Below, piece after piece: positions 1-64,000 of a DNA stretch of 64,000 nucleotides. Within the stretch, counting starts at the first letter, position 1. Each line of letters starts with the position of its first letter. This DNA comes from Solimonas aquatica (lineage in GTDB: Bacteria > Pseudomonadota > Gammaproteobacteria > Nevskiales > Nevskiaceae), in assembly GCF_900111015.1 (NCBI RefSeq), contig NZ_FOFS01000001.1, positions 372,001 to 436,000 on the forward strand, in the 5' to 3' direction. The notes beneath the pieces are model-generated. The model saw only the letters and a program-made list of their open reading frames with translations, did no database searches and was not told where the DNA came from. A program made the translations under genes and the position numbers.

Positions 1-930
1 CTTCTCCCGCAGCGTACGCACCGTGGCGTCCACCGCGTGCGGCGATCCAAAAACGTAGCCGCGCCAGCCCGCAAGGCTGGGGAAATCAGCCGCGATCGCG
101 CTTGTCAGCAGGCCACGCCTCATGCCACGGTCGAGGGCTCCGGTGGCGACCACGGTGTGCGCACACGCCGCCGGCAAATGCTCCAGGACCTGCGCCAGTT
201 CGTCCTGGCCATAGACGTCTTCCCGACAGGTGAACCCCAAGTAGATCTGCAGCGGATTCTTCATTCCTGCGGCGGCAATGCCGCGCAGGATCGACAGCGT
301 CGGTGCCAGGCCGGTGCCGGCACCCACACAGAGGATGGGATCTTCATTGCGAGATCGCAGGAAGGTGATTCCCAGCGGCCCACGCAGCTTGAGCACGTCG
401 CCGGGCTTGAGCTCTCCGGAAAGGCGGGCGGAAGCACGGCCCCCTGGATGGAGACGAGCGTGAAACTCCAGTTCGTTTCCCGGCAATCCACACATCGAGT
501 ACGGACGGGCAAGGCCGCGCTCGAATTCCAGCTCGACGTACTGCCCTGGGGAAAATGACAGCGGCAACTGTGGCCGCACCCTCAGCCGCAGGGTGTCGCG
601 GGACAGCGGCGCCACCGCCACCACCTCGGCCTTCATCGTGCGCGCCGGGTGAACTACCACCTCTTCCGGCGCAGGAATCTCGATCATACAGTCTTCGGTC
701 AGCACGCTCTGGCAGGCCAGCACGCAGGACGACCCCGGAACCGGCGACGGACGCATCTGCCGCGCCGTCCCCACGACTTTGCCGCGCAGGAGCCGGCAGC
801 GACAGACGCCGCAGCGTCCGTCCTTGCAGCTGTGCGAGATAGGAACCTGGTTGGCCAATAGCGCGTCCAGCAGGGTCTCCCCCGCCTGTACTTCCAGGAC
901 ACGCCCGCTGGGTCGCACCACCAGTTCCAC
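1..930 (-). CDS. Oxygenase ferredoxin reductase (2Fe-2S/FAD/NAD), 3' end outside window
   Basis: The frame is open from a GTG start to the window edge (310 codons seen). The N-terminal plant-type 2Fe-2S domain has Cys35, Cys40, Cys43 and Cys73. A ferredoxin-reductase domain follows, with the FAD motif RPYSM near residue 145 and the NAD-binding GAGTGLAP near residue 205. It should pass electrons from NAD(P)H through FAD and its iron-sulfur centre to a Rieske ferredoxin or oxygenase, as NahAa does. The GTG was chosen because GAGGAG lies a few bases upstream and the 2Fe-2S domain begins at once. It is divergent from the CoA-transferase gene, with a putative NahR-type box between them. It is the second reductase of the cluster (compare 6233-7255). 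The C-terminus is not visible. Confidence 0.9.
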   Translation of the reverse strand, partial: MELVVRPSGRVLEVQAGETLLDALLANQVPISHSCKDGRCGVCRCRLLRGKVVGTARQMRPSPVPGSSCVLACQSVLTEDCMIEIPAPEEVVVHPARTMKAEVVAVAPLSRDTLRLRVRPQLPLSFSPGQYVELEFERGLARPYSMCGLPGNELEFHARLHPGGRASARLSGELKPGDVLKLRGPLGITFLRSRNEDPILCVGAGTGLAPTLSILRGIAAAGMKNPLQIYLGFTCREDVYGQDELAQVLEHLPAACAHTVVATGALDRGMRRGLLTSAIAADFPSLAGWRGYVFGSPHAVDATVRTLREK

Positions 931-1012
931 TCTCGTTGCTCCTCTGATCCACTTCGATTGCAGAATCGGAGATGCCCCACCATAAGTAAATCGTATGAGG
1001 TGAATGATGCAG

Positions 1013-1028
1013 TTCACTCTGGTGAATG
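1013..1028. promoter_or_regulatory. Putative NahR-type operator, copy 1
   Basis: The 150-bp gap between the divergent reductase and CoA-transferase genes holds TTCAC-TCTG-GTGAA, a perfect 5-bp inverted repeat. Read as a NahR box it is TTCA-N6-TGAAT, one mismatch from ATCA-N6-TGAAT (the complement of ATTCA-N6-TGAT). Twelve of 15 bases match the palindrome at 4194-4209 in the other divergent promoter. Binding is inferred, not shown. Confidence 0.5.
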
Positions 1029-1085
1029 TTGTATCCGGAGGATCGCGGGCTAGTCTGCGCACTCCGACACCGACAGGGATCAACG

Positions 1086-2294
1086 ATGAGCAGCGATGCA
1101 CGTACCGACCCGCCGCCTCTGACAGGACTCAAGGTTCTCGAATTTGGCCAGCTGATAGGCGGTCCCTTCGCCGGCAAGATTCTCGGCGACTTCGGCGCCG
1201 AAGTGATCAAGATCGAGCCGCCGGGACAGGGCGATCCGCTGCGCAACTGGCGCCTGCTTCGCAACGGCACCTCGGTCTGGTGGCAGATACAGTCGCGCAA
1301 CAAACGTTCGGTGACGCTGGACCTGCGCCAGCCCGAGGCGCAGGACATCGCGCGACGTCTCGCGGAAGAGGCCGACGTGCTGATCGAGAATTTCCGCCCC
1401 GGGGTGCTGGAGGACTGGGGACTGGGCTGGAAGCAGTTATCGGCGCTTAACCCCGGCTTGGTGATGCTGCGCATCTCCGGTTACGGCCAGACCGGTCCTT
1501 ACCGCGACCGTCCCGGCTTTGGCGTCATCGGCGAAGCCATGGGTGGCCTGCGCCACCTCAGCGGCGAGCCCGGACGCTTGCCGGTTCGGGTTGGCGTCAG
1601 CATCGGCGATACCCTGGCCGCTCTGCACGGTGCGATCGGCATTCTGCTGGCGCTGTACCACCGCAAGGTCAACGGCGGAGCCGGCCAAGTGATCGACGTG
1701 GCGCTATACGAGGCCGTGTTCAACTGCATGGAGAGCCTGCTATCGGAGTACAGCGCCGCCGGCGTCATACGTGAACCAGCGGGCAGCGCGCTGCCGGGCA
1801 TCGCACCCAGCAACGCCTATCCCTGCAGCGACGGCCACGTCCTGATCGCCGGCAACGGTGACAGCATCTTCAAGCGACTGATGGAGACGATCGGCCGCCA
1901 CGACCTGGCGCAGAACACGGCACTAGCCGACAACGAAGGCCGTGTCGCCCGCGCCGCGCAGCTCGACGAAGCGATCAGCGCCTGGACCCGGCTACGCCGC
2001 GTCGAGGAGGTACTGGGGGCACTGCAGGACGTACGCGTGCCCTGCGGCCGGGTCTACTCCGCCCGGGACATTGCCGAGGACCCGCAATACCGTGCACGCG
2101 GCATGATACAGACCATGACCACGCGGGACGGCGACATGCTGGAAGTTCCGGGCATCATCCCCCAGCTGTCGCTGAGTCCTGGTGGAATTCGCCACCCCGC
2201 GCCGCGGCTAGGTGAGGACACCGAGGCCGTGCTGGCCAGCCTTGGGATCGAGGGCGAGCGCCTTTCTGCCTTGCGCGGGGCGCGCATCGTATGA
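1086..2294 (+). CDS. Family III CoA-transferase (CaiB/BaiF)
   Basis: This is a 402-residue protein of the usual length for class III acyl-CoA transferases, cytoplasmic enzymes that move CoA between carboxylic acids through an aspartyl-CoA thioester. The N-terminus (LTGLKVLEFGQLIGGPFAGK) and the GDFGAEVIKIE motif are typical, and Asp175 in SIGDTLAALHG lies where the catalytic Asp of formyl-CoA transferase sits. The ATG at 1086 was chosen over 1026 because family similarity starts just after it. The stop overlaps the lyase start by four bases (ATGA), so the two are translationally coupled. The pair could activate and split a branched dicarboxylic acid released during aromatic breakdown; the substrate is unknown. 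Confidence 0.9.
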   Translation: MSSDARTDPPPLTGLKVLEFGQLIGGPFAGKILGDFGAEVIKIEPPGQGDPLRNWRLLRNGTSVWWQIQSRNKRSVTLDLRQPEAQDIARRLAEEADVLIENFRPGVLEDWGLGWKQLSALNPGLVMLRISGYGQTGPYRDRPGFGVIGEAMGGLRHLSGEPGRLPVRVGVSIGDTLAALHGAIGILLALYHRKVNGGAGQVIDVALYEAVFNCMESLLSEYSAAGVIREPAGSALPGIAPSNAYPCSDGHVLIAGNGDSIFKRLMETIGRHDLAQNTALADNEGRVARAAQLDEAISAWTRLRRVEEVLGALQDVRVPCGRVYSARDIAEDPQYRARGMIQTMTTRDGDMLEVPGIIPQLSLSPGGIRHPAPRLGEDTEAVLASLGIEGERLSALRGARIV

Positions 2295-3232
2295 CCCATG
2301 CAATGAATCCGCGTCCCCGCATCCACCTCACCGAGGTCGCCCCGCGCGACGGCCTGCAGGCCGAAGCCTGCTTTGTGCCCAGTGCCGACAAGATCGCGCT
2401 GATCGACATGCTGTCGCGCAGCGGCCTGGCCAAGATCGAAGTCACGTCCTTCGTATCGCCCCAGGCCATCCCGGCGCTGGCCGATGCGGACGCCGTGCTA
2501 GGCACGATCCATCGCGCGCCGGAGATCATCTACACGGTCCTGGTGCCGAACCTGCGGGGAGCCGAACGCGCACTGCCATTGCGGCCGGACGAATTCAACC
2601 TGGTGATGTCGGTCAGTGAGAGTCACAACCGTGCCAACCTGCGACGCAGCTGCGAAGAGTCCTTCAGCGCCTTGCGCGAGGTCGTCGCCCTGGCACGCAC
2701 GGCCGGCATCGCCATCAACGTCTCGCTATCAACCGCCTTCGGCTGTCCTTACGAAGGTGAGGTCGCTCAGGCACGTGTGCTCGACTGGGCATGGCAGTTC
2801 TTCGATCTCGGCGTGGACAGCATTGCGCTCTGCGATACCACCGGAATGGCCTACCCCGCCCAGGTTTCCACGATCAGCGCCGCCTGGGCGCGACGATGGC
2901 CGCTGGAGGCGCTGACACTTCATTTCCACAACACCCGCGGCATGGGCCTGGCCAACGTGCTGGCCGGCGCAGCTGCAGGCGTCAGGCGCTTCGACGCTTC
3001 GCTGGGCGGATTGGGCGGCTGCCCGTATGCGCCGGGTGCCACAGGAAATGTCTGCACCGAGGACGTCGCGCACATGCTGGAGTTGCAGGGCTACGACTGC
3101 GGCATCGACATCGACATCCTGCTCGCCGCTTCCGAGAGGCTGCAGAAGCTGGTCGGCCACGAAGTCCCCGGTCAAATCCTCAAGGCCGGGCGGCGCCTGG
3201 AACGGCGCCCCGCGGCCATCGTCAAACGGTAA
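2291..3232 (+). CDS. HMG-CoA lyase-like enzyme (citramalyl/hydroxymethylglutaryl-CoA lyase family)
   Basis: This 313-residue TIM-barrel enzyme has the DRE-TIM metallolyase features: Arg19-Asp20 in APRDGLQ, metal-binding His211 and His213 in HFHNT, and the active-site loop GGLGGCPYAPGATGN with Cys244. Relatives cleave 3-hydroxy-3-methylacyl-CoA dicarboxylates to acetyl-CoA (or pyruvate) plus a keto acid. It is coupled to the CoA-transferase by ATGA; a second ATG at residue 5 could also serve. CaiB-HMGL pairs are known from citramalate- and methylglutarate-type pathways, so here it may process a C5-C6 fragment of the aromatic substrate (inference). Its 3' end overlaps the convergent regulator gene by 11 bp. 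Confidence 0.88.
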   Translation: MTHAMNPRPRIHLTEVAPRDGLQAEACFVPSADKIALIDMLSRSGLAKIEVTSFVSPQAIPALADADAVLGTIHRAPEIIYTVLVPNLRGAERALPLRPDEFNLVMSVSESHNRANLRRSCEESFSALREVVALARTAGIAINVSLSTAFGCPYEGEVAQARVLDWAWQFFDLGVDSIALCDTTGMAYPAQVSTISAAWARRWPLEALTLHFHNTRGMGLANVLAGAAAGVRRFDASLGGLGGCPYAPGATGNVCTEDVAHMLELQGYDCGIDIDILLAASERLQKLVGHEVPGQILKAGRRLERRPAAIVKR

Positions 3233-4127
3233 ACAGTTCGAACAGCAATCGCCGCAGCCACTGGTTGGCCGGGTCGCGATGCAGCTTGGCATGCCAAAAC
3301 AAGTCGATGGAGTGATCCGGCAGTTTGACCGGATGCGGCACGCATGTGAGCTTGAAGGGACCTTCGAGGCGTTTCGCGAGACGCTCCGGCAGAGTCGCGA
3401 TCAGGTCGGTTTCCTGCAGGATATGGCCCATCGCAACGAAATGCGGCACTGACAACTGTATCCTGCGCTCGGCGCCCTTGCCGTCAATCAGCTTGTCAAT
3501 TTCTCCGTGACCGGTGCCATGGAGCACCACCACGGCGTGTTTCGCCGAGTAGAAATCTTCCTTGCTGACGATCTTGCGCTTGGCCAGCGGATGCTGGTTG
3601 CGGAACACGCAGACGAAGCGCTGACGAAACAGGCGCTGGCGGAAGAAGCTGCCCTGCAGCTGCGGCAGCAGGCCGATCGCAAAATCCGCGCGGCCGCTCT
3701 CCATGTCGTCCTTCAGGTTTGCCGGGTTGTGGCGGATCGTCGACAGGGTGACGCCCGGCGCCATCTCCGCGAGCCGGTTCAGCAGCGGCGGAAGGAAATA
3801 GATCTCGCCGATGTCGGTCGCCGCAATGGTGAAGCTGCGCGTGCTGGTCGCCGGTTCGAACACACTCTCCTGGCTCAGCGCGCTCTTGATCGTATTGATC
3901 GCGTAGGCGATCGGTTCGGCCAGCTGCAGCGCACGAGGCGTGGGTTCCATGCCGTGAGAGGTACGAAGGAACAGGTCATCGTTGAGCAGCTTGCGCAGGC
4001 GGTTAAGCGCATTGCTCACCGCTGGCTGCGAGACACCCAGGCTTTCGGCTACGCGCGACACGCGCCGCTCGATTACCAGCTGGTTGAACACAAGCAATAA
4101 GTTCAGGTCGACTTTATTCAGATCCAT
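3222..4127 (-). CDS. nahR-like: LysR-family activator, NahR-like
   Basis: This 301-residue LysR regulator has an N-terminal winged HTH (VDLNLLLVFNQL, then SQPAVSNALNRLR) and a C-terminal co-inducer domain. From memory it follows salicylate-responsive NahR almost throughout: the shared stretches DIGEIYF, GTGHGE, VPHF, GHILQ and FWHAK occur in the same order. The start at 4127 was chosen because MDLNKVDLNLL matches the family N-terminus. It is transcribed divergently from the Rieske ferredoxin gene, with two ATTCA-N6-TGA boxes in between, and overlaps the lyase gene tail-to-tail. It most likely activates the catabolic operons in response to salicylate or another aromatic acid; the inducer is inferred. 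Confidence 0.9.
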   Translation of the reverse strand: MDLNKVDLNLLLVFNQLVIERRVSRVAESLGVSQPAVSNALNRLRKLLNDDLFLRTSHGMEPTPRALQLAEPIAYAINTIKSALSQESVFEPATSTRSFTIAATDIGEIYFLPPLLNRLAEMAPGVTLSTIRHNPANLKDDMESGRADFAIGLLPQLQGSFFRQRLFRQRFVCVFRNQHPLAKRKIVSKEDFYSAKHAVVVLHGTGHGEIDKLIDGKGAERRIQLSVPHFVAMGHILQETDLIATLPERLAKRLEGPFKLTCVPHPVKLPDHSIDLFWHAKLHRDPANQWLRRLLFELFTV

Positions 4128-4164
4128 GGCGACTCCATTTGAACCTGACGCGCGCTGGACCGAC

Positions 4165-4179
4165 ATTCAGCGGAGTGAT
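4165..4179 (+). promoter_or_regulatory. Putative NahR-type operator, copy 2
   Basis: The sequence ATTCA-GCGGAG-TGAT matches the NahR box ATTCA-N6-TGAT exactly at its nine defined bases. It lies in the regulator/ferredoxin intergenic region, about 40 bp from the regulator start and 100 bp from the ferredoxin start. Confidence 0.5.
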
Positions 4180-4192
4180 GAGGTCCATTACT

Positions 4193-4209
4193 CTCATTCT
4201 ATTGAATGA
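4193..4209 (-). promoter_or_regulatory. Putative NahR-type operator, copy 3 (palindromic)
   Basis: TCATTC-TATT-GAATGA is a perfect 6-bp inverted repeat. On the minus strand it reads ATTCA-N6-TGAG, one mismatch from ATTCA-N6-TGAT. It lies 29 bp from copy 2, giving the two-site layout usual for LysR promoters, and resembles copy 1. Confidence 0.5.
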
Positions 4210-4279
4210 TGCTCCGCCGTTCACGATCCTTTGGCAACAGCTGACAGACCAACGGTCGCGAATCGGAGCGCGCACTTCC

Positions 4280-4600
4280 ATGACAAGAAAAATACGGCTT
4301 TGTAGCAGGGCCGACGTCCCCGCTGCCGGCATGCTGCCCCTGGACATCGCCGGCCTTCCGCCGATTGCCGCGTTCGACGTCGGCGGCGAAATCTACGTGA
4401 CCAGCAACGTCTGCACTCACAACGTCGCCATGCTGAGCGACGGCTTCTTCGAGGGCGACACCATCGAGTGCCCCCTCCACGGCGGCTGCTTCAACGTGAG
4501 AACCGGCGAGGCCACGCAGTTCCCCTGCGAAGTGCCGCTGCAGACCTTCCCGGTGATCGTCGAGGGCGACGATCTCTATACCGAAATCAAGGATCACTGA
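4280..4600 (+). CDS. Rieske-type ferredoxin of ring-hydroxylating dioxygenase
   Basis: This 106-residue protein has the full Rieske cluster ligand set, Cys45-x-His47 and Cys64-x2-His67 (CTHN and CPLH), and the compact length of NahAb/BphF-type ferredoxins. It would shuttle electrons from a ferredoxin reductase to the terminal dioxygenase encoded at 9,688-11,644. The open frame extends upstream to 4139, but the ATG at 4280 gives the family N-terminus. The aldehyde dehydrogenase gene follows 34 bp later. The promoter region upstream holds two NahR-type boxes, so induction by the divergent LysR protein is likely. Confidence 0.92.
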   Translation: MTRKIRLCSRADVPAAGMLPLDIAGLPPIAAFDVGGEIYVTSNVCTHNVAMLSDGFFEGDTIECPLHGGCFNVRTGEATQFPCEVPLQTFPVIVEGDDLYTEIKDH

Positions 4601-4634
4601 CGGACAAGCCGCCAGCCGAACGAGGAGACCACGA

Positions 4635-6161
4635 ATGACCAAGAGCGAACCCCGGGACCGCAGCGGCGATGCCGCCTACGCAGCGAATTACTTCCAGAAG
4701 GAGTATGGCCACTTCATAGGCGGCACATGGGTTCAGGGCGCCAGCGGCGAGCGCATCCCGATGATCAATCCCGCCAACGGTCAGATTCTGTCGTATATCC
4801 AGTCCGGCAACGCCGAGGACGCGCGCCGCGCTGTCGATGCCGCTGCGCAGGCCTTTCCGTCCTGGTCGCAGACGCCGCGCTCCGAGCGTCAGCGCATCCT
4901 CTACGAGATGGCGCGCCGCCTGCGTGCGCGAATGGCCGACTACGCGATGATGGATTGCCTGGACAATGGCAAACCCGCGATGGAAGCGATGCATTTCGAC
5001 CTGCCGATGGCGATCGAACAGTTCGAGATATTCTCCGGAGCTCCTTGGTTCCTTCATGGCCAGTCGATCGACGCACCGAATACCCTGGGTATCGTGCTGC
5101 GCGAACCGCTGGGGGTGGTGGCGCAGATCATTCCCTGGAACGTTCCGCTGATCATGATGGCCGCGAAGCTGGCGCCGGCGCTGGCTGCTGGCAACACCGT
5201 GGTGCTGAAGCCCTCCGAGATCGTCTGCCTGTCGGTGCTGGAGTTCTTCCGCGAGATGGCAGATCTTCTGCCGCCAGGCGTGGTCAACGTCGTCACCGGA
5301 TATGGCCCCAGCGTCGGTGAGGCACTGGTGACGCACCCGAAGGTGCGCAAGGTCGCCTTCACCGGCTCCCGTCCGACGGCACAGAAGCTGATGCAGTACG
5401 CCAGCGTCAACATCATTCCGCAGACCATGGAGTTGGGTGGCAAGTCCGCCAATATCGTCTGCGAGGATGCCGACCTGGATGCCGCCGCCGAGGGCGCGGC
5501 GATGTCGACCGTGCTCAACAAGGGCGAGGTTTGCCTGGCTGGCAGCCGCGTCTTCGTGCACGAAAAGGTCAAGGATGTCTTCCTCGACAAGTTCACCTCC
5601 CTGCTCAAGCGCGTGAAGGCAGGAGACCCGCGCGAGCCGACGACGCAGATCGGGCCGCAGGTCTCCAGGACGCAATACGACAAGATCATGGGCTACCTCG
5701 AACTCGGCCAGCAGGAGGGCGCCAAGCTCGCCGCCGGTGGCCGCAAGGCCACCCCGGCCGGATTCGAGGATGGTCTGTTCATCGAACCGACGGTGTTCTT
5801 CGACGTCGACAACAGCATGCGCATCGCCCAGGAAGAAATCTTCGGGCCGGTCAGCTGCGTCATCGGCTTTCGCGACGACGAAGAGGTGGTGCGCATGGCA
5901 AACGACTCGGTCTACGGTCTCGGTGGCGGACTGTGGACCAGGGACCTCTCCCGCGCCCATCGCATCGCGCGGGGCTTGGAAACCGGCACGGTCTGGGTCA
6001 ACCGTTACTACAACTTCCTTGGCGGCATGCCGGTCGGCGGCTACAAGCAGAGCGGTTTCGGCCGCGAGTTTGCCGCCGAGGTGATGAATCACTACACCCT
6101 GACCAAGAGCGTGATCGTCAACCTTGCTGAAGGTCCGATCGGCGTCTTCGGGCAGCAGTAA
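4635..6161 (+). CDS. Aldehyde dehydrogenase, aromatic aldehyde type
   Basis: This 508-residue NAD(P)-dependent aldehyde dehydrogenase has the general base Glu266 in MELGGKS and nucleophile Cys300 in KGEVCLAGSR. The cofactor-binding IPWNVP and KPSE motifs and the C-terminal GGYKQSGFGRE are present. Next to an aldolase that releases an aromatic aldehyde (13,386-14,378), it probably oxidises salicylaldehyde or a homologue, the role of NahF/PhnF. An RBS (GAGGAG) precedes the ATG. It follows the ferredoxin gene, and a terminator-like hairpin stands directly after its stop. Exact substrate is not readable from sequence. Confidence 0.92.
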   Translation: MTKSEPRDRSGDAAYAANYFQKEYGHFIGGTWVQGASGERIPMINPANGQILSYIQSGNAEDARRAVDAAAQAFPSWSQTPRSERQRILYEMARRLRARMADYAMMDCLDNGKPAMEAMHFDLPMAIEQFEIFSGAPWFLHGQSIDAPNTLGIVLREPLGVVAQIIPWNVPLIMMAAKLAPALAAGNTVVLKPSEIVCLSVLEFFREMADLLPPGVVNVVTGYGPSVGEALVTHPKVRKVAFTGSRPTAQKLMQYASVNIIPQTMELGGKSANIVCEDADLDAAAEGAAMSTVLNKGEVCLAGSRVFVHEKVKDVFLDKFTSLLKRVKAGDPREPTTQIGPQVSRTQYDKIMGYLELGQQEGAKLAAGGRKATPAGFEDGLFIEPTVFFDVDNSMRIAQEEIFGPVSCVIGFRDDEEVVRMANDSVYGLGGGLWTRDLSRAHRIARGLETGTVWVNRYYNFLGGMPVGGYKQSGFGREFAAEVMNHYTLTKSVIVNLAEGPIGVFGQQ

Positions 6162-6179
6162 GCCTCCCTGCTCCTCCTT

Positions 6180-6217
6180 GGCGGCCACGTCGGCAGTGTC
6201 GACGCCGGCCGCCTTTT
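6180..6217 (+). terminator. Terminator-like hairpin inside the electron-transfer operon
   Basis: A 7-bp GGCGGCC/GGCCGCC outer stem encloses a smaller GTCG/CGAC stem and is followed by TTTTCTATT. It stands between the aldehyde dehydrogenase stop and the reductase start, so transcription of the reductase is probably attenuated. Confidence 0.55.
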
Positions 6218-6232
6218 CTATTCCATAACACA

Positions 6233-7255
6233 ATGGCCAGACACCTGATTACCCTCGAAGCCAGCGGTCAGAGCTTTCCTTGCGATGCCGGAGATACGGT
6301 GCTGCGTGCCGCGCTGCGTGCCGGAATCGCCTTCCCCTACGAGTGCAATTCCGGTGGCTGCGGCTCCTGCCAGTTCGAAAGGGTTTCCGGCGACCTCGAA
6401 GAATTGTGGCCTCAGGCCCCGGGCCTCACGCCACGGGCCCGCGAGCGCGGGCGGCAGTTGGCCTGCCAAACGGTCCCCATCGGTGACTGCACACTGCGCG
6501 TCCGGCTCAAGCCGGACTGCCAGCCGTCGCTGCGACCCACGCGGCGGCGCGCGACCCTGGTGTCGAGAACGCGGCTGACCGCCGACATGGCCGAGTTCAG
6601 CTTCCGCGCAGGGGACCCGGCGGATTTCCTGCCCGGCCAGTACGCCTTGCTGGACCTGCCGGGCGTCGCTGGCTCCCGCGCCTACTCCATGTCGAATCTG
6701 CCGAACGGCGAGGGCCTCTGGCAGTTCGTGATCAAACAAATAGGCGCCGGTCGCGGCGGCGCGGCTCTGTTCGAGGGCCTGCAGCCCGGCGATACGATCG
6801 GCCTGGACGGCCCCTACGGCATGGCACACCTGCGCACGGACAATGACCGCGACATCGTCTGCGTCGGCGGCGGCTCGGGCATTTCGCCACTGCTGTCGAT
6901 CTTGGCCGCTGCGGCACGGGCACCGCAGCTGGCGTCAAAGCGGCTGCTGCTGTTCTACGGCGGCCGTACGCCGGCAGACCTCTGCGCGCCGGCCCTGCTG
7001 GCGCGCGATGAGGCGCTGGCCAGAAGAGTCGAGTGCGTCACCGCGATATCCGACCCAGCGCATGCCGGGGCCTGGGAAGGCCAGCGCGGCTTCGTGCACC
7101 AGGTGCTGCAGGGGTGGCTGGAGTCGGCAGGCGATGCCAGCAGATACGACTACTACTTCTGTGGCCCGCCGCCGATGACGGACGCACTGCTGCGACTACT
7201 GATGCTGGGAAAGCGCGTGCCAACCGCACAGCTGCATTTCGACCGTTTCGTCTAA
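6233..7255 (+). CDS. Oxygenase ferredoxin/flavodoxin reductase (2Fe-2S/FAD/NAD)
   Basis: This 340-residue reductase has an N-terminal 2Fe-2S domain (Cys38, Cys43, Cys46, Cys78), an FAD-binding RAYSMSN near residue 148, the NAD-binding GGGSGISP near residue 215 and a C-terminal YYFCGPPPM motif. The layout matches electron-transfer components of aromatic oxygenases such as XylA or NahAa. It should oxidise NADH and reduce the Rieske ferredoxin. No good Shine-Dalgarno precedes the ATG, which comes only about a dozen bases after a terminator-like hairpin; expression may therefore be lower than that of the preceding genes. It duplicates the function of the gene at 1-930. Confidence 0.9.
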   Translation: MARHLITLEASGQSFPCDAGDTVLRAALRAGIAFPYECNSGGCGSCQFERVSGDLEELWPQAPGLTPRARERGRQLACQTVPIGDCTLRVRLKPDCQPSLRPTRRRATLVSRTRLTADMAEFSFRAGDPADFLPGQYALLDLPGVAGSRAYSMSNLPNGEGLWQFVIKQIGAGRGGAALFEGLQPGDTIGLDGPYGMAHLRTDNDRDIVCVGGGSGISPLLSILAAAARAPQLASKRLLLFYGGRTPADLCAPALLARDEALARRVECVTAISDPAHAGAWEGQRGFVHQVLQGWLESAGDASRYDYYFCGPPPMTDALLRLLMLGKRVPTAQLHFDRFV

Positions 7256-7262
7256 GCGGACA

Positions 7263-7291
7263 CACCGCGCCGGCAAAATGCCGGCGCGGTG
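7263..7291. terminator. Strong hairpin between convergent operons
   Basis: A perfect 13-bp stem (CACCGCGCCGGCA with its complement) and a 3-base AAA loop lie between the two convergent transcription units. There is no T-run on either side, so it is either a factor-assisted or a weak bidirectional terminator. Confidence 0.55.
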
Positions 7292-7315
7292 ATTGGAGAC
7301 GAGCCTTCTGTACGA

Positions 7316-8182
7316 TCAGACGTAGCGGTCCGCCACCTGGATGCTGAAACGGCCAATCTGCGCGATTTCCGCGTCCACCCGGTCACCGGGCAGCAACGGC
7401 CCCACCCCCTCCGGCGTGCCCGTGAAGATCAGATCGCCCGGATGGAGCGTGTAGAAGCTGGAGGCGTATTCGATCAGGCGCGGCACATCGTAAATCAGCT
7501 GCCGGGTATTGGCCGACTGCCGCAGTTCGTTGTTGACCCAGAGGCGCAGATCCAATACGCCGGGATCCGGAATCTCGTCCCGCGTCGCCAGCCAGGGCCC
7601 GCATACCGCATAGGTGTCCGGCGACTTGCGAAAACTCTGCAACTCGGGGCCGCGGATCGTGATGTCCAGGCCGATGGCGTAGCCGGCGACGTAGTTCAAG
7701 GCCTCCTCGCGGGACACTTGGTGGCAGCGCCGACCGATGACCACCGCCAGTTCCACTTCGTGGTCATTTCGGCGATCGGGAAAGCGCAGGCGAATCTGTT
7801 CGGAGGGACCGATCAGCGCGCTGCTGGCCTTCAGGAACAGGCCCCAGTCCCAGATGCTCCGGGTCATGTCGCGCCCATGCGCAATGGCTGCGTCCTGGCT
7901 GGTCTCGTCGATGTGTGCCCGGTAGTTGATCGGCGCATTGACGATCTTGCCGGGATTGGCCACCGGTGAATCCAGCGCCAGGCGATCCAGCGCCAGGCGC
8001 GGTGCCTCGGGCAGCAGCTCCCGCACTCGCTCCAGTACAGTGTCGAAATGCAGGATCAGGGGATCGCCCTGTGCCAACGGCCAATGCTGCAGGGGGATCG
8101 CGGCCAGCGCCGGCGTCACGTCCAGAACGCCGTCTCCTACCAGAACTCCGAGGCGGTTGCCGTTGAATCGACAGATTTTCAT
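7316..8182 (-). CDS. Fumarylacetoacetate hydrolase-family protein
   Basis: This 288-residue protein belongs to the FAH superfamily, which hydrolyses C-C bonds of acylpyruvates or decarboxylates/isomerises oxo acids of meta-cleavage pathways. The divalent-metal ligands are visible as Glu142 and Glu144 in HEVELAVVIG and Asp173 in GLDIT. The C-terminal TGTPEGVGPL motif is also typical. It is the last gene of the long catabolic operon, 15 bp after the GST gene. A role late in ring-fission product breakdown is inferred; the substrate is unknown. Confidence 0.88.
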   Translation of the reverse strand: MKICRFNGNRLGVLVGDGVLDVTPALAAIPLQHWPLAQGDPLILHFDTVLERVRELLPEAPRLALDRLALDSPVANPGKIVNAPINYRAHIDETSQDAAIAHGRDMTRSIWDWGLFLKASSALIGPSEQIRLRFPDRRNDHEVELAVVIGRRCHQVSREEALNYVAGYAIGLDITIRGPELQSFRKSPDTYAVCGPWLATRDEIPDPGVLDLRLWVNNELRQSANTRQLIYDVPRLIEYASSFYTLHPGDLIFTGTPEGVGPLLPGDRVDAEIAQIGRFSIQVADRYV

Positions 8183-8197
8183 GTCATGCCCCGCGCT

Positions 8198-8818
8198 TCA
8201 GGTCATATCCTTCAGCAAGCCCTCCGCGCGTAACGCGGCCTGCACCGCCTGGCGGGCGGCGATGCGCTGCTGGTATGCCCCGATCACCGGCCAGCGGCCA
8301 AGATCGAAACCGATGAAAGCGCCCCAGCCATTGACCGTGAACAGGTAAGCGTCGGCTATCGTGAAGCAATCGCCGACCAGATAGGTGCGGTCGCGCAGCT
8401 CGTTGGCCAGCCAGATATAGCGCCGCTCCAGCGCGGCTATCGCAGTCTGGCGCTGCTCGGCGGTGCAAGCCGGGTTGAACAGCGGGCTGTACTGCTTGTG
8501 CAGTTCGGAGGAGAAGAAGTTCAGCCAGGCCTGTAGCTGGTAGCGCTCTCGGCTGCCGACTGGCGGCGCCAGTCGCAGCCCCGGATTCTGGTCCGCGACG
8601 TACTGCAGGATCGCCGGCCCCTCAGTCAATACCGAGCCGTCGGCAAACTGCAGCGCCGGCACATAGCCCTTGGAATTGATCGAGAGATAGTCGCCGCCGG
8701 AGGCGGTCCGGCGGCTGGCCAAGTCGACCTTCTCCAGCTCGAAGGACAGGCCTGACTCGCACAAGGCGATGTGTGCCGCCAGCGAGCAGGCGCCGGGACT
8801 GTAGTACAGCTTCAGCAT
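8198..8818 (-). CDS. Glutathione S-transferase, beta class
   Basis: The 206-residue protein starts MLKLYYSPGACSLAAHIAL, the signature of bacterial beta-class GSTs, with the conserved cysteine at residue 11. The thioredoxin-like N-domain is followed by an all-helical C-domain containing FTIADAYLF. GSTs of this type (for example BphK) recur in biphenyl and PAH operons, where they detoxify or dehalogenate reactive metabolites with glutathione. It lies between the dihydrodiol dehydrogenase and FAH genes in the same operon. Confidence 0.92.
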   Translation of the reverse strand: MLKLYYSPGACSLAAHIALCESGLSFELEKVDLASRRTASGGDYLSINSKGYVPALQFADGSVLTEGPAILQYVADQNPGLRLAPPVGSRERYQLQAWLNFFSSELHKQYSPLFNPACTAEQRQTAIAALERRYIWLANELRDRTYLVGDCFTIADAYLFTVNGWGAFIGFDLGRWPVIGAYQQRIAARQAVQAALRAEGLLKDMT

Positions 8819-8841
8819 GGGTTTTCCCCTATGTAATGGAG

Positions 8842-9657
8842 TTACAGGTTCTCGCCGCCGCAGACTTTCATGATGCCGCGCACGCCGAAGCCGCCATCGC
8901 TGTTGATGACGACGCCGGTGATGGGCGCCGCGTTTTCGCGCGAGGCCAAAAGGACGTAGGGTCCGCAGGTCTGTGCCGTCGTCGGCGCCATGCGCAATGG
9001 CGTGATGCCGACGATCATCTGGTCGAAGTCATCGATCTGATTCAGTGCCTGCTGCGCGGTCCCGGTCGCGGCCAGGCCGCTGAGGTTGGTGCGCAGGCCA
9101 CCGGGGGCGACGCCGTTGACGCGCACCTTTGGTGCCAGCTCATGCGCCAGCTGCTTCACCAGGCCGACCAGCGCATGCTTGGAGGCGGTATAGATCGGGC
9201 CGCCTCCGCCGGCATAGAAGCCGGAATTGGAGATCGTGAAGATGATGCTGCCCTGGCTCTTCAGCAACTCCGGCAGCGCTGCCCTGGCCCCGAGGAGGCC
9301 GCCCTTGACGTTGACCGCGAACAATTCATCGAAGGCCGCGGAGATCTTCTCGGGCTCCAGCTGCGGCAGCGCCTGGAAGAAATCAAAGATGCCCGCGTTG
9401 GCGATAAAGGTGTCCAGCCGGCCGAAGCGCGCGGCGGTCCTTTCCACCACCCGGGCATTGTCCTCCCAGGTCGTGACATCGCCCATCACGACCTCGACCT
9501 GATCGCCGAAATCGCGCCGCAGTTCCTCGCCGCGCTCGGCGCTGCGCTCCAGTACGCCCACCCTTGCGCCTTCCTTGATGAAGCGCTCGACCAGCGCCCT
9601 GCCAAGCCCGGAACCGCCGCCGGTGACGATTGCCACATTGCCTTCAAGCCATCCCAT
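8842..9657 (-). CDS. cis-Dihydrodiol dehydrogenase (SDR, BphB/PhnB-like)
   Basis: This 271-residue short-chain dehydrogenase has the cofactor motif VTGGGSGLG, NAG at residues 87-89, and catalytic Ser143, Tyr156 and Lys160. The sequence around the active site (TISNSGFYAGGGGPIYTASK) and the C-terminal NSDGGFGVRG follow biphenyl/naphthalene cis-dihydrodiol dehydrogenases, which rearomatise the dioxygenase product to a catechol-like diol with NAD. The ATG at 9657 was preferred over 9672 because GGAG lies seven bases upstream and the family N-terminus fits. It follows the dioxygenase beta gene by 30 bp. Confidence 0.92.
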   Translation of the reverse strand: MGWLEGNVAIVTGGGSGLGRALVERFIKEGARVGVLERSAERGEELRRDFGDQVEVVMGDVTTWEDNARVVERTAARFGRLDTFIANAGIFDFFQALPQLEPEKISAAFDELFAVNVKGGLLGARAALPELLKSQGSIIFTISNSGFYAGGGGPIYTASKHALVGLVKQLAHELAPKVRVNGVAPGGLRTNLSGLAATGTAQQALNQIDDFDQMIVGITPLRMAPTTAQTCGPYVLLASRENAAPITGVVINSDGGFGVRGIMKVCGGENL

Positions 9658-9687
9658 GCTTCGCTCCGCCATGTTGTTTCTCGTCTG

Positions 9688-10266
9688 TCAAAGGATCATC
9701 ACCAGATTGCGGCCAGCCACCGAGCGCTCGTCGAAGTCGATACGTCGCTGCACCAGCCGCAGCGTGCCGAAGGGGCAGCGCCGCAGGACGTCCTCCCGGC
9801 AGTACACGAACTGGTCGATCTCGTAGGCGCGGCGCGTGCGGACCGCCAGGCAATTGCTGCGCGCCGCGATCTCGCCGGCCTTGCCGGTCTCGAACACCTC
9901 GATGTTTGTCACCAGGCGCCGGTAGCGCTCCGGCGGATCGACGCGCCATTGCATGCCGCTGTGGAACTGTTCGACACGCGCCTTGAGGAAGTCATAGTCG
10001 TCGTCGTACATGAAGACTTCCGCTGGCTGTCCATAGCGCTTTTCCTTGCGGAAGCGCAGTTCCCTGCTCACCACCATGTAGCGGACCGTCGGATCCACGA
10101 TCTGCTCCAGCCAGTCGGACAGTCGCTCGGTGTCGAGCAGCCGGGCCTCGCGGTACAACAGCCGCTCGGCCTCGCGCCAGATCGCGTCCGGAGCGTACTG
10201 TTCCGGCGGCACGGATCCGGCCGGGTCCGGCTTCACCGCTACCGCTGCATCGTTTGCGTTTGTCAT
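9688..10266 (-). CDS. Ring-hydroxylating dioxygenase beta subunit
   Basis: This 192-residue protein is the small, non-catalytic subunit of a naphthalene-type dioxygenase (SnoaL-like cone fold). Visible family features include ERLSDWLEQIVDPTVRYMV and the C-terminal VQRRIDFDERSVAGRNL. It assembles with the alpha subunit into an alpha3beta3 hexamer. The ATG at 10266 was chosen since it lies 17 bp after the alpha-subunit stop; the frame stays open further upstream into that gene. It is co-transcribed with the flanking catabolic genes. Confidence 0.93.
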   Translation of the reverse strand: MTNANDAAVAVKPDPAGSVPPEQYAPDAIWREAERLLYREARLLDTERLSDWLEQIVDPTVRYMVVSRELRFRKEKRYGQPAEVFMYDDDYDFLKARVEQFHSGMQWRVDPPERYRRLVTNIEVFETGKAGEIAARSNCLAVRTRRAYEIDQFVYCREDVLRRCPFGTLRLVQRRIDFDERSVAGRNLVMIL

Positions 10267-10282
10267 GTTGGGTCTCCGGGGT

Positions 10283-11644
10283 TCAGGCCGCGGCAGCGGT
10301 CGGCTCGGCACCTGCCTCGATCAGCTGGCGCTTCCACTGCGAGTCGTTGGGATCCATGTCCTGCCAGCTCTTCGCACCCATCACTTCCTGGTAGAAGCGG
10401 AAGTAGCCGCGGTAGGAGGTCTCGCCGATGGCCGACTCGCCGACCACGCCCGGCAGTTCCGGGTCCTCGCGGTCGCCGCCGATGCCCATTTGCGCGTTCA
10501 TGAAGCCCTGGCGCGTGACATAGCCACGTGACAGCTGGCTTTCCGATTCCATGTTGTCGTTGTCGTCCGCTTCCCAGTAGCCCGCCACGCCGAAGGTGCG
10601 GTGCATGGAGTTGGCGATGCGCTGCTTGAGCTCCGCGGGCATGTCCTTTTCCACGATCGCCCAGGTGAAGCACTCGGTGCGATCGGGCCCGTGCGGCTGC
10701 CAGACCTTGAACAGGTTGGATCCCCAGAGGTAGGTATTGTTGGGAAACACCGAGCCATTGATGTGCGAACCGTAGTAGCGCGCACGCAGGGCGCCCACCG
10801 CTTTCTCGATCCCGGGGCGCTTGCGGGCCTGCCAGGCGAGCAGGTCGGCGGCCAGCTTGCCGTCGTGGGAGCCGGGGGCGACGTCGTAGAGGATGCCCAA
10901 ACCGTGGCCGTAGCGCGTCGCCACCTGCAGGCCGGCGCCCTCCGGCGGCAGGCCCGCATTGCCGGCCATCGGCGCCAGCATGCCGCCACCGGCTTTCAGC
11001 GCGGCAGCATGGGTCCAGCCGACGTGATAGGCATCGCCAACGAAGTTCTCGCTCGGCGCCTTCCAGTTGCAATGCACCATAGAGCGCCCGGGCGGTCCGA
11101 TCAACTCGACGCCGCCGCTGGCTTCCATCCAGATATCCAGGTACCAGCGCGCCTCGCCCAGGTAGTCCTCCAGGCTCGGGGCGGCGGCATCAAAGCAGCC
11201 ATAAACAAAACCGTGATAACTCTTCACTTTGGCTACTTCGCGCAGGCCATGCGTGGCCTTGTCCAGTCGACCCTTGTACAGCTCCTTCTCGAACGGCACG
11301 GACTGCAACGAACCATCCGAGCCATAGGACCAGCCGTGGTAGTTGCAGACGAAGCCCCGCGAATTTCCGGCTTCGACCGGACACAAGCGCGCTCCGCGGT
11401 GACGGCACACGTTGAGGAAGGCCTTGAGGCTCCGGTCCTTCTGTCGCACGACGATGACCTCGTCCTGGCCCATGCGCGCGGTAACGAAGTCACCCGGATT
11501 CGGGATCGCGCTCTCATGCGTGAGGAACAGCCAGCAGCGCGCGAAGATCTGCGCCATCTCCTGCTCGTAGATATCACGGTCATGATAGATGCGCGCGCTC
11601 TGCAGGCCGTTCCGCACATCGATCAAGGTATTGATGGAACTCAT
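10283..11644 (-). CDS. Naphthalene/phenanthrene-type dioxygenase alpha subunit
   Basis: The 453-residue catalytic subunit has a Rieske domain (Cys80-x-His82, Cys100-x2-His103) and a mononuclear iron site (His207, His212 and about Asp361; bridging Asp204 in NFVGDAYHVGWTH). Stretches such as LNVCRHRG, GFVCNYHGW, VPFEK and SAIGETSYRG agree with naphthalene dioxygenase NahAc as remembered. It inserts both atoms of O2 into a fused aromatic ring, giving a cis-dihydrodiol. Phe351 lies where NahAc Phe352 controls regioselectivity. The start overlaps the isomerase stop by four bases (ATGA). Electrons come from the ferredoxin and reductases encoded on the other strand. Confidence 0.95.
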   Translation of the reverse strand: MSSINTLIDVRNGLQSARIYHDRDIYEQEMAQIFARCWLFLTHESAIPNPGDFVTARMGQDEVIVVRQKDRSLKAFLNVCRHRGARLCPVEAGNSRGFVCNYHGWSYGSDGSLQSVPFEKELYKGRLDKATHGLREVAKVKSYHGFVYGCFDAAAPSLEDYLGEARWYLDIWMEASGGVELIGPPGRSMVHCNWKAPSENFVGDAYHVGWTHAAALKAGGGMLAPMAGNAGLPPEGAGLQVATRYGHGLGILYDVAPGSHDGKLAADLLAWQARKRPGIEKAVGALRARYYGSHINGSVFPNNTYLWGSNLFKVWQPHGPDRTECFTWAIVEKDMPAELKQRIANSMHRTFGVAGYWEADDNDNMESESQLSRGYVTRQGFMNAQMGIGGDREDPELPGVVGESAIGETSYRGYFRFYQEVMGAKSWQDMDPNDSQWKRQLIEAGAEPTAAAA

Positions 11645-12264
11645 AGTACTTTCTCCTGAATCGCAAACTTCAAATCGGGCTGCGCGAGGTACTCCTCGAG
11701 GAAGTCCAGGCGGTCGTTGCCCCACCACATCTGATCGCCGATCCGTATCGTCGGCACCCCAAAAACACCCAGTTCCTGGGCGCGCCGGTTGCCGGCGTCG
11801 TACCGCGCCTCGGCGTCCTCCGAATGGAGAAACCCGAGGAACTCGCCCGCGTCCCAGCCGAGCTCTTCCGCAACCTCCTGCAGAAGCGCGGGGTCACCCA
11901 TATCGCTGCCCTCGCCCCAACAGCGGCGCCAAGCGACGCCTGCATAGGATTCCGCCTGGGCTCGGTCGATGGCGTAGTACAGACCCTTGTTCATCAGCCC
12001 CGAGTCCAGCGACGCGGGGAACTTCAGCGGCACGCCATAGCGTCGCGCCCAGCGATCCATGTCGGTCATCAGGTAACGCAGCTTCACCGGGATCTTCACG
12101 TTGGGTGGGCCGCTGTTGCCGGCAGCACGCTTGGCTGCCGGCAGGTCGATCGGGCAGTAGGTGATGCCGCGCCCATAGCGGCGCGCAAGCGACGGCAGCC
12201 GCTGGTGCGCCAGGTAGGCGAAGGGACTCATGAAGTCCAGGAAGAACTGCAGGTCGCCGGACAC
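11641..12264 (-). CDS. 2-Hydroxychromene-2-carboxylate isomerase (NahD/PhnD-like)
   Basis: This 207-residue protein is a DsbA-fold, kappa-GST-like isomerase. FFLDFMSPFAYLA at the N-terminus carries the catalytic Ser13 at the position used by 2-hydroxychromene-2-carboxylate isomerase, and the GVFGVPTIRIGDQMWWGNDR motif is characteristic. With glutathione it interconverts the cyclic hemiketal from dihydroxynaphthalene cleavage and trans-o-hydroxybenzylidenepyruvate, the aldolase substrate. Its stop overlaps the dioxygenase alpha start. The presence of this enzyme with the aldolase argues for a fused-ring rather than single-ring substrate. Confidence 0.92.
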   Translation of the reverse strand: MSGDLQFFLDFMSPFAYLAHQRLPSLARRYGRGITYCPIDLPAAKRAAGNSGPPNVKIPVKLRYLMTDMDRWARRYGVPLKFPASLDSGLMNKGLYYAIDRAQAESYAGVAWRRCWGEGSDMGDPALLQEVAEELGWDAGEFLGFLHSEDAEARYDAGNRRAQELGVFGVPTIRIGDQMWWGNDRLDFLEEYLAQPDLKFAIQEKVL

Positions 12265-12271
12265 GGGGCGC

Positions 12272-13099
12272 TCAGGCCGCCTTCAGCTCGGCGAATCCGA
12301 TGCCGGTGATCCATTGCGGCACCGGCTCGTAGAGCATCAGTTCGGCCCTGGATTCTCCGAGAGCCGCCATGGCGCAGATCCAGTTGCGTATCTCCAGAGC
12401 GCCATTGCCGCCCTCGCGCAGGATCTCCTCGTCGGATAGCGCGATCAGACCCTCGACGTCACCGGCGTCCGCAAGCGCCAGGATGCGGCGGTCGAAGCTC
12501 TCGTTGACTCGGCCCATTTCCGAACTGCCGACCCAATGGCTGATGCCGCCGGTTCCGAACACCACCACACGCTCCTTGCCACCCCAGCTGCCGATAGCGC
12601 GGCGGATACTCTGTCCAATCTGCTGGGCCCGACGCCCCTGCACCACCGGCATCACCCCGCAGTTGAGATACACGGGAATGGTGCGCAGCCCAACATTGGA
12701 CTTGACACAGTAGTGATGCGGCACTGCGACCCCGTGGTCCACTGTCAGGGCCTTGGCAAAGGACCAGTCGATACCATCGTCATAGCCACTGAACAGGATG
12801 TGCTTGGCCAGCGGCTCGTTGTTCTCGATCACGCCAGTCTCGAAGCCCAGCCAGTTCTCGGCCGGCCCCTCGACGTCGCCGATGCCGATCAGGCAGCGCG
12901 GGATGCAGTGCGGTCCAAACAACGCGTAGTGATCGTCGCCGATGATGATCGCCGTATCGGCGTCCAGTTCATCGACCCGGCGCGCGACCTTCTCGAAGGC
13001 ACCGAGCACGCGGTCGCGCTGCGCCGGTTCCGCCGCATCGGTAATGCTCGGGATCAAGGGGTCATGCGGCATCAGGAAGCCGCCCACTATTTCTGCCAT
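12272..13099 (-). CDS. LigB-type extradiol dioxygenase, catalytic subunit
   Basis: The 275-residue protein is a class III (LigB superfamily) non-haem iron extradiol dioxygenase. Iron ligands His12, His57 and Glu236 and the catalytic base His188 (GISHWVG) can be placed by comparison with LigB of Sphingobium. It would open the ring of the diol made by the dioxygenase and dehydrogenase, likely 1,2-dihydroxynaphthalene or 3,4-dihydroxyphenanthrene, taking the place of the class I enzyme NahC. The LigA-like small subunit is encoded just upstream, so the enzyme is probably heteromeric. Spacing to the isomerase gene is seven bases. Confidence 0.9.
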   Translation of the reverse strand: MAEIVGGFLMPHDPLIPSITDAAEPAQRDRVLGAFEKVARRVDELDADTAIIIGDDHYALFGPHCIPRCLIGIGDVEGPAENWLGFETGVIENNEPLAKHILFSGYDDGIDWSFAKALTVDHGVAVPHHYCVKSNVGLRTIPVYLNCGVMPVVQGRRAQQIGQSIRRAIGSWGGKERVVVFGTGGISHWVGSSEMGRVNESFDRRILALADAGDVEGLIALSDEEILREGGNGALEIRNWICAMAALGESRAELMLYEPVPQWITGIGFAELKAA

Positions 13100-13123
13100 T
13101 TCTATCTCCTTCGTAGGTCGGCC

Positions 13124-13384
13124 TCAGGCCGGACGGTTCATGCTCTGCATGTACTCGCCCATCGATCCAGGCCCGCGCACGGCCAGGAAAGCCATCATCA
13201 GCAGCAGCGTGCTGGTTTCGCGCCGCGCCATGGCGCCGACATCCAGCTCGGCCAGGATGGCCCGCTCCGCTTCGTCCAGCCGGAACTCCGCTGCGTAGGT
13301 CTGCGGGCAGGCGCGGTAGCGCTCCGTCTCCACCGGGTTGGTTCCGATCTGCCACAAGGCCTTTTCAAGTGCATTGGTACTCAT
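13124..13384 (-). CDS. LigA-type small subunit of extradiol dioxygenase
   Basis: The 86-residue, mostly helical protein (NALEKALWQIGTNP, then RAILAELDVGAMARRE) fits the LigA domain (PF07746) of protocatechuate 4,5-dioxygenase alpha subunits. It has no metal ligands of its own; in LigAB this subunit closes the active site of LigB. The start at 13384 directly abuts the aldolase stop, which suggests translational coupling, and GAGG lies upstream. It is shorter than Sphingobium LigA (about 139 residues) and contains only the core domain. Confidence 0.82.
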   Translation of the reverse strand: MSTNALEKALWQIGTNPVETERYRACPQTYAAEFRLDEAERAILAELDVGAMARRETSTLLLMMAFLAVRGPGSMGEYMQSMNRPA

Positions 13385-13385
13385 G

Positions 13386-14378
13386 TCACCCTCCCTGCTT
13401 GTCGTATTCCCGGTGCAGCTGTGCCCAACGCCGGCCGGACTCGCGGGCACCTTCGAGATAAGCCTCCGGCACCAGCGTGTACGGCGGCCGGGCCGGGCCC
13501 GCTCGCATCCAGCCGGCGGCGTCCATGCGCGCCTTCTCCAGACCAATGTTGTAGAGCGAGAACTCCTTGAACGAGCCTTGCGGGAACAGTGTTTGGTAAG
13601 TTCGGCTGATGGCGCCGGTCAGTGCCTGGGCCTGAGCCCAGTCACCGCATTTCTTCGCCCGTTCCACTTCGTCGCGCAGCCGCAGCACCGGCGCCGGGCC
13701 GCAGACGGCGCCGCTGGTCCAGAAAGCGGTGCAGAACTCCGGCGCAATACGTGCGGCGGCGTAGTAGTCGGCGTCAATCGGCAGGAAGCGGATGCGTCCC
13801 TTGGTCAGATTCAGATCCGCCATCAGTGCGCCGATACCCAGGTACTTCGCCGTGATGACCTGCGGGATTTCCGCGACCTGCGCCCAGAACGGCCGCGGGA
13901 AATCGAACTTGAAGGCCTCTGGGTTGGCGTAGATGCAGATCGCCGTATCCGGGCATGCCTCGGCGACGTCGCGGTAGAACTGCACCGCGGTCGGCACGTC
14001 GGGCGCGCACCACATGGGCGGCCCAAGCATGACGCCGTCAATGCCGATGGCACGCGCCTCGCGCGTCTGTCGGATGGTTTCGCGCGTGCCCAGGCTGCTG
14101 GTGCCGCCGAATAGCGGCACGCGGCCGCGCACGGTCTCGACCAGCGTGCCCAGGTAGGCGCGCTTCTCCTCCCAGGTCAGCGTCGCGCACTCGCCCAGGG
14201 AGCCCAGGGTCACGATCGCGTCGACCCCAGCGGCGATCAGTTTCTCCGCCGTTTGAGCGGTTTCGTCGAGGTCAACGCTGTCCTGGACGCGCCAATCGCC
14301 GGCATCGGGGGTCGCGGGTGTGGGCATGATCGCCCAACACCCACGAACCTCATCCACAGTGAGCAGCCGCCTGTTCAT
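13386..14378 (-). CDS. trans-o-Hydroxybenzylidenepyruvate hydratase-aldolase (NahE/PhnE-like)
   Basis: This 330-residue member of the DapA/N-acetylneuraminate lyase family has the Schiff-base Lys178 in [10 protein letters not shown] and the [14 protein letters not shown] motif near residue 59. It hydrates and cleaves trans-o-hydroxybenzylidenepyruvate or a naphthalene-sized homologue to pyruvate and an aromatic aldehyde, which the aldehyde dehydrogenase at 4635 would oxidise. The ATG at 14378 overlaps the stop of the DUF1329 gene by one base (TGATG), and the protein N-terminus [21 protein letters not shown] suits the family. Confidence 0.92.
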
Positions 14379-15691
14379 CAGGCACCGCCGCTGCGCATGA
14401 ACTGCGGGTTGAACATGCGCACCGGGCTCTTGCTGCCGTCGATCTCGGTGCGGAACTGCCCGGTGGTGCAGCGCTGGTTCTGCACGTCGAACATGCCGAA
14501 GCTGTCGTAGATCGCCGCGAACTTGCCCTTGTTGCTCGGCAGGTGATGCTCGGTCGAGGTGTGGCCGATGGTCCAGGACTTCCACAGCTTGCCGGCACGG
14601 TCATAGATCAGCGTGCGCGGCGCGACGAAAGTCTGGGAGTCGAGGTACATCACGCGGCGGCCAACCGGCGAGGATTTGTCGACCGGTGTCATCTCCAGCT
14701 CGTGCACCTGCCGCAGCTGCCAGGTCACATCGGGGAAGCACTCGCCCTTGCCGGTCATTGCAACGAACTTGTAGCCGTCCGGCTGCTTGTACTCATCCGA
14801 AAGCTTCTGCTCGTTATGGCGGTACAGCGGCATCAGCAGGGTCTTGGTTCCCTTGAACGTCCAGTTCATCTCGGCCACGCGCCCGAAGTAACCCTCGAAG
14901 TCCTGGATCATCAGGTCGGAACCGAGGAAGGCATCCGTGGTCTGGCTGGTCTCCAGGCGACGCACGCGGCGCTGGAAGCCCAGATACAGGTAGCCGTCGC
15001 TGGCCTTCTGGTCCTGGTCGAAGTTCAGAATCATCAGCTGCGTGTCCTGCACGTCCTGCGGGCTGAACGCCTTGCCGTAGATGCCGCGGAAGTAGTCGTT
15101 GGGATTGGGCGAAACCGCCGGGATCGGCTCCTCGGCGACACGGTGCTTGAAGTTCAGGAAGTTGAACTGGAATTCGACCGTGCGATCCACCTTTCCGGTG
15201 GCGGCGTTGCGGTACTTCCAGTAGAACGGCTTGATCTGGACGTTGTCGCCAGCCGAGAAGGTGTGACGGAAATTGAACGCCAGCTTGCGGCCGGCGTCGG
15301 GATCGCTGCTCGACGGCTGCTCCGGAAACGGTCGGCCGGCGCTGTAGCCTTCGAGGTTGCCACCGACGATCTTGACCTTGCCGATGTTCTGCCGTGTCGC
15401 CTCCACGTACTTCGGATGCACCTCGAAGGAATCGGTAGGGCCAACCTTGATAGCCGGCTGCTCACCTTTCTTCAGCAGGTCGTAGGTGACCGGGTCCAGC
15501 ACCGCCTTGAACTGGTCGGCGTTGTTCTTGTCGATCACGACACCGACATTAACGCCGGCCGCCGTCGGCGCGCCGGCTTTGTAGGGGTAGAAAGCCTGGT
15601 TGATGACGTTGTCAGCGCTCTGCGCCAGCGCCGGAGCGGTGAACAGCGTGCCGACGAACATCGCCAATACGGATCGGGTGATTCTCTTCAT
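14378..15691 (-). CDS. DUF1329 exported protein
   Basis: The 437-residue protein has a clear Sec signal ([14 protein letters not shown] through ALAQS) and then a DUF1329 domain (PF07044), a periplasmic beta-rich fold of the outer-membrane lipoprotein-sorting type. DUF1329 genes regularly sit beside DUF1302 genes in clusters for steroids, terpenes and aromatics, and are thought to help hydrophobic substrates or lipids cross the envelope; the exact job is unknown. It is 37 bp after the DUF1302 gene and coupled to the aldolase gene, so it belongs to the catabolic operon. Confidence 0.88.
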
Positions 15692-15728
15692 CTTGGATTC
15701 CTCTCGGGGGTTTGTGCGTGGGGCCGGA

Positions 15729-17804
15729 TCAGAAGAACTGGTAGCTCAAATTGATAAAGACCTCGTCTTCCTTGTCCGATGAGCCCAGGGGGCCCTGGCG
15801 GAATCGGCCCAGCGGCTCGTAGCCGGTGAGACCGATGGGGCCAGCCTCCAGCAAGGGGCCGCCGGATGAGGCATAGGCGGTAAACGGCGGATAGGGGTTG
15901 CAGTCGCGGCAGTCGTTGAACTTCTGCGCGCCGTCGCCGAACTTGACGTTGGCACCGATCGACAGCTTGAAGTTCTGCGATAGCAGGTAGTCCACCGAAG
16001 GCTGCATCGCGTAGGCACCGGCCTTCCAGTCGCGCGCCATCACGAATTTCGGCTGCAGGCGGTCCTGCAGATACCAGGTCTGCACGTACAACGTGCCGAT
16101 CCAGTTGTCCTTCCAGTCCGGCATGCCCACCTGCCCCAGAAGACCCTGCTCCAGCTCGTGGTCGAGCAGGTGCTGGCCGAAAATCTGCAGCGAGAACAGG
16201 AAGGTGCGGTCGGCGTTCAGGAAGGGAATGAAGGTCAGGCGATCCAGGCCGACGACGTAGCGCGCAACGCGCGACTCGCTATACAGGCTCGGCCGCAGGG
16301 TGTTGGGAAACTCCTCGCCCCAGGTCATCGCCGCCTCGATGCGCGCCACCGTCTTGATCGGCGCGATCGTGAAGTCCAGGGACCCCCCCAGCAGCTTGAC
16401 GCGCGGAAAAGCGATATCGAAGGCGATCAGGTACGGCACCTGGCGCGGCTCGGTGTTGTACTGGCCCACCCCCGGCAGCAGTTCCGGCAATTGCAGGTCT
16501 ACCGGCAGCAGCAGGTTGGCGAAGGGACTGATCGCTGGCGGCCCCTTGGAGCCGCCATGCAGGCTGGGCAGCTGCGAACGGTACAGCAGGCCGTTGAGCG
16601 AGAAGCTGACGTCGCCCAGCACGCCCTCGAACTTCATACCGATCTGGGTGTTCGACAGCGTCCAGTTCGGCAGCTGGACGTCGCGGATGCCGACCTGGTT
16701 GGGGCCGAAGTCCGTAGTCATCGCCATGCCCGGCTGCCCGAGGATTGGCGGCACCAGGGCAAAGTTGGACACCGTACCGCCGTTATCCCAGAGATTCTTC
16801 ATGCCGCGGAAGAAGCAGCCGGCATCCAGGATGACGTTGGCGGTGCCGCATTGGCCCAGGCTGTTGGGGCGGAACTTGTCGAAGTTCCATACCACCTGCC
16901 AGTTGAGATCCTGCAGGGCCCCCACCGGGCCCATTCGGTACTCTGCCGTGGCGATCCACATCGGGATGCGAATGTCCTGCAATTCGTCATAGATGTTGTT
17001 GCGCGAGTAGTCGACCGGGTTGATGACGTCGAGCACGCGAAACAGGTCGGTGCGGCCCCAGATGACCTGCTGCTTGCCGACGCGGAAGAACAGTTCCTGC
17101 TCCTCGTCGCTGAGCGGCGATGAGAACGGCAGGGAACTGTCGAAGTAGGCTTCGCGCAGCCAGTCGAGGCGGTCGCCGTCGGCGAATTCCGGGAAGCGCA
17201 GATCGTTCTCGGTGCCGTCCATGTAGCCGCTGAGGCAGCCGCGGGAATCCACGTCGCAGGGCCGCACCGGAACGCCGAATGCGACACCGCCGCCCGGCCG
17301 GTGCAGGGGCTCGCCCAGCACGATCATGCCGTCGTTGGGATTGTTGGCCAGGTTGAAACCGAATTGGCCGAGGCCCGCGCCCGGCACGCCGTTGAACACC
17401 CCGTACTGCAGGTTATTGCCGCCGAAGGCGCCGCGGCCATGCGCCACGCAGCCGGCCGGGATCAAGCCGGAGGTGTCCTCCAGGCAGATCGGGCCACCGG
17501 CATCGCGGCCGTACTCCTTCGAATTGAGGTCATAAACACCGTCGTAGGTGCCACGCAGCTTCAAGGTCAAGGAGTTGCCGGTGAAGGCACCGAGATCGTC
17601 GAACTCGCGATCTGCCTCGAGGCGCAGGGTATTGCGCTCCTTCGACAGGCCGACATCCTTGCGGACGCGGGTATCGTTCTCCAGGAAGCCATTGATGCGC
17701 CATGCGCCCAGTTCCCCGGCCTGTACCGTCTTGCCATGCAGGACCAGGCCCCATGCACACAATCCCATCGCAAGGCTTCCCAATGCCTTTCCGGAAATCC
17801 TCAT
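15729..17804 (-). CDS. DUF1302 outer-membrane protein
   Basis: This 691-residue protein begins with a signal sequence (MRISGKALGS through TVQAGE) and shows the alternating beta-strand pattern and C-terminal FINLSYQFF, ending in Phe, of an outer-membrane barrel (DUF1302, PF06980). The start at 17804 has a strong AGAGGAG upstream. A porin-like route for hydrophobic substrate uptake is the usual proposal for the family. It is followed by DUF1329 and preceded by the RND permease gene, so the three probably work as one envelope system. Confidence 0.9.
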   Translation of the reverse strand: MRISGKALGSLAMGLCAWGLVLHGKTVQAGELGAWRINGFLENDTRVRKDVGLSKERNTLRLEADREFDDLGAFTGNSLTLKLRGTYDGVYDLNSKEYGRDAGGPICLEDTSGLIPAGCVAHGRGAFGGNNLQYGVFNGVPGAGLGQFGFNLANNPNDGMIVLGEPLHRPGGGVAFGVPVRPCDVDSRGCLSGYMDGTENDLRFPEFADGDRLDWLREAYFDSSLPFSSPLSDEEQELFFRVGKQQVIWGRTDLFRVLDVINPVDYSRNNIYDELQDIRIPMWIATAEYRMGPVGALQDLNWQVVWNFDKFRPNSLGQCGTANVILDAGCFFRGMKNLWDNGGTVSNFALVPPILGQPGMAMTTDFGPNQVGIRDVQLPNWTLSNTQIGMKFEGVLGDVSFSLNGLLYRSQLPSLHGGSKGPPAISPFANLLLPVDLQLPELLPGVGQYNTEPRQVPYLIAFDIAFPRVKLLGGSLDFTIAPIKTVARIEAAMTWGEEFPNTLRPSLYSESRVARYVVGLDRLTFIPFLNADRTFLFSLQIFGQHLLDHELEQGLLGQVGMPDWKDNWIGTLYVQTWYLQDRLQPKFVMARDWKAGAYAMQPSVDYLLSQNFKLSIGANVKFGDGAQKFNDCRDCNPYPPFTAYASSGGPLLEAGPIGLTGYEPLGRFRQGPLGSSDKEDEVFINLSYQFF

Positions 17805-17832
17805 CTGACTCACTCCTCTTTTTGGTCTCTGG

Positions 17833-20265
17833 TTATTCGGCGGCTGCCTGGCGCCCGCAGCCGGGCGTGGCGAAATCCGGGGACGATGCCGCCTTGGTTG
17901 CACCGGCGGGCGCGGCGGACGAGGCCGTCACGAAGCCGGGGCGGAAGGCGAGAATCCAGGCGGGCACCACGACCATGGCGCCAATGGCGTTGAGTACCAG
18001 CATCACAATCAGCAGCAGTGCGGCCGAGGACTGGAAGCGCAGGTCTGAGAAGAACACCCACATGACCACACCAGCGACGAGGGTCGTTGCGGTGAACATC
18101 ACCGCAAGGCCAGTGGTGCTGATGGCATGGGCGACGGCATCGTGCAGCGCTCGTCCCTTCTCTATCTCGTCGCGAACGCGGTCCATCACATAGATCGCAT
18201 AGTCGATGCCCACGCCCATTCCCACCGCGACCACCGGGATGATGTTGACGTTGATGCCTACTTTGGCGATGCCCAGGTAGCCGTAGCTGAGCACCGTGGC
18301 GAAGATCATCGGCAGGATCATCAGCCAGCCGGCATGCGCCGAGTTGTAGTAGATCGCCACCATCAGGAACGACGCGATCAACACGAAGGCCGTGACCATC
18401 ACACTGTCATGGAAATTGGCCTGGTTGATGGCGGCATTGACACCCACGACACCCGCCGCCGGTTCGATCGTGAATCCGTCGATGCCCTTGCCGAAAAGCT
18501 CGGCACCCTGCTTCGCGCGCTGCACCGCCGCCTCGATCGTCTTCGCCTGCAGGTCCGGCAGGTAGAAAGTGAGGTTTGCCAGCGTCTCCTCGGGGTTGAC
18601 GTACTCGCGCAGCGCTCCGGGCACCGGGCTGGAATACTCGAAGGCGTACATCAGGCTGCCGACGCCACGCGCATCCGCGGGAATCTGCAGCCAGCGCGGA
18701 TCGCCCTCGTGCGTCAGGCGGTTGACCTGCTTCACCAGGTCGGGGAGGCCCTTGGCGCCCCCGACCACCGGCTCAGCGAGCATGTAGCGCTCGAACCGCT
18801 CCATGGCGGCCATCGCCTCGGGCCTGCGCAGGCCCTCCCGCTCGCTGGAGCGGGCCACCACGAACAGCTCCTCGCTGCCGGGAAAGCGCTCCGCAATCAG
18901 GTGCGCAGAGCGGTTGTAGTCGTGGTCCCGCTTGAGAATGGGCGAGCCCGGCTCGGATTCGCCGAACTGCACCTGGCTCGCGCCCCATGCGCCCATCCCG
19001 ATCAGCACCAGGGCGCCCAGTAGCACCGCACGGCCGACGCCGGCATTGGAGACCGGCTCGACGAGTCGGTGCAGCGTCGCCGACGTCTGGTCGCGGTTGT
19101 TCTCGGTGCGCCGCGGCTGCGGTAGCACCGTCAGCGCCAGCGGCACCATGAAGTGCACGGTGAAGATCACCGAGAACGCCCAGAAGCCGGCAAAAGCGCC
19201 GAGATGCTTGTTGAATGGCGCTGCACCAATCGCCACCGCAGCGATACCGATGGCGTCGACGATGATCGCCAGGGAGCCGGGACGGAACAGCGCGTCCAGC
19301 GCGTTGCGGGCAGCCTGGCGGCCGCTCTGGGTGCGCGCCAGTTCGTAGTAATAGCGCTCGACCAACTGCACCCCGTGCGAGGTCGCACGAGCGGCAATCA
19401 GGAACGGGATCGGCATCGACAGCGGATCGAGATGAATGCCGATCAGGTTCATGAAGCCCAGGCCCCATGCCGAGGACAGCAGAATGCCCATCAAGGGCAG
19501 CACGATGCCGTAGAGGCGGCGGAAGTACCCTGCGAGCAACAGGATGATCAGCGCCGCGGTGTACAGCAGGATCTCGAAGATCTGCGGCAGATACGTGTAT
19601 ACCCAGCCGGTCAGCACCGGATTACCGACGGCGTAGATCCGCAGGCCGTCGCGTGCTTCCGCCTCGCGGATCTTCTGCAGCCCGGCGAAGGCTTCGAGCA
19701 GTTCGTCGGAGGTCGAACTGTTCATCTGTGCCCGGATGATCGCCACCTTGCCATCGGCCGACACCAGGCGCCCGCTGATGCGTGGATCCGCCTGCACCTG
19801 CAACTGCAAGGTCTTCAGTTGCGCCGGCGTCAGCGCCCCGGCATTCGGGTCGTAGTAGGGATCGGAGCGGATCGTGCCGGCTTCGTTGATGTAGACCCGG
19901 CGCGTCGTGCGATGGGTGATGCTGGCCACGAGGTTGTGATTGACCCCGGGCAGCACGTCGATACCCTGGGTGATCCGTTCGATCGCGGTGAGTGTTTCGT
20001 TGCTGAAGATCGAGCCCTGCTCGACCTCCACCGCAACCGTGATGACGTTGGCGCCACCGAAAATTCCGCGTACTTCGTTGTGCAACTGGATATAGGGATG
20101 TCCCTGCGGCAGGAGGTCCTCGAAATCCGACGCCATTTTCATGCCGGGGATCTGGCTGGCGAAGAACGCCGACAGGCCGAGAATCAGCGCGAGCACAAAG
20201 CGCGGGCTGGCAAAAATCCACTCTTCGCCCCGCTGCAGCGCGGCGACTATCCTTTGGCGAATCAA
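17833..20265 (-). CDS. RND-superfamily permease (HAE3/MMPL type), TTG start
   Basis: The protein has 810 residues if it starts at the TTG at 20265. It is a two-repeat RND exporter: TM1 (residues near 20-40), a periplasmic loop with DFEDLLPQGHPY, TM2-6, then a second loop and TM7-12 ending near GAMVVVPAWILAF. No ATG precedes TM1 between the previous stop and TM1; the TTG overlaps the YCF48 stop as TTGA, so coupled translation is the best explanation. The first downstream ATG would remove TM1. Homologues accompany DUF1302/DUF1329 in hydrophobic-substrate clusters; substrate and direction are unproven. Confidence 0.88.
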   Translation of the reverse strand: MIRQRIVAALQRGEEWIFASPRFVLALILGLSAFFASQIPGMKMASDFEDLLPQGHPYIQLHNEVRGIFGGANVITVAVEVEQGSIFSNETLTAIERITQGIDVLPGVNHNLVASITHRTTRRVYINEAGTIRSDPYYDPNAGALTPAQLKTLQLQVQADPRISGRLVSADGKVAIIRAQMNSSTSDELLEAFAGLQKIREAEARDGLRIYAVGNPVLTGWVYTYLPQIFEILLYTAALIILLLAGYFRRLYGIVLPLMGILLSSAWGLGFMNLIGIHLDPLSMPIPFLIAARATSHGVQLVERYYYELARTQSGRQAARNALDALFRPGSLAIIVDAIGIAAVAIGAAPFNKHLGAFAGFWAFSVIFTVHFMVPLALTVLPQPRRTENNRDQTSATLHRLVEPVSNAGVGRAVLLGALVLIGMGAWGASQVQFGESEPGSPILKRDHDYNRSAHLIAERFPGSEELFVVARSSEREGLRRPEAMAAMERFERYMLAEPVVGGAKGLPDLVKQVNRLTHEGDPRWLQIPADARGVGSLMYAFEYSSPVPGALREYVNPEETLANLTFYLPDLQAKTIEAAVQRAKQGAELFGKGIDGFTIEPAAGVVGVNAAINQANFHDSVMVTAFVLIASFLMVAIYYNSAHAGWLMILPMIFATVLSYGYLGIAKVGINVNIIPVVAVGMGVGIDYAIYVMDRVRDEIEKGRALHDAVAHAISTTGLAVMFTATTLVAGVVMWVFFSDLRFQSSAALLLIVMLVLNAIGAMVVVPAWILAFRPGFVTASSAAPAGATKAASSPDFATPGCGRQAAAE

Positions 20266-21233
20266 TGGATGCCCTCCGATTCGATATTCACCATCGCCGG
20301 CGTGCTGGCGCCGGAACCGCCGACCACGATCAGGGACGAGCGGCCCGGGAGGGCGACGCCGCCACGGAGGTAACCGCTGCCGGAGGTAGCGCTCGGCAAA
20401 ACCCGCCATTTGCCATCGGATCCGCGCTGCTGGATCAAACCGAGTTCGCCGACAGCGAACAGACGGCCACCGGCGCCCGGCACAAAGCCGTACATCGGCA
20501 CGGCGGCGGCATTGGTCTCCGGCGTCCAGCTCTGGCCACCATCGCGGGTGCCGAGGATGATCCCGCCGCGACCCGTCAGCCAGCCGGTATTGGCATCGGT
20601 GAACCAGACATCGAAAGCGTAGAAATTGTCCGGGATGGGCGGCAGCCTTTGCCAGCTCGCGCCGCCGTCGCTGCTGCGCGCAACGATGCCGAACTCACCC
20701 GCGACCACCGCATGCCTGGCGTCGAGAAAACGGATGGCGGTGAGGATGGCGTCCTCGCCGAACTCGGTCTTCTGCCAGCTCGCGCCGCGGTCGCTGCTGT
20801 TGAGCACCGTGGAATAGGTGCTGACCACCCAGAATCCGCCGTCCGGCGCACACGCCAGTGCCATGGGCGTGAAGTCCTCCGGCATCGAGCCCGCGGCAGG
20901 GCGCCACTCGGTGCCTTGTGCATTCCCGGTCCAGACGCGGCGATTGAAGTCGAGGGCGACAAAGCTCTTGTCGGCGCAGGCCGCGACGTCGATCAGTGCC
21001 GCCCGGCTCTCCAGCTTTTGCGATTCCCAGGTCTTGCCGGAATCGGTCGATCGCGACAGCACGTCGTTGCCGACGACGACGATCGCCTGGCCATTCGATG
21101 CAATCTTCTGCAGGTCGTCAGCGACGTGCGCGGCGCCATGAACGACCGGCGAAAATGCGGCGCCTCCAGCAACAATGGCCAGAATCGCGCATGGCAATCC
21201 AAGATGTAGCGCCAGTGGCGCGCGACGGCTCAT
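20262..21233 (-). CDS. YCF48-related exported beta-propeller protein
   Basis: This 323-residue protein has an N-terminal signal or anchor (LPCAILAIVAGGAAFSPVV) and at least four BNR/Asp-box repeats (STDSGKTW, SSDRGASW, SSDGGASW, TRDGGQSW), typical of YCF48/HCF136-like propellers. It is the first gene of the long minus-strand operon, with GGAG before the ATG, and is coupled by TTGA to the RND permease gene, so it is probably an accessory of that permease. Related genes occur in the same envelope set in steroid and alkane degraders. Confidence 0.88.
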   Translation of the reverse strand: MSRRAPLALHLGLPCAILAIVAGGAAFSPVVHGAAHVADDLQKIASNGQAIVVVGNDVLSRSTDSGKTWESQKLESRAALIDVAACADKSFVALDFNRRVWTGNAQGTEWRPAAGSMPEDFTPMALACAPDGGFWVVSTYSTVLNSSDRGASWQKTEFGEDAILTAIRFLDARHAVVAGEFGIVARSSDGGASWQRLPPIPDNFYAFDVWFTDANTGWLTGRGGIILGTRDGGQSWTPETNAAAVPMYGFVPGAGGRLFAVGELGLIQQRGSDGKWRVLPSATSGSGYLRGGVALPGRSSLIVVGGSGASTPAMVNIESEGIH

Positions 21234-21571
21234 CGCCGAGTCTCCTCCGAGTAGTAATAAACTGCGGAGGGAGAATCAGTGAAGCAGCGATATAAGTGAA
21301 CCCGATTGCGGGAATGATCGCCATCACTAGGATGAATAATCTGCCCTCGGTCGACAAAAAGGGAACCGCGTTTCCTGCAGAAAAAGCGGATTTTGGTAGC
21401 GGAAATCGCCGCGCGGCCGCTCGCTCTTGGCACCAGCGGGGAGCAACCTCGATCTGCAACGTAACGCAGATGAGCGTGCAATTTGCCGGGGCGGAGTGGC
21501 GCTCTATCCCGGGCCTGCTTTGCGGGAACCTACTGGATGCCCCGGCGGCCTCCGAGCGGGCAGTCGCGTGT
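21234..21571. other. Non-coding promoter region of the catabolic operon
   Basis: This 338-bp gap precedes the operon that runs leftwards. It holds one NahR-type box (21323-21337) and the repeated GTGAA words at 21281-21300. I see no convincing gene or RNA structure. To the right it borders the decayed TonB/UvrA segment. Confidence 0.5.
21323..21337 (-). promoter_or_regulatory. Putative NahR-type operator, copy 4
   Basis: The plus strand reads ATCA-CTAGGA-TGAAT, so the minus strand is ATTCA-TCCTAG-TGAT, an exact match to ATTCA-N6-TGAT. It lies about 90 bp upstream of the first gene of the minus-strand operon and in the orientation of that operon. Confidence 0.5.
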
Positions 21572-21693
21572 TCAGCTGCTCGCTGCGACAGCAAGCATCA
21601 TTACCGCATGGTCTTTGTCGCTTCTGTGCTTGAGCCCTGCCAAGGCGTCGCGGCTTCGCAAGGGTTCCGACCTGCGGAAGTAACAAAGGCCCG

Positions 21694-21862
21694 TCATTTC
21701 ACCGGCGCTATATTGCGGGGATGGCCCTGCAGCTCTTGCGCGAGAAATGGAGCGGTTCGACTGCCCGTTTCCTGAGACTTGATGCGGCGTGCCGCTCGCC
21801 ACCAGCCGGCCACCGGCGTCGCCCGCGCCCGGACCCACGACGATCACCCAGTCGGCTTGCAT
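21694..21862 (-). pseudogene. Decayed C-terminal fragment of a UvrA-type ATPase
   Basis: Near the end of the TonB-receptor frame the encoded protein abruptly becomes QADWVIVVGPGAGDAGG and then RLVASGTPHQV, the C-terminal signature of UvrA excinuclease subunits (ADWVIDLGP, then GG-x-VA-x-GTP). After a one-base shift the similarity continues in the neighbouring frame as GSRTAPFLAQEL and ends at a TGA at 21694. The body of uvrA is missing. It looks like a recombination leftover, probably from a UvrA2-like gene, joined in frame to the TonB gene at about 21862. Confidence 0.7.
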
Positions 21863-22600
21863 CACCGCGCCGCCGTACGTCTGCGAGACGCCGCCTTGAT
21901 GGATTGAGCCCACTTCGCCGAAGAATTTGGCCTGCCATTCGCCGAACGCGGGCGGCTCGGGGATATAGCGGATGGCTCCATTCAAGCCTGAACCACCGAA
22001 CAGTGTGCCGACAGGCCCCTTGAGCACCTCTACGGAGTAGAGATCGAAAGGATTCATGTCCAGCACGGACAGCGGTGCAACAGGATCGTTGAACGGGGTT
22101 TCATCGAGGAATACGCCCGTCGTCGCCGCAGTACCCAGCTCGGACGAAATCCCGCGAACTGTGATGCGTTTAGGAGTCGTGCCGTTCTGAAGATCCCAGA
22201 TATTCACGCCAGGAACTTGAGCGACGATGTCGTCGACGTCGCGCAGGCCGGACTTCTCCATATTCTGACCGGACAGTGCGGACACGCTGGACGCCAAAGA
22301 GCGAACCGAGGCTTCGCGCTTGGTCGCGGTGACGGTGATGGATTCAAGCTGCGTGGCATGCCGCTCCGCCGTGGGGGGCAGTTCGGTCGTGCGCATCGGC
22401 TCGACTGGGATCGTCGCCACAGTCGGTTGCGCCGCATCCGGTACCCCGTTGGCTGCGCTGTCGGCTTCTTGCTGATGAGGCGCCTGCGCTCCGACGGCGT
22501 CTCCGGATGGTGGTTCTGGCTGAGTCTGAGCGAGTACAGGCATCAGTGTCAGGGACAGCCACAGAGCAGTGACCTGACCGATCTTTCGATCCAGTTGCAT
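21863..22600 (-). pseudogene. TonB-dependent receptor, N-terminal part only
   Basis: About 246 residues of a TonB receptor remain: signal peptide (ending PVLAQT), a Pro/Ala-rich linker, a TonB-box-like region (ESITVTATKREAS) and the plug domain (VDDIVAQVPGVN, then RGISSELGT and VEVLKGPVGTLFGGS). The 22-strand barrel is missing; instead the frame runs into a UvrA-like tail and on to a stop at 21572 (342 codons in total). A normal receptor is 650-800 residues. It begins seven bases after the stop of an IS3 transposase fragment, so its promoter is probably also lost. It cannot work as a transporter. Confidence 0.8.
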
Positions 22601-22607
22601 TGAGAGA

Positions 22608-22943
22608 TTACTGCATTGCGGTGGGTTGTTCGTAGATTGCAGGTAGTGCGCTCCAGGCCTGTGGTGCAGGCGGCCGATATCCCAAGCTGCTGTGCGGTCG
22701 CTTCGTGTTGTAGTGGCGCCGCCATTGCTCGATCACGACGCGAGCTTCCTTGAGGCTGTAGAAGATCTCGCCGTTGAGCAGTTCATCGCGCAGCTTGCCG
22801 TTGAAGGATTCGCAGTAGCCGTTCTCCCAGGGGCTACCTGGCTCGATGTACAAGGTGTTGGCACCAACCTTGGGCAACCACGCACGGATCAGCTTCGAGG
22901 TCATCTCCGGGCCGTTATCCGAGCGGATGTGTTCGGGTAAAGA
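22608..22943 (-). mobile_element. IS3-family transposase 3' fragment
   Basis: The frame encodes the C-terminal part of an IS3-family OrfB integrase: HIRSDNGPEM with the second catalytic Asp, ENGYCESFNGKLRDELL with the catalytic Glu, and the terminal HYNTKRPHSSLGYRPP. The first Asp, OrfA and the left part are missing; similarity stops near 22943, although the frame continues to 23015. No terminal inverted repeat or target duplication was recognised, and the stop is only seven bases from the TonB start, so the right end is also trimmed. It is inactive. Confidence 0.85.
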
Positions 22944-23033
22944 CGCACGCTCGACGTCTGCTTGGGGTTGATTGTGGCCTGTCGCGAGGCGCTCTAACTG
23001 GGGAGACCGCAACAAATTCCGCCTACTTATCGA

Positions 23034-23423
23034 TCAGCCCTTCATCATCTCGCTGAAGTCCTCATCGAATTTCCTGCTCGACTTGAGCGTGTCGATCATG
23101 TCCTGGTGATGATCGTCCAGCGCCGTGGGCAGACTGAGATTCTTGGTCTGGGCAATGCGCGCAAGCTTGGTATTGGCTTCGCTGTGGTCGGTGACGATGG
23201 TTTGCCCGAACTGCTGAATTTCGGAATCGTGCGACAGGCTGAGCGCCAGCCGGCCCGCCGCCACCTCGGTCATGCCAGCCATCGCCGCCTCCTGCGCAAA
23301 CTTCATGTCGTCCTGACCGGGCGGCATGCCGGCGCCATAGCTGGTCGGAACCAGCGGCGACAGAATCACGCCGAGCATGGCCAGTGACAAAAAGATCGGC
23401 AGCCGGTTCTTGCTTCGGGTCAT
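23034..23423 (-). CDS. DUF4142 exported ferritin-like protein, 3'-truncated
   Basis: The protein has 129 residues: a signal peptide (LPIFLSLAMLGVILSPLVPTS) followed by the front of a DUF4142 domain (PF13628), a periplasmic four-helix, ferritin-like fold often encoded in stress loci. KFAQEAAMAGMTEVAAGRLAL and TIVTDHSEANTKLA match helices 1 and 2. The frame stops at FDEDFSEMMKG, where family members continue with about 40 more residues carrying the last helix and a conserved His. The cut falls at the border of the IS fragment. The start at 23423 has GGAG upstream, and a sigma-54-like element lies farther up. Confidence 0.75.
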   Translation of the reverse strand: MTRSKNRLPIFLSLAMLGVILSPLVPTSYGAGMPPGQDDMKFAQEAAMAGMTEVAAGRLALSLSHDSEIQQFGQTIVTDHSEANTKLARIAQTKNLSLPTALDDHHQDMIDTLKSSRKFDEDFSEMMKG

Positions 23424-23467
23424 GGGGTTCTCCAGTGGGAAAGCGCGTGCTTGCGCCCGCAGCGCGC

Positions 23468-23483
23468 AGCAAGCGCAATGCCC
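23468..23483 (-). promoter_or_regulatory. Candidate sigma-54 promoter of the DUF4142 gene
   Basis: On the minus strand GGGCATTGCGCTTGCT has GG and GC exactly 10 bases apart, GGCA at -24 and TTGCT at -12, close to the consensus TGGCAC-N5-TTGCW. The predicted start of transcription lies some 35 bp before the ATG at 23423. Confidence 0.4.
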
Positions 23484-23706
23484 GGGCTCAAGACGTCGCC
23501 GTCTGATCCGCAGGCCGCAGGCCCAGGCGACGGTTGCGCCGGCAGCGGCCCGCGCGGCGCCTCGCTGAGCCGTGCAGGCTCGGGCTGTTCGCGCGAATGT
23601 TTTCTGGATCGTGCGGATTTCATGGCCTGGCATTGCCGGCGCATTCACGCCGCTGTCAGGGGCCTGGGCCCAGAGTGAAACGCCCTCGATGAAACGGAGA
23701 ACGCAG

Positions 23707-23934
23707 ATGAGGACATCGCAACGGCGGACCCCTCCTTCGCGCGACGGCAAGTCACAAGCGGTGGCGCGCGAGAAACAGCGCATCGAACCGGAAAAGCCGC
23801 AGGGCATCGCGCCGGATGACGAAGTGGATCAGGCTTCTTACGACTCCTTTCCCGCCAGCGATCCACCCGCGCACTCAGCACGTCAGGCCGTGCCCGGCGG
23901 CAAGCCTTCCCGAAAGCCCGGCGAACGCAGGTGA
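23707..23934 (+). CDS. Small conserved DEVDQASYDSFPASDPP-motif protein
   Basis: This 75-residue, charged and probably disordered protein carries DEVDQASYDSFPASDPPA, a motif seen in many short proteobacterial proteins of unknown function, often located in stress-gene islands. The ATG at 23707 has GGAGA at the right distance. It is divergent from the DUF4142 gene and 100 bp upstream of the PRC-barrel gene. No enzymatic feature is visible. Confidence 0.7.
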   Translation: MRTSQRRTPPSRDGKSQAVAREKQRIEPEKPQGIAPDDEVDQASYDSFPASDPPAHSARQAVPGGKPSRKPGERR

Positions 23935-24034
23935 TGGCGCTGCGCGGCGCAGCCATGGGCATGGCGCTTGCCCCCGGCAGTGGCGCGACGCAGGCCGCGC
24001 CTCACTCCCCAACTTCCCGATGGAGATTCCAGAC

Positions 24035-24478
24035 ATGGCAAGCATGCAGAGCAGCAATGCCGGCGCAAAGCCGGGCAGCAACAGTGACCGCACCCAGATC
24101 GTCGGTGGCAACCACAAGGTTTCGGGCCCGGGTCCGGCGGTGATGGCGGCGGACACGCTGGAGGGCGACCGCGTGATGAATTCGGCTGGCGAGGATCTGG
24201 GCAAGATCCGCGACATCATGCTGGACGTCCCGAGCGGACGTGTCGCCTACGCGGTGCTGTCGCGCGGCGGCATCCTGGGCATGGGCGACAAATTGTTCGC
24301 GATTCCCTGGAGCTCGCTGACGCTGGATGCCGAGCGGCGTTGCTTCATTCTCGACATCAGCAAGGAGCGGCTCGAACAGGCGCCGGGTTTCGACAAGGAT
24401 CATTGGCCCGCGATGGCCGACGCGCGCTGGGCCATGGACATCTACGAGTACTATGGCGCCGCGCCGTACTGGAACTGA
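24035..24478 (+). CDS. PRC-barrel domain protein
   Basis: This 147-residue protein contains a PRC-barrel domain (about residues 35-115: ADTLEGDRVMNSAGEDLGKI, then VAYAVLSRGG and KLFAIPWSSL). PRC-barrels occur in RimM and the photosynthetic reaction centre H-subunit; stand-alone versions such as this are common in stress loci with no defined partner. GGAG lies ten bases before the ATG. The C-terminal tail is aromatic (YEYYGAAPYW). It is probably cytoplasmic, with no signal or TM segment. Confidence 0.8.
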   Translation: MASMQSSNAGAKPGSNSDRTQIVGGNHKVSGPGPAVMAADTLEGDRVMNSAGEDLGKIRDIMLDVPSGRVAYAVLSRGGILGMGDKLFAIPWSSLTLDAERRCFILDISKERLEQAPGFDKDHWPAMADARWAMDIYEYYGAAPYWN

Positions 24479-24902
24479 TCTGGCACCGCCGCGCCACACG
24501 CCGGGAACAGCGCCATGGGCATGCGCCGCACCAGATCCATGATGAAGGCGTAAGCGCGCCTCCGCCCTCGCGATGACTGGCATGAGTGCCGTTACGGCCA
24601 TCCTTTGGCCGCCAGTTGTCGCGGGGGACGAGGAAGGCCGCTGCACGCGGTTTGCCCGCCACCGGCCTCGGAACACGCACCGGCGACTGCTCCGCTTCTC
24701 ATCCTGCCTTTCACACCGCGCCCGCGGCGCCTTGCCACGGCTGTCCTGCCGGCCAGGACTTTGCACGCCACAGCTGCTAGGTTTGCCATGCGCGCACACC
24801 GGCCGGCATCCGGCTGGAACACAACTCGAAGACACGCCATCCGTCGCTTCGACGACTGTGTCGGGTGCCGCCTTGACCCCTGGCGAGCCGAGGAGCGTAA
24901 AG
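24479..24902 (+). other. Intergenic stretch before the P-type ATPase
   Basis: A 424-bp stretch follows the PRC-barrel gene. The ATPase reading frame is open back to 24573, but that upstream part is Arg/Pro/Thr-rich, with no family similarity. I see no RNA gene, clear terminator or strong promoter here. Confidence 0.4.
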
Positions 24903-27440
24903 GTGAAGGAGGAGACTGGGGGCTGCCGCGATCCGCGCCCGGCGGGACTCGATGCCACAGAGGCGGCGCAACGGCTGCGCCGTTACGGATACAACGAGCT
25001 GCCATCGCCGGATCGGCGCAGTCTGTGGCGGATTCTGCGCGAGCTGTTTCGCCAGCCGATGTTCCTGCTGCTGCTGGGAGGTGGCACGGTCTATTTGCTG
25101 CTGGGCGACCGCGTGGAGGCTGCCTTGCTGCTCGCCTTTGCCGGTCTGTCAGTGAGCATCGGCGTGGTTCAGGAACTGCGCAGCGAAAAGGTTCTGGAGG
25201 CGCTGCGCAAGCTGGCGAGCCCACGGGCACGCGTGATCCGCGACGGTCAGCCGGTGCAGATCGCGGGCCGCGAGGTGGTGCCGGGTGATCTGCTGCTGGT
25301 CGCGGAAGGCGAGCGCATCGCCGCCGACGCAAAGCTGATCGCGGTACAGGATGTTCTGGTCGACGAATCGCTGCTCACGGGCGAATCGGTGCCGGTGACC
25401 AAGCGTGCCGCGAGCGACACCCTGTCCGCCGATGACGGCAATTCCGGTTTGCTGTTTGCAGGAACCCTGCTGGTACGCGGTTCCGGGCAGGCGCGCGTGG
25501 TGGCCACCGGCGCCGACAGCGAGATGGGCAAGCTGGGCCACGCGCTGGAAGGCATCGTCACCGAGCAGCCGCAGCTGCAAAAGCAGCTCAAATGGCTGGT
25601 GCGCGACTTCGCCATCATCGGCGCACTGGCCGGCGCCACGGTCGTGCTGCTCTATGCGCTGCTGCGCGGCTCCTGGCTGGAGGCGCTGCTGGCCGGCATC
25701 GCCATCGGCATGTCGCTGCTGCCGGAGGAGTTCCCGCTGGTGCTGGCGGTGTTCATGGCCATGGGCGCCTGGCGCATCTCCCGTGCGCGCGTGCTGACGC
25801 GCCGCGCGACTGCCATCGAAACGCTGGGCGCCACCACCGTCCTGTGCACCGACAAGACCGGCACGCTGACCGAAAACCGCATGTCCGTCGCCGGCGTCCA
25901 GTCCGAGCACGACAGCTGGCAGTCGCTCGCCGCCGCGACGGCGATGTCCGCCGCGCAAGCCAGTGTCCTCCACACCGCACTGCGGGCCTGCCCGCAACTG
26001 CCGAGTGATCCCATGGACATCGCCATTCATGCGCAGATGCAGCGCCTCGACCCCGCCGGCACCGAGCGCTTCATGGCGCAGCGCATCCTGCGCGCCTACG
26101 GCCTGCGCCCGGACCTGTTCGCGGTGGCCAATGTTCTCGACGACGAAGGCTCGCCTGGCGCCAGCGCCAAGGGCGCCCTGGAAGCCATCGCCGGGCTCTG
26201 CGCGCTGCCGGAGGAACGCCTGACAGCGATTCGCGCCCAGGCCGATGCCCGGGCCCGCGAAGGTGTGCGTGTGCTGGCCGTGGCGCGCGCGCGGCTCGCA
26301 AAGGCTCAGCCACCCCCCGAGTCGCTAGCGGAGCTGAGCTTCGAGTATGTCGGTCTGATCGGTTTTGCCGATCCACTGCGCGGCAACGTCCCCGCCGCGG
26401 TCGCCGAGTGCCGCAGCGCCGGCATTCGCGTCGTCATGATCACCGGCGACTATCCTGAAACCGCGGTGGCCATCGCCGCCCAGGCCGGCATCGACACCGC
26501 GCAAGTGCTCAGCGGCGCGCAGATGGAAGCAATGAGCGATGCGCAGCTGGCGCGAAGCGTGCGCGGCACCTCGGTCTTCGCACGGATCCGTCCCACCCAG
26601 AAGCTGCGCATCGTGCAATCGCTCAAGGCCAATGGCGAGGTGGTGGCAATGACGGGGGATGGCGTGAACGATGCGCCCGCCATCAAGGCCGCGCACATCG
26701 GTATCGCCATGGGCGGTCGCGGCACGGACGTGGCGCGCGAGGCTTCCGACATCGTATTGCTCGACGATGATTTCGGTTCCATCGTGAAGACCATCCGCCT
26801 GGGCCGGCGTATCTACGACAATCTGCGCAAGGCCATCGAGTACATCGTTGCCGTGCACATTCCGATTGCCGGTCTCGCCATCCTGCCCATGCTGCTCGGC
26901 CTGCCGCTGATCTTCACACCGATTCTCATCGCCTTTCTGGAAATGGTCATCGACCCGGCCTGCTCCGTCGTGTTCGAGGCCGAGAGCGACGAAGCGGATG
27001 TCATGCAACGACCGCCGCGTGATCCCGCCGCGCCGCTGCTGCTGCCGCGACGCATCGCCTGGGCCGTGGTGCAGGGCGTGGTGGCGCTGGCCATCGTCGC
27101 CGGCACCCTGCTGATCGCTGCGCAAGCCAGAATGCCTGAAGACGAGTTGCGGGCACTGGTGTTCAGCGCCCTGGTGCTGGTCAATATGGGCCTGATTCTG
27201 GTGAATCGCTCGTTCTCGGCTTCGCTGCTCGATGCACTGCGCCAGCCCAATCCCTGGCTGTGGTGGCTGCTGGGCAGCGTCAGCGCACTGCTGGCCATCG
27301 CGCTCTGCTGGCCACCGGCGATGGCCTTGTTCCATTTCGGCCCCTTGCATCTGGACGATCTGTCGATCTGCGCGCTGGCGGGTGCACTCAGCCTGTTTGG
27401 ACTCGAAGCCCTCAAGAGACGCTGGTTCGCTGTGTCCTGA
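24903..27440 (+). CDS. Cation-transporting P-type ATPase (P2-like, PEEFP motif)
   Basis: The protein has 845 residues from the GTG at 24903, which has GAGGAG eight bases upstream; an ATG at 24573 would add 110 unrelated residues. Domain order: cation-ATPase N-domain (GLDATEAAQRLRRYGYNELP), TM1-2, actuator (LLTGESVPV), TM3-4 with PEEFPLVLAVF, phosphorylation site Asp317 in DKTGTLTEN, hinge motif TGDGVNDAPAIKAAHIGIAM, and TM5-10. It should pump a cation across the inner membrane at the cost of ATP. Instead of the PEGLP of Ca2+ ATPases it has PEEFP, so Ca2+, Mg2+ or another ion cannot be decided. Confidence 0.88.
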   Translation: MKEETGGCRDPRPAGLDATEAAQRLRRYGYNELPSPDRRSLWRILRELFRQPMFLLLLGGGTVYLLLGDRVEAALLLAFAGLSVSIGVVQELRSEKVLEALRKLASPRARVIRDGQPVQIAGREVVPGDLLLVAEGERIAADAKLIAVQDVLVDESLLTGESVPVTKRAASDTLSADDGNSGLLFAGTLLVRGSGQARVVATGADSEMGKLGHALEGIVTEQPQLQKQLKWLVRDFAIIGALAGATVVLLYALLRGSWLEALLAGIAIGMSLLPEEFPLVLAVFMAMGAWRISRARVLTRRATAIETLGATTVLCTDKTGTLTENRMSVAGVQSEHDSWQSLAAATAMSAAQASVLHTALRACPQLPSDPMDIAIHAQMQRLDPAGTERFMAQRILRAYGLRPDLFAVANVLDDEGSPGASAKGALEAIAGLCALPEERLTAIRAQADARAREGVRVLAVARARLAKAQPPPESLAELSFEYVGLIGFADPLRGNVPAAVAECRSAGIRVVMITGDYPETAVAIAAQAGIDTAQVLSGAQMEAMSDAQLARSVRGTSVFARIRPTQKLRIVQSLKANGEVVAMTGDGVNDAPAIKAAHIGIAMGGRGTDVAREASDIVLLDDDFGSIVKTIRLGRRIYDNLRKAIEYIVAVHIPIAGLAILPMLLGLPLIFTPILIAFLEMVIDPACSVVFEAESDEADVMQRPPRDPAAPLLLPRRIAWAVVQGVVALAIVAGTLLIAAQARMPEDELRALVFSALVLVNMGLILVNRSFSASLLDALRQPNPWLWWLLGSVSALLAIALCWPPAMALFHFGPLHLDDLSICALAGALSLFGLEALKRRWFAVS

Positions 27441-27580
27441 AGCGAACGCCCGCCCGCCAGCCTTGCGGGGTACGGGCATGAAAGCTGCAGACCCGCAGGT
27501 GAAAAACATTCCTCGCAAGCGGAGGTCGTGCCGATGAACATCCCGCAAGATCATTCACGCCATGGCACGGTACGTCTGCC

Positions 27581-27970
27581 ATGCTCGACACCCAGCTGCT
27601 GATCCAGGCGCGCATGCAGCGGCTACTGCGCACTGCTCTCGACTACGCGCGGGTACGCGCGGAACTACTGGAAGTCGAGTTCAACGCCGAACGCGAACGT
27701 CTGGGCTCGATGCTGTACCGCGCCCTGCTGCTTTCGCTTGCGGTGCTCACCACCCTGCAGCTGGGCGCTGCGCTGCTCATCGCGCTGTCCTGGAACACAC
27801 GCTGGCGGCTGCCGGTCCTGCTGGGCTTGCTGCTGTCGGCCGTCGTCGCCTCGCTGCTGGCCTGGCAGGCGCTGCGCCGTCTGCGCCGCGCCCGTCCGTC
27901 GCGTCCGCTGGCGGCAGCTTTCCGCGAATTCGACCGGCTGCTCAAGCCGCTCGACGATGAGCTGGGCTGA
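27581..27970 (+). CDS. YqjE-like membrane protein (holin_3_6/DUF1469 family)
   Basis: The 129-residue protein has an amphipathic N-terminal helix, two adjacent TM helices (LYRALLLSLAVLTTLQLGAALLIA and LPVLLGLLLSAVVASLLAW, read as two spans) and a basic C-terminus. It fits the phage_holin_3_6 family (PF07332), whose chromosomal members such as E. coli YqjE are stress-induced membrane proteins, not phage holins. It is followed by a YqjK-like and then a YqjD-like gene, the same three families as E. coli yqjDEK but in another order. The ribosome-binding site is weak. Confidence 0.75.
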   Translation: MLDTQLLIQARMQRLLRTALDYARVRAELLEVEFNAERERLGSMLYRALLLSLAVLTTLQLGAALLIALSWNTRWRLPVLLGLLLSAVVASLLAWQALRRLRRARPSRPLAAAFREFDRLLKPLDDELG

Positions 27971-28295
27971 AATGGCCGCCGCCGATGCCACCTGGCATGC
28001 CGAGCAACTGCGCCTGCGCCGTCTGCTCCACGAACGACGCGCGGCCTTTCGTGCAGCCGCCCGTGGCCTGCGCCAGCCACTGCGGGCGAATCTGCAGGCG
28101 GTGCGCCTGCTGCCACGTCTACTGCCTGAAATCGGCGCCGCGCTGCTCGCGGTGCTGCTGCTGCACCAGCTGCAGCAGCGACGCTATCGCGGGCTGTGGC
28201 TGCTCTCGGGGGCGCTCGATCTCTGGCGCCTGTATCGTCTGCTGCAGGCGAAACGCACGGCGCCCGTGCTGCCGCCGCCTGCCGCAGGTCCGTAA
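27957..28295 (+). CDS. YqjK-like small membrane-associated protein
   Basis: This 112-residue, Arg/Leu-rich helical protein has one likely TM segment (EIGAALLAVLLLHQL) after a basic amphipathic region. The ATG at 27957 overlaps the YqjE-like gene by 14 bp; a second ATG at 27972 is possible. Position between YqjE-like and YqjD-like genes suggests the YqjK family, but sequence similarity alone would not establish this. Function unknown, probably envelope stress. Confidence 0.6.
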   Translation: MSWAEMAAADATWHAEQLRLRRLLHERRAAFRAAARGLRQPLRANLQAVRLLPRLLPEIGAALLAVLLLHQLQQRRYRGLWLLSGALDLWRLYRLLQAKRTAPVLPPPAAGP

Positions 28296-28360
28296 GCCAG
28301 GCGTGATGGATGTCGCGGGCGCCATCAGCGCGCATGGGCATGAAGCCTGCTGCTCCCTGC

Positions 28361-28375
28361 GGCACCGACGTCGCA
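28361..28375 (+). promoter_or_regulatory. Candidate sigma-54 promoter of the DUF883 gene
   Basis: GGCACCGACGTCGCA has GG-N10-GC spacing with GGCAC at -24 and TCGCA at -12 (consensus TTGCA). Transcription would start about 15 bp before the ATG at 28401. High GC makes chance matches possible. Confidence 0.3.
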
Positions 28376-28400
28376 CCCATGTTCAAAAGAGGATCAAACC

Positions 28401-28736
28401 ATGTTCAACAGTGCCAACAACAGTCAGCACTCGCTGCTCGACGATCTGCGCTCGCTGGCCACACACGCCGAGGAGCTGCTCAAGGCCGCCACCTCGCTGT
28501 CCGGCGAAGAGGTGCAGCAGACCCGCGAGAAGCTGCAGGAAAGTCTGCAGCAGACACGCCAGTATCTGGAGCAGCGCCACGGCCGCGCACGCGAGAAGGC
28601 CAAGCAGGTGGCCGCCGCCACCGACCAGTATGCGCACGAACGGCCCTGGCGTTTCGCACTGGGCGGCGTGGCCCTGGGCGTGCTGCTCGGCGCGGCCTGC
28701 ACCGCGAACTACGGCTCGCGTCGCGCGGCAGGCTGA
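28401..28736 (+). CDS. DUF883 (ElaB/YqjD-like) membrane-anchored protein
   Basis: The 111-residue protein has a long charged coiled-coil region (DDLRSLATHAEELLKAA, then EKLQESLQQTRQYLEQ) and a single C-terminal TM helix (FALGGVALGVLLGAACT), the layout of DUF883 proteins. E. coli YqjD and ElaB are tail-anchored inner-membrane proteins that bind ribosomes in stationary phase. It ends four bases from the convergent response-regulator gene. A sigma-54-like element lies upstream. Confidence 0.85.
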   Translation: MFNSANNSQHSLLDDLRSLATHAEELLKAATSLSGEEVQQTREKLQESLQQTRQYLEQRHGRAREKAKQVAAATDQYAHERPWRFALGGVALGVLLGAACTANYGSRRAAG

Positions 28737-28740
28737 CAAC

Positions 28741-29847
28741 TCAGGCAAGCGGTGCGTGCTGCGGCAGGTCGAACTGGAAAATGCTGCCGCCGTCCGCACG
28801 CGGCTCATAGCGCAGATGGCCGCCCATCTGCGTGACGTCGTGGCGGGCGATGGCCAGGCCGATGCCGCTGGTATAGCGCGACGTGGACTGCTGCGGATCG
28901 ACGCTCTTCTCGACGCCGCGCTGGAACAGCTTGGACTCGAACTCGGGGGCCACGCCCGGACCACGGTCCATCACCGCGCACTGCGAGAAGCCGGAGCGGG
29001 AGGAGGCGCCGGTGACGATGGTCACCTCCTCCCCCGAGGGCGAGTGACGCAAGGCGTTGGACAGCAGATTGAGAATCACGTTGCGGGCCACCCGCGGATC
29101 GCCCCAGGCGGTGGCCTCGCCGTGCACCCGGATGGTCACGCCGGCGGCCTCCGCCGCCGCGCGCATCAGCCGCGCCGCCTCGATGGCCATGCCGCGCAGG
29201 CTGAACATCTCATAGCCGAACTGGCGTAGGCGCTCCTGCGCTGCGCCGCGCGCCAGAAAGCGCTGGATGTACTGCAATGCCTCTTCGGTGCACCCGAGAA
29301 TTTCGCTGACGTTGTCGGCCTCGCGCGAGTCCAGCGCCGCGCGGGCCAGCGAATGGGCTGCGAACAGCACGCAGGTCAGCGGATTTTTCAGATCGTGGGC
29401 CACGATATCGATGACGTCTTCGCGGTCACGCACCATGCCCCTGAGCCGGTCACGCGCCAGCTTGAGCTCGACATGGGTCTTGATCCGCGCCAGCAGCTCT
29501 TCAACCATGAACGGCTTGGTGATGTAGTCGACCGCGCCGGCGGCGAAGGCCGAGATCAGCGAGGCCCGGTCGTTGACGGCGGTGACGAACAGCACCGGCA
29601 GATCGGACAAGCCCGGCAGCGCGCGCAGCCGCCGGCAGGTCTCCATGCCGTCCATCTCCGGCATCGACAGATCCAGCAGCACCACATCGGGCCGGCGCAG
29701 CTGCGCGCGTGCCACCGCCTGCCGGCCGCTGCGGGCCGGCATCACCTGATAACCGGAGCGGTCCAGCACTTCGCCGATCAGCTGCAGATTGAAGTTTTCG
29801 TCGTCGACGATCAGCACGAGCGGCATTTTTGAACTGCTGGTGATCAC
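28741..29847 (-). CDS. Response regulator-histidine kinase fusion (REC-HisKA-HATPase)
   Basis: This 368-residue cytoplasmic protein has an N-terminal receiver (phospho-acceptor Asp59 in LLDLSMPEMDG, Lys111 in ITKPF), then a dimerisation domain with His151 in IVAHDLKNPLT, and a C-terminal ATPase (NVILNLLSNALRHS, then GIGLAIARH). The inverted order, receiver before kinase, suggests it takes a phosphoryl group or signal from a partner and passes it on. The start overlaps the hybrid kinase stop by four bases (ATGA), making that kinase the obvious partner. It has no output DNA-binding domain. Confidence 0.9.
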   Translation of the reverse strand: MITSSSKMPLVLIVDDENFNLQLIGEVLDRSGYQVMPARSGRQAVARAQLRRPDVVLLDLSMPEMDGMETCRRLRALPGLSDLPVLFVTAVNDRASLISAFAAGAVDYITKPFMVEELLARIKTHVELKLARDRLRGMVRDREDVIDIVAHDLKNPLTCVLFAAHSLARAALDSREADNVSEILGCTEEALQYIQRFLARGAAQERLRQFGYEMFSLRGMAIEAARLMRAAAEAAGVTIRVHGEATAWGDPRVARNVILNLLSNALRHSPSGEEVTIVTGASSRSGFSQCAVMDRGPGVAPEFESKLFQRGVEKSVDPQQSTSRYTSGIGLAIARHDVTQMGGHLRYEPRADGGSIFQFDLPQHAPLA

Positions 29848-31421
29848 GGGAGCGTCTCCGCTTCGGCGGCGTCGGCGCGTTTGATCTCCATCACCTCACC
29901 TGGGAATTTCGCCAACAGGAATTCGATCTGCACCACGTCGAAATTGGCGGCGGCCACCGCCAGGCGCCGCGCATACTGATTCAGGCGCTGGTAGTGATGG
30001 CGTTCGCCCAGACGCGCCAGACGCAGGGACAGATCGCGCACCTCATGAATCATCAGCGCGTCGCGCACGCCCGGCCAGACCTCGGTGAGCAGCACTTCCA
30101 GCTCGTTGCACAGGGCGCGCAGCGAGGGGCGATGCAGGCCGGCCTCGGCGGCATGCGCATGACCGGCCGACGGCTCGCGCGGAATCAGCCGCGACAGCTC
30201 ACGTGCCAGGATGCCGGCGTGAAACGGCTTGAAGATGAAGCCGTCGAACAGGGCGCGATCCGGATCGTCGGCGGCCAGGCGCGCGGCAGTGATGCCGACC
30301 AGGATGATGCGTCGCGTGTGCTCGTTGCCACGCAGCAGCCGCGCCAGGGTGATGCCATCGATGTCCGGCATGCGCACGTCGATCAGCATCACGTCAGGGC
30401 GCTCCTTGATTGCCAGATCCAACGCCTCGCGCCCGCCACTGGCGACCCGCACCTGGTGCCCGGTGTCGGTGAACATCGAGACCAGCACCTGGCGGTTGAG
30501 CGCGATATCGTCCACCGTCAGCACGCGCAGCGTCGGCAGGTCCTGCAGGCGGCGGTCGTCCTCGTGCGAGGGCTCCAGCTGCGAGGCAATCGGCACATCG
30601 CGCATTTCGATGCGAAAGCGCGCCCCGGCCGTGGACTTGTCCAGCAGGCTCAGCTGCCAGCCCAGCGAATGTGCCAGCTGCCGGCTGATGCTCAGGCCCA
30701 GTCCGGTGCCGCTGGCGTCCAGGCCTGTTCTCCTGCCGCCCTGGGCGAAGGGCTCGAAAATCTGGTCGCGGTCCTCCTGCGCGATGCCGGTGCCGCTGTC
30801 GTCCACATCGAGCAGGCAGCTCACGCAGCCGGCACGTTCGGAAGGCAGCGCCCGCACCACGATCGCAACGCGGCCGTGCTCGGTATGCTTGATCGCGTTG
30901 TCGACCAGATTGATCAGCATCTGCCGCAGACGGTCGGCGTCGAGCATCAGCATCTCGGGCGTCGCCTCGTCCAGGTCCACGCTCAGCACGATCTCCCGGC
31001 TCACCGCACGCTGCAGAAACAGCGCCACCACCGCGTCCAGCTGTTCGCGCAGATGGGTGGGCGTGGCGTGCACCTCGATCTTGCCGGCCTCCAGCCGCGA
31101 GAACTCCAGCAGATCGTTGATCACCCGCAGCAAGGAGCGCGCACTGGTGTTGATGGCATCGATGTACCGGCAGTTCATCGGGTCCTGCAGGCGATCATGC
31201 AAAAGGCCGCTGTAGCCGAATATGGCATTCATGGGCGTGCGGATTTCATGATTGACGTGCGCGATCATCCGGCTCTTGATTGCCAGTTCCAGCCTTGCCC
31301 GCTCCAGATCATGCCGCAGCTGGCCCTGCGCACGGCGCTCCTGCTGCCAGCGCCAGACCGCAAGCAGGCACAGCAACAGCAGAAACATCGAGCTGACAGA
31401 CCAGGCCGACATGGGAATCAC
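29844..31421 (-). CDS. Membrane hybrid sensor histidine kinase
   Basis: This 525-residue protein has one N-terminal TM helix (SMFLLLLCLLAVW) and no obvious periplasmic sensor, then HisKA with His58 in HVNHEIRTPMNA, HATPase (LVDNAIKHT, then GTGLGLSISRQ), a receiver with Asp348 in MLIDVRMPDIDG, and a helical C-terminus that may be a degenerate HPt domain without the usual histidine motif. It is translationally coupled to the REC-kinase fusion at 28741, so the pair probably forms one relay. The signal is unknown. Confidence 0.9.
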   Translation of the reverse strand: MIPMSAWSVSSMFLLLLCLLAVWRWQQERRAQGQLRHDLERARLELAIKSRMIAHVNHEIRTPMNAIFGYSGLLHDRLQDPMNCRYIDAINTSARSLLRVINDLLEFSRLEAGKIEVHATPTHLREQLDAVVALFLQRAVSREIVLSVDLDEATPEMLMLDADRLRQMLINLVDNAIKHTEHGRVAIVVRALPSERAGCVSCLLDVDDSGTGIAQEDRDQIFEPFAQGGRRTGLDASGTGLGLSISRQLAHSLGWQLSLLDKSTAGARFRIEMRDVPIASQLEPSHEDDRRLQDLPTLRVLTVDDIALNRQVLVSMFTDTGHQVRVASGGREALDLAIKERPDVMLIDVRMPDIDGITLARLLRGNEHTRRIILVGITAARLAADDPDRALFDGFIFKPFHAGILARELSRLIPREPSAGHAHAAEAGLHRPSLRALCNELEVLLTEVWPGVRDALMIHEVRDLSLRLARLGERHHYQRLNQYARRLAVAAANFDVVQIEFLLAKFPGEVMEIKRADAAEAETLP

Positions 31422-31529
31422 CGATGGGATGTGAGGCTGTGCGGTGGGAGCGCGCTTGCCTCTTTGCCTGCCGCAGATCCGCCTCGTTCAGAAAACCCGA
31501 ACTTAGCAGCGGCATCGGCGTGAAGCAAA

Positions 31530-31544
31530 CCTCGAAAATCGAGG
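31530..31544 (-). terminator. Short hairpin after the gene at 31599
   Basis: CCTCGA-TTT-TCGAGG on the minus strand is followed by TTTGCTT. With a 6-bp stem and a broken T-run it is a weak terminator candidate separating the hypothetical gene from the kinase operon. Confidence 0.4.
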
Positions 31545-31598
31545 CGGGATGTTCACAAGTTCATCGTGCAGCTTGCAATGGCGCAGCCTGCACCTCGA

Positions 31599-32054
31599 TC
31601 AAGGCACACGTGCCGGCTGTGCATCATCGGTAGCGGAGGGAATCTCGGGCAGCAGATTCTCGATGATGAGGCGACGGTATTTGATCGCATAGCGGATCGG
31701 CACCTGCGACAGGGCCCATACCGCCCGCTGCTCCTGTTCGCGTTCGGGCGCTTCGATCAGCAGAAAATCGCAGCCGGCCTCGGCCAGTTCCAGCTGCTTC
31801 TGCCGCGCCGGCAGGCTGGACCCCATCGAGGCAAAAACCGAAGGGGCCTGCAGATTGCTCGCAGCCTGCTCGCGCATGTCCTGTGCGGTCACGGCGGTCA
31901 GCTGCGCTTCACCGAAGCCCTGGCGGATCAGCGCCTGTTGCGCACGGTCGCGTGTCTGTCTGTCGGCAAAGCCGGCGACGATGTAGCCGGTGGGATAGAA
32001 CATGCCGGCTTCCAGACTCTTGTTGGCATCGGCTTGTCTGGTCAGTTTGCTCAT
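31599..32054 (-). CDS. Uncharacterised cytoplasmic protein
   Basis: This is a 151-residue soluble protein without signal or TM segment. Residues 18-80 (FYPTGYIVAGFADRQTRDR, then ALIRQGFGEAQLTAVTAQDM) have the alternating beta-alpha pattern of a ferredoxin-like or universal-stress-type module, and it ends with a Pro/Ala tail. I do not recognise the family. The ATG at 32054 was preferred to an earlier start because GAGG lies upstream and the compact fold begins soon after. It is divergent from the glycosyltransferase gene. Confidence 0.65.
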   Translation of the reverse strand: MSKLTRQADANKSLEAGMFYPTGYIVAGFADRQTRDRAQQALIRQGFGEAQLTAVTAQDMREQAASNLQAPSVFASMGSSLPARQKQLELAEAGCDFLLIEAPEREQEQRAVWALSQVPIRYAIKYRRLIIENLLPEIPSATDDAQPARVP

Positions 32055-32285
32055 CACGGCACCTCGCAGAGGGCGACGCCCGGAGGGCGCCAGTGGCAGC
32101 GGAATCAGCAATTGCTGTTCCCCGTCGCAGCCGGCAGCGCTGCGACGCTGATCTGGTGCAGACCCTCGCCCCGCAGTTGCTGCGCGCCGCGCTCAAGCAG
32201 GCCCGGGCCTGCGCCGGGCACGCGACCTGCTCCCTCGCCTGCAGAACTTCCAACGAGGCGCCTTGGTCGGGCGCAAGACAAGACG

Positions 32286-33542
32286 ATGAGACGGATCGCG
32301 CTGATCACCGAGCACTCGCTGCGCTGCGTGCAGCAGGCGGCCATCGACACCTGCGACTCCGGCGCGCAGCTGCTGCAACTGGCGCTGCAGCTGGGCCGGC
32401 GCGGCTATCAGGTCGATCTGTACACGCCCCAGCGTGCCGGACAGGAGCTTGCACAGCGACAGTGGGCGCCGGGAGTCTGTGAATACGCCCTGCCCTGCGG
32501 CGGCGTACACCCGGTTGATCCGCGCCGGCTGCCCTCGCTGATGCGCGAATTCGGCGCGGCGGTGCGCTCGCACATGCGCCATGCCATGCCGCAACACGCG
32601 CTGATCCACGCGGCATCGCTGCCTGCGGGTCTGGCGGCCAGCGTGGTGGCCGAGTCGGGATTGCCGATGCTGCTCAGCGTACAGACCGCCGTCGCACCGG
32701 GTGCGGAGCGCTGGCTGCGTCTGCTGCGCACCCCGGCCTCGGTGCTGACCCGCGCCGAGCGCATCCTGGTCAGCAACGGTGACGAGCTGGCCACCCTCGC
32801 CGCCACGCATCCGGCGACGCTGCGCAAGATCGAAGTGCTGCCGCCGGGCTTCGATCCTCAGGACTTCCGCAACATCGACGTCGGCGTGGCACGCGCGCGC
32901 CTGCGCTGGCAGGCCGATGCTTACACGATCCTGCACTTCTGCCCCTATGCGCCGCATGAAGGCCTGGAGTTGCTGCTGCGCGCACTCGCCGAACTGCATC
33001 GCGAGGGCCTGCCGCAGGCGCGCCTGCAGGTGTACAGCCACAGCGACGCCGGCAGCGATGACACCGCTCCGGTGCAGCGGCGTCTGCGCGCGATGGCGCG
33101 CGCCTTCGGCGTGGAAGACGCCGTGCAGTTCGGCGGCGGACTGCGGCGCCGGGCCGTGCGTTACTACTATCACGGTGCCGATGTCTATGTCGCCCTGCCC
33201 TGCGAAGACGCCCGCAGCCTCGATGTGCTGGGCGCGCTGGCCTGCGGTCTGCCGGTGATCGGTTCCACGCGTGGCGGCGCGCACAATCTGATCGTCAAGG
33301 GCGTCAACGGCTATCGCCTAGACGAACACGACCCCTACAAGCTGGCGCGACGCCTGAAATGGCTGGCCGAACATCCGGCGCTGCGCGTGAGCATGGCGGA
33401 GGCGGCGCGACGCAAGGCTTACGGCGAGCACGCCTGGCGCGTACTCGGCGCGCGCCTGGCCGGCCTCTACGAACAGGTGTTGCGCGGGCGCGAGACCGCG
33501 CAGCCGCGCAGCCGTCGCCGCGCCGCCGAGCTCAGCTCGTAG
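32286..33542 (+). CDS. Glycosyltransferase, GT4-like GT-B fold
   Basis: This 418-residue protein has an N-terminal acceptor domain (ALITEHSLRCVQ, then LQLGRRGYQVDLY) and a C-terminal nucleotide-sugar domain with ILHFCPYAPHEGLELLL and the E-x7-E-like region LDVLGALACGLPVIGSTRGG, as in GT4 glycosyltransferases. The consensus first Glu of that motif is replaced (CEDARSLDVLGAL). It would transfer a sugar to an unknown acceptor. The start at 32286 is where similarity begins; the frame is open far upstream without content. A strong hairpin follows. Confidence 0.83.
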   Translation: MRRIALITEHSLRCVQQAAIDTCDSGAQLLQLALQLGRRGYQVDLYTPQRAGQELAQRQWAPGVCEYALPCGGVHPVDPRRLPSLMREFGAAVRSHMRHAMPQHALIHAASLPAGLAASVVAESGLPMLLSVQTAVAPGAERWLRLLRTPASVLTRAERILVSNGDELATLAATHPATLRKIEVLPPGFDPQDFRNIDVGVARARLRWQADAYTILHFCPYAPHEGLELLLRALAELHREGLPQARLQVYSHSDAGSDDTAPVQRRLRAMARAFGVEDAVQFGGGLRRRAVRYYYHGADVYVALPCEDARSLDVLGALACGLPVIGSTRGGAHNLIVKGVNGYRLDEHDPYKLARRLKWLAEHPALRVSMAEAARRKAYGEHAWRVLGARLAGLYEQVLRGRETAQPRSRRRAAELSS

Positions 33543-33579
33543 ACGACATCGAGTCCGGCATCGGCGTCGCCAAAGGCGG

Positions 33580-33607
33580 CGCCCTGCGCAGGCACCTGCG
33601 CAGGGCG
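33580..33607. terminator. Hairpin between convergent genes
   Basis: A perfect 13-bp inverted repeat (CGCCCTGCGCAGG and its complement, two bases apart) lies between the glycosyltransferase and hemerythrin stops. It has no T-run; a bidirectional terminator is likely but unproven. Confidence 0.5.
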
Positions 33608-33639
33608 TCGAGGTCCGGCGCGATCACGATGCCGGCGTT

Positions 33640-34164
33640 TCAAGCCTGGTGCCGGCGTCCATGCGCGCGCTTGCCGGCATCCTGATCCGGCCGCAGCGGC
33701 AGCAGATCCAGACTCAGCATCAGTTCTTCCTTGCGCTGCAGCATGCGCCGGTACAGCTCGTCGAAGTCGATGGGCGCCGCTTCCACCTTGGGAAACAGCT
33801 CGTTTTCCTCTTCCCGGATGTGATGGTTCACCACCTCGCAGAGCACCTGCACGTGCGGATCGCGCGGCTCGCCGGCCTCGATCTCGGCCAGCAGCATCTT
33901 GGCCAGCTTGTGTTCGACGCGGGCCTCATCCACCAGCAAGGGCTCGTCGATGGCAAGCGCCACTTCCGGGTAAAAAATCTCCTCCTCCAGCCGCGTGTGC
34001 GCGCTGAGCGCCTTGCTCAGTTGCGCGGCCAGTTCGTCCTTTTCCGATTCCTGATGGGCCTGCCAATAGCGTTCGAACAGGCGCTCGACTTCACGATGGT
34101 CTTCGCGCAGCAGGCTGATGACCTGCGGATGGCGGGCTGACTGCGGGTGTTGCTTGCTGGCCAT
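33640..34164 (-). CDS. Hemerythrin HHE-domain protein
   Basis: The 174-residue protein has a hemerythrin-like four-helix domain (PF01814) with the expected metal ligands: His in LLREDHREVERLF, HTRLEEEIFYP (H-x3-E), VEHKLAKM and VNHHIREEENELFP (H-x3-E). Such domains bind a di-iron centre and sense or store O2, NO or iron. AGGAG stands directly upstream of the ATG at 34164. The last 25 residues are basic (GKRAHGRRH). It belongs to the stress island and is divergent from the gene at 34363. Confidence 0.88.
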   Translation of the reverse strand: MASKQHPQSARHPQVISLLREDHREVERLFERYWQAHQESEKDELAAQLSKALSAHTRLEEEIFYPEVALAIDEPLLVDEARVEHKLAKMLLAEIEAGEPRDPHVQVLCEVVNHHIREEENELFPKVEAAPIDFDELYRRMLQRKEELMLSLDLLPLRPDQDAGKRAHGRRHQA

Positions 34165-34362
34165 GATCCGGCTCCTGAGGTGAGAGGCGACCGTCCGATG
34201 TGCGGTCGCCGCCATCGCCGCAAGCGCTGTGCCCGGCGCGCGGCGGCGTGGGCACGCGCCGTGCAGAAGCGACCTCATGCACCACACTTCAAGCTTCTCC
34301 ACGACGAAAGACCATCTGGCGCGCTTCACGCGCCTGCAGCCATGGGAACCGGCGGCACCGCA

Positions 34363-34854
34363 ATGAAACTCCCGAGCCTTGCCGGCGGCGAGGACACTAT
34401 CGTCGTCGCCGCACTCTGGCTTGATGACCGCCACGAACAGCAGCGTGAGCGTCGTCTGCTCGACGCCTTGCTGCATCGCGCGCTGGACGCCGTCAGCGGC
34501 GATGCACAGTCTCTGCAGGCTTTGCCGCTGGCCCTGCAGCTGCTGGCGTTGCTGCCGCGTATCGAGCGCAGCCTGTTAGGCAGCGGCCTGAGCCACGCCG
34601 CGGGCGAGCATCTGCGTCTGCTGGTCGAGGAGCTGGAAACATGCGAGCCGGAAAATCCCCTGTATCTGGCCGTGATCACCCAGCTGCGGCAATGGCTGGA
34701 TGTGCAGGCCCGCCTGCACGCAGCGCCGCCCGAGCCGCCGGTGGCCGCGAGCCGCCACGAAGCCTTGCCGTTCACAGCGGCGCAGCAGGCCTTGCTGCAA
34801 CGCCGGCAGCACTTGCTGCAGCAGTCGGAGCAGCTGCTGCTTGCGCATGAGTGA
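34363..34854 (+). CDS. Uncharacterised helical protein
   Basis: This 163-residue, Leu/Gln-rich helical protein has no signal peptide. EQQRERRLLDALLHRALDAV and IERSLLGSGLSHAAGEHLRLL suggest a helical bundle, perhaps a hemerythrin-like partner of the divergent gene, but metal ligands are missing. The start could also be at 34342. Its last 83 bp overlap the 3' end of treY on the other strand; one of the two C-termini may be shorter in reality. Family not recognised. Confidence 0.5.
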   Translation: MKLPSLAGGEDTIVVAALWLDDRHEQQRERRLLDALLHRALDAVSGDAQSLQALPLALQLLALLPRIERSLLGSGLSHAAGEHLRLLVEELETCEPENPLYLAVITQLRQWLDVQARLHAAPPEPPVAASRHEALPFTAAQQALLQRRQHLLQQSEQLLLAHE

Positions 34855-37684
34855 TGGCGGCTGAGGCCCTGCCCGTCGCGGAGTGGCCTGGCGGGGCCCG
34901 GGTTGCTGCGGCGCCGGCCTGCGGATCGTCGCTGCTGAGCAAGGCCATGGGCCAGCGGTCCAGCAGCTCGCGCAGAAAGACGCGCGATTCGAAACGCCTT
35001 TCGCGTCCGCTCAGCGCATCATGCCAGCGTCGCCGCCGCAGCACGCCGCTCAGGTGCAAGGCGGTATCGCCCCAGGCGGCGGGCACGATGCGTGGCGCGC
35101 TGGCTTGCGGCATCAAGGCCGCCGGCAGTTGCGGCACCAGCACCAGCAACACCTGCGATCCATACACGCGCGCAAACGCCAGCACCCGCTGTGCCTGCAG
35201 GCCCGTGAGCGGCAGCGGCCGGTAATCGCCGTGCGCAAACAGGGCCGGCAGCCGCCGGCGCAGCTGCAGACAGCGCTGAATCAGCGCTTGCTTGAGTGCT
35301 CCGCGGCACCAGTCGCCGAACAGGCGCTCATCTCCGCCTGCGTCCGCCAGCAGCTGCGCCCGCAGCGCAAAGTCCACATCGCGCCGGTTGTCCGGATCCA
35401 CCAGACTCAGATCCCAGAGTTCCGTGCCCTGATACAGATCCGGCACGCCCGGCACCGTGCAGCGCAGCAGCGTCTGCGTCAGGCTTTTCACCGCGGCAAC
35501 CGGCGCCAGCATCGCCACGAAGTCCTGCAGGGACTGCAGGAATGTCGCGCTGCGCTGTAGGTCCAGCAGCGCCTGCAGAAAGCGGTCGCAGGCCTGCTCG
35601 TAGCCCTCATCCGGTGCGCTCCAGCTGCTGTGGCGCCTGGCTTCGCGCAGGGCCTTGCGCTGCCAGGCGCCGAGCCGCTCGCAGAGCAGCGCCACGCCCG
35701 GCGCATCGTCGTGACGCAGCGTCGCCGGCCAGGCGCCGACCAGCATCTGAAACAGCATGTAGCGCTCACCGGCATCGGGCGGCGTGCCCAGAGACTGCGT
35801 GTGCTGATCCCAGGCGCTGACCGCCTGCGCCCAGGTTTCGCTCATTTCGCTGAGCGCGGCCAGACGCATGCGCAGATCCTCGCCGCGCTTGTGATCGTGC
35901 GTGGCCGTGGCCAGCAGCGTCTGCGGATAGCGTTGCAGGCGCTCGCTGCAGGCCATATGAAACTCTGCGCCGGACATCGCAAAGCGATCCGGATGCGAGC
36001 CCACCTCGTTGCGCGACAGCAAGCGGCCGTGACGGTAGAAGGCGGTGTCCTCCACGGCCTTGGCCGCGACCGGCGAGGTGAGCTGCTGGAAGCGCGCCAG
36101 CGCGCGCAGCCGCAACCGCCGCTGGGGTCCTTGTGCCGGCAGCTTCTCGCCGAGCAGCCAGGCATCGATGCGTGCCAGCAGCTCGCGCTCGGCGGGGCGC
36201 ACGCCCTGCGTCGCGGCGGCAAGCACCTGCGCCATGATCGCGACATCGGCAGCGCTGCGACCACGGATATCGGTGTAAGTGCGGTAGACCGGAAAATGCA
36301 CCAGCATCTCCAGCAGCACACGGCGCACCGCGGCCAGGGTCCAGTCGCGCGTTTCCAGGCGCGCCCGCGCCGTGCGATGCAGGGCGCGGGCGCAGGCATT
36401 GAAATCGCCGGCAAACAGATCCTGCGCCACCGCGCGCCGCGCGCGCCGCTCTTCGGCCGCGAAGTCCACCAGCCCGCCGCGCTCGCTCCACAGCCAGGCC
36501 AATGCCGGTTCGCCGCCACCATCGTGCGAGAACGCGCCGACCTCGTTCATGAAGCTGTAGCCGGAGCTGCCGTCGAGCTGCCAGTCGCGCGCCAGCTTTT
36601 CGCCAGGCGCAAGAATCTTCTCCACCACCAGATACGCCGGTCCGCGCGGTGCATGGTCAGGACGCTGCGTCGCCAGCTGCCGCAGGCGCGCGCGCAGGCG
36701 CCGGCAGTAGCCGCGTGGATCGGCCAGACCGTCGACATGATCGATGCGCAGCCCGTCGAGCAGTCCTTCGGCGTAGAGCCTGAAGATGCAGGCGTGCACG
36801 CTCTCGAACACCGCCGGCTGATCCATGCGCAGCCCGGCCAGTTCGTTGATGTCGAAGAAGCGCCGGTAATTGATCTCGTCGGCCGCCGTGCGCCACCAGG
36901 CCAGACGGTAGTGCTGCGCTTCCAGCAGACGATGCAGGCGCAGCGCGCCTTCGCCCTCGCGGCCGTCGTACTGGCCGAGCAAGGCGCTGATCGAAGCATC
37001 GTCGCCGGACTCACGCAGTCCGGCGCAGGCGGCGGCGAACGCCTGGCGTCGCGCGCCCAGGCTGCCGGGCCGCTGTGCCTGCGCGAAGCGCGGCGCCAGT
37101 GCGCTCAGCGCCGGACCGCCACCGCGCAGCAGCAGCGCATAGCTGCGTGGCGCCAGCGGCAGGCGATGCGGGCCGTACCAGGCGCTGAAGCGGCCCTGCC
37201 CGGCGTCGTAGCGCAGCGCGATCTCGCCGCTGCGCAGCGCCTCGCCGTACTGTGCGCCCAGCAGCGGGAGCAGCACACGGCGCCGCAGCAGCGGGTCTTC
37301 GACCTCCCAGTCGATATCGAAGAATTCGCCGTTGACGCTGTCGCGTCCCCACTCCAGCACATCGAGCCAGCGCGCATTGTCGGCACCGCCCACCGCCATG
37401 TGATTGGGCACCACATCGACGATCAGGCCCATCTCGCGTTCGCGCAGTGCCGCCACCAGCCGGCGCAGCGCCGCCTCGCCGCCCAGCTCCGGATTCACCG
37501 CAGCATGGTCCACCACGTCGTAGCCATGCCGGGAGCCGGCGCGCGCGGTGAGAATCGGCGAGACGAACAGATGGCTGATGCCCAAGGCCGCGAAATACGG
37601 CAGCTGCTCGCGCGCCGCATCGAAGCCGAACTCGCCGTGCAGCTGCAGGCGCAGCGTCGCGCGCGGCGTCTGCTCCACGGTCAT
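34772..37684 (-). CDS. treY: Malto-oligosyltrehalose synthase
   Basis: This 970-residue GH13 enzyme isomerises the reducing-end alpha-1,4 bond of malto-oligosaccharides to alpha-1,1. The N-terminus (GEFGFDAAREQLPYFAALGISHLFVSP, read in parts) with GSRHGYDVVDH is TreY-specific, followed by DVVPNHMA and LRIDHVDGLADP with the catalytic Asp. It begins in an ATGA overlap with treZ. The last 50 or so residues are Ala/Pro/Thr-rich, unlike the family, and overlap the convergent gene at 34363, so a read-through or extended tail is possible. It works with TreZ to make trehalose from glycogen-like glucans. Confidence 0.93.
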   Translation of the reverse strand: MTVEQTPRATLRLQLHGEFGFDAAREQLPYFAALGISHLFVSPILTARAGSRHGYDVVDHAAVNPELGGEAALRRLVAALREREMGLIVDVVPNHMAVGGADNARWLDVLEWGRDSVNGEFFDIDWEVEDPLLRRRVLLPLLGAQYGEALRSGEIALRYDAGQGRFSAWYGPHRLPLAPRSYALLLRGGGPALSALAPRFAQAQRPGSLGARRQAFAAACAGLRESGDDASISALLGQYDGREGEGALRLHRLLEAQHYRLAWWRTAADEINYRRFFDINELAGLRMDQPAVFESVHACIFRLYAEGLLDGLRIDHVDGLADPRGYCRRLRARLRQLATQRPDHAPRGPAYLVVEKILAPGEKLARDWQLDGSSGYSFMNEVGAFSHDGGGEPALAWLWSERGGLVDFAAEERRARRAVAQDLFAGDFNACARALHRTARARLETRDWTLAAVRRVLLEMLVHFPVYRTYTDIRGRSAADVAIMAQVLAAATQGVRPAERELLARIDAWLLGEKLPAQGPQRRLRLRALARFQQLTSPVAAKAVEDTAFYRHGRLLSRNEVGSHPDRFAMSGAEFHMACSERLQRYPQTLLATATHDHKRGEDLRMRLAALSEMSETWAQAVSAWDQHTQSLGTPPDAGERYMLFQMLVGAWPATLRHDDAPGVALLCERLGAWQRKALREARRHSSWSAPDEGYEQACDRFLQALLDLQRSATFLQSLQDFVAMLAPVAAVKSLTQTLLRCTVPGVPDLYQGTELWDLSLVDPDNRRDVDFALRAQLLADAGGDERLFGDWCRGALKQALIQRCLQLRRRLPALFAHGDYRPLPLTGLQAQRVLAFARVYGSQVLLVLVPQLPAALMPQASAPRIVPAAWGDTALHLSGVLRRRRWHDALSGRERRFESRVFLRELLDRWPMALLSSDDPQAGAAATRAPPGHSATGRASAAITHAQAAAAPTAAASAAGVAARPAAPL

Positions 37685-39441
37685 AGCAGCCAGGCCCGTG
37701 TGCAGAAAGCCGGCAGCAACGCGACCGGCTGCGCCAGGGCCGGCGCGCTGTCATAGAGCAGCTTGTCCGATCTGCAGTCGTAGGCCACAGGCAGCGCCGC
37801 GGGATATTGGTCGAAGTTGGCCGCCAGCTGCAGCACGCGGCCCTCGCCCAGCGACCAGCGCGCACAGACCGCCGCCGCGCCGAAGGCCAGGGCATCGAGC
37901 GCCTGCACGGAGGACAGGCGCGGCAGCAGATGTTCGCGACGCAGCTGCAGGAGCCGCGCATACAGAGCCTGCCAGTAGCGTCCATCCTCGTCTTCGCAGG
38001 CCGCGAAATCCGGGCAGCTGTCGAGAAAAGTCCGCAGCGCATTGGGATCGGGAATGCGCTGGCGCTGCTGCGGATCGCTGAACGCGGCGAAGCGTGCGAA
38101 CTCGCGGCGGCGGCCGTCGCGCACCGCCTGCGCCAGTTCGCCCTGGTAGTCCGTGAAGTAGAGAAAGCGCCGGCGGCTGCCCCATTCCTCGCCCATGAAC
38201 AGCAGCGGCACCATCGGCGTCAGCAGCTGCAGGGCGATGGCCGCATGCAGTGTCGCCTCGCCGCACAGGCTCTGCAGCCGTTCGCCCAGCGCGCGATTGC
38301 CGACCTGATCGTGATTCTGCAGAAAGAACACGAAGGCCTGCGCAGACAGCAGCGCCTGCTGCTGCGGCGGCCGGCAGCAGCCGGCATACAGGCAGCGCGC
38401 CAGCTGTGCGGCGGGCTGCTCGGCGAAGTCGGCGTAGTAGCCTTCCCGCTCGCCGGTCAGCAGCACGTGCAGGGCATTGTGCGCGTCATCGCTCCACTGC
38501 GCCTGATAATGCCCGCGCTGCGCCTCGACGGGCCGCAGCAGCGCCAGATCGTTGCGCTCGTTCTCCAGCATCAGATGCACCTGCCGCTGCGGCAGCACAC
38601 TGCGCTGCAGGCGCGATGCCAGCTGCGGCAGAAAGCCGTCATCGGCCATCGCATGCACGGCGTCCAGACGCAAGCCATCGAAACGGTATTCGTGCAGCCA
38701 GTAGAGGGCGTTGTGGGCGATGAATTCGCGCACCTCCTCGCGGCGGTAATCGATGGCCGCGCCCCAAGGCGTGCGGCGGTCCTCGCGGAAGAACGCGGGC
38801 GCGATGCGATGCAGCACATTGCCCTGCGGGCCGAAGTGGTTGTAGACCACATCGAGAAACACCATCAGGCCCAGGCCGTGTGCGGTGTCGATCAGAATCT
38901 TGAGTTCGGTGCTGCTGCCGTAGGCGCGCATCGGCGCGTAGAGCAGCACGCCGTCGTAGCCCCAGTTGCGCTCGCCGGGACACTGCGCCAGCGGCATCAG
39001 CTCGATGGCGGTGATGCCCAGCGCCGCCAGGCGCGGCAGCTGCGCCAGCACGCCGGCATAGCCGCCGCAGGCGCCGACATGCAATTCGTAGATCACCGTC
39101 TCCGACCAGGGCCGGCCGCGCCACCCACCGTTGCGCCAGAGATGGCGCAGCGGCTCCACCACCAGACTCGGCCCCTGCACATCGTCACGCTGGGCGCGCG
39201 CAGCCGGATCGGCGATCAGCGTGCCGTCGGACAGGCGGTAACGATAAGCCGTGCCCTGTCCGCAGTCATCGAACTCGCCTTCGAACCAGCCACCCGGCTG
39301 CGCGCGCAGGGGCAGACAGCGTCCGTCTTCCAGCTGCAGTGCCACAGCGGACTCGGCCGGTGCCCACAGCCGGAAGCGCGTGCGTCCATGCGCCTGCGGC
39401 TGCGCACCGAAGGGCAGCTCGTGGGCAAAAGCCAGGCTCAC
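37681..39441 (-). CDS. treZ: Malto-oligosyltrehalose trehalohydrolase
   Basis: The 586-residue protein has an N-terminal CBM48-like domain (FRLWAPAESAVAL) and a GH13 barrel (ELHVGACGGYAG, IELMPLAQCPGERNWGYDG, GLRLDAVHAM with the nucleophile Asp, LENERND with the acid Glu, and FLQNHDQVGN). It releases trehalose from the product of TreY. It overlaps glgC by ATGA at its start and treY by ATGA at its end, so the three are translated as one unit. The family usually has GVDGLR; the LR-LDAVHA form here is within range. Confidence 0.93.
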   Translation of the reverse strand: MSLAFAHELPFGAQPQAHGRTRFRLWAPAESAVALQLEDGRCLPLRAQPGGWFEGEFDDCGQGTAYRYRLSDGTLIADPAARAQRDDVQGPSLVVEPLRHLWRNGGWRGRPWSETVIYELHVGACGGYAGVLAQLPRLAALGITAIELMPLAQCPGERNWGYDGVLLYAPMRAYGSSTELKILIDTAHGLGLMVFLDVVYNHFGPQGNVLHRIAPAFFREDRRTPWGAAIDYRREEVREFIAHNALYWLHEYRFDGLRLDAVHAMADDGFLPQLASRLQRSVLPQRQVHLMLENERNDLALLRPVEAQRGHYQAQWSDDAHNALHVLLTGEREGYYADFAEQPAAQLARCLYAGCCRPPQQQALLSAQAFVFFLQNHDQVGNRALGERLQSLCGEATLHAAIALQLLTPMVPLLFMGEEWGSRRRFLYFTDYQGELAQAVRDGRRREFARFAAFSDPQQRQRIPDPNALRTFLDSCPDFAACEDEDGRYWQALYARLLQLRREHLLPRLSSVQALDALAFGAAAVCARWSLGEGRVLQLAANFDQYPAALPVAYDCRSDKLLYDSAPALAQPVALLPAFCTRAWLL

Positions 39442-40757
39442 CGTTCGGGCGCCACCAGCACGATGCCGTTTTCGGTGACATGGTATTGCCGGCGATCCCG
39501 CTCCAGGTCCTCGCCGATCACCGTACCGTCCGCGATCACCGCGCCCTCATCGATGATGGCACGCCGGATGCGGCAGTGACGGCCGACACGCGCGCCCGGC
39601 AGCAGCAGCGATGCCTCGATGCGACTGGCGTTCTCCACCACGGCGCCGACGAACAGCAGCGAGCGCCTGACGCTGGCGCCGGAGATGATGCAGCCGCCGC
39701 TGATCAGCGAATCCACCGCCATGCCGCGCAAGCCGTCGGAGTCGAACACGAACTTCGCCGGCGGCACCTGCGCCTGATGCGTCCAGACCGGCCAGCTCTC
39801 GTCGTAGAGATTGAACTGCGGTTGCACGTCGGTGAGTTCGATATTGGCTTTCCAGTAAGCATCGACGTGGCCGACGTCGCGCCAGTAGCCGGGGCGCTGC
39901 GGATCGTGCAGATCGCGCAGGGCATGGGCGTAGACCCTGGCCTTGGCAATCGCGGCGGGCAGCACGTCGTGCCCGAAGTCGTGCGAGGAATGCGGGTCGG
40001 CGGCGTCGTGGCGCAGCAGACGCAGCAGAAATTCGGTGTCGAAGACATAGATGCCCATGCTCGCCAGCGCGGTCTGCGGCCGCCCCGGCAGACCGAGCGG
40101 CTGTTCCGGCTTCTCGCGGAATTCCCGCACGCGCCCGCGCTCATCGATCTGCATCACACCGAAATGCCGCCCTTCCTCGCGCGGCACTTCCACGCAGCCC
40201 ACGGTCAGCTGCGCGCCACTGCGCACGTGATGCGCGATCATGGCCCCGTAGTCCATCTTGTAGACGTGATCACCGGCCAGAATCAGCACATGGCGCGGAC
40301 GCTGCTGACGGATGAAATCCAGATTCTGATAGACCGCATCGGCGGTCCCCACATACCAGTCCGGCGCGCCCTCGCGCTGCTCGGCCGGCAGCATGGCCAC
40401 GAACTCGCCGAACTGGGTATGACAGAAATTCCAGCCCAGCTGCAGATGCCGGATCAGCGAATGACCCTCGTACTGCATCAGCACGCCCACCTTGCGGATG
40501 CCGCTGTTGACGCAGTTGGACAGGGTGAAATCGATGATGCGGAACTTGCCGCCGAAAGGCACCGCCGGCTTGGCGCGGCGCGCGGCGAGTTGCTCGATGC
40601 GCTTGCCGCGCCCTCCTGCCATCACCAGTGCCAGGGTCTCGCCGCACAGCGCGCGCCCGGACAGCTCGCTGGGAAGCTCATCAGCGGCAGATGGAGATTC
40701 CCGCGCCGCGATCAGCTGCCGCTGAAAGCCGAAGGCCGGGGCGTAGCGGTATTGCAT
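39438..40757 (-). CDS. glgC: Glucose-1-phosphate adenylyltransferase
   Basis: This 439-residue enzyme makes ADP-glucose, the glycogen precursor. Visible are the nucleotide-binding [40 protein letters not shown], the GTADAVYQN and GDHVYKMDY substrate motifs, and a C-terminal left-handed beta-helix ([14 protein letters not shown]). AGGAG precedes the ATG at 40757. It leads the glgC-treZ-treY operon, but glgA and glgB are not in the window. The arrangement suggests carbon flow from glucose-1-phosphate through glucan to trehalose under stress. Confidence 0.93.
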
Positions 40758-40807
40758 GAGCTGCTCCTGATGCCGGCGCCGGCTTTTGGCGCCGCGCAAT
40801 GCGCTGA

Positions 40808-41803
40808 TCAGAATTCGTGCCCGCGCGCCGGGCGGGACTGCAACTCCAGTGTCAGGTACAGCGGCAGCGCCAGCAGCAAGGGCAGCAGGTGATACAGCGC
40901 GCGGAAAAGCAGTACGGCGGCAATGATGCCGGCCGGCGCGTAACGACCGGCGAGCAGATACGCGAAGCTGCCCTCCATCACGCCGAGGCCGCCCGGCACC
41001 CGCAGAATCAGCGCGGCGATGCTGCTGATCAGCAGCAGCTTCAGCACTTCTGCAAACTGCAGATCGGCCGGCAGCAGGATGCGCAAGGCGCAGGCCATGC
41101 ACAGCCAGCTGGCGGTCGCCGCCATTGCCAAAAGCAAGGCGTCGCGCCGTCCGGGGAAACGGGGCAGGCGCAGTTGCGGGCCATGCCGCAGCAGGCGCAG
41201 GCTGCGGCGGCGTTGGCCTGCGCCCTGGAACAACAGCAGCAGGAGCAGCAGGAGCATCGCGCCGCCGACACGCGCCAGCGTCTGCGCGCCGCCCCAGACC
41301 GGCGCGAGCAGCAGCAGACCGCCGCTCAGCAGCAGAAAGCCGGACCAGTTGGCCAGCATGGCCAGTGCAATGATCTGCGCGACCTGCGCCGGCTTCAGGC
41401 CATGACGGGTATAAAGCCTCAGGCGCAGGCCCCAGCCACCCAGTACCGCGCCGATGTTGAGCGAGGCTGCATAAGCCACGAGATTGATCGCGACCGTGCG
41501 CGCGGCGCCCAGGCGGCTGCCGGCGTGGCGGCGCGCCAGCAGGTCGTAGCAGCCGGCCGCGGTGTAGCTCGACGCGGTATAGAGCAGCACCAGGGCGATG
41601 CCGCGCGCATCGTGACTGCGCAGCCCCTGCAGGATGGCCCGCAGATCGAGCTGCGGCATACCTTGCGCCAGCACGGCGATCAGCACCGCCCAGAACACCA
41701 GCACCAGCAGCAGCTGCAGACGACGTCCGTCGCGGCCGCGCAAACGCGCGGCCAGCTTCGCGAAACTGCCCGGCGGCAGACTCTGGCTTGGAGACGGGAG
41801 CAT
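40808..41803 (-). CDS. YbhN-like integral membrane protein (flippase-like family)
   Basis: The 331-residue protein has about eight TM helices and belongs to the lysylphosphatidylglycerol-synthase TM/UPF0104 family (VFWAVLIAVLAQGMPQL, then LGGWGLRLRLYTRHGL and RVPGGLGVMEGSFAYLL). E. coli YbhN is encoded with ClsB and YbhP; here it is divergent from the same two genes, 89 bp apart. An envelope-lipid role is likely (YbhN-type proteins have been linked to phospholipid transport). The ATG at 41803 was preferred over an upstream TTG at 41818. Confidence 0.82.
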   Translation of the reverse strand: MLPSPSQSLPPGSFAKLAARLRGRDGRRLQLLLVLVFWAVLIAVLAQGMPQLDLRAILQGLRSHDARGIALVLLYTASSYTAAGCYDLLARRHAGSRLGAARTVAINLVAYAASLNIGAVLGGWGLRLRLYTRHGLKPAQVAQIIALAMLANWSGFLLLSGGLLLLAPVWGGAQTLARVGGAMLLLLLLLLFQGAGQRRRSLRLLRHGPQLRLPRFPGRRDALLLAMAATASWLCMACALRILLPADLQFAEVLKLLLISSIAALILRVPGGLGVMEGSFAYLLAGRYAPAGIIAAVLLFRALYHLLPLLLALPLYLTLELQSRPARGHEF

Positions 41804-41892
41804 GCCCAGCTCGCGCAAGCGGCGTTCCCGTAAGGGCTCAGGCGCGATTCATGCGTTGCTGCGCACTGTGCAGACAACCGGAGACCGATGCG

Positions 41893-42708
41893 ATGCCGCC
41901 CTGCTTGCCTGCCTCATCCGCTGAGACGCTCGTGGACGGACGGATCGCGTCCGACAGCACCGCCCTGCCGGCGTTCACCGTGCTCACGCTCAACACGCAC
42001 AAGGGCTTCAGCGGTCTGCGCCGGCGCCACGTGCTGCCGGAGCTGCGCGATGCAGTGCGTCAGACCGCGGCGGATCTGGTGTTTCTGCAGGAAGTGCTGG
42101 GCGCCTACGAATACCGGCAGCGCGGCGGGGGGCGCCAGAACGTCGGACCGCAATACGAGTTTCTCGCCGAGCAGATCTGGCCGGCCTACGTGTACGGGCG
42201 CAATGCGGTGTATCCGCAAGGTCATCATGGCAATGCGCTGCTGGCCAAGTATCCGATCCTGCATCACGAGAACCACGATATCTCCGAGCAGGGTCATGAG
42301 AAGCGCGGTCTGCTGCACTGCGTCCTGCAGCCTCCGGCATGGCCGGTGCCGCTGCATGCGATCTGCGTGCATCTGGGCCTGCGCGCGGCGCAGCGCCGCC
42401 GCCAGCTGGAACTGCTCTGTGAACTGGTGAGTCTGCGCGTGCCGGCCGGCTTGCCGCTGGTGGTCGCTGGTGACTTCAATGACTGGCAAGGCCAGGCCCA
42501 TGCGCGCCTGCAGCGCTGCGGTCTGCGCGAGGTGTTCGTCGAAACCGAGGGCCTTGCCGCCCGCAGCTTCCCGGCGCTGTGGCCGCTGCTGCGGCTGGAT
42601 CGCATCTATCTGCGCGGGCTGCGGCCGCGCGCCCTGCAGGTGCTGCGTCACAGCCCCTGGTCGCATCTGTCCGACCACGTGGCTCTGCTCGCAGAGCTGT
42701 CACCATGA
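41893..42708 (+). CDS. YbhP-like endonuclease/exonuclease/phosphatase-fold protein
   Basis: This 271-residue protein has the EEP fold: LTLNTHKGF (Asn/metal region), LVFLQEVLG with the catalytic Glu, GNALLAKYPI, VVAGDFNDW and the terminal SDHVALLAEL with catalytic Asp-His. E. coli YbhP has the same fold, and the gene is coupled here to clsB by ATGA, as expected of the ybhP-clsB pair. It may be a phosphodiesterase or phosphatase acting on a phospholipid-linked substrate; the substrate is not known. An in-frame ATG at 41851 is an alternative start. Confidence 0.85.
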   Translation: MPPCLPASSAETLVDGRIASDSTALPAFTVLTLNTHKGFSGLRRRHVLPELRDAVRQTAADLVFLQEVLGAYEYRQRGGGRQNVGPQYEFLAEQIWPAYVYGRNAVYPQGHHGNALLAKYPILHHENHDISEQGHEKRGLLHCVLQPPAWPVPLHAICVHLGLRAAQRRRQLELLCELVSLRVPAGLPLVVAGDFNDWQGQAHARLQRCGLREVFVETEGLAARSFPALWPLLRLDRIYLRGLRPRALQVLRHSPWSHLSDHVALLAELSP

Positions 42709-43916
42709 ATCCCGGCGACTGGACCAGCGGCAATCGCCTGCAGCTTCTGGAAAACGGCGAGGAGTATTTTCCGGCGGTGTTCGCCGCGATCGAGGCCGCG
42801 CGCAAGGAGGTGCTGATCGAGACCTTCATTCTCTTCAACGATGAGGTCGGCCGTGCCCTGCACGAGGTGCTGCGCCGCGCCGGCGAGCGCGGCCTGCGCG
42901 TGGTGATCACGGTGGACGGCTATGGCTCGCCGGATCTGCCGGATGCCTTCGTGCAGTCGCTGACGGCAGCCGGGGTGGAGTTCCGCTACTACGACCCACG
43001 GCCACGCCTGCTGGGCCTGCGCACCAACGCCCTGGGTCGCCTGCATCGCAAGCTGGTGGCCATCGACGCCGGCATCGCCTTCATCGGCGGGCTGAATTTC
43101 GCCGAGGATCATCTGCGCACCGGCCCTGACAGCAAGCAGGACTATGGTCTGCGCATCGATGGGCCGGCGGCTGCGCACATCCGCGCGCTGATCGAGGCCA
43201 CGCGGCGCGATCTGGCGCTGCCACGACAAGCACCATGGCGACTGGGACGCCGGCGCCAGGGCCCGCCGCAGACGCAGTCCCAGGACGGCGCGGTGCGTCT
43301 GATCTGGCGCGATCACGAGCATCACCGCGACGACATCGAAGTCGATTACCGCCTGGCGATCCGCCGTGCACAACGCGAGATCTGCATCGCCAATGCCTAT
43401 TTTCTGCCGGGTTATCGCCTGTTGCGCGAACTGCGTCGGGCCGCACAGCGCGGCCTGCGCGTGGTGCTGATTCTGCAGGGCATGCCGGACCAGGTGCTGC
43501 TGCGCTGGGCGGCCTCGCAGCTCTACGGTTTTCTGATGGCGCACGGCGTGCAGATCTACGAATACTGCGAGCGCGCCTTTCACGGCAAGGTGGCGGTGGT
43601 GGATGAAGACTGGTCGACCATCGGCTCCAGCAATCTGGACCCGAGCAGCCTGGCGCTGAATCTGGAAGCCAATCTGGTGATCGTGGACCGGCGCTTCAAC
43701 GCCTTGCTGCGGGAGCGTCTGCAGGGACTGATCCGTGAGGAATGCCGCAAGGTGCTGCCGGCGCAATTGCCGAGGCGCACCCTGCTGCGGCAGCTGGCCA
43801 GCTATCTGGTCTTCCACTTCGTGCGCCGCTATCCGGCCTGGGCGCGGCGCCTGCCCACCCTGCGCCGCCGCAGCGTCGCCGCCGAGGTGGAGGCGCCAGG
43901 CCCGGACTCACCCTGA
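42705..43916 (+). CDS. clsB: Cardiolipin synthase B-like phospholipase D protein
   Basis: The 403-residue protein has two phospholipase D HKD motifs: HRKLVAIDAGIAFIGG near residue 110 and HGKVAVVDEDWSTIGSSNLD near residue 292. Like E. coli ClsB it has no N-terminal TM helices. ClsB makes cardiolipin from phosphatidylglycerol and phosphatidylethanolamine. The ATG overlaps the ybhP stop by four bases, which fixes the start. The C-terminus is Arg-rich and probably membrane-associated. It is convergent with rpoN. Confidence 0.9.
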   Translation: MNPGDWTSGNRLQLLENGEEYFPAVFAAIEAARKEVLIETFILFNDEVGRALHEVLRRAGERGLRVVITVDGYGSPDLPDAFVQSLTAAGVEFRYYDPRPRLLGLRTNALGRLHRKLVAIDAGIAFIGGLNFAEDHLRTGPDSKQDYGLRIDGPAAAHIRALIEATRRDLALPRQAPWRLGRRRQGPPQTQSQDGAVRLIWRDHEHHRDDIEVDYRLAIRRAQREICIANAYFLPGYRLLRELRRAAQRGLRVVLILQGMPDQVLLRWAASQLYGFLMAHGVQIYEYCERAFHGKVAVVDEDWSTIGSSNLDPSSLALNLEANLVIVDRRFNALLRERLQGLIREECRKVLPAQLPRRTLLRQLASYLVFHFVRRYPAWARRLPTLRRRSVAAEVEAPGPDSP

Positions 43917-44011
43917 GCGCCTGCTCATCGGGCAAGGCCTCGACGCCCGCGCGGGGCAGGTCAGGCGCCTGCGCGCCACAAGCCGTCCTGCTGTCTGCGG
44001 CCAGTCAGGTT

Positions 44012-45373
44012 TCAGGCGTAGCGCCGCAACTCAGCCGCCGGCAGCTTGAGCATGCGGCGGTACTTGGTGACGGTGCGACGGGCGATGCCAATGCCTTCAG
44101 CGCGCAGCTGGGCGGCGATTTCCACGTCCGACAGCGGCTGCCCCTGCCCTTCGGCATCGATGATCTCGTGAATCAGCGCGCGCACCGCCGTGGCCGAACA
44201 GCCCCGGCCCTGGCGCATCGGCAGCTCGCGGGAGAAGAAAAACTTGAACTCCAGGCAGCCCCGCGGCGTGGCCATGTACTTGCGCCCGGTGGCACGCGAT
44301 ACCGTCGATTCATGGATGCCCAGCTCCTCGGCCACCTCGCGCAGGACCATCGGCCGCAGCGCCATGTCGCCATGATCGAAGAAGGCCTTCTGCCTGAGCA
44401 CGATGAACTCGGCGACGCGCAGGATGGTGTCGAAGCGCTGCTCGACATTGCGCAGGAACCAGCGCGCCTCCTGCAGCTGCCGCGTCATCTCAGGATGCTC
44501 GCTGCGCCGCACCTGCCGGAACAGCGCCACGTAGCGCTCGTTGAGCCTTGCGCAATTGCGCACGCCGGGATTGAGCAGGGTCTGGTATCCGTCGCCGCGT
44601 TTCACCACCAGCACGTCCGGCACCACGTAGTCGCTGGCGGCAGAGCGCATCTGCCCGCCCGGACTCGGATCAAGCCGGCGCAGCAGCGCAAAGGCCGCAC
44701 GCAACTCGTCCTCATTGCAGCCGACGCGCTGCTGCAGACCGCCGAAGTCGCGCCGCTCGATGGCATCGAGATGGCCCTCGACGATGCGCAGCGCCAGATC
44801 GTGCGCCGGATCATCGGCCGACAGCGCGCGCAGCTGCAGCTGCAGGCATTCGCCCAGGCTGCGCGCGCCCACACCGGTAGGCTCGAAGCTCTGCACCAGG
44901 GCGATGGCACGCTTGATCTCCTGGGCATCTGCCTCCGGCTGAAGCTGCAGCGCGGCCAGCACCTGCGCAACGGAATCGCGCAGATAGCCATCCTCGTCCA
45001 GACACTCGATCACCGCGCCAGCGATGAAACTCAGGCGCGCATCCTGACGTGAAGCGGAAAGCTGCTGACGCAAGAGATCGCGCAGCTGGAGATGTTCGGG
45101 CGCCCAGCTCAGATCATTGGTGCCGGCCGATGGCGTATAGGTCTTCTCGAAAGCGGGATTGTCGCCATAGGCGAGCGCGGCTTCGCCGTCTTCCTGCGCG
45201 AGCTGCTCCTCGCTGTTCTCTTCGAGCTCCTCCAGAAAGGGATTCTCGGCGATGGTGTCGTGCATCTCCTGTTCGAAATCGATTGTGGAAAGCTGGAGCA
45301 GGCGCACTGCCTTCTGCAGGCGTGGAGAAATGGAAAGTTTCTGACTGGCGGCAAGCGACAGGGACATGGACAT
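44012..45373 (-). CDS. rpoN: RNA polymerase sigma-54 factor, extra copy
   Basis: This 453-residue protein has region I (LQKAVRLLQLSTIDFEQEM, then IAENPFLEE), an acidic Glu-rich linker, the core-binding domain and the C-terminal HTH with RpoN box ARRTVTKYR. Sigma-54 recognises GG(-24)/GC(-12) promoters and needs AAA+ activators. The usual rpoN neighbours (lptB, hpf, ptsN) are missing; instead it sits beside an NtrC-type activator in a stress island, so it is probably a second copy. AGAGGAGGA precedes the ATG at 45373. A good sigma-54 element lies upstream, suggesting autoregulation. Confidence 0.93.
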   Translation of the reverse strand: MSMSLSLAASQKLSISPRLQKAVRLLQLSTIDFEQEMHDTIAENPFLEELEENSEEQLAQEDGEAALAYGDNPAFEKTYTPSAGTNDLSWAPEHLQLRDLLRQQLSASRQDARLSFIAGAVIECLDEDGYLRDSVAQVLAALQLQPEADAQEIKRAIALVQSFEPTGVGARSLGECLQLQLRALSADDPAHDLALRIVEGHLDAIERRDFGGLQQRVGCNEDELRAAFALLRRLDPSPGGQMRSAASDYVVPDVLVVKRGDGYQTLLNPGVRNCARLNERYVALFRQVRRSEHPEMTRQLQEARWFLRNVEQRFDTILRVAEFIVLRQKAFFDHGDMALRPMVLREVAEELGIHESTVSRATGRKYMATPRGCLEFKFFFSRELPMRQGRGCSATAVRALIHEIIDAEGQGQPLSDVEIAAQLRAEGIGIARRTVTKYRRMLKLPAAELRRYA

Positions 45374-45434
45374 CAGGGCGTCCTCCTCTTGGCTGTGGCT
45401 GCTGCAAGAAATGACTTGCAAGAAGGCAGTGCGC

Positions 45435-45449
45435 GCAAACCTTATGCCA
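45435..45449 (-). promoter_or_regulatory. Candidate sigma-54 promoter of rpoN
   Basis: On the minus strand TGGCATAAGGTTTGC has TGGCA at -24, TTGC at -12 and exact GG-N10-GC spacing. Transcription would start about 50 bp before the rpoN ATG. It is the best sigma-54 match I found in the window. Confidence 0.55.
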
Positions 45450-45500
45450 TGCGAGGCGCACCGCCATGTGACTGGATTGCAAGGACTTTCATCTAAGGCC

Positions 45501-46928
<1,428 letters not shown>

Positions 46929-47007
46929 CGGAAGGGCCTTTCCCGGCGGGGCTGATTATCGAGGGCCATGATGTTGCGGCGGCCGCCTGTGTGAAGCGCG
47001 TATGGAA

Positions 47008-47178
47008 TCATACCGGCGGCCCGCTGCGCCAGTGCAAAATCACACTCACCGCCAGGGCGAGCAGGAAGAACAGCAGCAGGACCTTGGCAATCATGGCCGC
47101 GGTGCCGGCAATGCCGGAGAAGCCCAGCGCGGCGGCGATGATCGCCAGGATGAAGAAAAGCAATGCATAGCGCAGCAT
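47008..47178 (-). CDS. DUF1328 small membrane protein (YtjA-like)
   Basis: This 56-residue protein has two TM helices (ALLFFILAIIAAALGF and IAKVLLLFFLLALAVSVIL), the whole of a DUF1328 protein (PF07043). Such proteins are common in envelope-stress loci and of unknown function. AGGAG stands eight bases before the ATG at 47178. It is upstream of the NtrC-type regulator on the same strand. Confidence 0.85.
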   Translation of the reverse strand: MLRYALLFFILAIIAAALGFSGIAGTAAMIAKVLLLFFLLALAVSVILHWRSGPPV

Positions 47179-47430
47179 GGATTTGCTCCTGCTCGAAATG
47201 ACCTGCGCAGGCTTCCAATTTTCATGCCTGGGGTTTTTGCGGTTTTTCTCATGCGTAATGCACTACTTGCTGGTTTACGCACGATTTCGTCGTGCAAAAA
47301 GAACGACGTCACCGTTGCCGACTGGCGGCACGCTTCTTGATCCCCGCCTTCGCGCCGGCCCGATGCCGGCCCGCGGCTGCCGACACGGCAACCGCTTCAT
47401 ACATGCCAAGCCAAGCTTGAAGGAGGACTC

Positions 47431-47886
47431 ATGTCCCAGGATGAAACCAAGACGGTGACCATGCTGCAAGAACTGATCGAAACCTCGGAGGATGGCAAGA
47501 AGGGCTTTCAGGAGGCGGCGCAGCGCGCCGACGACGTCAAGCTCAAGCAGTTGTTCCAGGATCGCGCGGAATCCTGCGCGGAGGCGGCCAATGAGTTGCA
47601 GAACATGGTCATGTCGATGGGCGGCAAGACCAACAGCTCCGGCTCGGCGCTCGGCGCCGCGCATCGCGGCTGGGTCTGGGCGCGAAGCGCGGTGGGCGAC
47701 AGCAACGTCGCGGTTCTGGAAGAAGTGGAACGTGGTGAGGACTATGCCAAGGGCGTCTATGGCCGCGCGCTGAAGGCATCGCTGCCCGAGAAGGTCAAGA
47801 CCGTGGTCGAGCGCCAGTATCAGGGCGTGCTGAGCAATCACGACCGTATCCGCCAGCTGCGCAATCAATATCGCGCACAAGGCTGA
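47431..47886 (+). CDS. PA2169-family four-helix protein (DUF2383)
   Basis: The 151-residue protein matches the DUF2383/PA2169 family, a ferritin-like four-helix bundle: ETSEDGKKGFQEAAQRAD, LKQLFQDRAESCAEAANEL, then GEDYAKGVYGRAL and VERQYQGVLSNHDRIRQLR. It is soluble and has an AGGAGGA ribosome-binding site. In Pseudomonas aeruginosa the family name-giver is encoded in a stress region whose gene content resembles this one. Function unknown; possible metal or redox role is inference from the fold. Confidence 0.85.
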   Translation: MSQDETKTVTMLQELIETSEDGKKGFQEAAQRADDVKLKQLFQDRAESCAEAANELQNMVMSMGGKTNSSGSALGAAHRGWVWARSAVGDSNVAVLEEVERGEDYAKGVYGRALKASLPEKVKTVVERQYQGVLSNHDRIRQLRNQYRAQG

Positions 47887-47987
47887 ACGGACGGGTACGC
47901 CGCTTCGCGGCGCGGCGGCTTGCAGGTATCCCGCCTGCTATCAATCCGCCGCGCCACGCCGGCGCACCCTCGGGAGCTTCGCCTGTC

Positions 47988-48092
47988 ATGTTGCGCATTG
48001 CCCTGATCAGCGAAGTCGATCCGGCGCGCATGCGTCTGGCCGCCACGCGCCTGATTGCGGCTCATCGCCGCGGCCGTGAGCACGGCACTTGA
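47988..48092 (+). CDS. Short leader-like ORF before the REC protein
   Basis: A 34-codon frame (MLRIALISEVDPARMRLAA, then TRLIAAHRRG) resembles the first strand and helix of a response-regulator receiver and ends in TTGA, overlapping the TTG start of the next gene. GGGAG lies 11 bases upstream. It may be a coupled leader peptide or the relic of a receiver domain cut off by a frameshift. Confidence 0.4.
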   Translation: MLRIALISEVDPARMRLAATRLIAAHRRGREHGT

Positions 48093-49018
48093 ACAAGCCT
48101 CCTCCTGCCGAAGCCGCATATCCGCTGCAGGTCCTGGGCGGTGCGATGCAGCCCATCAATCTCGCGGCAATGCTGGCGAGTCTGGTGGACAGCCTGCGCG
48201 ACGAACTGGAGGCGCGCGGCATCAGCCTGCACAGCGCCCTGGACGCCGACAGCGGGCGCGTTACCGGCGATCCTTGCGCCTTGCAGCAGATGCTCTGGGA
48301 ACTGATGACCCAGGTCGCCGACACCTGCACCCCGAGCGGCCGTCTGGAGCTGAGCCTGCAACGCCACGATGCACACGCACGCATCCGCATCAGCGGTGCC
48401 GCCGCCGTCACCGACAGCCTCAGCATCCTGCCCCGTCTGAATGCCAAGCCGGTGGACACCTTGCAGGTGAAGTCGGTGGTGGAAGCCAGTCGCGGTCACT
48501 TCGAGCTGCAGCCGGAGCAGATCCCGTGCTACCAGATCGACATCCCGCTGCGCGCCGTCACCGGCACGCGCACAGCGGCCCTGCCGTCGCCGAGCGCCGC
48601 GCTGCAGCTGGTGCGGGTGTTGGTGATCGACGACCAGCGCGAAGCGCGCGAGATGCTGCAGGCGGTGCTCGACAGCTATGGCGCGCAGACCGAAGCCTGT
48701 GCCGGCGGCGAGCAGGCGCTGCGACTGCTCGGCCAGCGCCCGCCGGCGCAATGGCCGCAACTGCTGATCTGCGACATCACCTTAGGGGAGCACGAAGACG
48801 GCTATCAGGTACTGCGCGCGATACGCGAACTGGAGGCGCGGCAGCAGCGCCCGCTGTGCGAGCGTCTGGCCGCCATTGCGCTGACCGGTCATGTCGGCGG
48901 CGAGGCGCGCACGCAGGCCCTGCAGGCGGGATTCCAGATCCACCTGGCCAAGCCGGTGGCGCCCAAGGAGCTGCTGGCGGCGGCCGCGTCGCTGCTGCGC
49001 AGACCGGGCGACCATTGA
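48089..49018 (+). CDS. Degenerate kinase/receiver protein
   Basis: This 309-residue protein starts at a TTG. Residues 25-150 look like a worn HATPase domain (GDPCALQQMLWELMTQVAD stands where N-box motifs would be), without a phospho-accepting His or a complete G-box. Residues 175-305 form a receiver (RVLVIDDQREAREML, phospho-Asp in LLICDITLGEHEDGY, Lys in IHLAKPVAP). It probably acts as a single-receiver modulator. No DNA-binding domain is present. Upstream frame remnants suggest it was once part of a longer hybrid protein. Confidence 0.65.
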   Translation: MNKPPPAEAAYPLQVLGGAMQPINLAAMLASLVDSLRDELEARGISLHSALDADSGRVTGDPCALQQMLWELMTQVADTCTPSGRLELSLQRHDAHARIRISGAAAVTDSLSILPRLNAKPVDTLQVKSVVEASRGHFELQPEQIPCYQIDIPLRAVTGTRTAALPSPSAALQLVRVLVIDDQREAREMLQAVLDSYGAQTEACAGGEQALRLLGQRPPAQWPQLLICDITLGEHEDGYQVLRAIRELEARQQRPLCERLAAIALTGHVGGEARTQALQAGFQIHLAKPVAPKELLAAAASLLRRPGDH

Positions 49019-49131
49019 AGAGACGGTGCTGAGCGCAGCGCGAACTGCAAGGGCGGCACCGCATCGCGCACGGCAGGAGCGCGGCAGGCCGCCGGCGCGA
49101 AACCGTCGGAGTTCATTGCGCGTCGCGGCGC

Positions 49132-49344
49132 TCAATGCTTCTTCTTCGGTACCTTCGCGCCCTTGCGTCTGGCTTCCGACAGGCCGATGGCCACCGCCTG
49201 CCGGGGATTGCGCACGGTGCCGCCCTTGCCACCGCGACCGCTTTTGAGCTGGCCGTGTTTCATCTTGTGCATCGCGGCTTCGACACTGGCCGAGGCCTTG
49301 GGGCTGTAGCGCCGGCCGGTGCGGCTGGAGGTTTTGGTGCTCAT
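49132..49344 (-). CDS. Small basic protein of DUF6496 type
   Basis: The 70-residue protein is very Lys/Arg/Gly-rich (MSTKTSSRTGRRYSPKAS, then KHGQLKSGRGGKGGTV and the tail KGAKVPKKKH). It resembles the short DUF6496 family found in stress islands. The residues NPRQAVAIGLSEARRKG are typical of that family. Nucleic-acid binding is plausible from its charge, not shown. GGAG precedes the ATG at 49344. Confidence 0.7.
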   Translation of the reverse strand: MSTKTSSRTGRRYSPKASASVEAAMHKMKHGQLKSGRGGKGGTVRNPRQAVAIGLSEARRKGAKVPKKKH

Positions 49345-49568
49345 GCGGGACTCCATGATGATGACCGCATCCATACGGCAAATGCGGTGCCCGTTGCGGG
49401 CACGCCGCTTGTGGTGCCTCAGGGCTCACCCGCTCCGGAGCCCTTCATGTGTCCTGAATCCCCTCTTCCTGCCACGATTCCGCCCTCGCAGGCGCAAGCT
49501 CAGCAGCCTGGCCACCAGTCGGCGATGACGCCTGCGCCCCTGAGCATCGATGCGCAGTATCGCGGCTC

Positions 49569-49874
49569 GGGCACTTGCCGGACTATGCCGCCGCCAAGGG
49601 CGCGATCCAGGCCTATACCTATTCGCTGGCGATCCAGCTGGCAAAACGCGGCATCCGCGTCAACGGCGTGGCACCCGGCCCGATCCGGACCCCGCTGATC
49701 GTATCCAGCTTCCGCGGCGAAAAACTGGCGCGCTTCGGGCATGACACCCTGCTGGGCCGCGCCGGCGAGCCCGCCGAGGTGGCGCCGGCCTATGTCTATC
49801 TTGCAAGTCGCGATGCGCGCTATGTCACCGGCCAGTTTCTGCACATCAATGGCGGCAGCCACATCGGCGGCTGA
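49569..49874 (+). pseudogene. Short-chain dehydrogenase, C-terminal remnant
   Basis: About 100 codons encode the second half of an SDR: catalytic Tyr and Lys in LPDYAAAKGAIQAYT, then GIRVNGVAPGPIRTPL and ARYVTGQFLHINGGS. The Rossmann cofactor half and the catalytic Ser are missing upstream, where similarity stops at about 49569. The reading frame is intact to the end. It looks like YhdF/general-stress-39-type dehydrogenases, which are common in these islands. Deletion of the 5' part is the simplest explanation; no function is expected. Confidence 0.75.
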
Positions 49875-49941
49875 TGCGGGAACGGAATGTGATGAGAGCA
49901 GTCTGCCGCAAACGGCACCTTACCCCTACAGGAGATATTTC

Positions 49942-50097
49942 ATGGCACAGGAACAGCAGACCCGCAACCCGCAGAAGCAGTCGTCCCCGCAGCCGCAGAA
50001 GCCGGGACAGCAGCATCAGCAGGACCACAGCCGCCAGCGCGACGGTGGCCAGCAGGATGACCGGCGCGATCAGCAGCAGGATCGCCAGCAGCGCTGA
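49942..50097 (+). CDS. Small Gln-rich hydrophilic protein
   Basis: This 51-residue protein is almost wholly Gln, Arg, Asp, Pro and His (QNPQKQSSPQPQ-like start and DDRRDQQQDRQQR end). AGGAG lies at ideal distance before the ATG, so it is probably translated. It is likely disordered, resembling desiccation or stress hydrophilins in composition; I do not recognise a family. Confidence 0.6.
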   Translation: MAQEQQTRNPQKQSSPQPQKPGQQHQQDHSRQRDGGQQDDRRDQQQDRQQR

Positions 50098-50195
50098 CAG
50101 CAGTGGATGGTGTCCTCGCGGTGCGGCGCTCCTGCCCTGCGCCGCGAGGACGCGCGCCGCGACGATCAGGTCTTTGCCCGACAGGAGTCCCCATC

Positions 50196-50513
50196 ATGAT
50201 CCAAAACCTCTTGCGTATCGGCAGCGTCTGCACGCTGCTGCTGGCTGGCACTGCGCTGGCCCAGTCCGCTACTCCCACCGACACACCCGGCCCCGCCCCG
50301 ACAGGCAGTCCGCCGGACACGCCCGCGCCCGACCGCCCGCAACATCGCATGAGCCCGCAGAGCAGCGACGACAGCCGCGCCGGCAACAGCGGCGACACTC
50401 GCAACGGCAAGGCCAAGAGCAACACGCGCAACCGCAATCGCAGCAAGACGCCGCCGCCCGTCAACAGCGACGACAGCCAGCGTCCGGACAGCGGCGGCAG
50501 CACGATGCCGTAA
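50196..50513 (+). CDS. Exported low-complexity protein
   Basis: The 105-residue protein has a good signal peptide (LLRIGSVCTLLLAGTALAQS) and a disordered mature part rich in Pro, Ser, Asp, Asn and Arg (NTRNRNRSKTPPP). CAGGAG precedes the ATG. It is predicted to be periplasmic or secreted. There is no catalytic motif, and no family was recognised. Confidence 0.6.
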   Translation: MIQNLLRIGSVCTLLLAGTALAQSATPTDTPGPAPTGSPPDTPAPDRPQHRMSPQSSDDSRAGNSGDTRNGKAKSNTRNRNRSKTPPPVNSDDSQRPDSGGSTMP

Positions 50514-50620
50514 CTTTTTTCGCCGGCCGCCCGGCGTGGGGCGCCGCGCGTTTCGCGCCGGGCCCGATCACGAGCACTCGAGTGGCACACCCGCAGGCAA
50601 ACAGGCAGACGAGAAGGAGC

Positions 50621-51010
50621 ATGGCAATGAACGCGATGAGACTCGGTGGCAGTGTCTTGCTGTTGGCGGTGACGGCAGCCTGTCACGACGGTCACGGCGG
50701 CTTCGGCGATGGCCCCGGCTACGAGCTGCTGACGGTGCCCTACGATGTGCTGCGCCCCGACGGCCAGCATGCGCAGGGCGAGCGCGTGGTGCGCTACAAC
50801 CGCATCAGTGGCGAGACCTGGCTCAACGACACCGCCAACGCCCTGCGCAGAATCGAGGATTCCGAAGCGATTCCCGCCAGCCGCTATCAGGTCACCCTGA
50901 CCGTGACCAGCAATGGTCATGTGCTGGTGGATCGTATCGACCGCAAGAGCGGCGCCGCCTGGTACATGGATTCCGAAAACATCTGGCGGCGCTATACGCA
51001 GCCGAAGTAG
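50621..51010 (+). CDS. Small exported protein, possible lipoprotein
   Basis: This 129-residue protein has an N-terminal signal (AMRLGGSVLLLAVTAACHDG), whose Cys could be lipidated although the lipobox is weak. The mature part has two similar beta-hairpin units (RVVRYNRISGETWLND and LVDRIDRKSGAAWYMD), a short repeat with the pattern R-x-S-G-x-x-W. AAGGAG lies before the ATG. Function unknown, predicted periplasmic. Confidence 0.65.
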   Translation: MAMNAMRLGGSVLLLAVTAACHDGHGGFGDGPGYELLTVPYDVLRPDGQHAQGERVVRYNRISGETWLNDTANALRRIEDSEAIPASRYQVTLTVTSNGHVLVDRIDRKSGAAWYMDSENIWRRYTQPK

Positions 51011-51031
51011 CGCGAGGCCGCACGCTCGCGC

Positions 51032-51145
51032 TCAGCGCGCAAACTCGGCGCTGACGTCGCCGCCCAGGCGGGTGTTCTTCATCGGGCGCAGGCGCTTGAG
51101 CTTGTCCGGCTCACCGGGCGTGCAGCTCAGGGTCCAGCAATACGG
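51032..51145 (-). pseudogene. Possible C-terminal gene remnant
   Basis: On the minus strand a 38-codon open frame ends at a TGA and encodes CTPGEPDKLKRLRPMKNTRL with a normal protein-like composition, but has no start codon with an RBS and is preceded by a TAG. It may be the tail of a deleted gene. The rest of the 248-bp gap up to 51258 shows nothing certain. Confidence 0.3.
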
Positions 51146-51258
51146 CTACCTGCAGTTCAGTCGCAATTGGAGTAAAAGGCCGCTGCAGACAGGATTGGCA
51201 AGCCCATGGCGGATCGGGTGCTCAGCAGCCCCGCATCGCCATCACGGAGCAGATACAG

Positions 51259-52752
51259 ATGGGCCTCGCGCTCAGCGCCAAGACAAACGCGCAGCACCGT
51301 GCACAGTCAGCGAAGGGCTGGCGTGCGCGCGGCGCAGCGCTGCTGCCCAAGACCATGGCCGGTCTGATCAGCGCCAGCTGTCTGCTCGCCGCGCTGCCCT
51401 TGCTGATCGCGCTGCTGCTCTCGGCGCTGTCGCTGGAACGCATCACCCGTCGCACCGAGGCGTTGATAGACGAGGGTGTCGCGGTGGCGCAGCTGTCCAG
51501 CCAGCTCGAAGCGGATCTCGGTCATCTGGAACGCAGCCTGCGCCAGTACGAGGTGTTGTCCGATGCCTCGCTGCAGGCACTGGCACAGAAACGCTGGAAC
51601 ACCGCGCTGCGCACCACGCAGCTGCTCGCCGCGCAGCCGCTGGACGCCACGCTGGCCAGCAGGGCCACCGCGCTGCGCCAGAGTCTGGGCGAAGCACAGG
51701 AAGCCTGGCAGCAGGCGCCGCAGGACGCCGGCGCCCTGGCCTTGCGGCTGCGGGCCATGGCGCAGCAAGTGGATGCGGTGATTCTTGCCGCGCGCCAGCG
51801 CACCCAGTTGCGCATGGACGAGCTGCGCGGCGCCACGCTGAGCGCGCGGCGCGACATGCTGATCTGCGCGCTCACGCTGATTCCGCTGGCGGCCGCGCTG
51901 GCGCTGGCCTGCTCGCTGACGGTGACCCGGCCGCTGCGCCGGCTCTATCGCAGCATCGCCGCACTCGGCCATGGCCGTAACGTCCCGGAGCCGCGCATCG
52001 GCTATCCGCGCGAGATGCATCGCCTCGCACAACAACTGGGATGGCTGCAACGGCGGCTAGCCGATCTGGAAGAGGACAAGGAGCGCTTTCTGCGCCAGGT
52101 CTCGCACGAACTGAAGACGCCGCTGGCCAGCCTGAGCGAAGGCAGCGCGCTGCTGGGCGACGGCACCCTGGGCCGGCTCAATGCCAAGCAGCAGGAAGTG
52201 ACCACCATCCTGCGCGAGGCCAGCGGTGAGCTCGAAGCGCTGATCCACAATCTGCTGGCCTATGCGCAGTGGCGACAGAACCGCCGCCGCGCCGAACACG
52301 AATGGTTCGCGGCCAAGGATCTGCTCGACGAGGTGCTGTCCAAGCACAGCCTGTCGCTGAGCCGGCGCGGCCTGCGCGTGCTGCTGCAGCTGCATTGCGA
52401 ACGCCTCTACGGACAGCGCGCACAGCTGCGCGTGGTGCTGGACAATCTGCTCACCAATGCCATCAAACATGCGCCGGCCGACAGCGATATCGAGATCGGC
52501 GGCGGCGGCCAGAGCCAGCGTTGCGAGCTGAGCGTGCGTGATCGCGGGCGCGGCATCGCGCCGCAGGAACGCGAACGCATCTTCGAACCCTTCGTGCGCG
52601 GCAGCGACGCCGACGAACAGCGCGTGCGCGGCACCGGCATCGGACTTTCCATCGTCAAAGAGGTCATCACCGCCCATGACGGCATCATCACCGTGGAGGA
52701 TGCCCAGCCTGGCGCGCGCTTTCGCCTGGTCTGGCCGCATCCTCGTGTCTAG
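51259..52752 (+). CDS. Membrane sensor histidine kinase (GlrK/QseE-like)
   Basis: This 497-residue kinase has two TM helices (near residues 34-58 and 201-222) enclosing a helical periplasmic sensor of about 140 residues, then HAMP-like linker, HisKA with His283 in QVSHELKTPLAS, and HATPase (DNLLTNAIKHAP, then GTGIGLSIVKEV). Followed by a lipoprotein gene and a sigma-54 activator gene, it matches the E. coli glrK-qseG-glrR layout. It probably phosphorylates the regulator at 53139 in response to envelope conditions. Confidence 0.9.
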   Translation: MGLALSAKTNAQHRAQSAKGWRARGAALLPKTMAGLISASCLLAALPLLIALLLSALSLERITRRTEALIDEGVAVAQLSSQLEADLGHLERSLRQYEVLSDASLQALAQKRWNTALRTTQLLAAQPLDATLASRATALRQSLGEAQEAWQQAPQDAGALALRLRAMAQQVDAVILAARQRTQLRMDELRGATLSARRDMLICALTLIPLAAALALACSLTVTRPLRRLYRSIAALGHGRNVPEPRIGYPREMHRLAQQLGWLQRRLADLEEDKERFLRQVSHELKTPLASLSEGSALLGDGTLGRLNAKQQEVTTILREASGELEALIHNLLAYAQWRQNRRRAEHEWFAAKDLLDEVLSKHSLSLSRRGLRVLLQLHCERLYGQRAQLRVVLDNLLTNAIKHAPADSDIEIGGGGQSQRCELSVRDRGRGIAPQERERIFEPFVRGSDADEQRVRGTGIGLSIVKEVITAHDGIITVEDAQPGARFRLVWPHPRV

Positions 52753-53138
52753 CACGCTGCTGGGCTGCGCGGGCTGCCTGGCACCGGGCGGCACGCACGA
52801 TACGCAGGACAGCGCGGCGTTTTTCGCCGAGGCCCTGCAGGCCACTCCGGTGCAGCGGCAGCGCCTGTGGACGCGTCAGCGCCAGGCGCCGGACGGGTCC
52901 GACCGCGCCCTGCGTCTGGCGCTCCTGCAGAGCCTGCCCGGCCACAGCGGCTACGCACCCGAACAGGCGCAGCGCCGGCTGCAGGCCCTGGCGCAAGGCG
53001 GGGACGCGGACGCTGCGCTGGCGCGCCTGCGGCTGGACGAACTGGCACAGGCGCGCGCCTGCAGCGCCGAACAGGCAAGGCTGCAACGCAAGCTGTGGCG
53101 CCTGGTGGACATCGAACACACCCTGGATGAGGAAGGTC

Positions 53139-53167
<29 letters not shown>
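52700..53167 (+). CDS. QseG-like lipoprotein
   Basis: From the ATG at 52700 the 155-residue product begins MPSLARAFAWSGRILVSST and reaches LLGC, a textbook lipoprotein signal with basic n-region, hydrophobic core and lipobox. This places the start 53 bp inside the kinase gene; GGAGG is right at the ATG, so spacing is poor and a GTG at 52748 is possible. The mature part is Gln/Ala/Leu-rich and helical (AEQARLQRKLWRLV). Position between kinase and activator equals QseG of E. coli, an outer-membrane lipoprotein that modulates the kinase. Confidence 0.65.
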
Positions 53168-54479
<1,312 letters not shown>

Positions 54480-54483
54480 CGCT

Positions 54484-55122
54484 TCAGAATCCCTTCGCCG
54501 CCTGCCAGAGCATCGCCGCGCGTCCGCATTCACAGTCGAAGACATAGGCGCAGCCGTTGCCGAAGCTCATCTCGGTGCGATAGTCCGGGCCTTGCTCCAG
54601 CTGGGCCACGAACTGCATCTGACGGTTGCAGCTGCATACCGGAGTCTGGTCCTTGCGCAGCCAGGTGGGCGCGCCGAGCAGACGGCCGAGCACATGGCGA
54701 CGGCTGCGGTCGCTGTCTTCGGCCCATTTCTCGCGCGCCGCGTCGTAGCGCGCCTCGTCCACGTCCACACGCTCGGCGCCGTACATCACGCTGCGCGTGA
54801 CCACGCCGCCTTCCGGCGCCGGCACCAGCTCGAAGCGGCCGTTGGCCTCGAAACAGATCGCGGCATTGCCGCCGGACGCCGCGTGGCCGTCACCGCACTG
54901 GCCCGGATTGTTCTGGCACATGAACAGCAGGATGAACTGCCGGCCGCGGCCGCCCACGCGCTCGGGAACATACAGGCGTCCGAGAAACTGCATGGCGCCG
55001 CCGCAGGTGCGGCAGCAAGGCCAGCTGAAGGCGCTGCCTTCGGGGGCGATGGGCAGGCCGCCGAACACGGTGCCGGTCTTGCTGTCCTGGGCTATGGGGG
55101 CGTAGGTGAGAAGAATGGTCAT
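54484..55122 (-). CDS. Uncharacterised Cys-rich cytoplasmic protein
   Basis: This 212-residue protein has several cysteine pairs (PCCRTCGG, CQNNPGQCGD, VCSCNRQ, DCECG) that could bind zinc, and no signal peptide. The block FLGRLYVPERVGGRGRQF and the terminal CECGRAAMLWQ hint at a DUF1963/PDCD2-like beta fold, but I do not recognise the family firmly. It ends four bases from the glrR-like stop, convergent, and borders the amidohydrolase cluster. Confidence 0.6.
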   Translation of the reverse strand: MTILLTYAPIAQDSKTGTVFGGLPIAPEGSAFSWPCCRTCGGAMQFLGRLYVPERVGGRGRQFILLFMCQNNPGQCGDGHAASGGNAAICFEANGRFELVPAPEGGVVTRSVMYGAERVDVDEARYDAAREKWAEDSDRSRRHVLGRLLGAPTWLRKDQTPVCSCNRQMQFVAQLEQGPDYRTEMSFGNGCAYVFDCECGRAAMLWQAAKGF

Positions 55123-55209
55123 CGCGTCCTAGGGCCTGGCCTGTTTGCCATTGAGGGTCTGATAAGCATCAAGACGGCGGCGCGCGCCCACACCCTGCCT
55201 TTGGCTTGC

Positions 55210-55220
55210 GCAGGTAGGGC
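55210..55220 (+). repeat. 11-mer element upstream of the first amidase
   Basis: GCAGGTAGGGC starts 66 bp before the ATG at 55276. The same 11 bases occur at 58912-58922, 67 bp before another start of this cluster. It may be a shared promoter or operator element. Confidence 0.35.
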
Positions 55221-55275
55221 AAATGCCAGGCGGCCGCGTCTCTAGGTGAGCACCTCCCTAGCCCGGCCCGCTGCC

Positions 55276-57267
55276 ATGAAACGCTTGCTGCTCGCCCTTG
55301 CCACCGTCTTCACCACCGTTCAGGCGCAGGCCGCCTTCAAGCTGGAGGAGGCCACGATTCCGCAGATCCAGCAGGCGATCCTCAACAAGGAGATCACCTC
55401 CACCAAACTCGTGGAGCTGTATCTGGCGCGGATCAAGGCTTACAACGGCGCCTGCGTGGCGCAGCCCAACGGCATCCTGGGACCGATCAGCACCATCGCC
55501 AACGCCGGCCAGATCAATGCCCTGGTCACGCTCAATCTGCGTCCGCAGCGCCGTCAGCAATGGGGTTTCGACGAGCGCAAGGCGCGCAGCCTCACCGACA
55601 AGAGCGATGCCGATCCGAAGATGCCCGACGCCCTGGAAGTGGCGAGCGCGCAGGACGCCGAGTTCGCGCGCACCGGCAAGCTCAGCGGCCCGCTGCACGG
55701 CGTGGTGATGGCGATCAAGGATCAGTACGACACCTTCGACATGCGCACCACCGCCGGCGCGGATGTGCCCTATGCCAATGACCGTCCGCCCGACGATGCC
55801 ACCTTCGTCGAACGCTTGCGCAAGTCCGGCGCCATCATCCTGGCCAAGTCCAATCTCGGCGAATACGCCTCGGGCATCCCGCGCAGCTCCTACGGCGGCA
55901 CCTTCTGCAATCCCTACGACACCGAGCGCAGCCCGCGTGGCTCCAGCTCCGGCTCGGGTTCCGCGGTGGGCGCCAATCTGGTCACCTGCGCGATCGCCGA
56001 GGAGTCGGGTTCTTCCATCCGGGGTCCGGCCAGCGCCGCCAGTGCGGTGGGCATCGCCGGCACGCAGGAGCTGGTGAGCCGCGACGGCATGGTCCAGCAC
56101 GGCATCAATACCCGCACCGGCCCGATCTGCCGCACCGTGGCCGATGCCGCACGGGTGCTGGATGTGATCGCCGGTTATGACCCGAAAGACGAGCTGACCG
56201 CGTTCAGCATCGGCCGCATGCCCAAGAGCGGTTATCTGAGCGCGGCCGAGCCCGGCTCGCTCAAGGGCCTGCGCATCGGCGTGCTGCGCGAGTACATGAA
56301 CAAGAAGCTGTTCACCAAGGCCGACGAGCAGAGCATCGACCTCGTCGCCAAAGGCGTGGAAGACCTCAAGGCCCTGGGCGCCACCGTGGTCGATCCGGGT
56401 CCGGAAGGCGCGCTGTTCACCAGCTGCCTGCGGCGCCTGGTGCCGGAGCTGGACAACAAGCTGTTCACCAAGCGCTTCCCCGAACTGTTCCCGGTTGATG
56501 CGAAGGGCAGCCCGGTGGGTGATCACACCGCCAAGCTGCTGGAGCTGCGCATGGACCCGGGCAAGGTGCCGGACAAGCTCACGCTGCGTGACTTCGGCCC
56601 CAGCGCCCCGGATGGCCAGAACAAGTACATGATGAATCTGTATCTGGCCGAACGCGGCGATGCGCGCATCAGGAGCAATGCCGATCTGATCGCCTGGTCC
56701 AGCTTTCATCAGGACCCGCAGTTCCCGGATCGCAAGAAAGGCCGCGAGCGCGCCGAGGAGGTGAAGGAATACAACATGTCCGAGCGCATCCTGCGGCGTT
56801 TCGCGGTACAGCAGGCCGTGCTTGCCTGCATGGCCGAACAACAGCTCGACGCCCTGGTCTATCCCACCAGCAATCTGCCGCCGACCAAGCTCGGTGCGCC
56901 GCAAGGCCCTGCCATCAATGGTCGCAGCGGCGGCGGCGTGTGGACCTTCCTCGGTGCACAGGGCTTCCCGGCGATCACGGTGCCGGCGGGCTATACCACC
57001 GAGGTCTACGATCTGGTGCGCGATCCCACTGCGCCCAAGACCCCGGACTCGGCCTGGGAGGGTGGCGGTGGCGGCGAAGGCCGTCTGGCCGGCGACGAGC
57101 GCACACGCCTGATCGGACCGATCAAGGCCAGGCTGCCGGTGGGCATCGACTTCCTCGGCAAGCCCTTCGATGAACCCACGCTGCTGCGCATCGCCGCCGC
57201 GTATGAGGCACGCACGCATCATCGTCGGCCACCCACGGGCTTCGGTCCGCTGGCGGGAGAACCCTGA
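55276..57267 (+). CDS. Exported amidase-signature hydrolase, long form
   Basis: This 663-residue protein has a signal peptide (MKRLLLALATVFTTVQAQA) and an amidase-signature domain with the Ser-cisSer-Lys triad: Lys148 in MAIKDQYD, cis-Ser around 223-225 in RGSSSGSGS, and nucleophile Ser247 in SGSSIRGP. It is some 130 residues longer than usual, with insertions near residues 58-125 (including PQRRQQWGFDE) and 410-540. It should hydrolyse an amide in the periplasm; the substrate is unknown. The ATG at 55276 was chosen because the signal peptide begins there. The stop overlaps the next ATG (TGATG). Confidence 0.88.
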   Translation: MKRLLLALATVFTTVQAQAAFKLEEATIPQIQQAILNKEITSTKLVELYLARIKAYNGACVAQPNGILGPISTIANAGQINALVTLNLRPQRRQQWGFDERKARSLTDKSDADPKMPDALEVASAQDAEFARTGKLSGPLHGVVMAIKDQYDTFDMRTTAGADVPYANDRPPDDATFVERLRKSGAIILAKSNLGEYASGIPRSSYGGTFCNPYDTERSPRGSSSGSGSAVGANLVTCAIAEESGSSIRGPASAASAVGIAGTQELVSRDGMVQHGINTRTGPICRTVADAARVLDVIAGYDPKDELTAFSIGRMPKSGYLSAAEPGSLKGLRIGVLREYMNKKLFTKADEQSIDLVAKGVEDLKALGATVVDPGPEGALFTSCLRRLVPELDNKLFTKRFPELFPVDAKGSPVGDHTAKLLELRMDPGKVPDKLTLRDFGPSAPDGQNKYMMNLYLAERGDARIRSNADLIAWSSFHQDPQFPDRKKGRERAEEVKEYNMSERILRRFAVQQAVLACMAEQQLDALVYPTSNLPPTKLGAPQGPAINGRSGGGVWTFLGAQGFPAITVPAGYTTEVYDLVRDPTAPKTPDSAWEGGGGGEGRLAGDERTRLIGPIKARLPVGIDFLGKPFDEPTLLRIAAAYEARTHHRRPPTGFGPLAGEP

Positions 57268-58862
57268 TGCCCGCCCTGCCCCTGCTGCGCCGCGGGCTGC
57301 TCGCCGCGGCGCTCGCCAGCCTGCCCCTGCTCGCGCACAGCACCGATGTGCCGCTGACGCAGGCCAGCATCGAGGATCTCAACAAGGCCTTCGCTGCCGG
57401 CACGCTGAGCGCGGAGTCGCTGTTGAAGATGTATCTGCAGCGCATCGCCGCCTACGATCAGGCCGGCCCCAGGCTCAATGCGGTGATCACGCTCAATCCC
57501 AAGGCGCTTGAAACGGCGCGGGCGCTGGATGCCGAGCGCAAGGCCGGCAAGGTCCGCGGTCCGCTGCACGGCGTGCCGGTGGTGCTCAAAGACAATTTCG
57601 ACACCGCCGATCTGCCCACCAGCGGCGGCTCCTTCCTGCTCAAGAACTCGCTGCCACCTGATGACGCTTTCGTGGTGAAGAAGCTGCGCGCCGCCGGCGC
57701 CATCATTCTGGCCAAGGTGAATCTTTCCGAGTTCGCCTCGGGCAGTCCGATGAGTTCGCTGGGCGGCCAGAGCCTCAATCCGCATGACCTTGAACGCACG
57801 CCCTCGGGTTCTTCCGGCGGCACGGGTGTGGCGATTGCCGCCGACTACGCACCGCTGGGCCTGGGCACCGATACCGGCGGCTCCATCCGGGGACCGTCCA
57901 CGTCCAATGGCATCGTCGGCCTCAAGCCCACGCATGGCCTGCTGTCGCGCGACGGCATCATTCCGCTGGCGCTGTCCTTCGACACCGGCGGCCCGATGGC
58001 GCGCAGCGTCTACGATGTGGCGCTGGCCCTGGGCACCATGACCGGCATCGATCCCGCCGATCCCGCCACGCAGAAGAGCAAGAGCCGGCTGGAAAGTGAT
58101 TACACGCGCTATCTGAAAGCCGATGCCCTCAAGGGCGCGCGCATCGGCGTGGCGCGCGACTTCATGGGCGCCGATCCGGAAGTGGACTGGATCATCGAAG
58201 CCTCGCTCAGTGCGATGAAGGCGGCGGGCGCCACCATCATCGACGTGAAGTATCCGAAGTGGCTGCTCGACGGCAAGGGCGAGTTCTACAATGTGCTGCG
58301 CCGCCCGGAATTCCGCGAGCAGGTCACCACCTATCTGGGCACGCTCAAGCCCGGCTTTCCGCGCAGCCATGCCGAGCTGATGGCCGCCTCGGAAAAACTG
58401 GTTTCGCCGCGTGATGGCTTCGTCCCCAACCAGGGGCGCTGGACGCTGTTCAAGCAGGAAGCCAAGGCGCCGGCCCTGGATGATCCGGAAGTGGTGGCGG
58501 TACGCGAGCACGCCCTGCCCCTGATCCGCGACACCCTGCAGGGCCTGATGGCGCGCGAGAAACTCGACGCCATCGTCTATCCCACTTCACCGCGTCGTCC
58601 GGCCAGACTCAATGAAGAGCCTGGCAGTGGCGCGGGCGTCACGGCTTCGGCGACCAATATCGCCAATCTCAGCGGCTTTCCGGATCTGATCGTGCCGGCG
58701 GGGTTCACCAGCGGCGGACTGCCGGTCGGCATCTCCTTCTTCGGCACGGCCTTCAGCGAGCCGAAGCTGCTGGCCCTGGGCTATGCCTTCGAACAGAAGA
58801 CCCGCGCGATGCGCCTGCCGAAGAGCACACCGCCGCTGGAAGGTGAAGTGATTCATTACTGA
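57267..58862 (+). CDS. Exported amidase-signature hydrolase
   Basis: This 531-residue protein has an Arg-containing signal peptide (LRRGLLAAALASLPLLAHS) followed by a normal-length amidase-signature domain: Lys108 in VVLKDNFDT, cis-Ser near 182-183 in TPSGSSGGTGV, nucleophile Ser206 in GTDTGGSIRGP. It is coupled to the preceding amidase by a one-base stop/start overlap, so both are exported together. The two share only the core and are not a recent duplication. Peptide-amide or aryl-amide hydrolysis in the periplasm is the family expectation. Confidence 0.9.
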   Translation: MPALPLLRRGLLAAALASLPLLAHSTDVPLTQASIEDLNKAFAAGTLSAESLLKMYLQRIAAYDQAGPRLNAVITLNPKALETARALDAERKAGKVRGPLHGVPVVLKDNFDTADLPTSGGSFLLKNSLPPDDAFVVKKLRAAGAIILAKVNLSEFASGSPMSSLGGQSLNPHDLERTPSGSSGGTGVAIAADYAPLGLGTDTGGSIRGPSTSNGIVGLKPTHGLLSRDGIIPLALSFDTGGPMARSVYDVALALGTMTGIDPADPATQKSKSRLESDYTRYLKADALKGARIGVARDFMGADPEVDWIIEASLSAMKAAGATIIDVKYPKWLLDGKGEFYNVLRRPEFREQVTTYLGTLKPGFPRSHAELMAASEKLVSPRDGFVPNQGRWTLFKQEAKAPALDDPEVVAVREHALPLIRDTLQGLMAREKLDAIVYPTSPRRPARLNEEPGSGAGVTASATNIANLSGFPDLIVPAGFTSGGLPVGISFFGTAFSEPKLLALGYAFEQKTRAMRLPKSTPPLEGEVIHY

Positions 58863-58911
58863 GCCATGGCCGGCCCCATCAGCCCGCAAGGCGGACTCGC
58901 GGCGCAGCCAG

Positions 58912-58922
58912 GCAGGTAGGGC
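58912..58922 (+). repeat. 11-mer element upstream of the membrane protein gene
   Basis: This is the second copy of GCAGGTAGGGC, 67 bp before the ATG at 58979. The preceding gene stop is only 50 bp upstream, so the element lies in a short intergenic region where a promoter would be expected. Confidence 0.35.
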
Positions 58923-58978
58923 GATCGCCGCGCTTCACGTCAGAACAGACAAGCCCCTCGCCTCTCGAGCCCCGCCGC

Positions 58979-60682
58979 ATGGCCTCACCCCTCGCCGCCA
59001 TCGCATCAGCCGATGCTGCGCCTCGCGTGAACGCATCGGCGCGCGGCAGCTGGGTCCTGGATCCGGCGCAGGATCTGCTGTTCGTGATTCTCGCGCCGCT
59101 GCTGGTGCTGGTGCTGGCCATCGCGGCATTCCGCACGCTGGGCGCGGTGCAGGCTACGGCGCTGGTGCTGGGCACGCATATCGTGATGACCGTGGCGCAT
59201 CACCTGCCCACCTTCATCCGCATCTACATGGATGTGCAGCTGTTCGCCCGGCATCGCTGGACCTTCCTGCTCGCACCGCTGCTGCCCTTCGGCATCACCC
59301 TGGCTGCAGGCGGCTGGTTGCTGGCGCATCGGTTGCCGGCTGAAAACCTGCTGTACCTGTTTCTGCTCGCGGTGCTCTGGGACCCCTGGCACTTCCTGAT
59401 GCAGCACTACGGTTTCATGCGCATCTACGACCGCGCCAACCAGGCGCCACATCGGCTGGCGGCGCGCATGGATCTGGCGCTGTGCGCCAGCTGCTTCATC
59501 GCCATCATGCTGGCCAGCAGTGAATGGCTGGCCGGTCTGCTGGAAGACCTGCATCGCAGCGTGGCCTTTCCTGCCGGCCTGATTCCGCCGCCCGCGCTGC
59601 TTGCGACCTTGCGCGAACTCGCGCTGCTGCTGGCGCTGGGCACGCTGATGATCTATGCGCTGTATCTGCTGTGGTGCCTGCAGCAGCGTTATGTCCTGAG
59701 CCTGCGCAAGCTGGCGCTGTTCGGCTGCAGCTTCGCAGCCATGGCCCTGGCCTACACGCCCAATGCCTGGATCACGCAGCTGGCGCCGGGCTGGACCTTC
59801 AAGGTGGGCTTTGCCGCCATCGGCATCGTGCACATGACACAGTACCTGGCCATCGTCTGGCGCTACAACCGGGGCCTGACCGCACGGAGCGGACGTGCAC
59901 GAGGCGGCTGGTTCACGCGCCTGCACGCGCGCGGCGGACTGCTGATTGCCGGCGCGTATGTGCTGCTGTGTCTGGGCTACGGACAGACCGTGAGCAGCCA
60001 GTGGCGCAGCGATGCGCTGATGGTCTTGCTGATCGCCCTGGGTCTGACTTCCACACTGATGCATTACTACTTCGACGGCTTCATCTGGAAGCTGCGCCAG
60101 CCGGCCAATGCCCAGGTGCTGGATCTGCCGGCCCGCGAAACGCCGGCGGCGCCGGGCACCGCCGCCGGTCCCGGCCGCGTGTTCGCGCGTCAGCTTCTGT
60201 ACTTCGGACTGCCGCTGGCGCTGTTGTCCAGCGGCGCCTGGGCGGTCTGGCACCGTGACAGCGCCGCCGGTTACGTAGGGCATCTGCTGCGCGCCAACGT
60301 CTTGTCACAGCAGGGCGATGCCACCGGTGCGGCACAGGAAGCCATGGCCGCCTATGCCGAGATGCAAAGCCAGCTGCCCTTCGAACAGAGCATGACGCAG
60401 ATCCATCCTTCCGCTGCACGCGAGACCTCGCTGGCCATGCTGGTCTACAACCACGCGCGCTTCGCGCATCTGCTGCTGCCCTCGCTGCAAGGTCATGCCC
60501 CGGATACCGCCGACCGCGCCGCCTATGCGCAGGCCACCGTGCAGGCGGCCACGCTGCTGGAGCGTGCGCTGGAGCGCGCCGAGCCGCTGGGCGACGCCGG
60601 CGGCGCGCCGATGCGCCGCGAGGACGCGCAGCGTCTGCTGCAGAGCTGGCGCGCCGAACTGCAGGCCCTGCATGCGCACTGA
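58979..60682 (+). CDS. Histidine-rich polytopic membrane protein
   Basis: This 567-residue protein has about ten TM helices up to residue 420, then a helical soluble domain of about 145 residues with an Ala/Gln-rich, TPR-like look. Histidines occur in or at the edge of predicted TM segments: His67, His74-His75 (VAHHLPTF), His138 and His143 (DPWHFLMQHYG), His285 (GIVHMTQ) and His362 (LMHYYFDGFIW), as in membrane-bound metalloenzymes. I recognise no named family. It separates the amidase pair from the asparaginase pair and is followed by a terminator. Confidence 0.65.
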   Translation: MASPLAAIASADAAPRVNASARGSWVLDPAQDLLFVILAPLLVLVLAIAAFRTLGAVQATALVLGTHIVMTVAHHLPTFIRIYMDVQLFARHRWTFLLAPLLPFGITLAAGGWLLAHRLPAENLLYLFLLAVLWDPWHFLMQHYGFMRIYDRANQAPHRLAARMDLALCASCFIAIMLASSEWLAGLLEDLHRSVAFPAGLIPPPALLATLRELALLLALGTLMIYALYLLWCLQQRYVLSLRKLALFGCSFAAMALAYTPNAWITQLAPGWTFKVGFAAIGIVHMTQYLAIVWRYNRGLTARSGRARGGWFTRLHARGGLLIAGAYVLLCLGYGQTVSSQWRSDALMVLLIALGLTSTLMHYYFDGFIWKLRQPANAQVLDLPARETPAAPGTAAGPGRVFARQLLYFGLPLALLSSGAWAVWHRDSAAGYVGHLLRANVLSQQGDATGAAQEAMAAYAEMQSQLPFEQSMTQIHPSAARETSLAMLVYNHARFAHLLLPSLQGHAPDTADRAAYAQATVQAATLLERALERAEPLGDAGGAPMRREDAQRLLQSWRAELQALHAH

Positions 60683-60709
60683 TCATTTTCCCTGGGTGAA
60701 TCCCGGTTC

Positions 60710-60750
60710 GCCGTCATGTCGGACTTCGACTTCATGACGGCCCTTTTCTT
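60710..60750 (+). terminator. Rho-independent terminator after the membrane protein gene
   Basis: GCCGTCATG and its perfect complement CATGACGGC enclose a 14-base loop that can fold an inner GTCG/CGAC stem; CCTTTTCTT follows. It ends the amidase/membrane-protein transcript ahead of the asparaginase genes. Confidence 0.7.
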
Positions 60751-60765
60751 CTGCCTACTCACGCG

Positions 60766-61803
60766 ATGATCCGACGATCCTTACTTGTCGCCGTACTGGC
60801 CAGCGCACTGCTGACACCGCTGGGCGCTTATGCGCAGACCGCTTTGCCCAAGGTCAAGCTGTTCACCACCGGCGGCACCATTCAGAGCAAGGGCGCACAC
60901 CGCCAGAAGCTCATGGAATATTCCGACGGCCGGGTCACGCCGCAGGAACTGCTCGACGATCTGCCGGAACTCAAAGACCTGGCCGAGATCAGCACCATGG
61001 AGGTCGCCAACGTCGGCTCCGGCAACATCGCCGCCGAGCAGCTCCTGACGCTGGCGCGTGAGATCAATGCCTGGCTGGCGCGTCCCGAAGCCACCGGCGC
61101 AGTGGTCACGCATGGCACCGCCACGCTGGAGGAAACCGCGTACTTCCTGAACCTCACCGTGCACTCGCAAAAACCGGTGGTGATGGTGGGCGCCATGCGG
61201 CCGTTCACGGCGGTGAGTCGCGACGGCCCGATGAATCTCTACAACGCGGTGCGCGTCGCCGTGGCGCCGCAGTCCAGGGGCATGGGCGTGCTGATCATGC
61301 TCAATGACGAGATCAACGCCGCCCGCGACACCACCAAGACCAACACCTATCGCGTGGAAACCTTCGTGGCGCGCGACCTGGGACCGCTGGGCTTTGCCGA
61401 CTCCGACCGCATCGCCTACTACCGTCGTCCGCTCTACCGGCACACCTACCGCTCCGAGTTCAACGTGGACCAGCTCAGCACGCTGCCGCGTGTGGACGTG
61501 GCCTACACCTATCAGGAGGCCGATGGCGCCGCCATCGATGCCTTCGTCACCGCCGGCGCCAAGGGCATCGTACTCACCGGCGGTGGCGGCGACGCCGTGA
61601 AGGCCGCGCAGAACAAGGGCGTGCTGATCGTCAACAGTGATCGCAAGGGCGCCGGCCGCGTGGTGGAGAGCGAGAAAGTCGCCGCCAGCGGCCGCATCAC
61701 GTCCGACAATCTGCCGCCGCACAAGGCGCGCATCCTGCTGCGTCTGGCCCTGACCAAAACGCAGGACCCCAAACAAATCCAGCGCATGTTCAATGAATAC
61801 TGA
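60766..61803 (+). CDS. Exported type II asparaginase homologue with altered active site
   Basis: This 345-residue protein has a signal peptide (RRSLLVAVLASALLTPLGAYAQ) and the full type II L-asparaginase fold. Thr35 in FTTGGTI, Thr118 in VTHGT and Lys191 in TTKTNT fit AnsB Thr12, Thr89 and Lys162, but the residue after Thr118, Asp90 in AnsB, is Ala119 (codon GCC). The Gln59 position is Gly86 (VGSGN). Loss of the Asp that positions substrate and drives catalysis argues against normal asparaginase activity. It probably acts on another amide or has lost activity. It overlaps the next gene by 11 bp. Confidence 0.88.
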   Translation: MIRRSLLVAVLASALLTPLGAYAQTALPKVKLFTTGGTIQSKGAHRQKLMEYSDGRVTPQELLDDLPELKDLAEISTMEVANVGSGNIAAEQLLTLAREINAWLARPEATGAVVTHGTATLEETAYFLNLTVHSQKPVVMVGAMRPFTAVSRDGPMNLYNAVRVAVAPQSRGMGVLIMLNDEINAARDTTKTNTYRVETFVARDLGPLGFADSDRIAYYRRPLYRHTYRSEFNVDQLSTLPRVDVAYTYQEADGAAIDAFVTAGAKGIVLTGGGGDAVKAAQNKGVLIVNSDRKGAGRVVESEKVAASGRITSDNLPPHKARILLRLALTKTQDPKQIQRMFNEY

Positions 61804-62968
61804 AATCAGCTTCGCTGCGTGTCGCGCGGGCAAGGCCTCGCAGCTTCCGAGACACCGCCTGCTGCGCGTGCTGCTGCTGTCCGCCGGCCCGCTGCTGGCG
61901 GGCGTCGCCACCGCGCAGGAGATTCCCAGGTACGCGCCGCCGCCGCCGATGCCGGCGGCCAATGCCAGGCTGCCGACCGTGGTGCTGATGTCGATGGGCG
62001 GCACCATCGCCAGCCGGGGTGCGCCGCGCCTCAACATCACCAACTACGGCGGCAAGGACTATCCGCGCGTGGATCCGCAGGACTGGGTCAATGATCTGCC
62101 GGAAATCCGCGGCATCGCCAACATCGTGCTGGAAGATCAGCGCGCGCCGCAGGAGCGTGCCAGCAGCGAAACCCATGAGGATTTCGCACGTGTGGCCAGG
62201 CGCCTCAATGAGCTGGCGCGCGATCCCAAGATCGACGGCATCGTGGTCACGCATGGCACCAACACCATGGCGGAGACCGCCTATTACATGAACCTGGTGG
62301 TGAAGACCGACAAGCCCATCGTGTTCGTCGGTTCGCAGCGCCCCTGGACCGGCCTGTCCGGCGATGGCCCGCGCAATCTCTACGATGCGGTGCGCGTCGC
62401 CGCCTCGCCGCAGTCGCGTGGCAAGGGGGTGTTGCACGCCATGAACCAGTTCATCAATCCGGCGCGCGACGTCAACAAGAGCAGCGCCTATCGCGTGCAG
62501 ACCTTCCGCGGCATCGACGTCGGTGCCATCGGCTTTGTCGATCCCGACAAGGTGGTGTTCTATCGCGAACCGGTACGCCGCCACACCAGCGGCTCGGAGT
62601 TTGCCGGCAATGACTACCAGAGTCTGCCCAGGGTTGAAGTCGCTTACGCCTATCGCGATGCGCCGGGTTACCTGATCGACGCCATGGTCGCCAATGGCGC
62701 CAGAGGCATCGTGGTGGAAGGCACCGGCGCCGGCAGCCCCACTTCCGACCAGACCGAGGCGATCAAGCGCGCGCAAGCCAAGGGCGTGGTGGTGGTGGCC
62801 ACCGCGCGCACCGAAGGTGGCCGCGTGCAGGACACGCCGCGTCGTCGCGAGGCGCGCATCGTGCCCGGCGACAATCTGGTGCCGGAGAAGGCGCGCATCC
62901 TGCTGCAGCTGGCGCTGACCAAGACCCAGGACCTGGGCGAAGTGAAGAGGATCTTCGATGAGTACTGA
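61793..62968 (+). CDS. Exported asparaginase-fold paralogue lacking catalytic Thr and Asp
   Basis: This 391-residue protein has a long, basic signal region (HRLLRVLLLSAGPLLAGVATA) and an asparaginase fold. The nucleophile position in the first loop is Met68 (SMGGTI, where AnsB has ATGGTI), and AnsB Asp90 is Asn157 (VTHGTNTMAET); Thr156 and Lys229 (DVNKS) remain. The flexible-loop region also differs and no VGSQ-like motif is seen. By the classical mechanism it should be inactive on asparagine. It overlaps the preceding gene by 11 bp and the next by 11 bp, so production is tightly linked to both. Confidence 0.85.
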   Translation: MNTEISFAACRAGKASQLPRHRLLRVLLLSAGPLLAGVATAQEIPRYAPPPPMPAANARLPTVVLMSMGGTIASRGAPRLNITNYGGKDYPRVDPQDWVNDLPEIRGIANIVLEDQRAPQERASSETHEDFARVARRLNELARDPKIDGIVVTHGTNTMAETAYYMNLVVKTDKPIVFVGSQRPWTGLSGDGPRNLYDAVRVAASPQSRGKGVLHAMNQFINPARDVNKSSAYRVQTFRGIDVGAIGFVDPDKVVFYREPVRRHTSGSEFAGNDYQSLPRVEVAYAYRDAPGYLIDAMVANGARGIVVEGTGAGSPTSDQTEAIKRAQAKGVVVVATARTEGGRVQDTPRRREARIVPGDNLVPEKARILLQLALTKTQDLGEVKRIFDEY

Positions 62969-64000
62969 AACCTGCCGCAGTCCGGCCACCATGCTGCTGC
63001 TCGCCGCCAGCCTGCTGCTGGGCGGCGTGGCGCAGGCAGCGGAACGGTATCCGGCCTATCAGCATCACGTGAAGCTCACGCCGGAGAATTCCGTCATCGG
63101 CAATTTTCCGCAGGACAAGCAGCCCATCCTCACCGTGAAACCCGGTGCCGTGGTACGCATCGACGGCGGTGGCGGCAATCGCTGGTCGGAGCAACAGGAC
63201 GCCTTCGCCTGGATCGCCGAAAACCACATCAAGCTCGATGCCGATGAGACCGAGGCGCTGCGCGAGATTGCACGCGTGGTGAAGGAAACCCCGCGCCAGG
63301 GCGAGATCAAGAGCGGCCATCTGCTGGTAGGCCCCATCGCGGTCGAGGGCGCAATGCCCGGCGACACCCTGGAGGTGCGCATCCTGGCCGTGCGGCCGCG
63401 CATCCCTTATGGCACGGTCGGCGGTCGTCCCGGTCGCGGCGGCATTCCCGATGACGTGAAAGAGCCTTTCAACTACGTGGTCGGTTTTGATCCCAAGCGC
63501 AGCACCGGCTATTTCAAACCCGGCATCGAAGTGCCGCTGGCGCCGTTCATGGGCGTGATGGGCGTGTTGCCGGCGAGCGACGAAGGCCCCAACCGCCGCA
63601 GCGGGCCGCCGGGTCTGTTCGGCGGCAACCTCGACTGCAAGGAACTGGTGGCCGGCACCTCGCTGTATCTTCCGGTCTTTCATCCCGGCGGTCTGTTCTA
63701 CACCGGCGATGCGCACGCCGCGCAGGGCGATGGCGAGGTCACGGTCAACGCCATCGAAACCGCCAACACCGCGGTGCTGCAGTTCGTCCTGCACAAGAAC
63801 ACCGGCCTGACCGTGCCGCGTGCGGAAACGCCCACGCACTGGATCACCTTCGGCCTGGACGAGGATCTGGATCAGGCGATGATGATGGCAATCCGGCAGA
63901 CCAATCAGTTTCTCGCCGAGAAGAAAGCACTGGGCTTCAGCGAAGCCTTCGCGCTGTCCAGCATCGGTATCGACTTTCACGTGACGCAGGTGGTGGACGG
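62958..64000 (+). CDS. Exported acetamidase/formamidase-family protein, 3' end outside window
   Basis: The frame runs off the right edge after 347 codons. A signal peptide (MLLLAASLLLGGVAQAA) precedes an FmdA/AmdA domain (PF03069): VIGNFPQDKQPILTV, GHLLVGPIAVEGAMPGD, GNLDCKELVAGTSLYLPVFHPGG and GDAHAAQGDGEV, the last two being the family's active-site blocks. Members hydrolyse formamide, acetamide or small amides to ammonia. Unlike most relatives it is exported. The ATG at 62958 overlaps the preceding gene by 11 bp (ATGAGTACTGA). Confidence 0.9.
   Translation, partial: MSTETCRSPATMLLLAASLLLGGVAQAAERYPAYQHHVKLTPENSVIGNFPQDKQPILTVKPGAVVRIDGGGGNRWSEQQDAFAWIAENHIKLDADETEALREIARVVKETPRQGEIKSGHLLVGPIAVEGAMPGDTLEVRILAVRPRIPYGTVGGRPGRGGIPDDVKEPFNYVVGFDPKRSTGYFKPGIEVPLAPFMGVMGVLPASDEGPNRRSGPPGLFGGNLDCKELVAGTSLYLPVFHPGGLFYTGDAHAAQGDGEVTVNAIETANTAVLQFVLHKNTGLTVPRAETPTHWITFGLDEDLDQAMMMAIRQTNQFLAEKKALGFSEAFALSSIGIDFHVTQVVD

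Follow-up and report, generated by a model that had tools for sequence, protein, structure and literature searches.

A candidate system for the import and hydrolysis of amide-rich molecules in Solimonas aquatica and its relatives

In polysaccharide-utilisation-type receptor loci, a receptor imports a large molecule and periplasmic hydrolases finish its breakdown. In FecIRA-type TonB-dependent uptake, an ECF sigma factor, FecR, an STN-bearing receptor, and TonB are found together. Among individual enzymes, points of reference are the peptide amidase of PDB entries 1m21 and 1m22, which we take to be from Stenotrophomonas, and the type II L-asparaginases (class 1), such as EcAII of Escherichia coli. 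In excerpts of three papers, residue Asp90 of the L-asparaginases is described as invariant and critical for substrate binding (PMC6667453), as one of five residues crucial for catalysis (PMC8256714), and as one of the substrate-binding residues (PMC9500103).

The stretch of DNA analyzed here, which we call the window, covers 64,000 nucleotides of the 4.43-Mb, 31-contig genome of Solimonas aquatica (G000:C28:372001-436000). A preliminary description had placed a cluster of exported amide hydrolases around a membrane protein at its right edge. The ORF coordinates confirmed the positions and overlaps given there for all six genes, and the five enzymes all exceeded their Pfam cut-offs (PF01425 twice, PF00710/PF17763 twice, and PF03069 once). 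The enzymes are not consecutive, as had been written, since the gene for the membrane protein (MEM) sits between the second and the third. The expectation that the edge cuts the cluster and that further parts follow was borne out by two more amidase genes (AmiC and AmiD) beyond position 64000. The genes are given below in window numbering or, past the edge, in that of a fetched stretch (L002) whose positions equal the window position minus 54999.

55276-57267, plus strand: AmiA, amidase-signature enzyme of 663 amino acids counted from an ATG (PF01425, 222.6 bits)
57267-58862, plus strand: AmiB, amidase-signature enzyme (PF01425, 342 bits)
58979-60682, plus strand: MEM, polytopic membrane protein whose histidines are conserved and whose C-terminal domain is helical (no Pfam match)
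60766-61803, plus strand: AsnA, asparaginase-fold hydrolase without Asp90 (PF00710 and PF17763; TIGR00520)
61793-62968, plus strand: AsnB, asparaginase-fold hydrolase with Asn at position 90 and an altered Ser58 stretch (PF00710 and PF17763)
62958-64000, plus strand: FmdA, protein of the acetamidase/formamidase fold, truncated at the window edge (PF03069, 103.1 bits)
L002:9300-10850, same strand: AmiC, amidase-signature enzyme past the right window edge (PF01425)
L002:10872-12458, same strand: AmiD, amidase-signature enzyme past the right window edge (PF01425)

A GTG at 55246 is a possible alternative start for AmiA. The AmiA and AmiB genes overlap in a TGATG (57265-57269), and overlaps of 11 bp join AsnA to AsnB (61793-61803) and AsnB to FmdA (62958-62968). 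The complete FmdA gene extends to 64082 in window numbering (ORF L002:7959-9083). With AmiC and AmiD included, the cluster consists of eight co-directional genes, and after AmiD genes on the opposite strand start. Other genomes show these families together again, so that the clustering in the window is more than chance.

Amidase-signature enzymes dominate the set. All 18 stretches of the S. aquatica genome that matched PF01425 passed its cut-off of 27 bits; they belong to 16 proteins, of which 13 are encoded in two islands on contig C28 (four at the window cluster and nine at approximately 168-205 kb). Each of these 13 retains the catalytic Lys, the Gly/Arg-Ser-Ser/Thr stretch with the cis-Ser, and the Ser nucleophile, at the alignment columns that we take to be the catalytic triad of PF01425. 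The best PDB matches of AmiB were the peptide amidases 1m21 and 5ac3, aligned nearly end to end. The similarity of AmiB to the enzyme of 1m21/1m22 spans almost the whole protein (338 bits) and includes the Lys-Ser-Ser triad, but AmiB differs in being one of a dozen linked amidases that accompany a putative import system. Against the NCBIfam model PRK08137 it narrowly missed the cut-off (485.2 against 534). AmiC and AmiD showed similar, modest matches to GatA, urethanases, fatty-acid amide hydrolases, and 6-aminohexanoate cyclic dimer hydrolase, and therefore no substrate could be read from them. FmdA stayed below the cut-off of the formamidase equivalog NF045496 (61.6 bits against 500; the window copy lacks the last 27 residues). 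Two wider sets of genomes, 398 Pseudomonadota and 369 Gammaproteobacteria, were also searched, both of them even samples in which absence is not proof. An AmiA-type protein (E<=1e-90, best three or fewer candidates per genome) was found in one of the 398, S. aquatica itself.

Export was assessed with a home-made hydropathy measure, the mean Kyte-Doolittle value over 10 residues with a threshold of 1.8. All five window enzymes carry a hydrophobic N-terminal stretch (2.1-2.8) after basic residues; because 2 of 10 window proteins picked as likely cytosolic controls also exceeded 1.8, this measure is only suggestive of export. Eleven of the 16 island hydrolases of the genome passed the threshold, and values below it were obtained for AmiC (1.79), AmiA3 (1.68), one amidase of the second island (L074; 1.55), AmiD (1.15), and AmiA2 (-0.39). 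The failure of AmiA2 is due to an ORF start placed too early, as a typical signal sequence follows from an internal start, and the N-termini of AmiC and AmiD are twin-arginine-like. Judging from their N-termini, the window enzymes AmiA, AmiB, AsnA, and AsnB are probably exported.

AsnA and AsnB resemble type II L-asparaginase in fold, in length, and in Thr12, Thr89, and Lys162, which were kept in all 21 aligned sequences (12 AsnA and 9 AsnB; the AsnB of L020 and L028, missed or split by gene calling, were left out). They differ from it by the absence of Asp90. This residue was missing from all 21, replaced in AsnA by Ala (10 sequences), Thr (one), or Ser (one), and in AsnB by Asn (nine), and it was present in both controls, which were asparaginase homologues from other Gammaproteobacteria (L084 and L085). 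Ser58 is kept in AsnA; AsnB has an altered and mostly longer stretch at this site. AsnA scored above the cut-off of TIGR00520 (371.1 bits against 314.3) and AsnB below it (297 bits). The cautious wording of the preliminary description, which spoke of asparaginase-fold homologues, was prudent, since both proteins lack Asp90. The absent Asp90 rules out asparaginase as the default function of the 2 proteins, and because of it they are most likely amidohydrolases acting on something other than asparagine. Within Solimonas, PF00710 was found in 3 of 11 genomes, with two copies each, all inside this cluster. AsnA-like proteins (E<=1e-70, best five or fewer candidates per genome) were found in 3 of the 369 sampled Gammaproteobacteria: S. 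aquatica and two genomes with 43-44% identity, one locus each, both of which have Asp90.

MEM had been called a membrane protein of unknown family; in line with this, no match at E<=0.001 was found in Pfam, NCBIfam, or PDB sequences, and searches of 16 members against Pfam and NCBIfam up to E=1 gave weak single-member matches only, the best at 0.0034 (PF19451). The alignment of the 16 members shows five invariant histidines (H74, H138, H143, H285, and H362), with motifs that include WDP-x-HFLMQHYGF-x-R-x-YDR, H-x-TQYLAIVW, and HYY-x-DG-x-IWK-x-R. A distant relative (L088), which has no Pfam family, aligned with all five kept. MEM may be a protein with a metal or haem site in the membrane. Its predicted model was fair (mean pLDDT 78.4 and pTM 0.76; membrane part alone 75.9 and 0.76), and Foldseek gave no match at E<=0.001, neither with the complete model nor with its membrane part. 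In its C-terminal part, MEM is similar to TPR-like helical repeats, a common arrangement (best VIA Z 12.1 over 92 residues, in the noise range of the tool for helical models). A likeness of the membrane part to rhodopsin (Z 5.0-5.7 only) lay inside the stated noise of the tool for such models and is not believed, and neither the sequence nor the fold searches yielded a known protein that we would trust as the identity of MEM.

MEM is also found outside the cluster setting, in planctomycete MAGs, in L036, and on a 3-kb contig (L044), where no cluster relatives were seen nearby; in L036, FecI and a receptor lie approximately 5 kb upstream of MEM. Among the 398 sampled Pseudomonadota (best four or fewer candidates per genome), MEM was detected at E<=1e-10 in two, S. 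aquatica and one with a partial match at 7e-11. A JmjC_2 protein adjoins MEM in L025 and lies between RND and FecI genes in L092, and similar-looking sequences occur in L026, L027, and L093.

The second island of amidases, which lay outside the view of the preliminary description, is located on the same contig. Besides its nine amidases it encodes two TonB-dependent receptors, FecI, FecR, TonB, a TPR protein, DUF3450, an RND permease and adaptor, and an outer-membrane channel:

L075:1935-5122, minus strand: two further amidases, upstream of the array
L074 from approximately 18246, plus strand: one further amidase, upstream of the array
L074:16637-18238, minus strand: amidase
L074:15452-16624, minus strand: RND adaptor
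L074:12324-15455, minus strand: RND permease
L074, after the RND permease, minus strand: AmiA2, FecI, and FecR, in that order
L074:4989-8063, minus strand: STN-bearing TonB-dependent receptor, above the Pfam cut-off
L074:2119-4908, minus strand: second TonB-dependent receptor
After the second receptor, minus strand: DUF3450, small inner-membrane genes, TonB, TPR protein, and four amidases
L073:6537-7898, minus strand: outer-membrane efflux channel (OEP), last in the array

The genes of a FecIRA-type set stand together here, with the ECF sigma factor, FecR, and the STN-bearing receptor all above Pfam cut-offs. From their translations, the small genes between DUF3450 and TonB appear to encode ExbB-, ExbD-, and MotA-like proteins.

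The receptors, FecI/FecR, and RND pump of this island suggest import in addition to hydrolysis. We propose that TonB-dependent import of amide-rich cargo is coupled to hydrolysis by periplasmic amidases, with sensing by FecI/FecR, and give this reading a probability of roughly one half. The window cluster would be one module of this larger system. The receptor pair, one member of which carries an STN domain and stands beside FecI/FecR, would take up a molecule that is scarce and rich in amides, such as a peptide-like or oligo-amide compound, with the linked TonB complex powering uptake. About a dozen amidase-signature enzymes, the AsnA/AsnB-type enzymes with their altered active site, and the FmdA-fold proteins would then cut its different amide bonds in the periplasm. 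MEM would provide an inner-membrane step, perhaps as a metal- or haem-binding enzyme or as a transporter for a product, and the RND pump and outer-membrane channel would expel products or surplus. More tentatively, the whole could be regarded as an “amide-utilisation locus”, with outer-membrane import under its own sigma factor, a dozen periplasmic amidases, two substrate-changed asparaginase folds, and MEM as a histidine-bearing membrane enzyme of a new family, serving natural or man-made oligo-amides without a known uptake route; we consider this broader picture possible but rather doubtful.

The main rival, which overlaps with the import-hydrolysis reading, is that the receptors take in a peptide or hydroxamate that chelates metal (a xenosiderophore or metallophore). 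The periplasmic amidases would break it for its metal or for carbon and nitrogen, MEM would reduce or transport the metal, and the RND pump would send the remnants back out. The FecI/FecR/STN arrangement fits this idea, as do the presence of an RND permease, adaptor, and channel within the array and the P-type ATPase and Band_7 genes that adjoin an FmdA copy in L030. The siderophore family TIGR01783 is the best NCBIfam match of three receptors, but their scores of 80.1, 46.4, and 91.4 bits are below its cut-off of 223.5; in the PDB, one receptor matched siderophore or metallophore receptors for the most part, chiefly over the plug region. Excerpts of PMC11800396 cite breakdown of desferrioxamines by amidases and the action of an amide hydrolase on marine siderophores. 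According to these excerpts, however, the desferrioxamine that is broken down is not the iron-loaded form and supplies carbon and nitrogen rather than iron. In our judgement, a dozen amidases also seems excessive for siderophore hydrolysis. Moreover, none of the six genomes examined had a Fur-box-like site upstream of fecI that was better than those in shuffled sequences, by a crude null and with what we presume to be the Fur-box consensus. A site upstream of the window cluster matched the Fur box at 11 of 19 positions, with 3% of shuffles as good, but is not evidence because 11 regions were tried (six fecI and five starts in the S. aquatica genome). Taken together, we regard import of a siderophore as unlikely, although it survives better than the other rivals.

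Comparison of gene neighbourhoods, which had been suggested as a check on whether the families form one system, showed them together and adjacent in other genomes. Of the 85 genomes of the order, 13 have MEM: 3 of the 11 from Solimonas, and 1 of 2, 2 of 4, and 7 of 18 from three further genera. The system is spread patchily through Solimonas, Hydrocarboniphaga, Nevskia, and close relatives, with carriers that include Solimonas flava DSM 18980, Solimonas soli DSM 21787, Hydrocarboniphaga effusa AP103, H. daqingensis, and Nevskia MAGs; this patchiness inside genera suggests joint gain or loss. FmdA homologues with at least 55% identity over most of the query occurred in all 13 MEM-positive and none of the 72 MEM-negative genomes, by a cut chosen after viewing the table (some FmdA match exists in 30 of the 85). 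Identity in MEM-negative genomes was at most 48%, except for one 35-residue stretch at 63% in G014. MEM adjoins AsnA or FmdA in 12 of the 13. In G006 its neighbours include two AmiA genes and an RND pump (L024), with AsnA, AsnB, FmdA, AmiC, and AmiD on another contig (L029).

Counted as matched stretches rather than proteins, PF01425 matches numbered at least 13-21 per MEM-positive genome (median at least 18, with the best 17 candidates scored in many), against 1-13 (median 5) in the 72 others (Mann-Whitney p ~1e-8, kinship of genomes ignored). The receptor family (E<=1e-120, best ten or fewer candidates per genome) was found in 12 of 13 MEM-positive genomes, G023 being the exception, and in 1 of 72 MEM-negative genomes, G015 (Fisher p ~1e-12). 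As the genomes are related, these p-values overstate independence. The gene maps come from GC3-based ORF calls in which some genes are missed, split, or mis-stranded (for example, the RND adaptor and two amidases of L074, and AsnB in L020 and L028), and absences in them are weak. The reading of the cluster as one exported amide-hydrolysing system, as first described, survives this comparison and is partly supported, whereas the stepwise attack on one polymer or xenobiotic that was also proposed there is conjecture.

The receptor gene shares a fetched stretch with an amidase or MEM in G000, G006, G007, G008, G013, G021, G024, G026, G039, and G042, the amidase in the G024 stretch being distant (28% to AmiB2); contigs of G020 and G028 were too short to judge this linkage. 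In G015, where receptor and amidase were seen in two overlapping stretches, FecI, FecR, two receptors, DUF3450, small membrane genes, a TPR gene, AmiB2, and AmiB3 are present and MEM is not. This content suggests a receptor-amidase core to which MEM, AsnA, AsnB, and FmdA may have been added.

The genome comparison bears on a second rival, in which a broad set of amide-degrading enzymes, brought together by amplification, scavenges nitrogen or carbon and has neither a single cargo nor a functional link to the receptors. The four amidases of the first island are indeed diverse (27-47% identity), and amidase order differs between genomes. However, receptor module and amidases are repeatedly contiguous, and the presence of receptor and MEM nearly coincides, which makes independent scavenging improbable.

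In 7 of the 12 genomes with both MEM and a receptor (G006, G007, G008, G013, G026, G039, and G042), the two genes share a contig at a distance of 3-40 kb; they are 243 kb apart in S. aquatica and on separate contigs in four drafts (G020, G021, G024, and G028). It is conceivable that the window operon (MEM, asparaginase folds, and FmdA) and the receptor-linked amidases are two separate systems with different jobs, as the 243-kb separation and the MEM-less receptor module of G015 would allow. Against this stand the short distances in the seven genomes and two direct neighbourhoods: in L019, MEM is followed by a TPR gene, TonB, and the array through two receptors, and in L024 by FecI and a receptor. 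We consider this separation quite improbable. Least likely is that the enzymes and RND pump destroy and expel an amide-containing toxin or antibiotic entering by the receptors, as the adaptor, permease, and channel within the array might indicate, but which in our judgement fits poorly with a dedicated import module under its own sigma factor. These rivals are not mutually exclusive, and their odds need not sum to one.

Counter-points to a single import-hydrolysis system are the receptor module without MEM in G015, the MEM-positive G023 without a receptor match, the gap of 243 kb, the finds of MEM in Planctomycetes and L036 where no cluster relatives were seen close by, the five island hydrolases below the hydropathy threshold, and the kinship of the genomes, which makes the counts non-independent; the enzymes may also share an expansion without a common cargo.

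If the import-hydrolysis reading is true, amides would join the cargo classes that are handled by TonB-dependent import and periplasmic hydrolysis. More than a dozen linked amidases with kept triads form a resource for amide, peptide-amide, or polyamide chemistry. AsnA and AsnB offer a natural test of the asparaginase fold without Asp90, and MEM represents an undescribed family of membrane proteins. The system is carried by named strains, which makes it experimentally testable.

In the open-licence PMC literature, we found no description of this receptor-amidase system, nor any article joining Solimonas with amidase, or amidase with TonB-dependent receptor and Hydrocarboniphaga. MEM apart, the parts are of known kinds; their combination and scale are undescribed in the literature found. 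As in FecIRA-type TonB-dependent uptake, ECF sigma factor, FecR, STN-bearing receptor, and TonB come together, and the locus differs from it by the linkage to amidases, the lack of a siderophore assignment, and the lack of a Fur-box-like signal. With polysaccharide-utilisation-type loci, the proposed system would share import by a receptor followed by periplasmic hydrolysis, with amide hydrolases here in the place of glycoside hydrolases.

The membrane protein of the cluster, MEM, which is characterized by conserved histidines, belongs to a family with members outside the cluster. Planctomycete MAGs contained relatives of this protein with 35-40% identity (loci L045, L047, and L048), and no relatives of the cluster were seen in the neighbourhoods of these homologues. 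As such, the MEM family is wider than the cluster itself.

The genes just upstream of the cluster in the window, named by reading their translations where a name is given, were as follows:

51259-54479, plus strand (that of the cluster): three genes, namely one of sensor kinase-like type, a short one, and one for an NtrC-type response regulator
54484-55122, minus strand: a gene for a predicted protein of no recognized kind, oriented divergently to the first amidase gene

Approximately 11 kb past the window's right edge, a partly masked reading frame consists of a repeated Gly/Ala-rich unit (L003:36-500). Adjoining the second island, which encodes nine amidases, two genes on the opposite strand (L073:3541-6246), also named from their translations, resemble those of an amidohydrolase and a Rieske-type oxygenase.

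Very divergent and much larger PF00710 proteins were encoded close to the amidase islands (L092:15357-17312, 652 aa; L030:11393-13144, 584 aa). A JmjC_2 (PF08007) protein was encoded next to MEM in one locus (L025:12158-13312), and another between RND and FecI genes (L092:10154-11035). The presence of a JmjC_2 protein at either position may point to an oxygenase step.

Genes for a P-type ATPase and Band_7 proteins, identified by Pfam, adjoined an FmdA copy (L030:2821-8775). Genes resembling this set by sequence likeness adjoined FmdA or AmiA copies in four further loci (L018 and L031-L033). These neighbours may hint at a link to metal.
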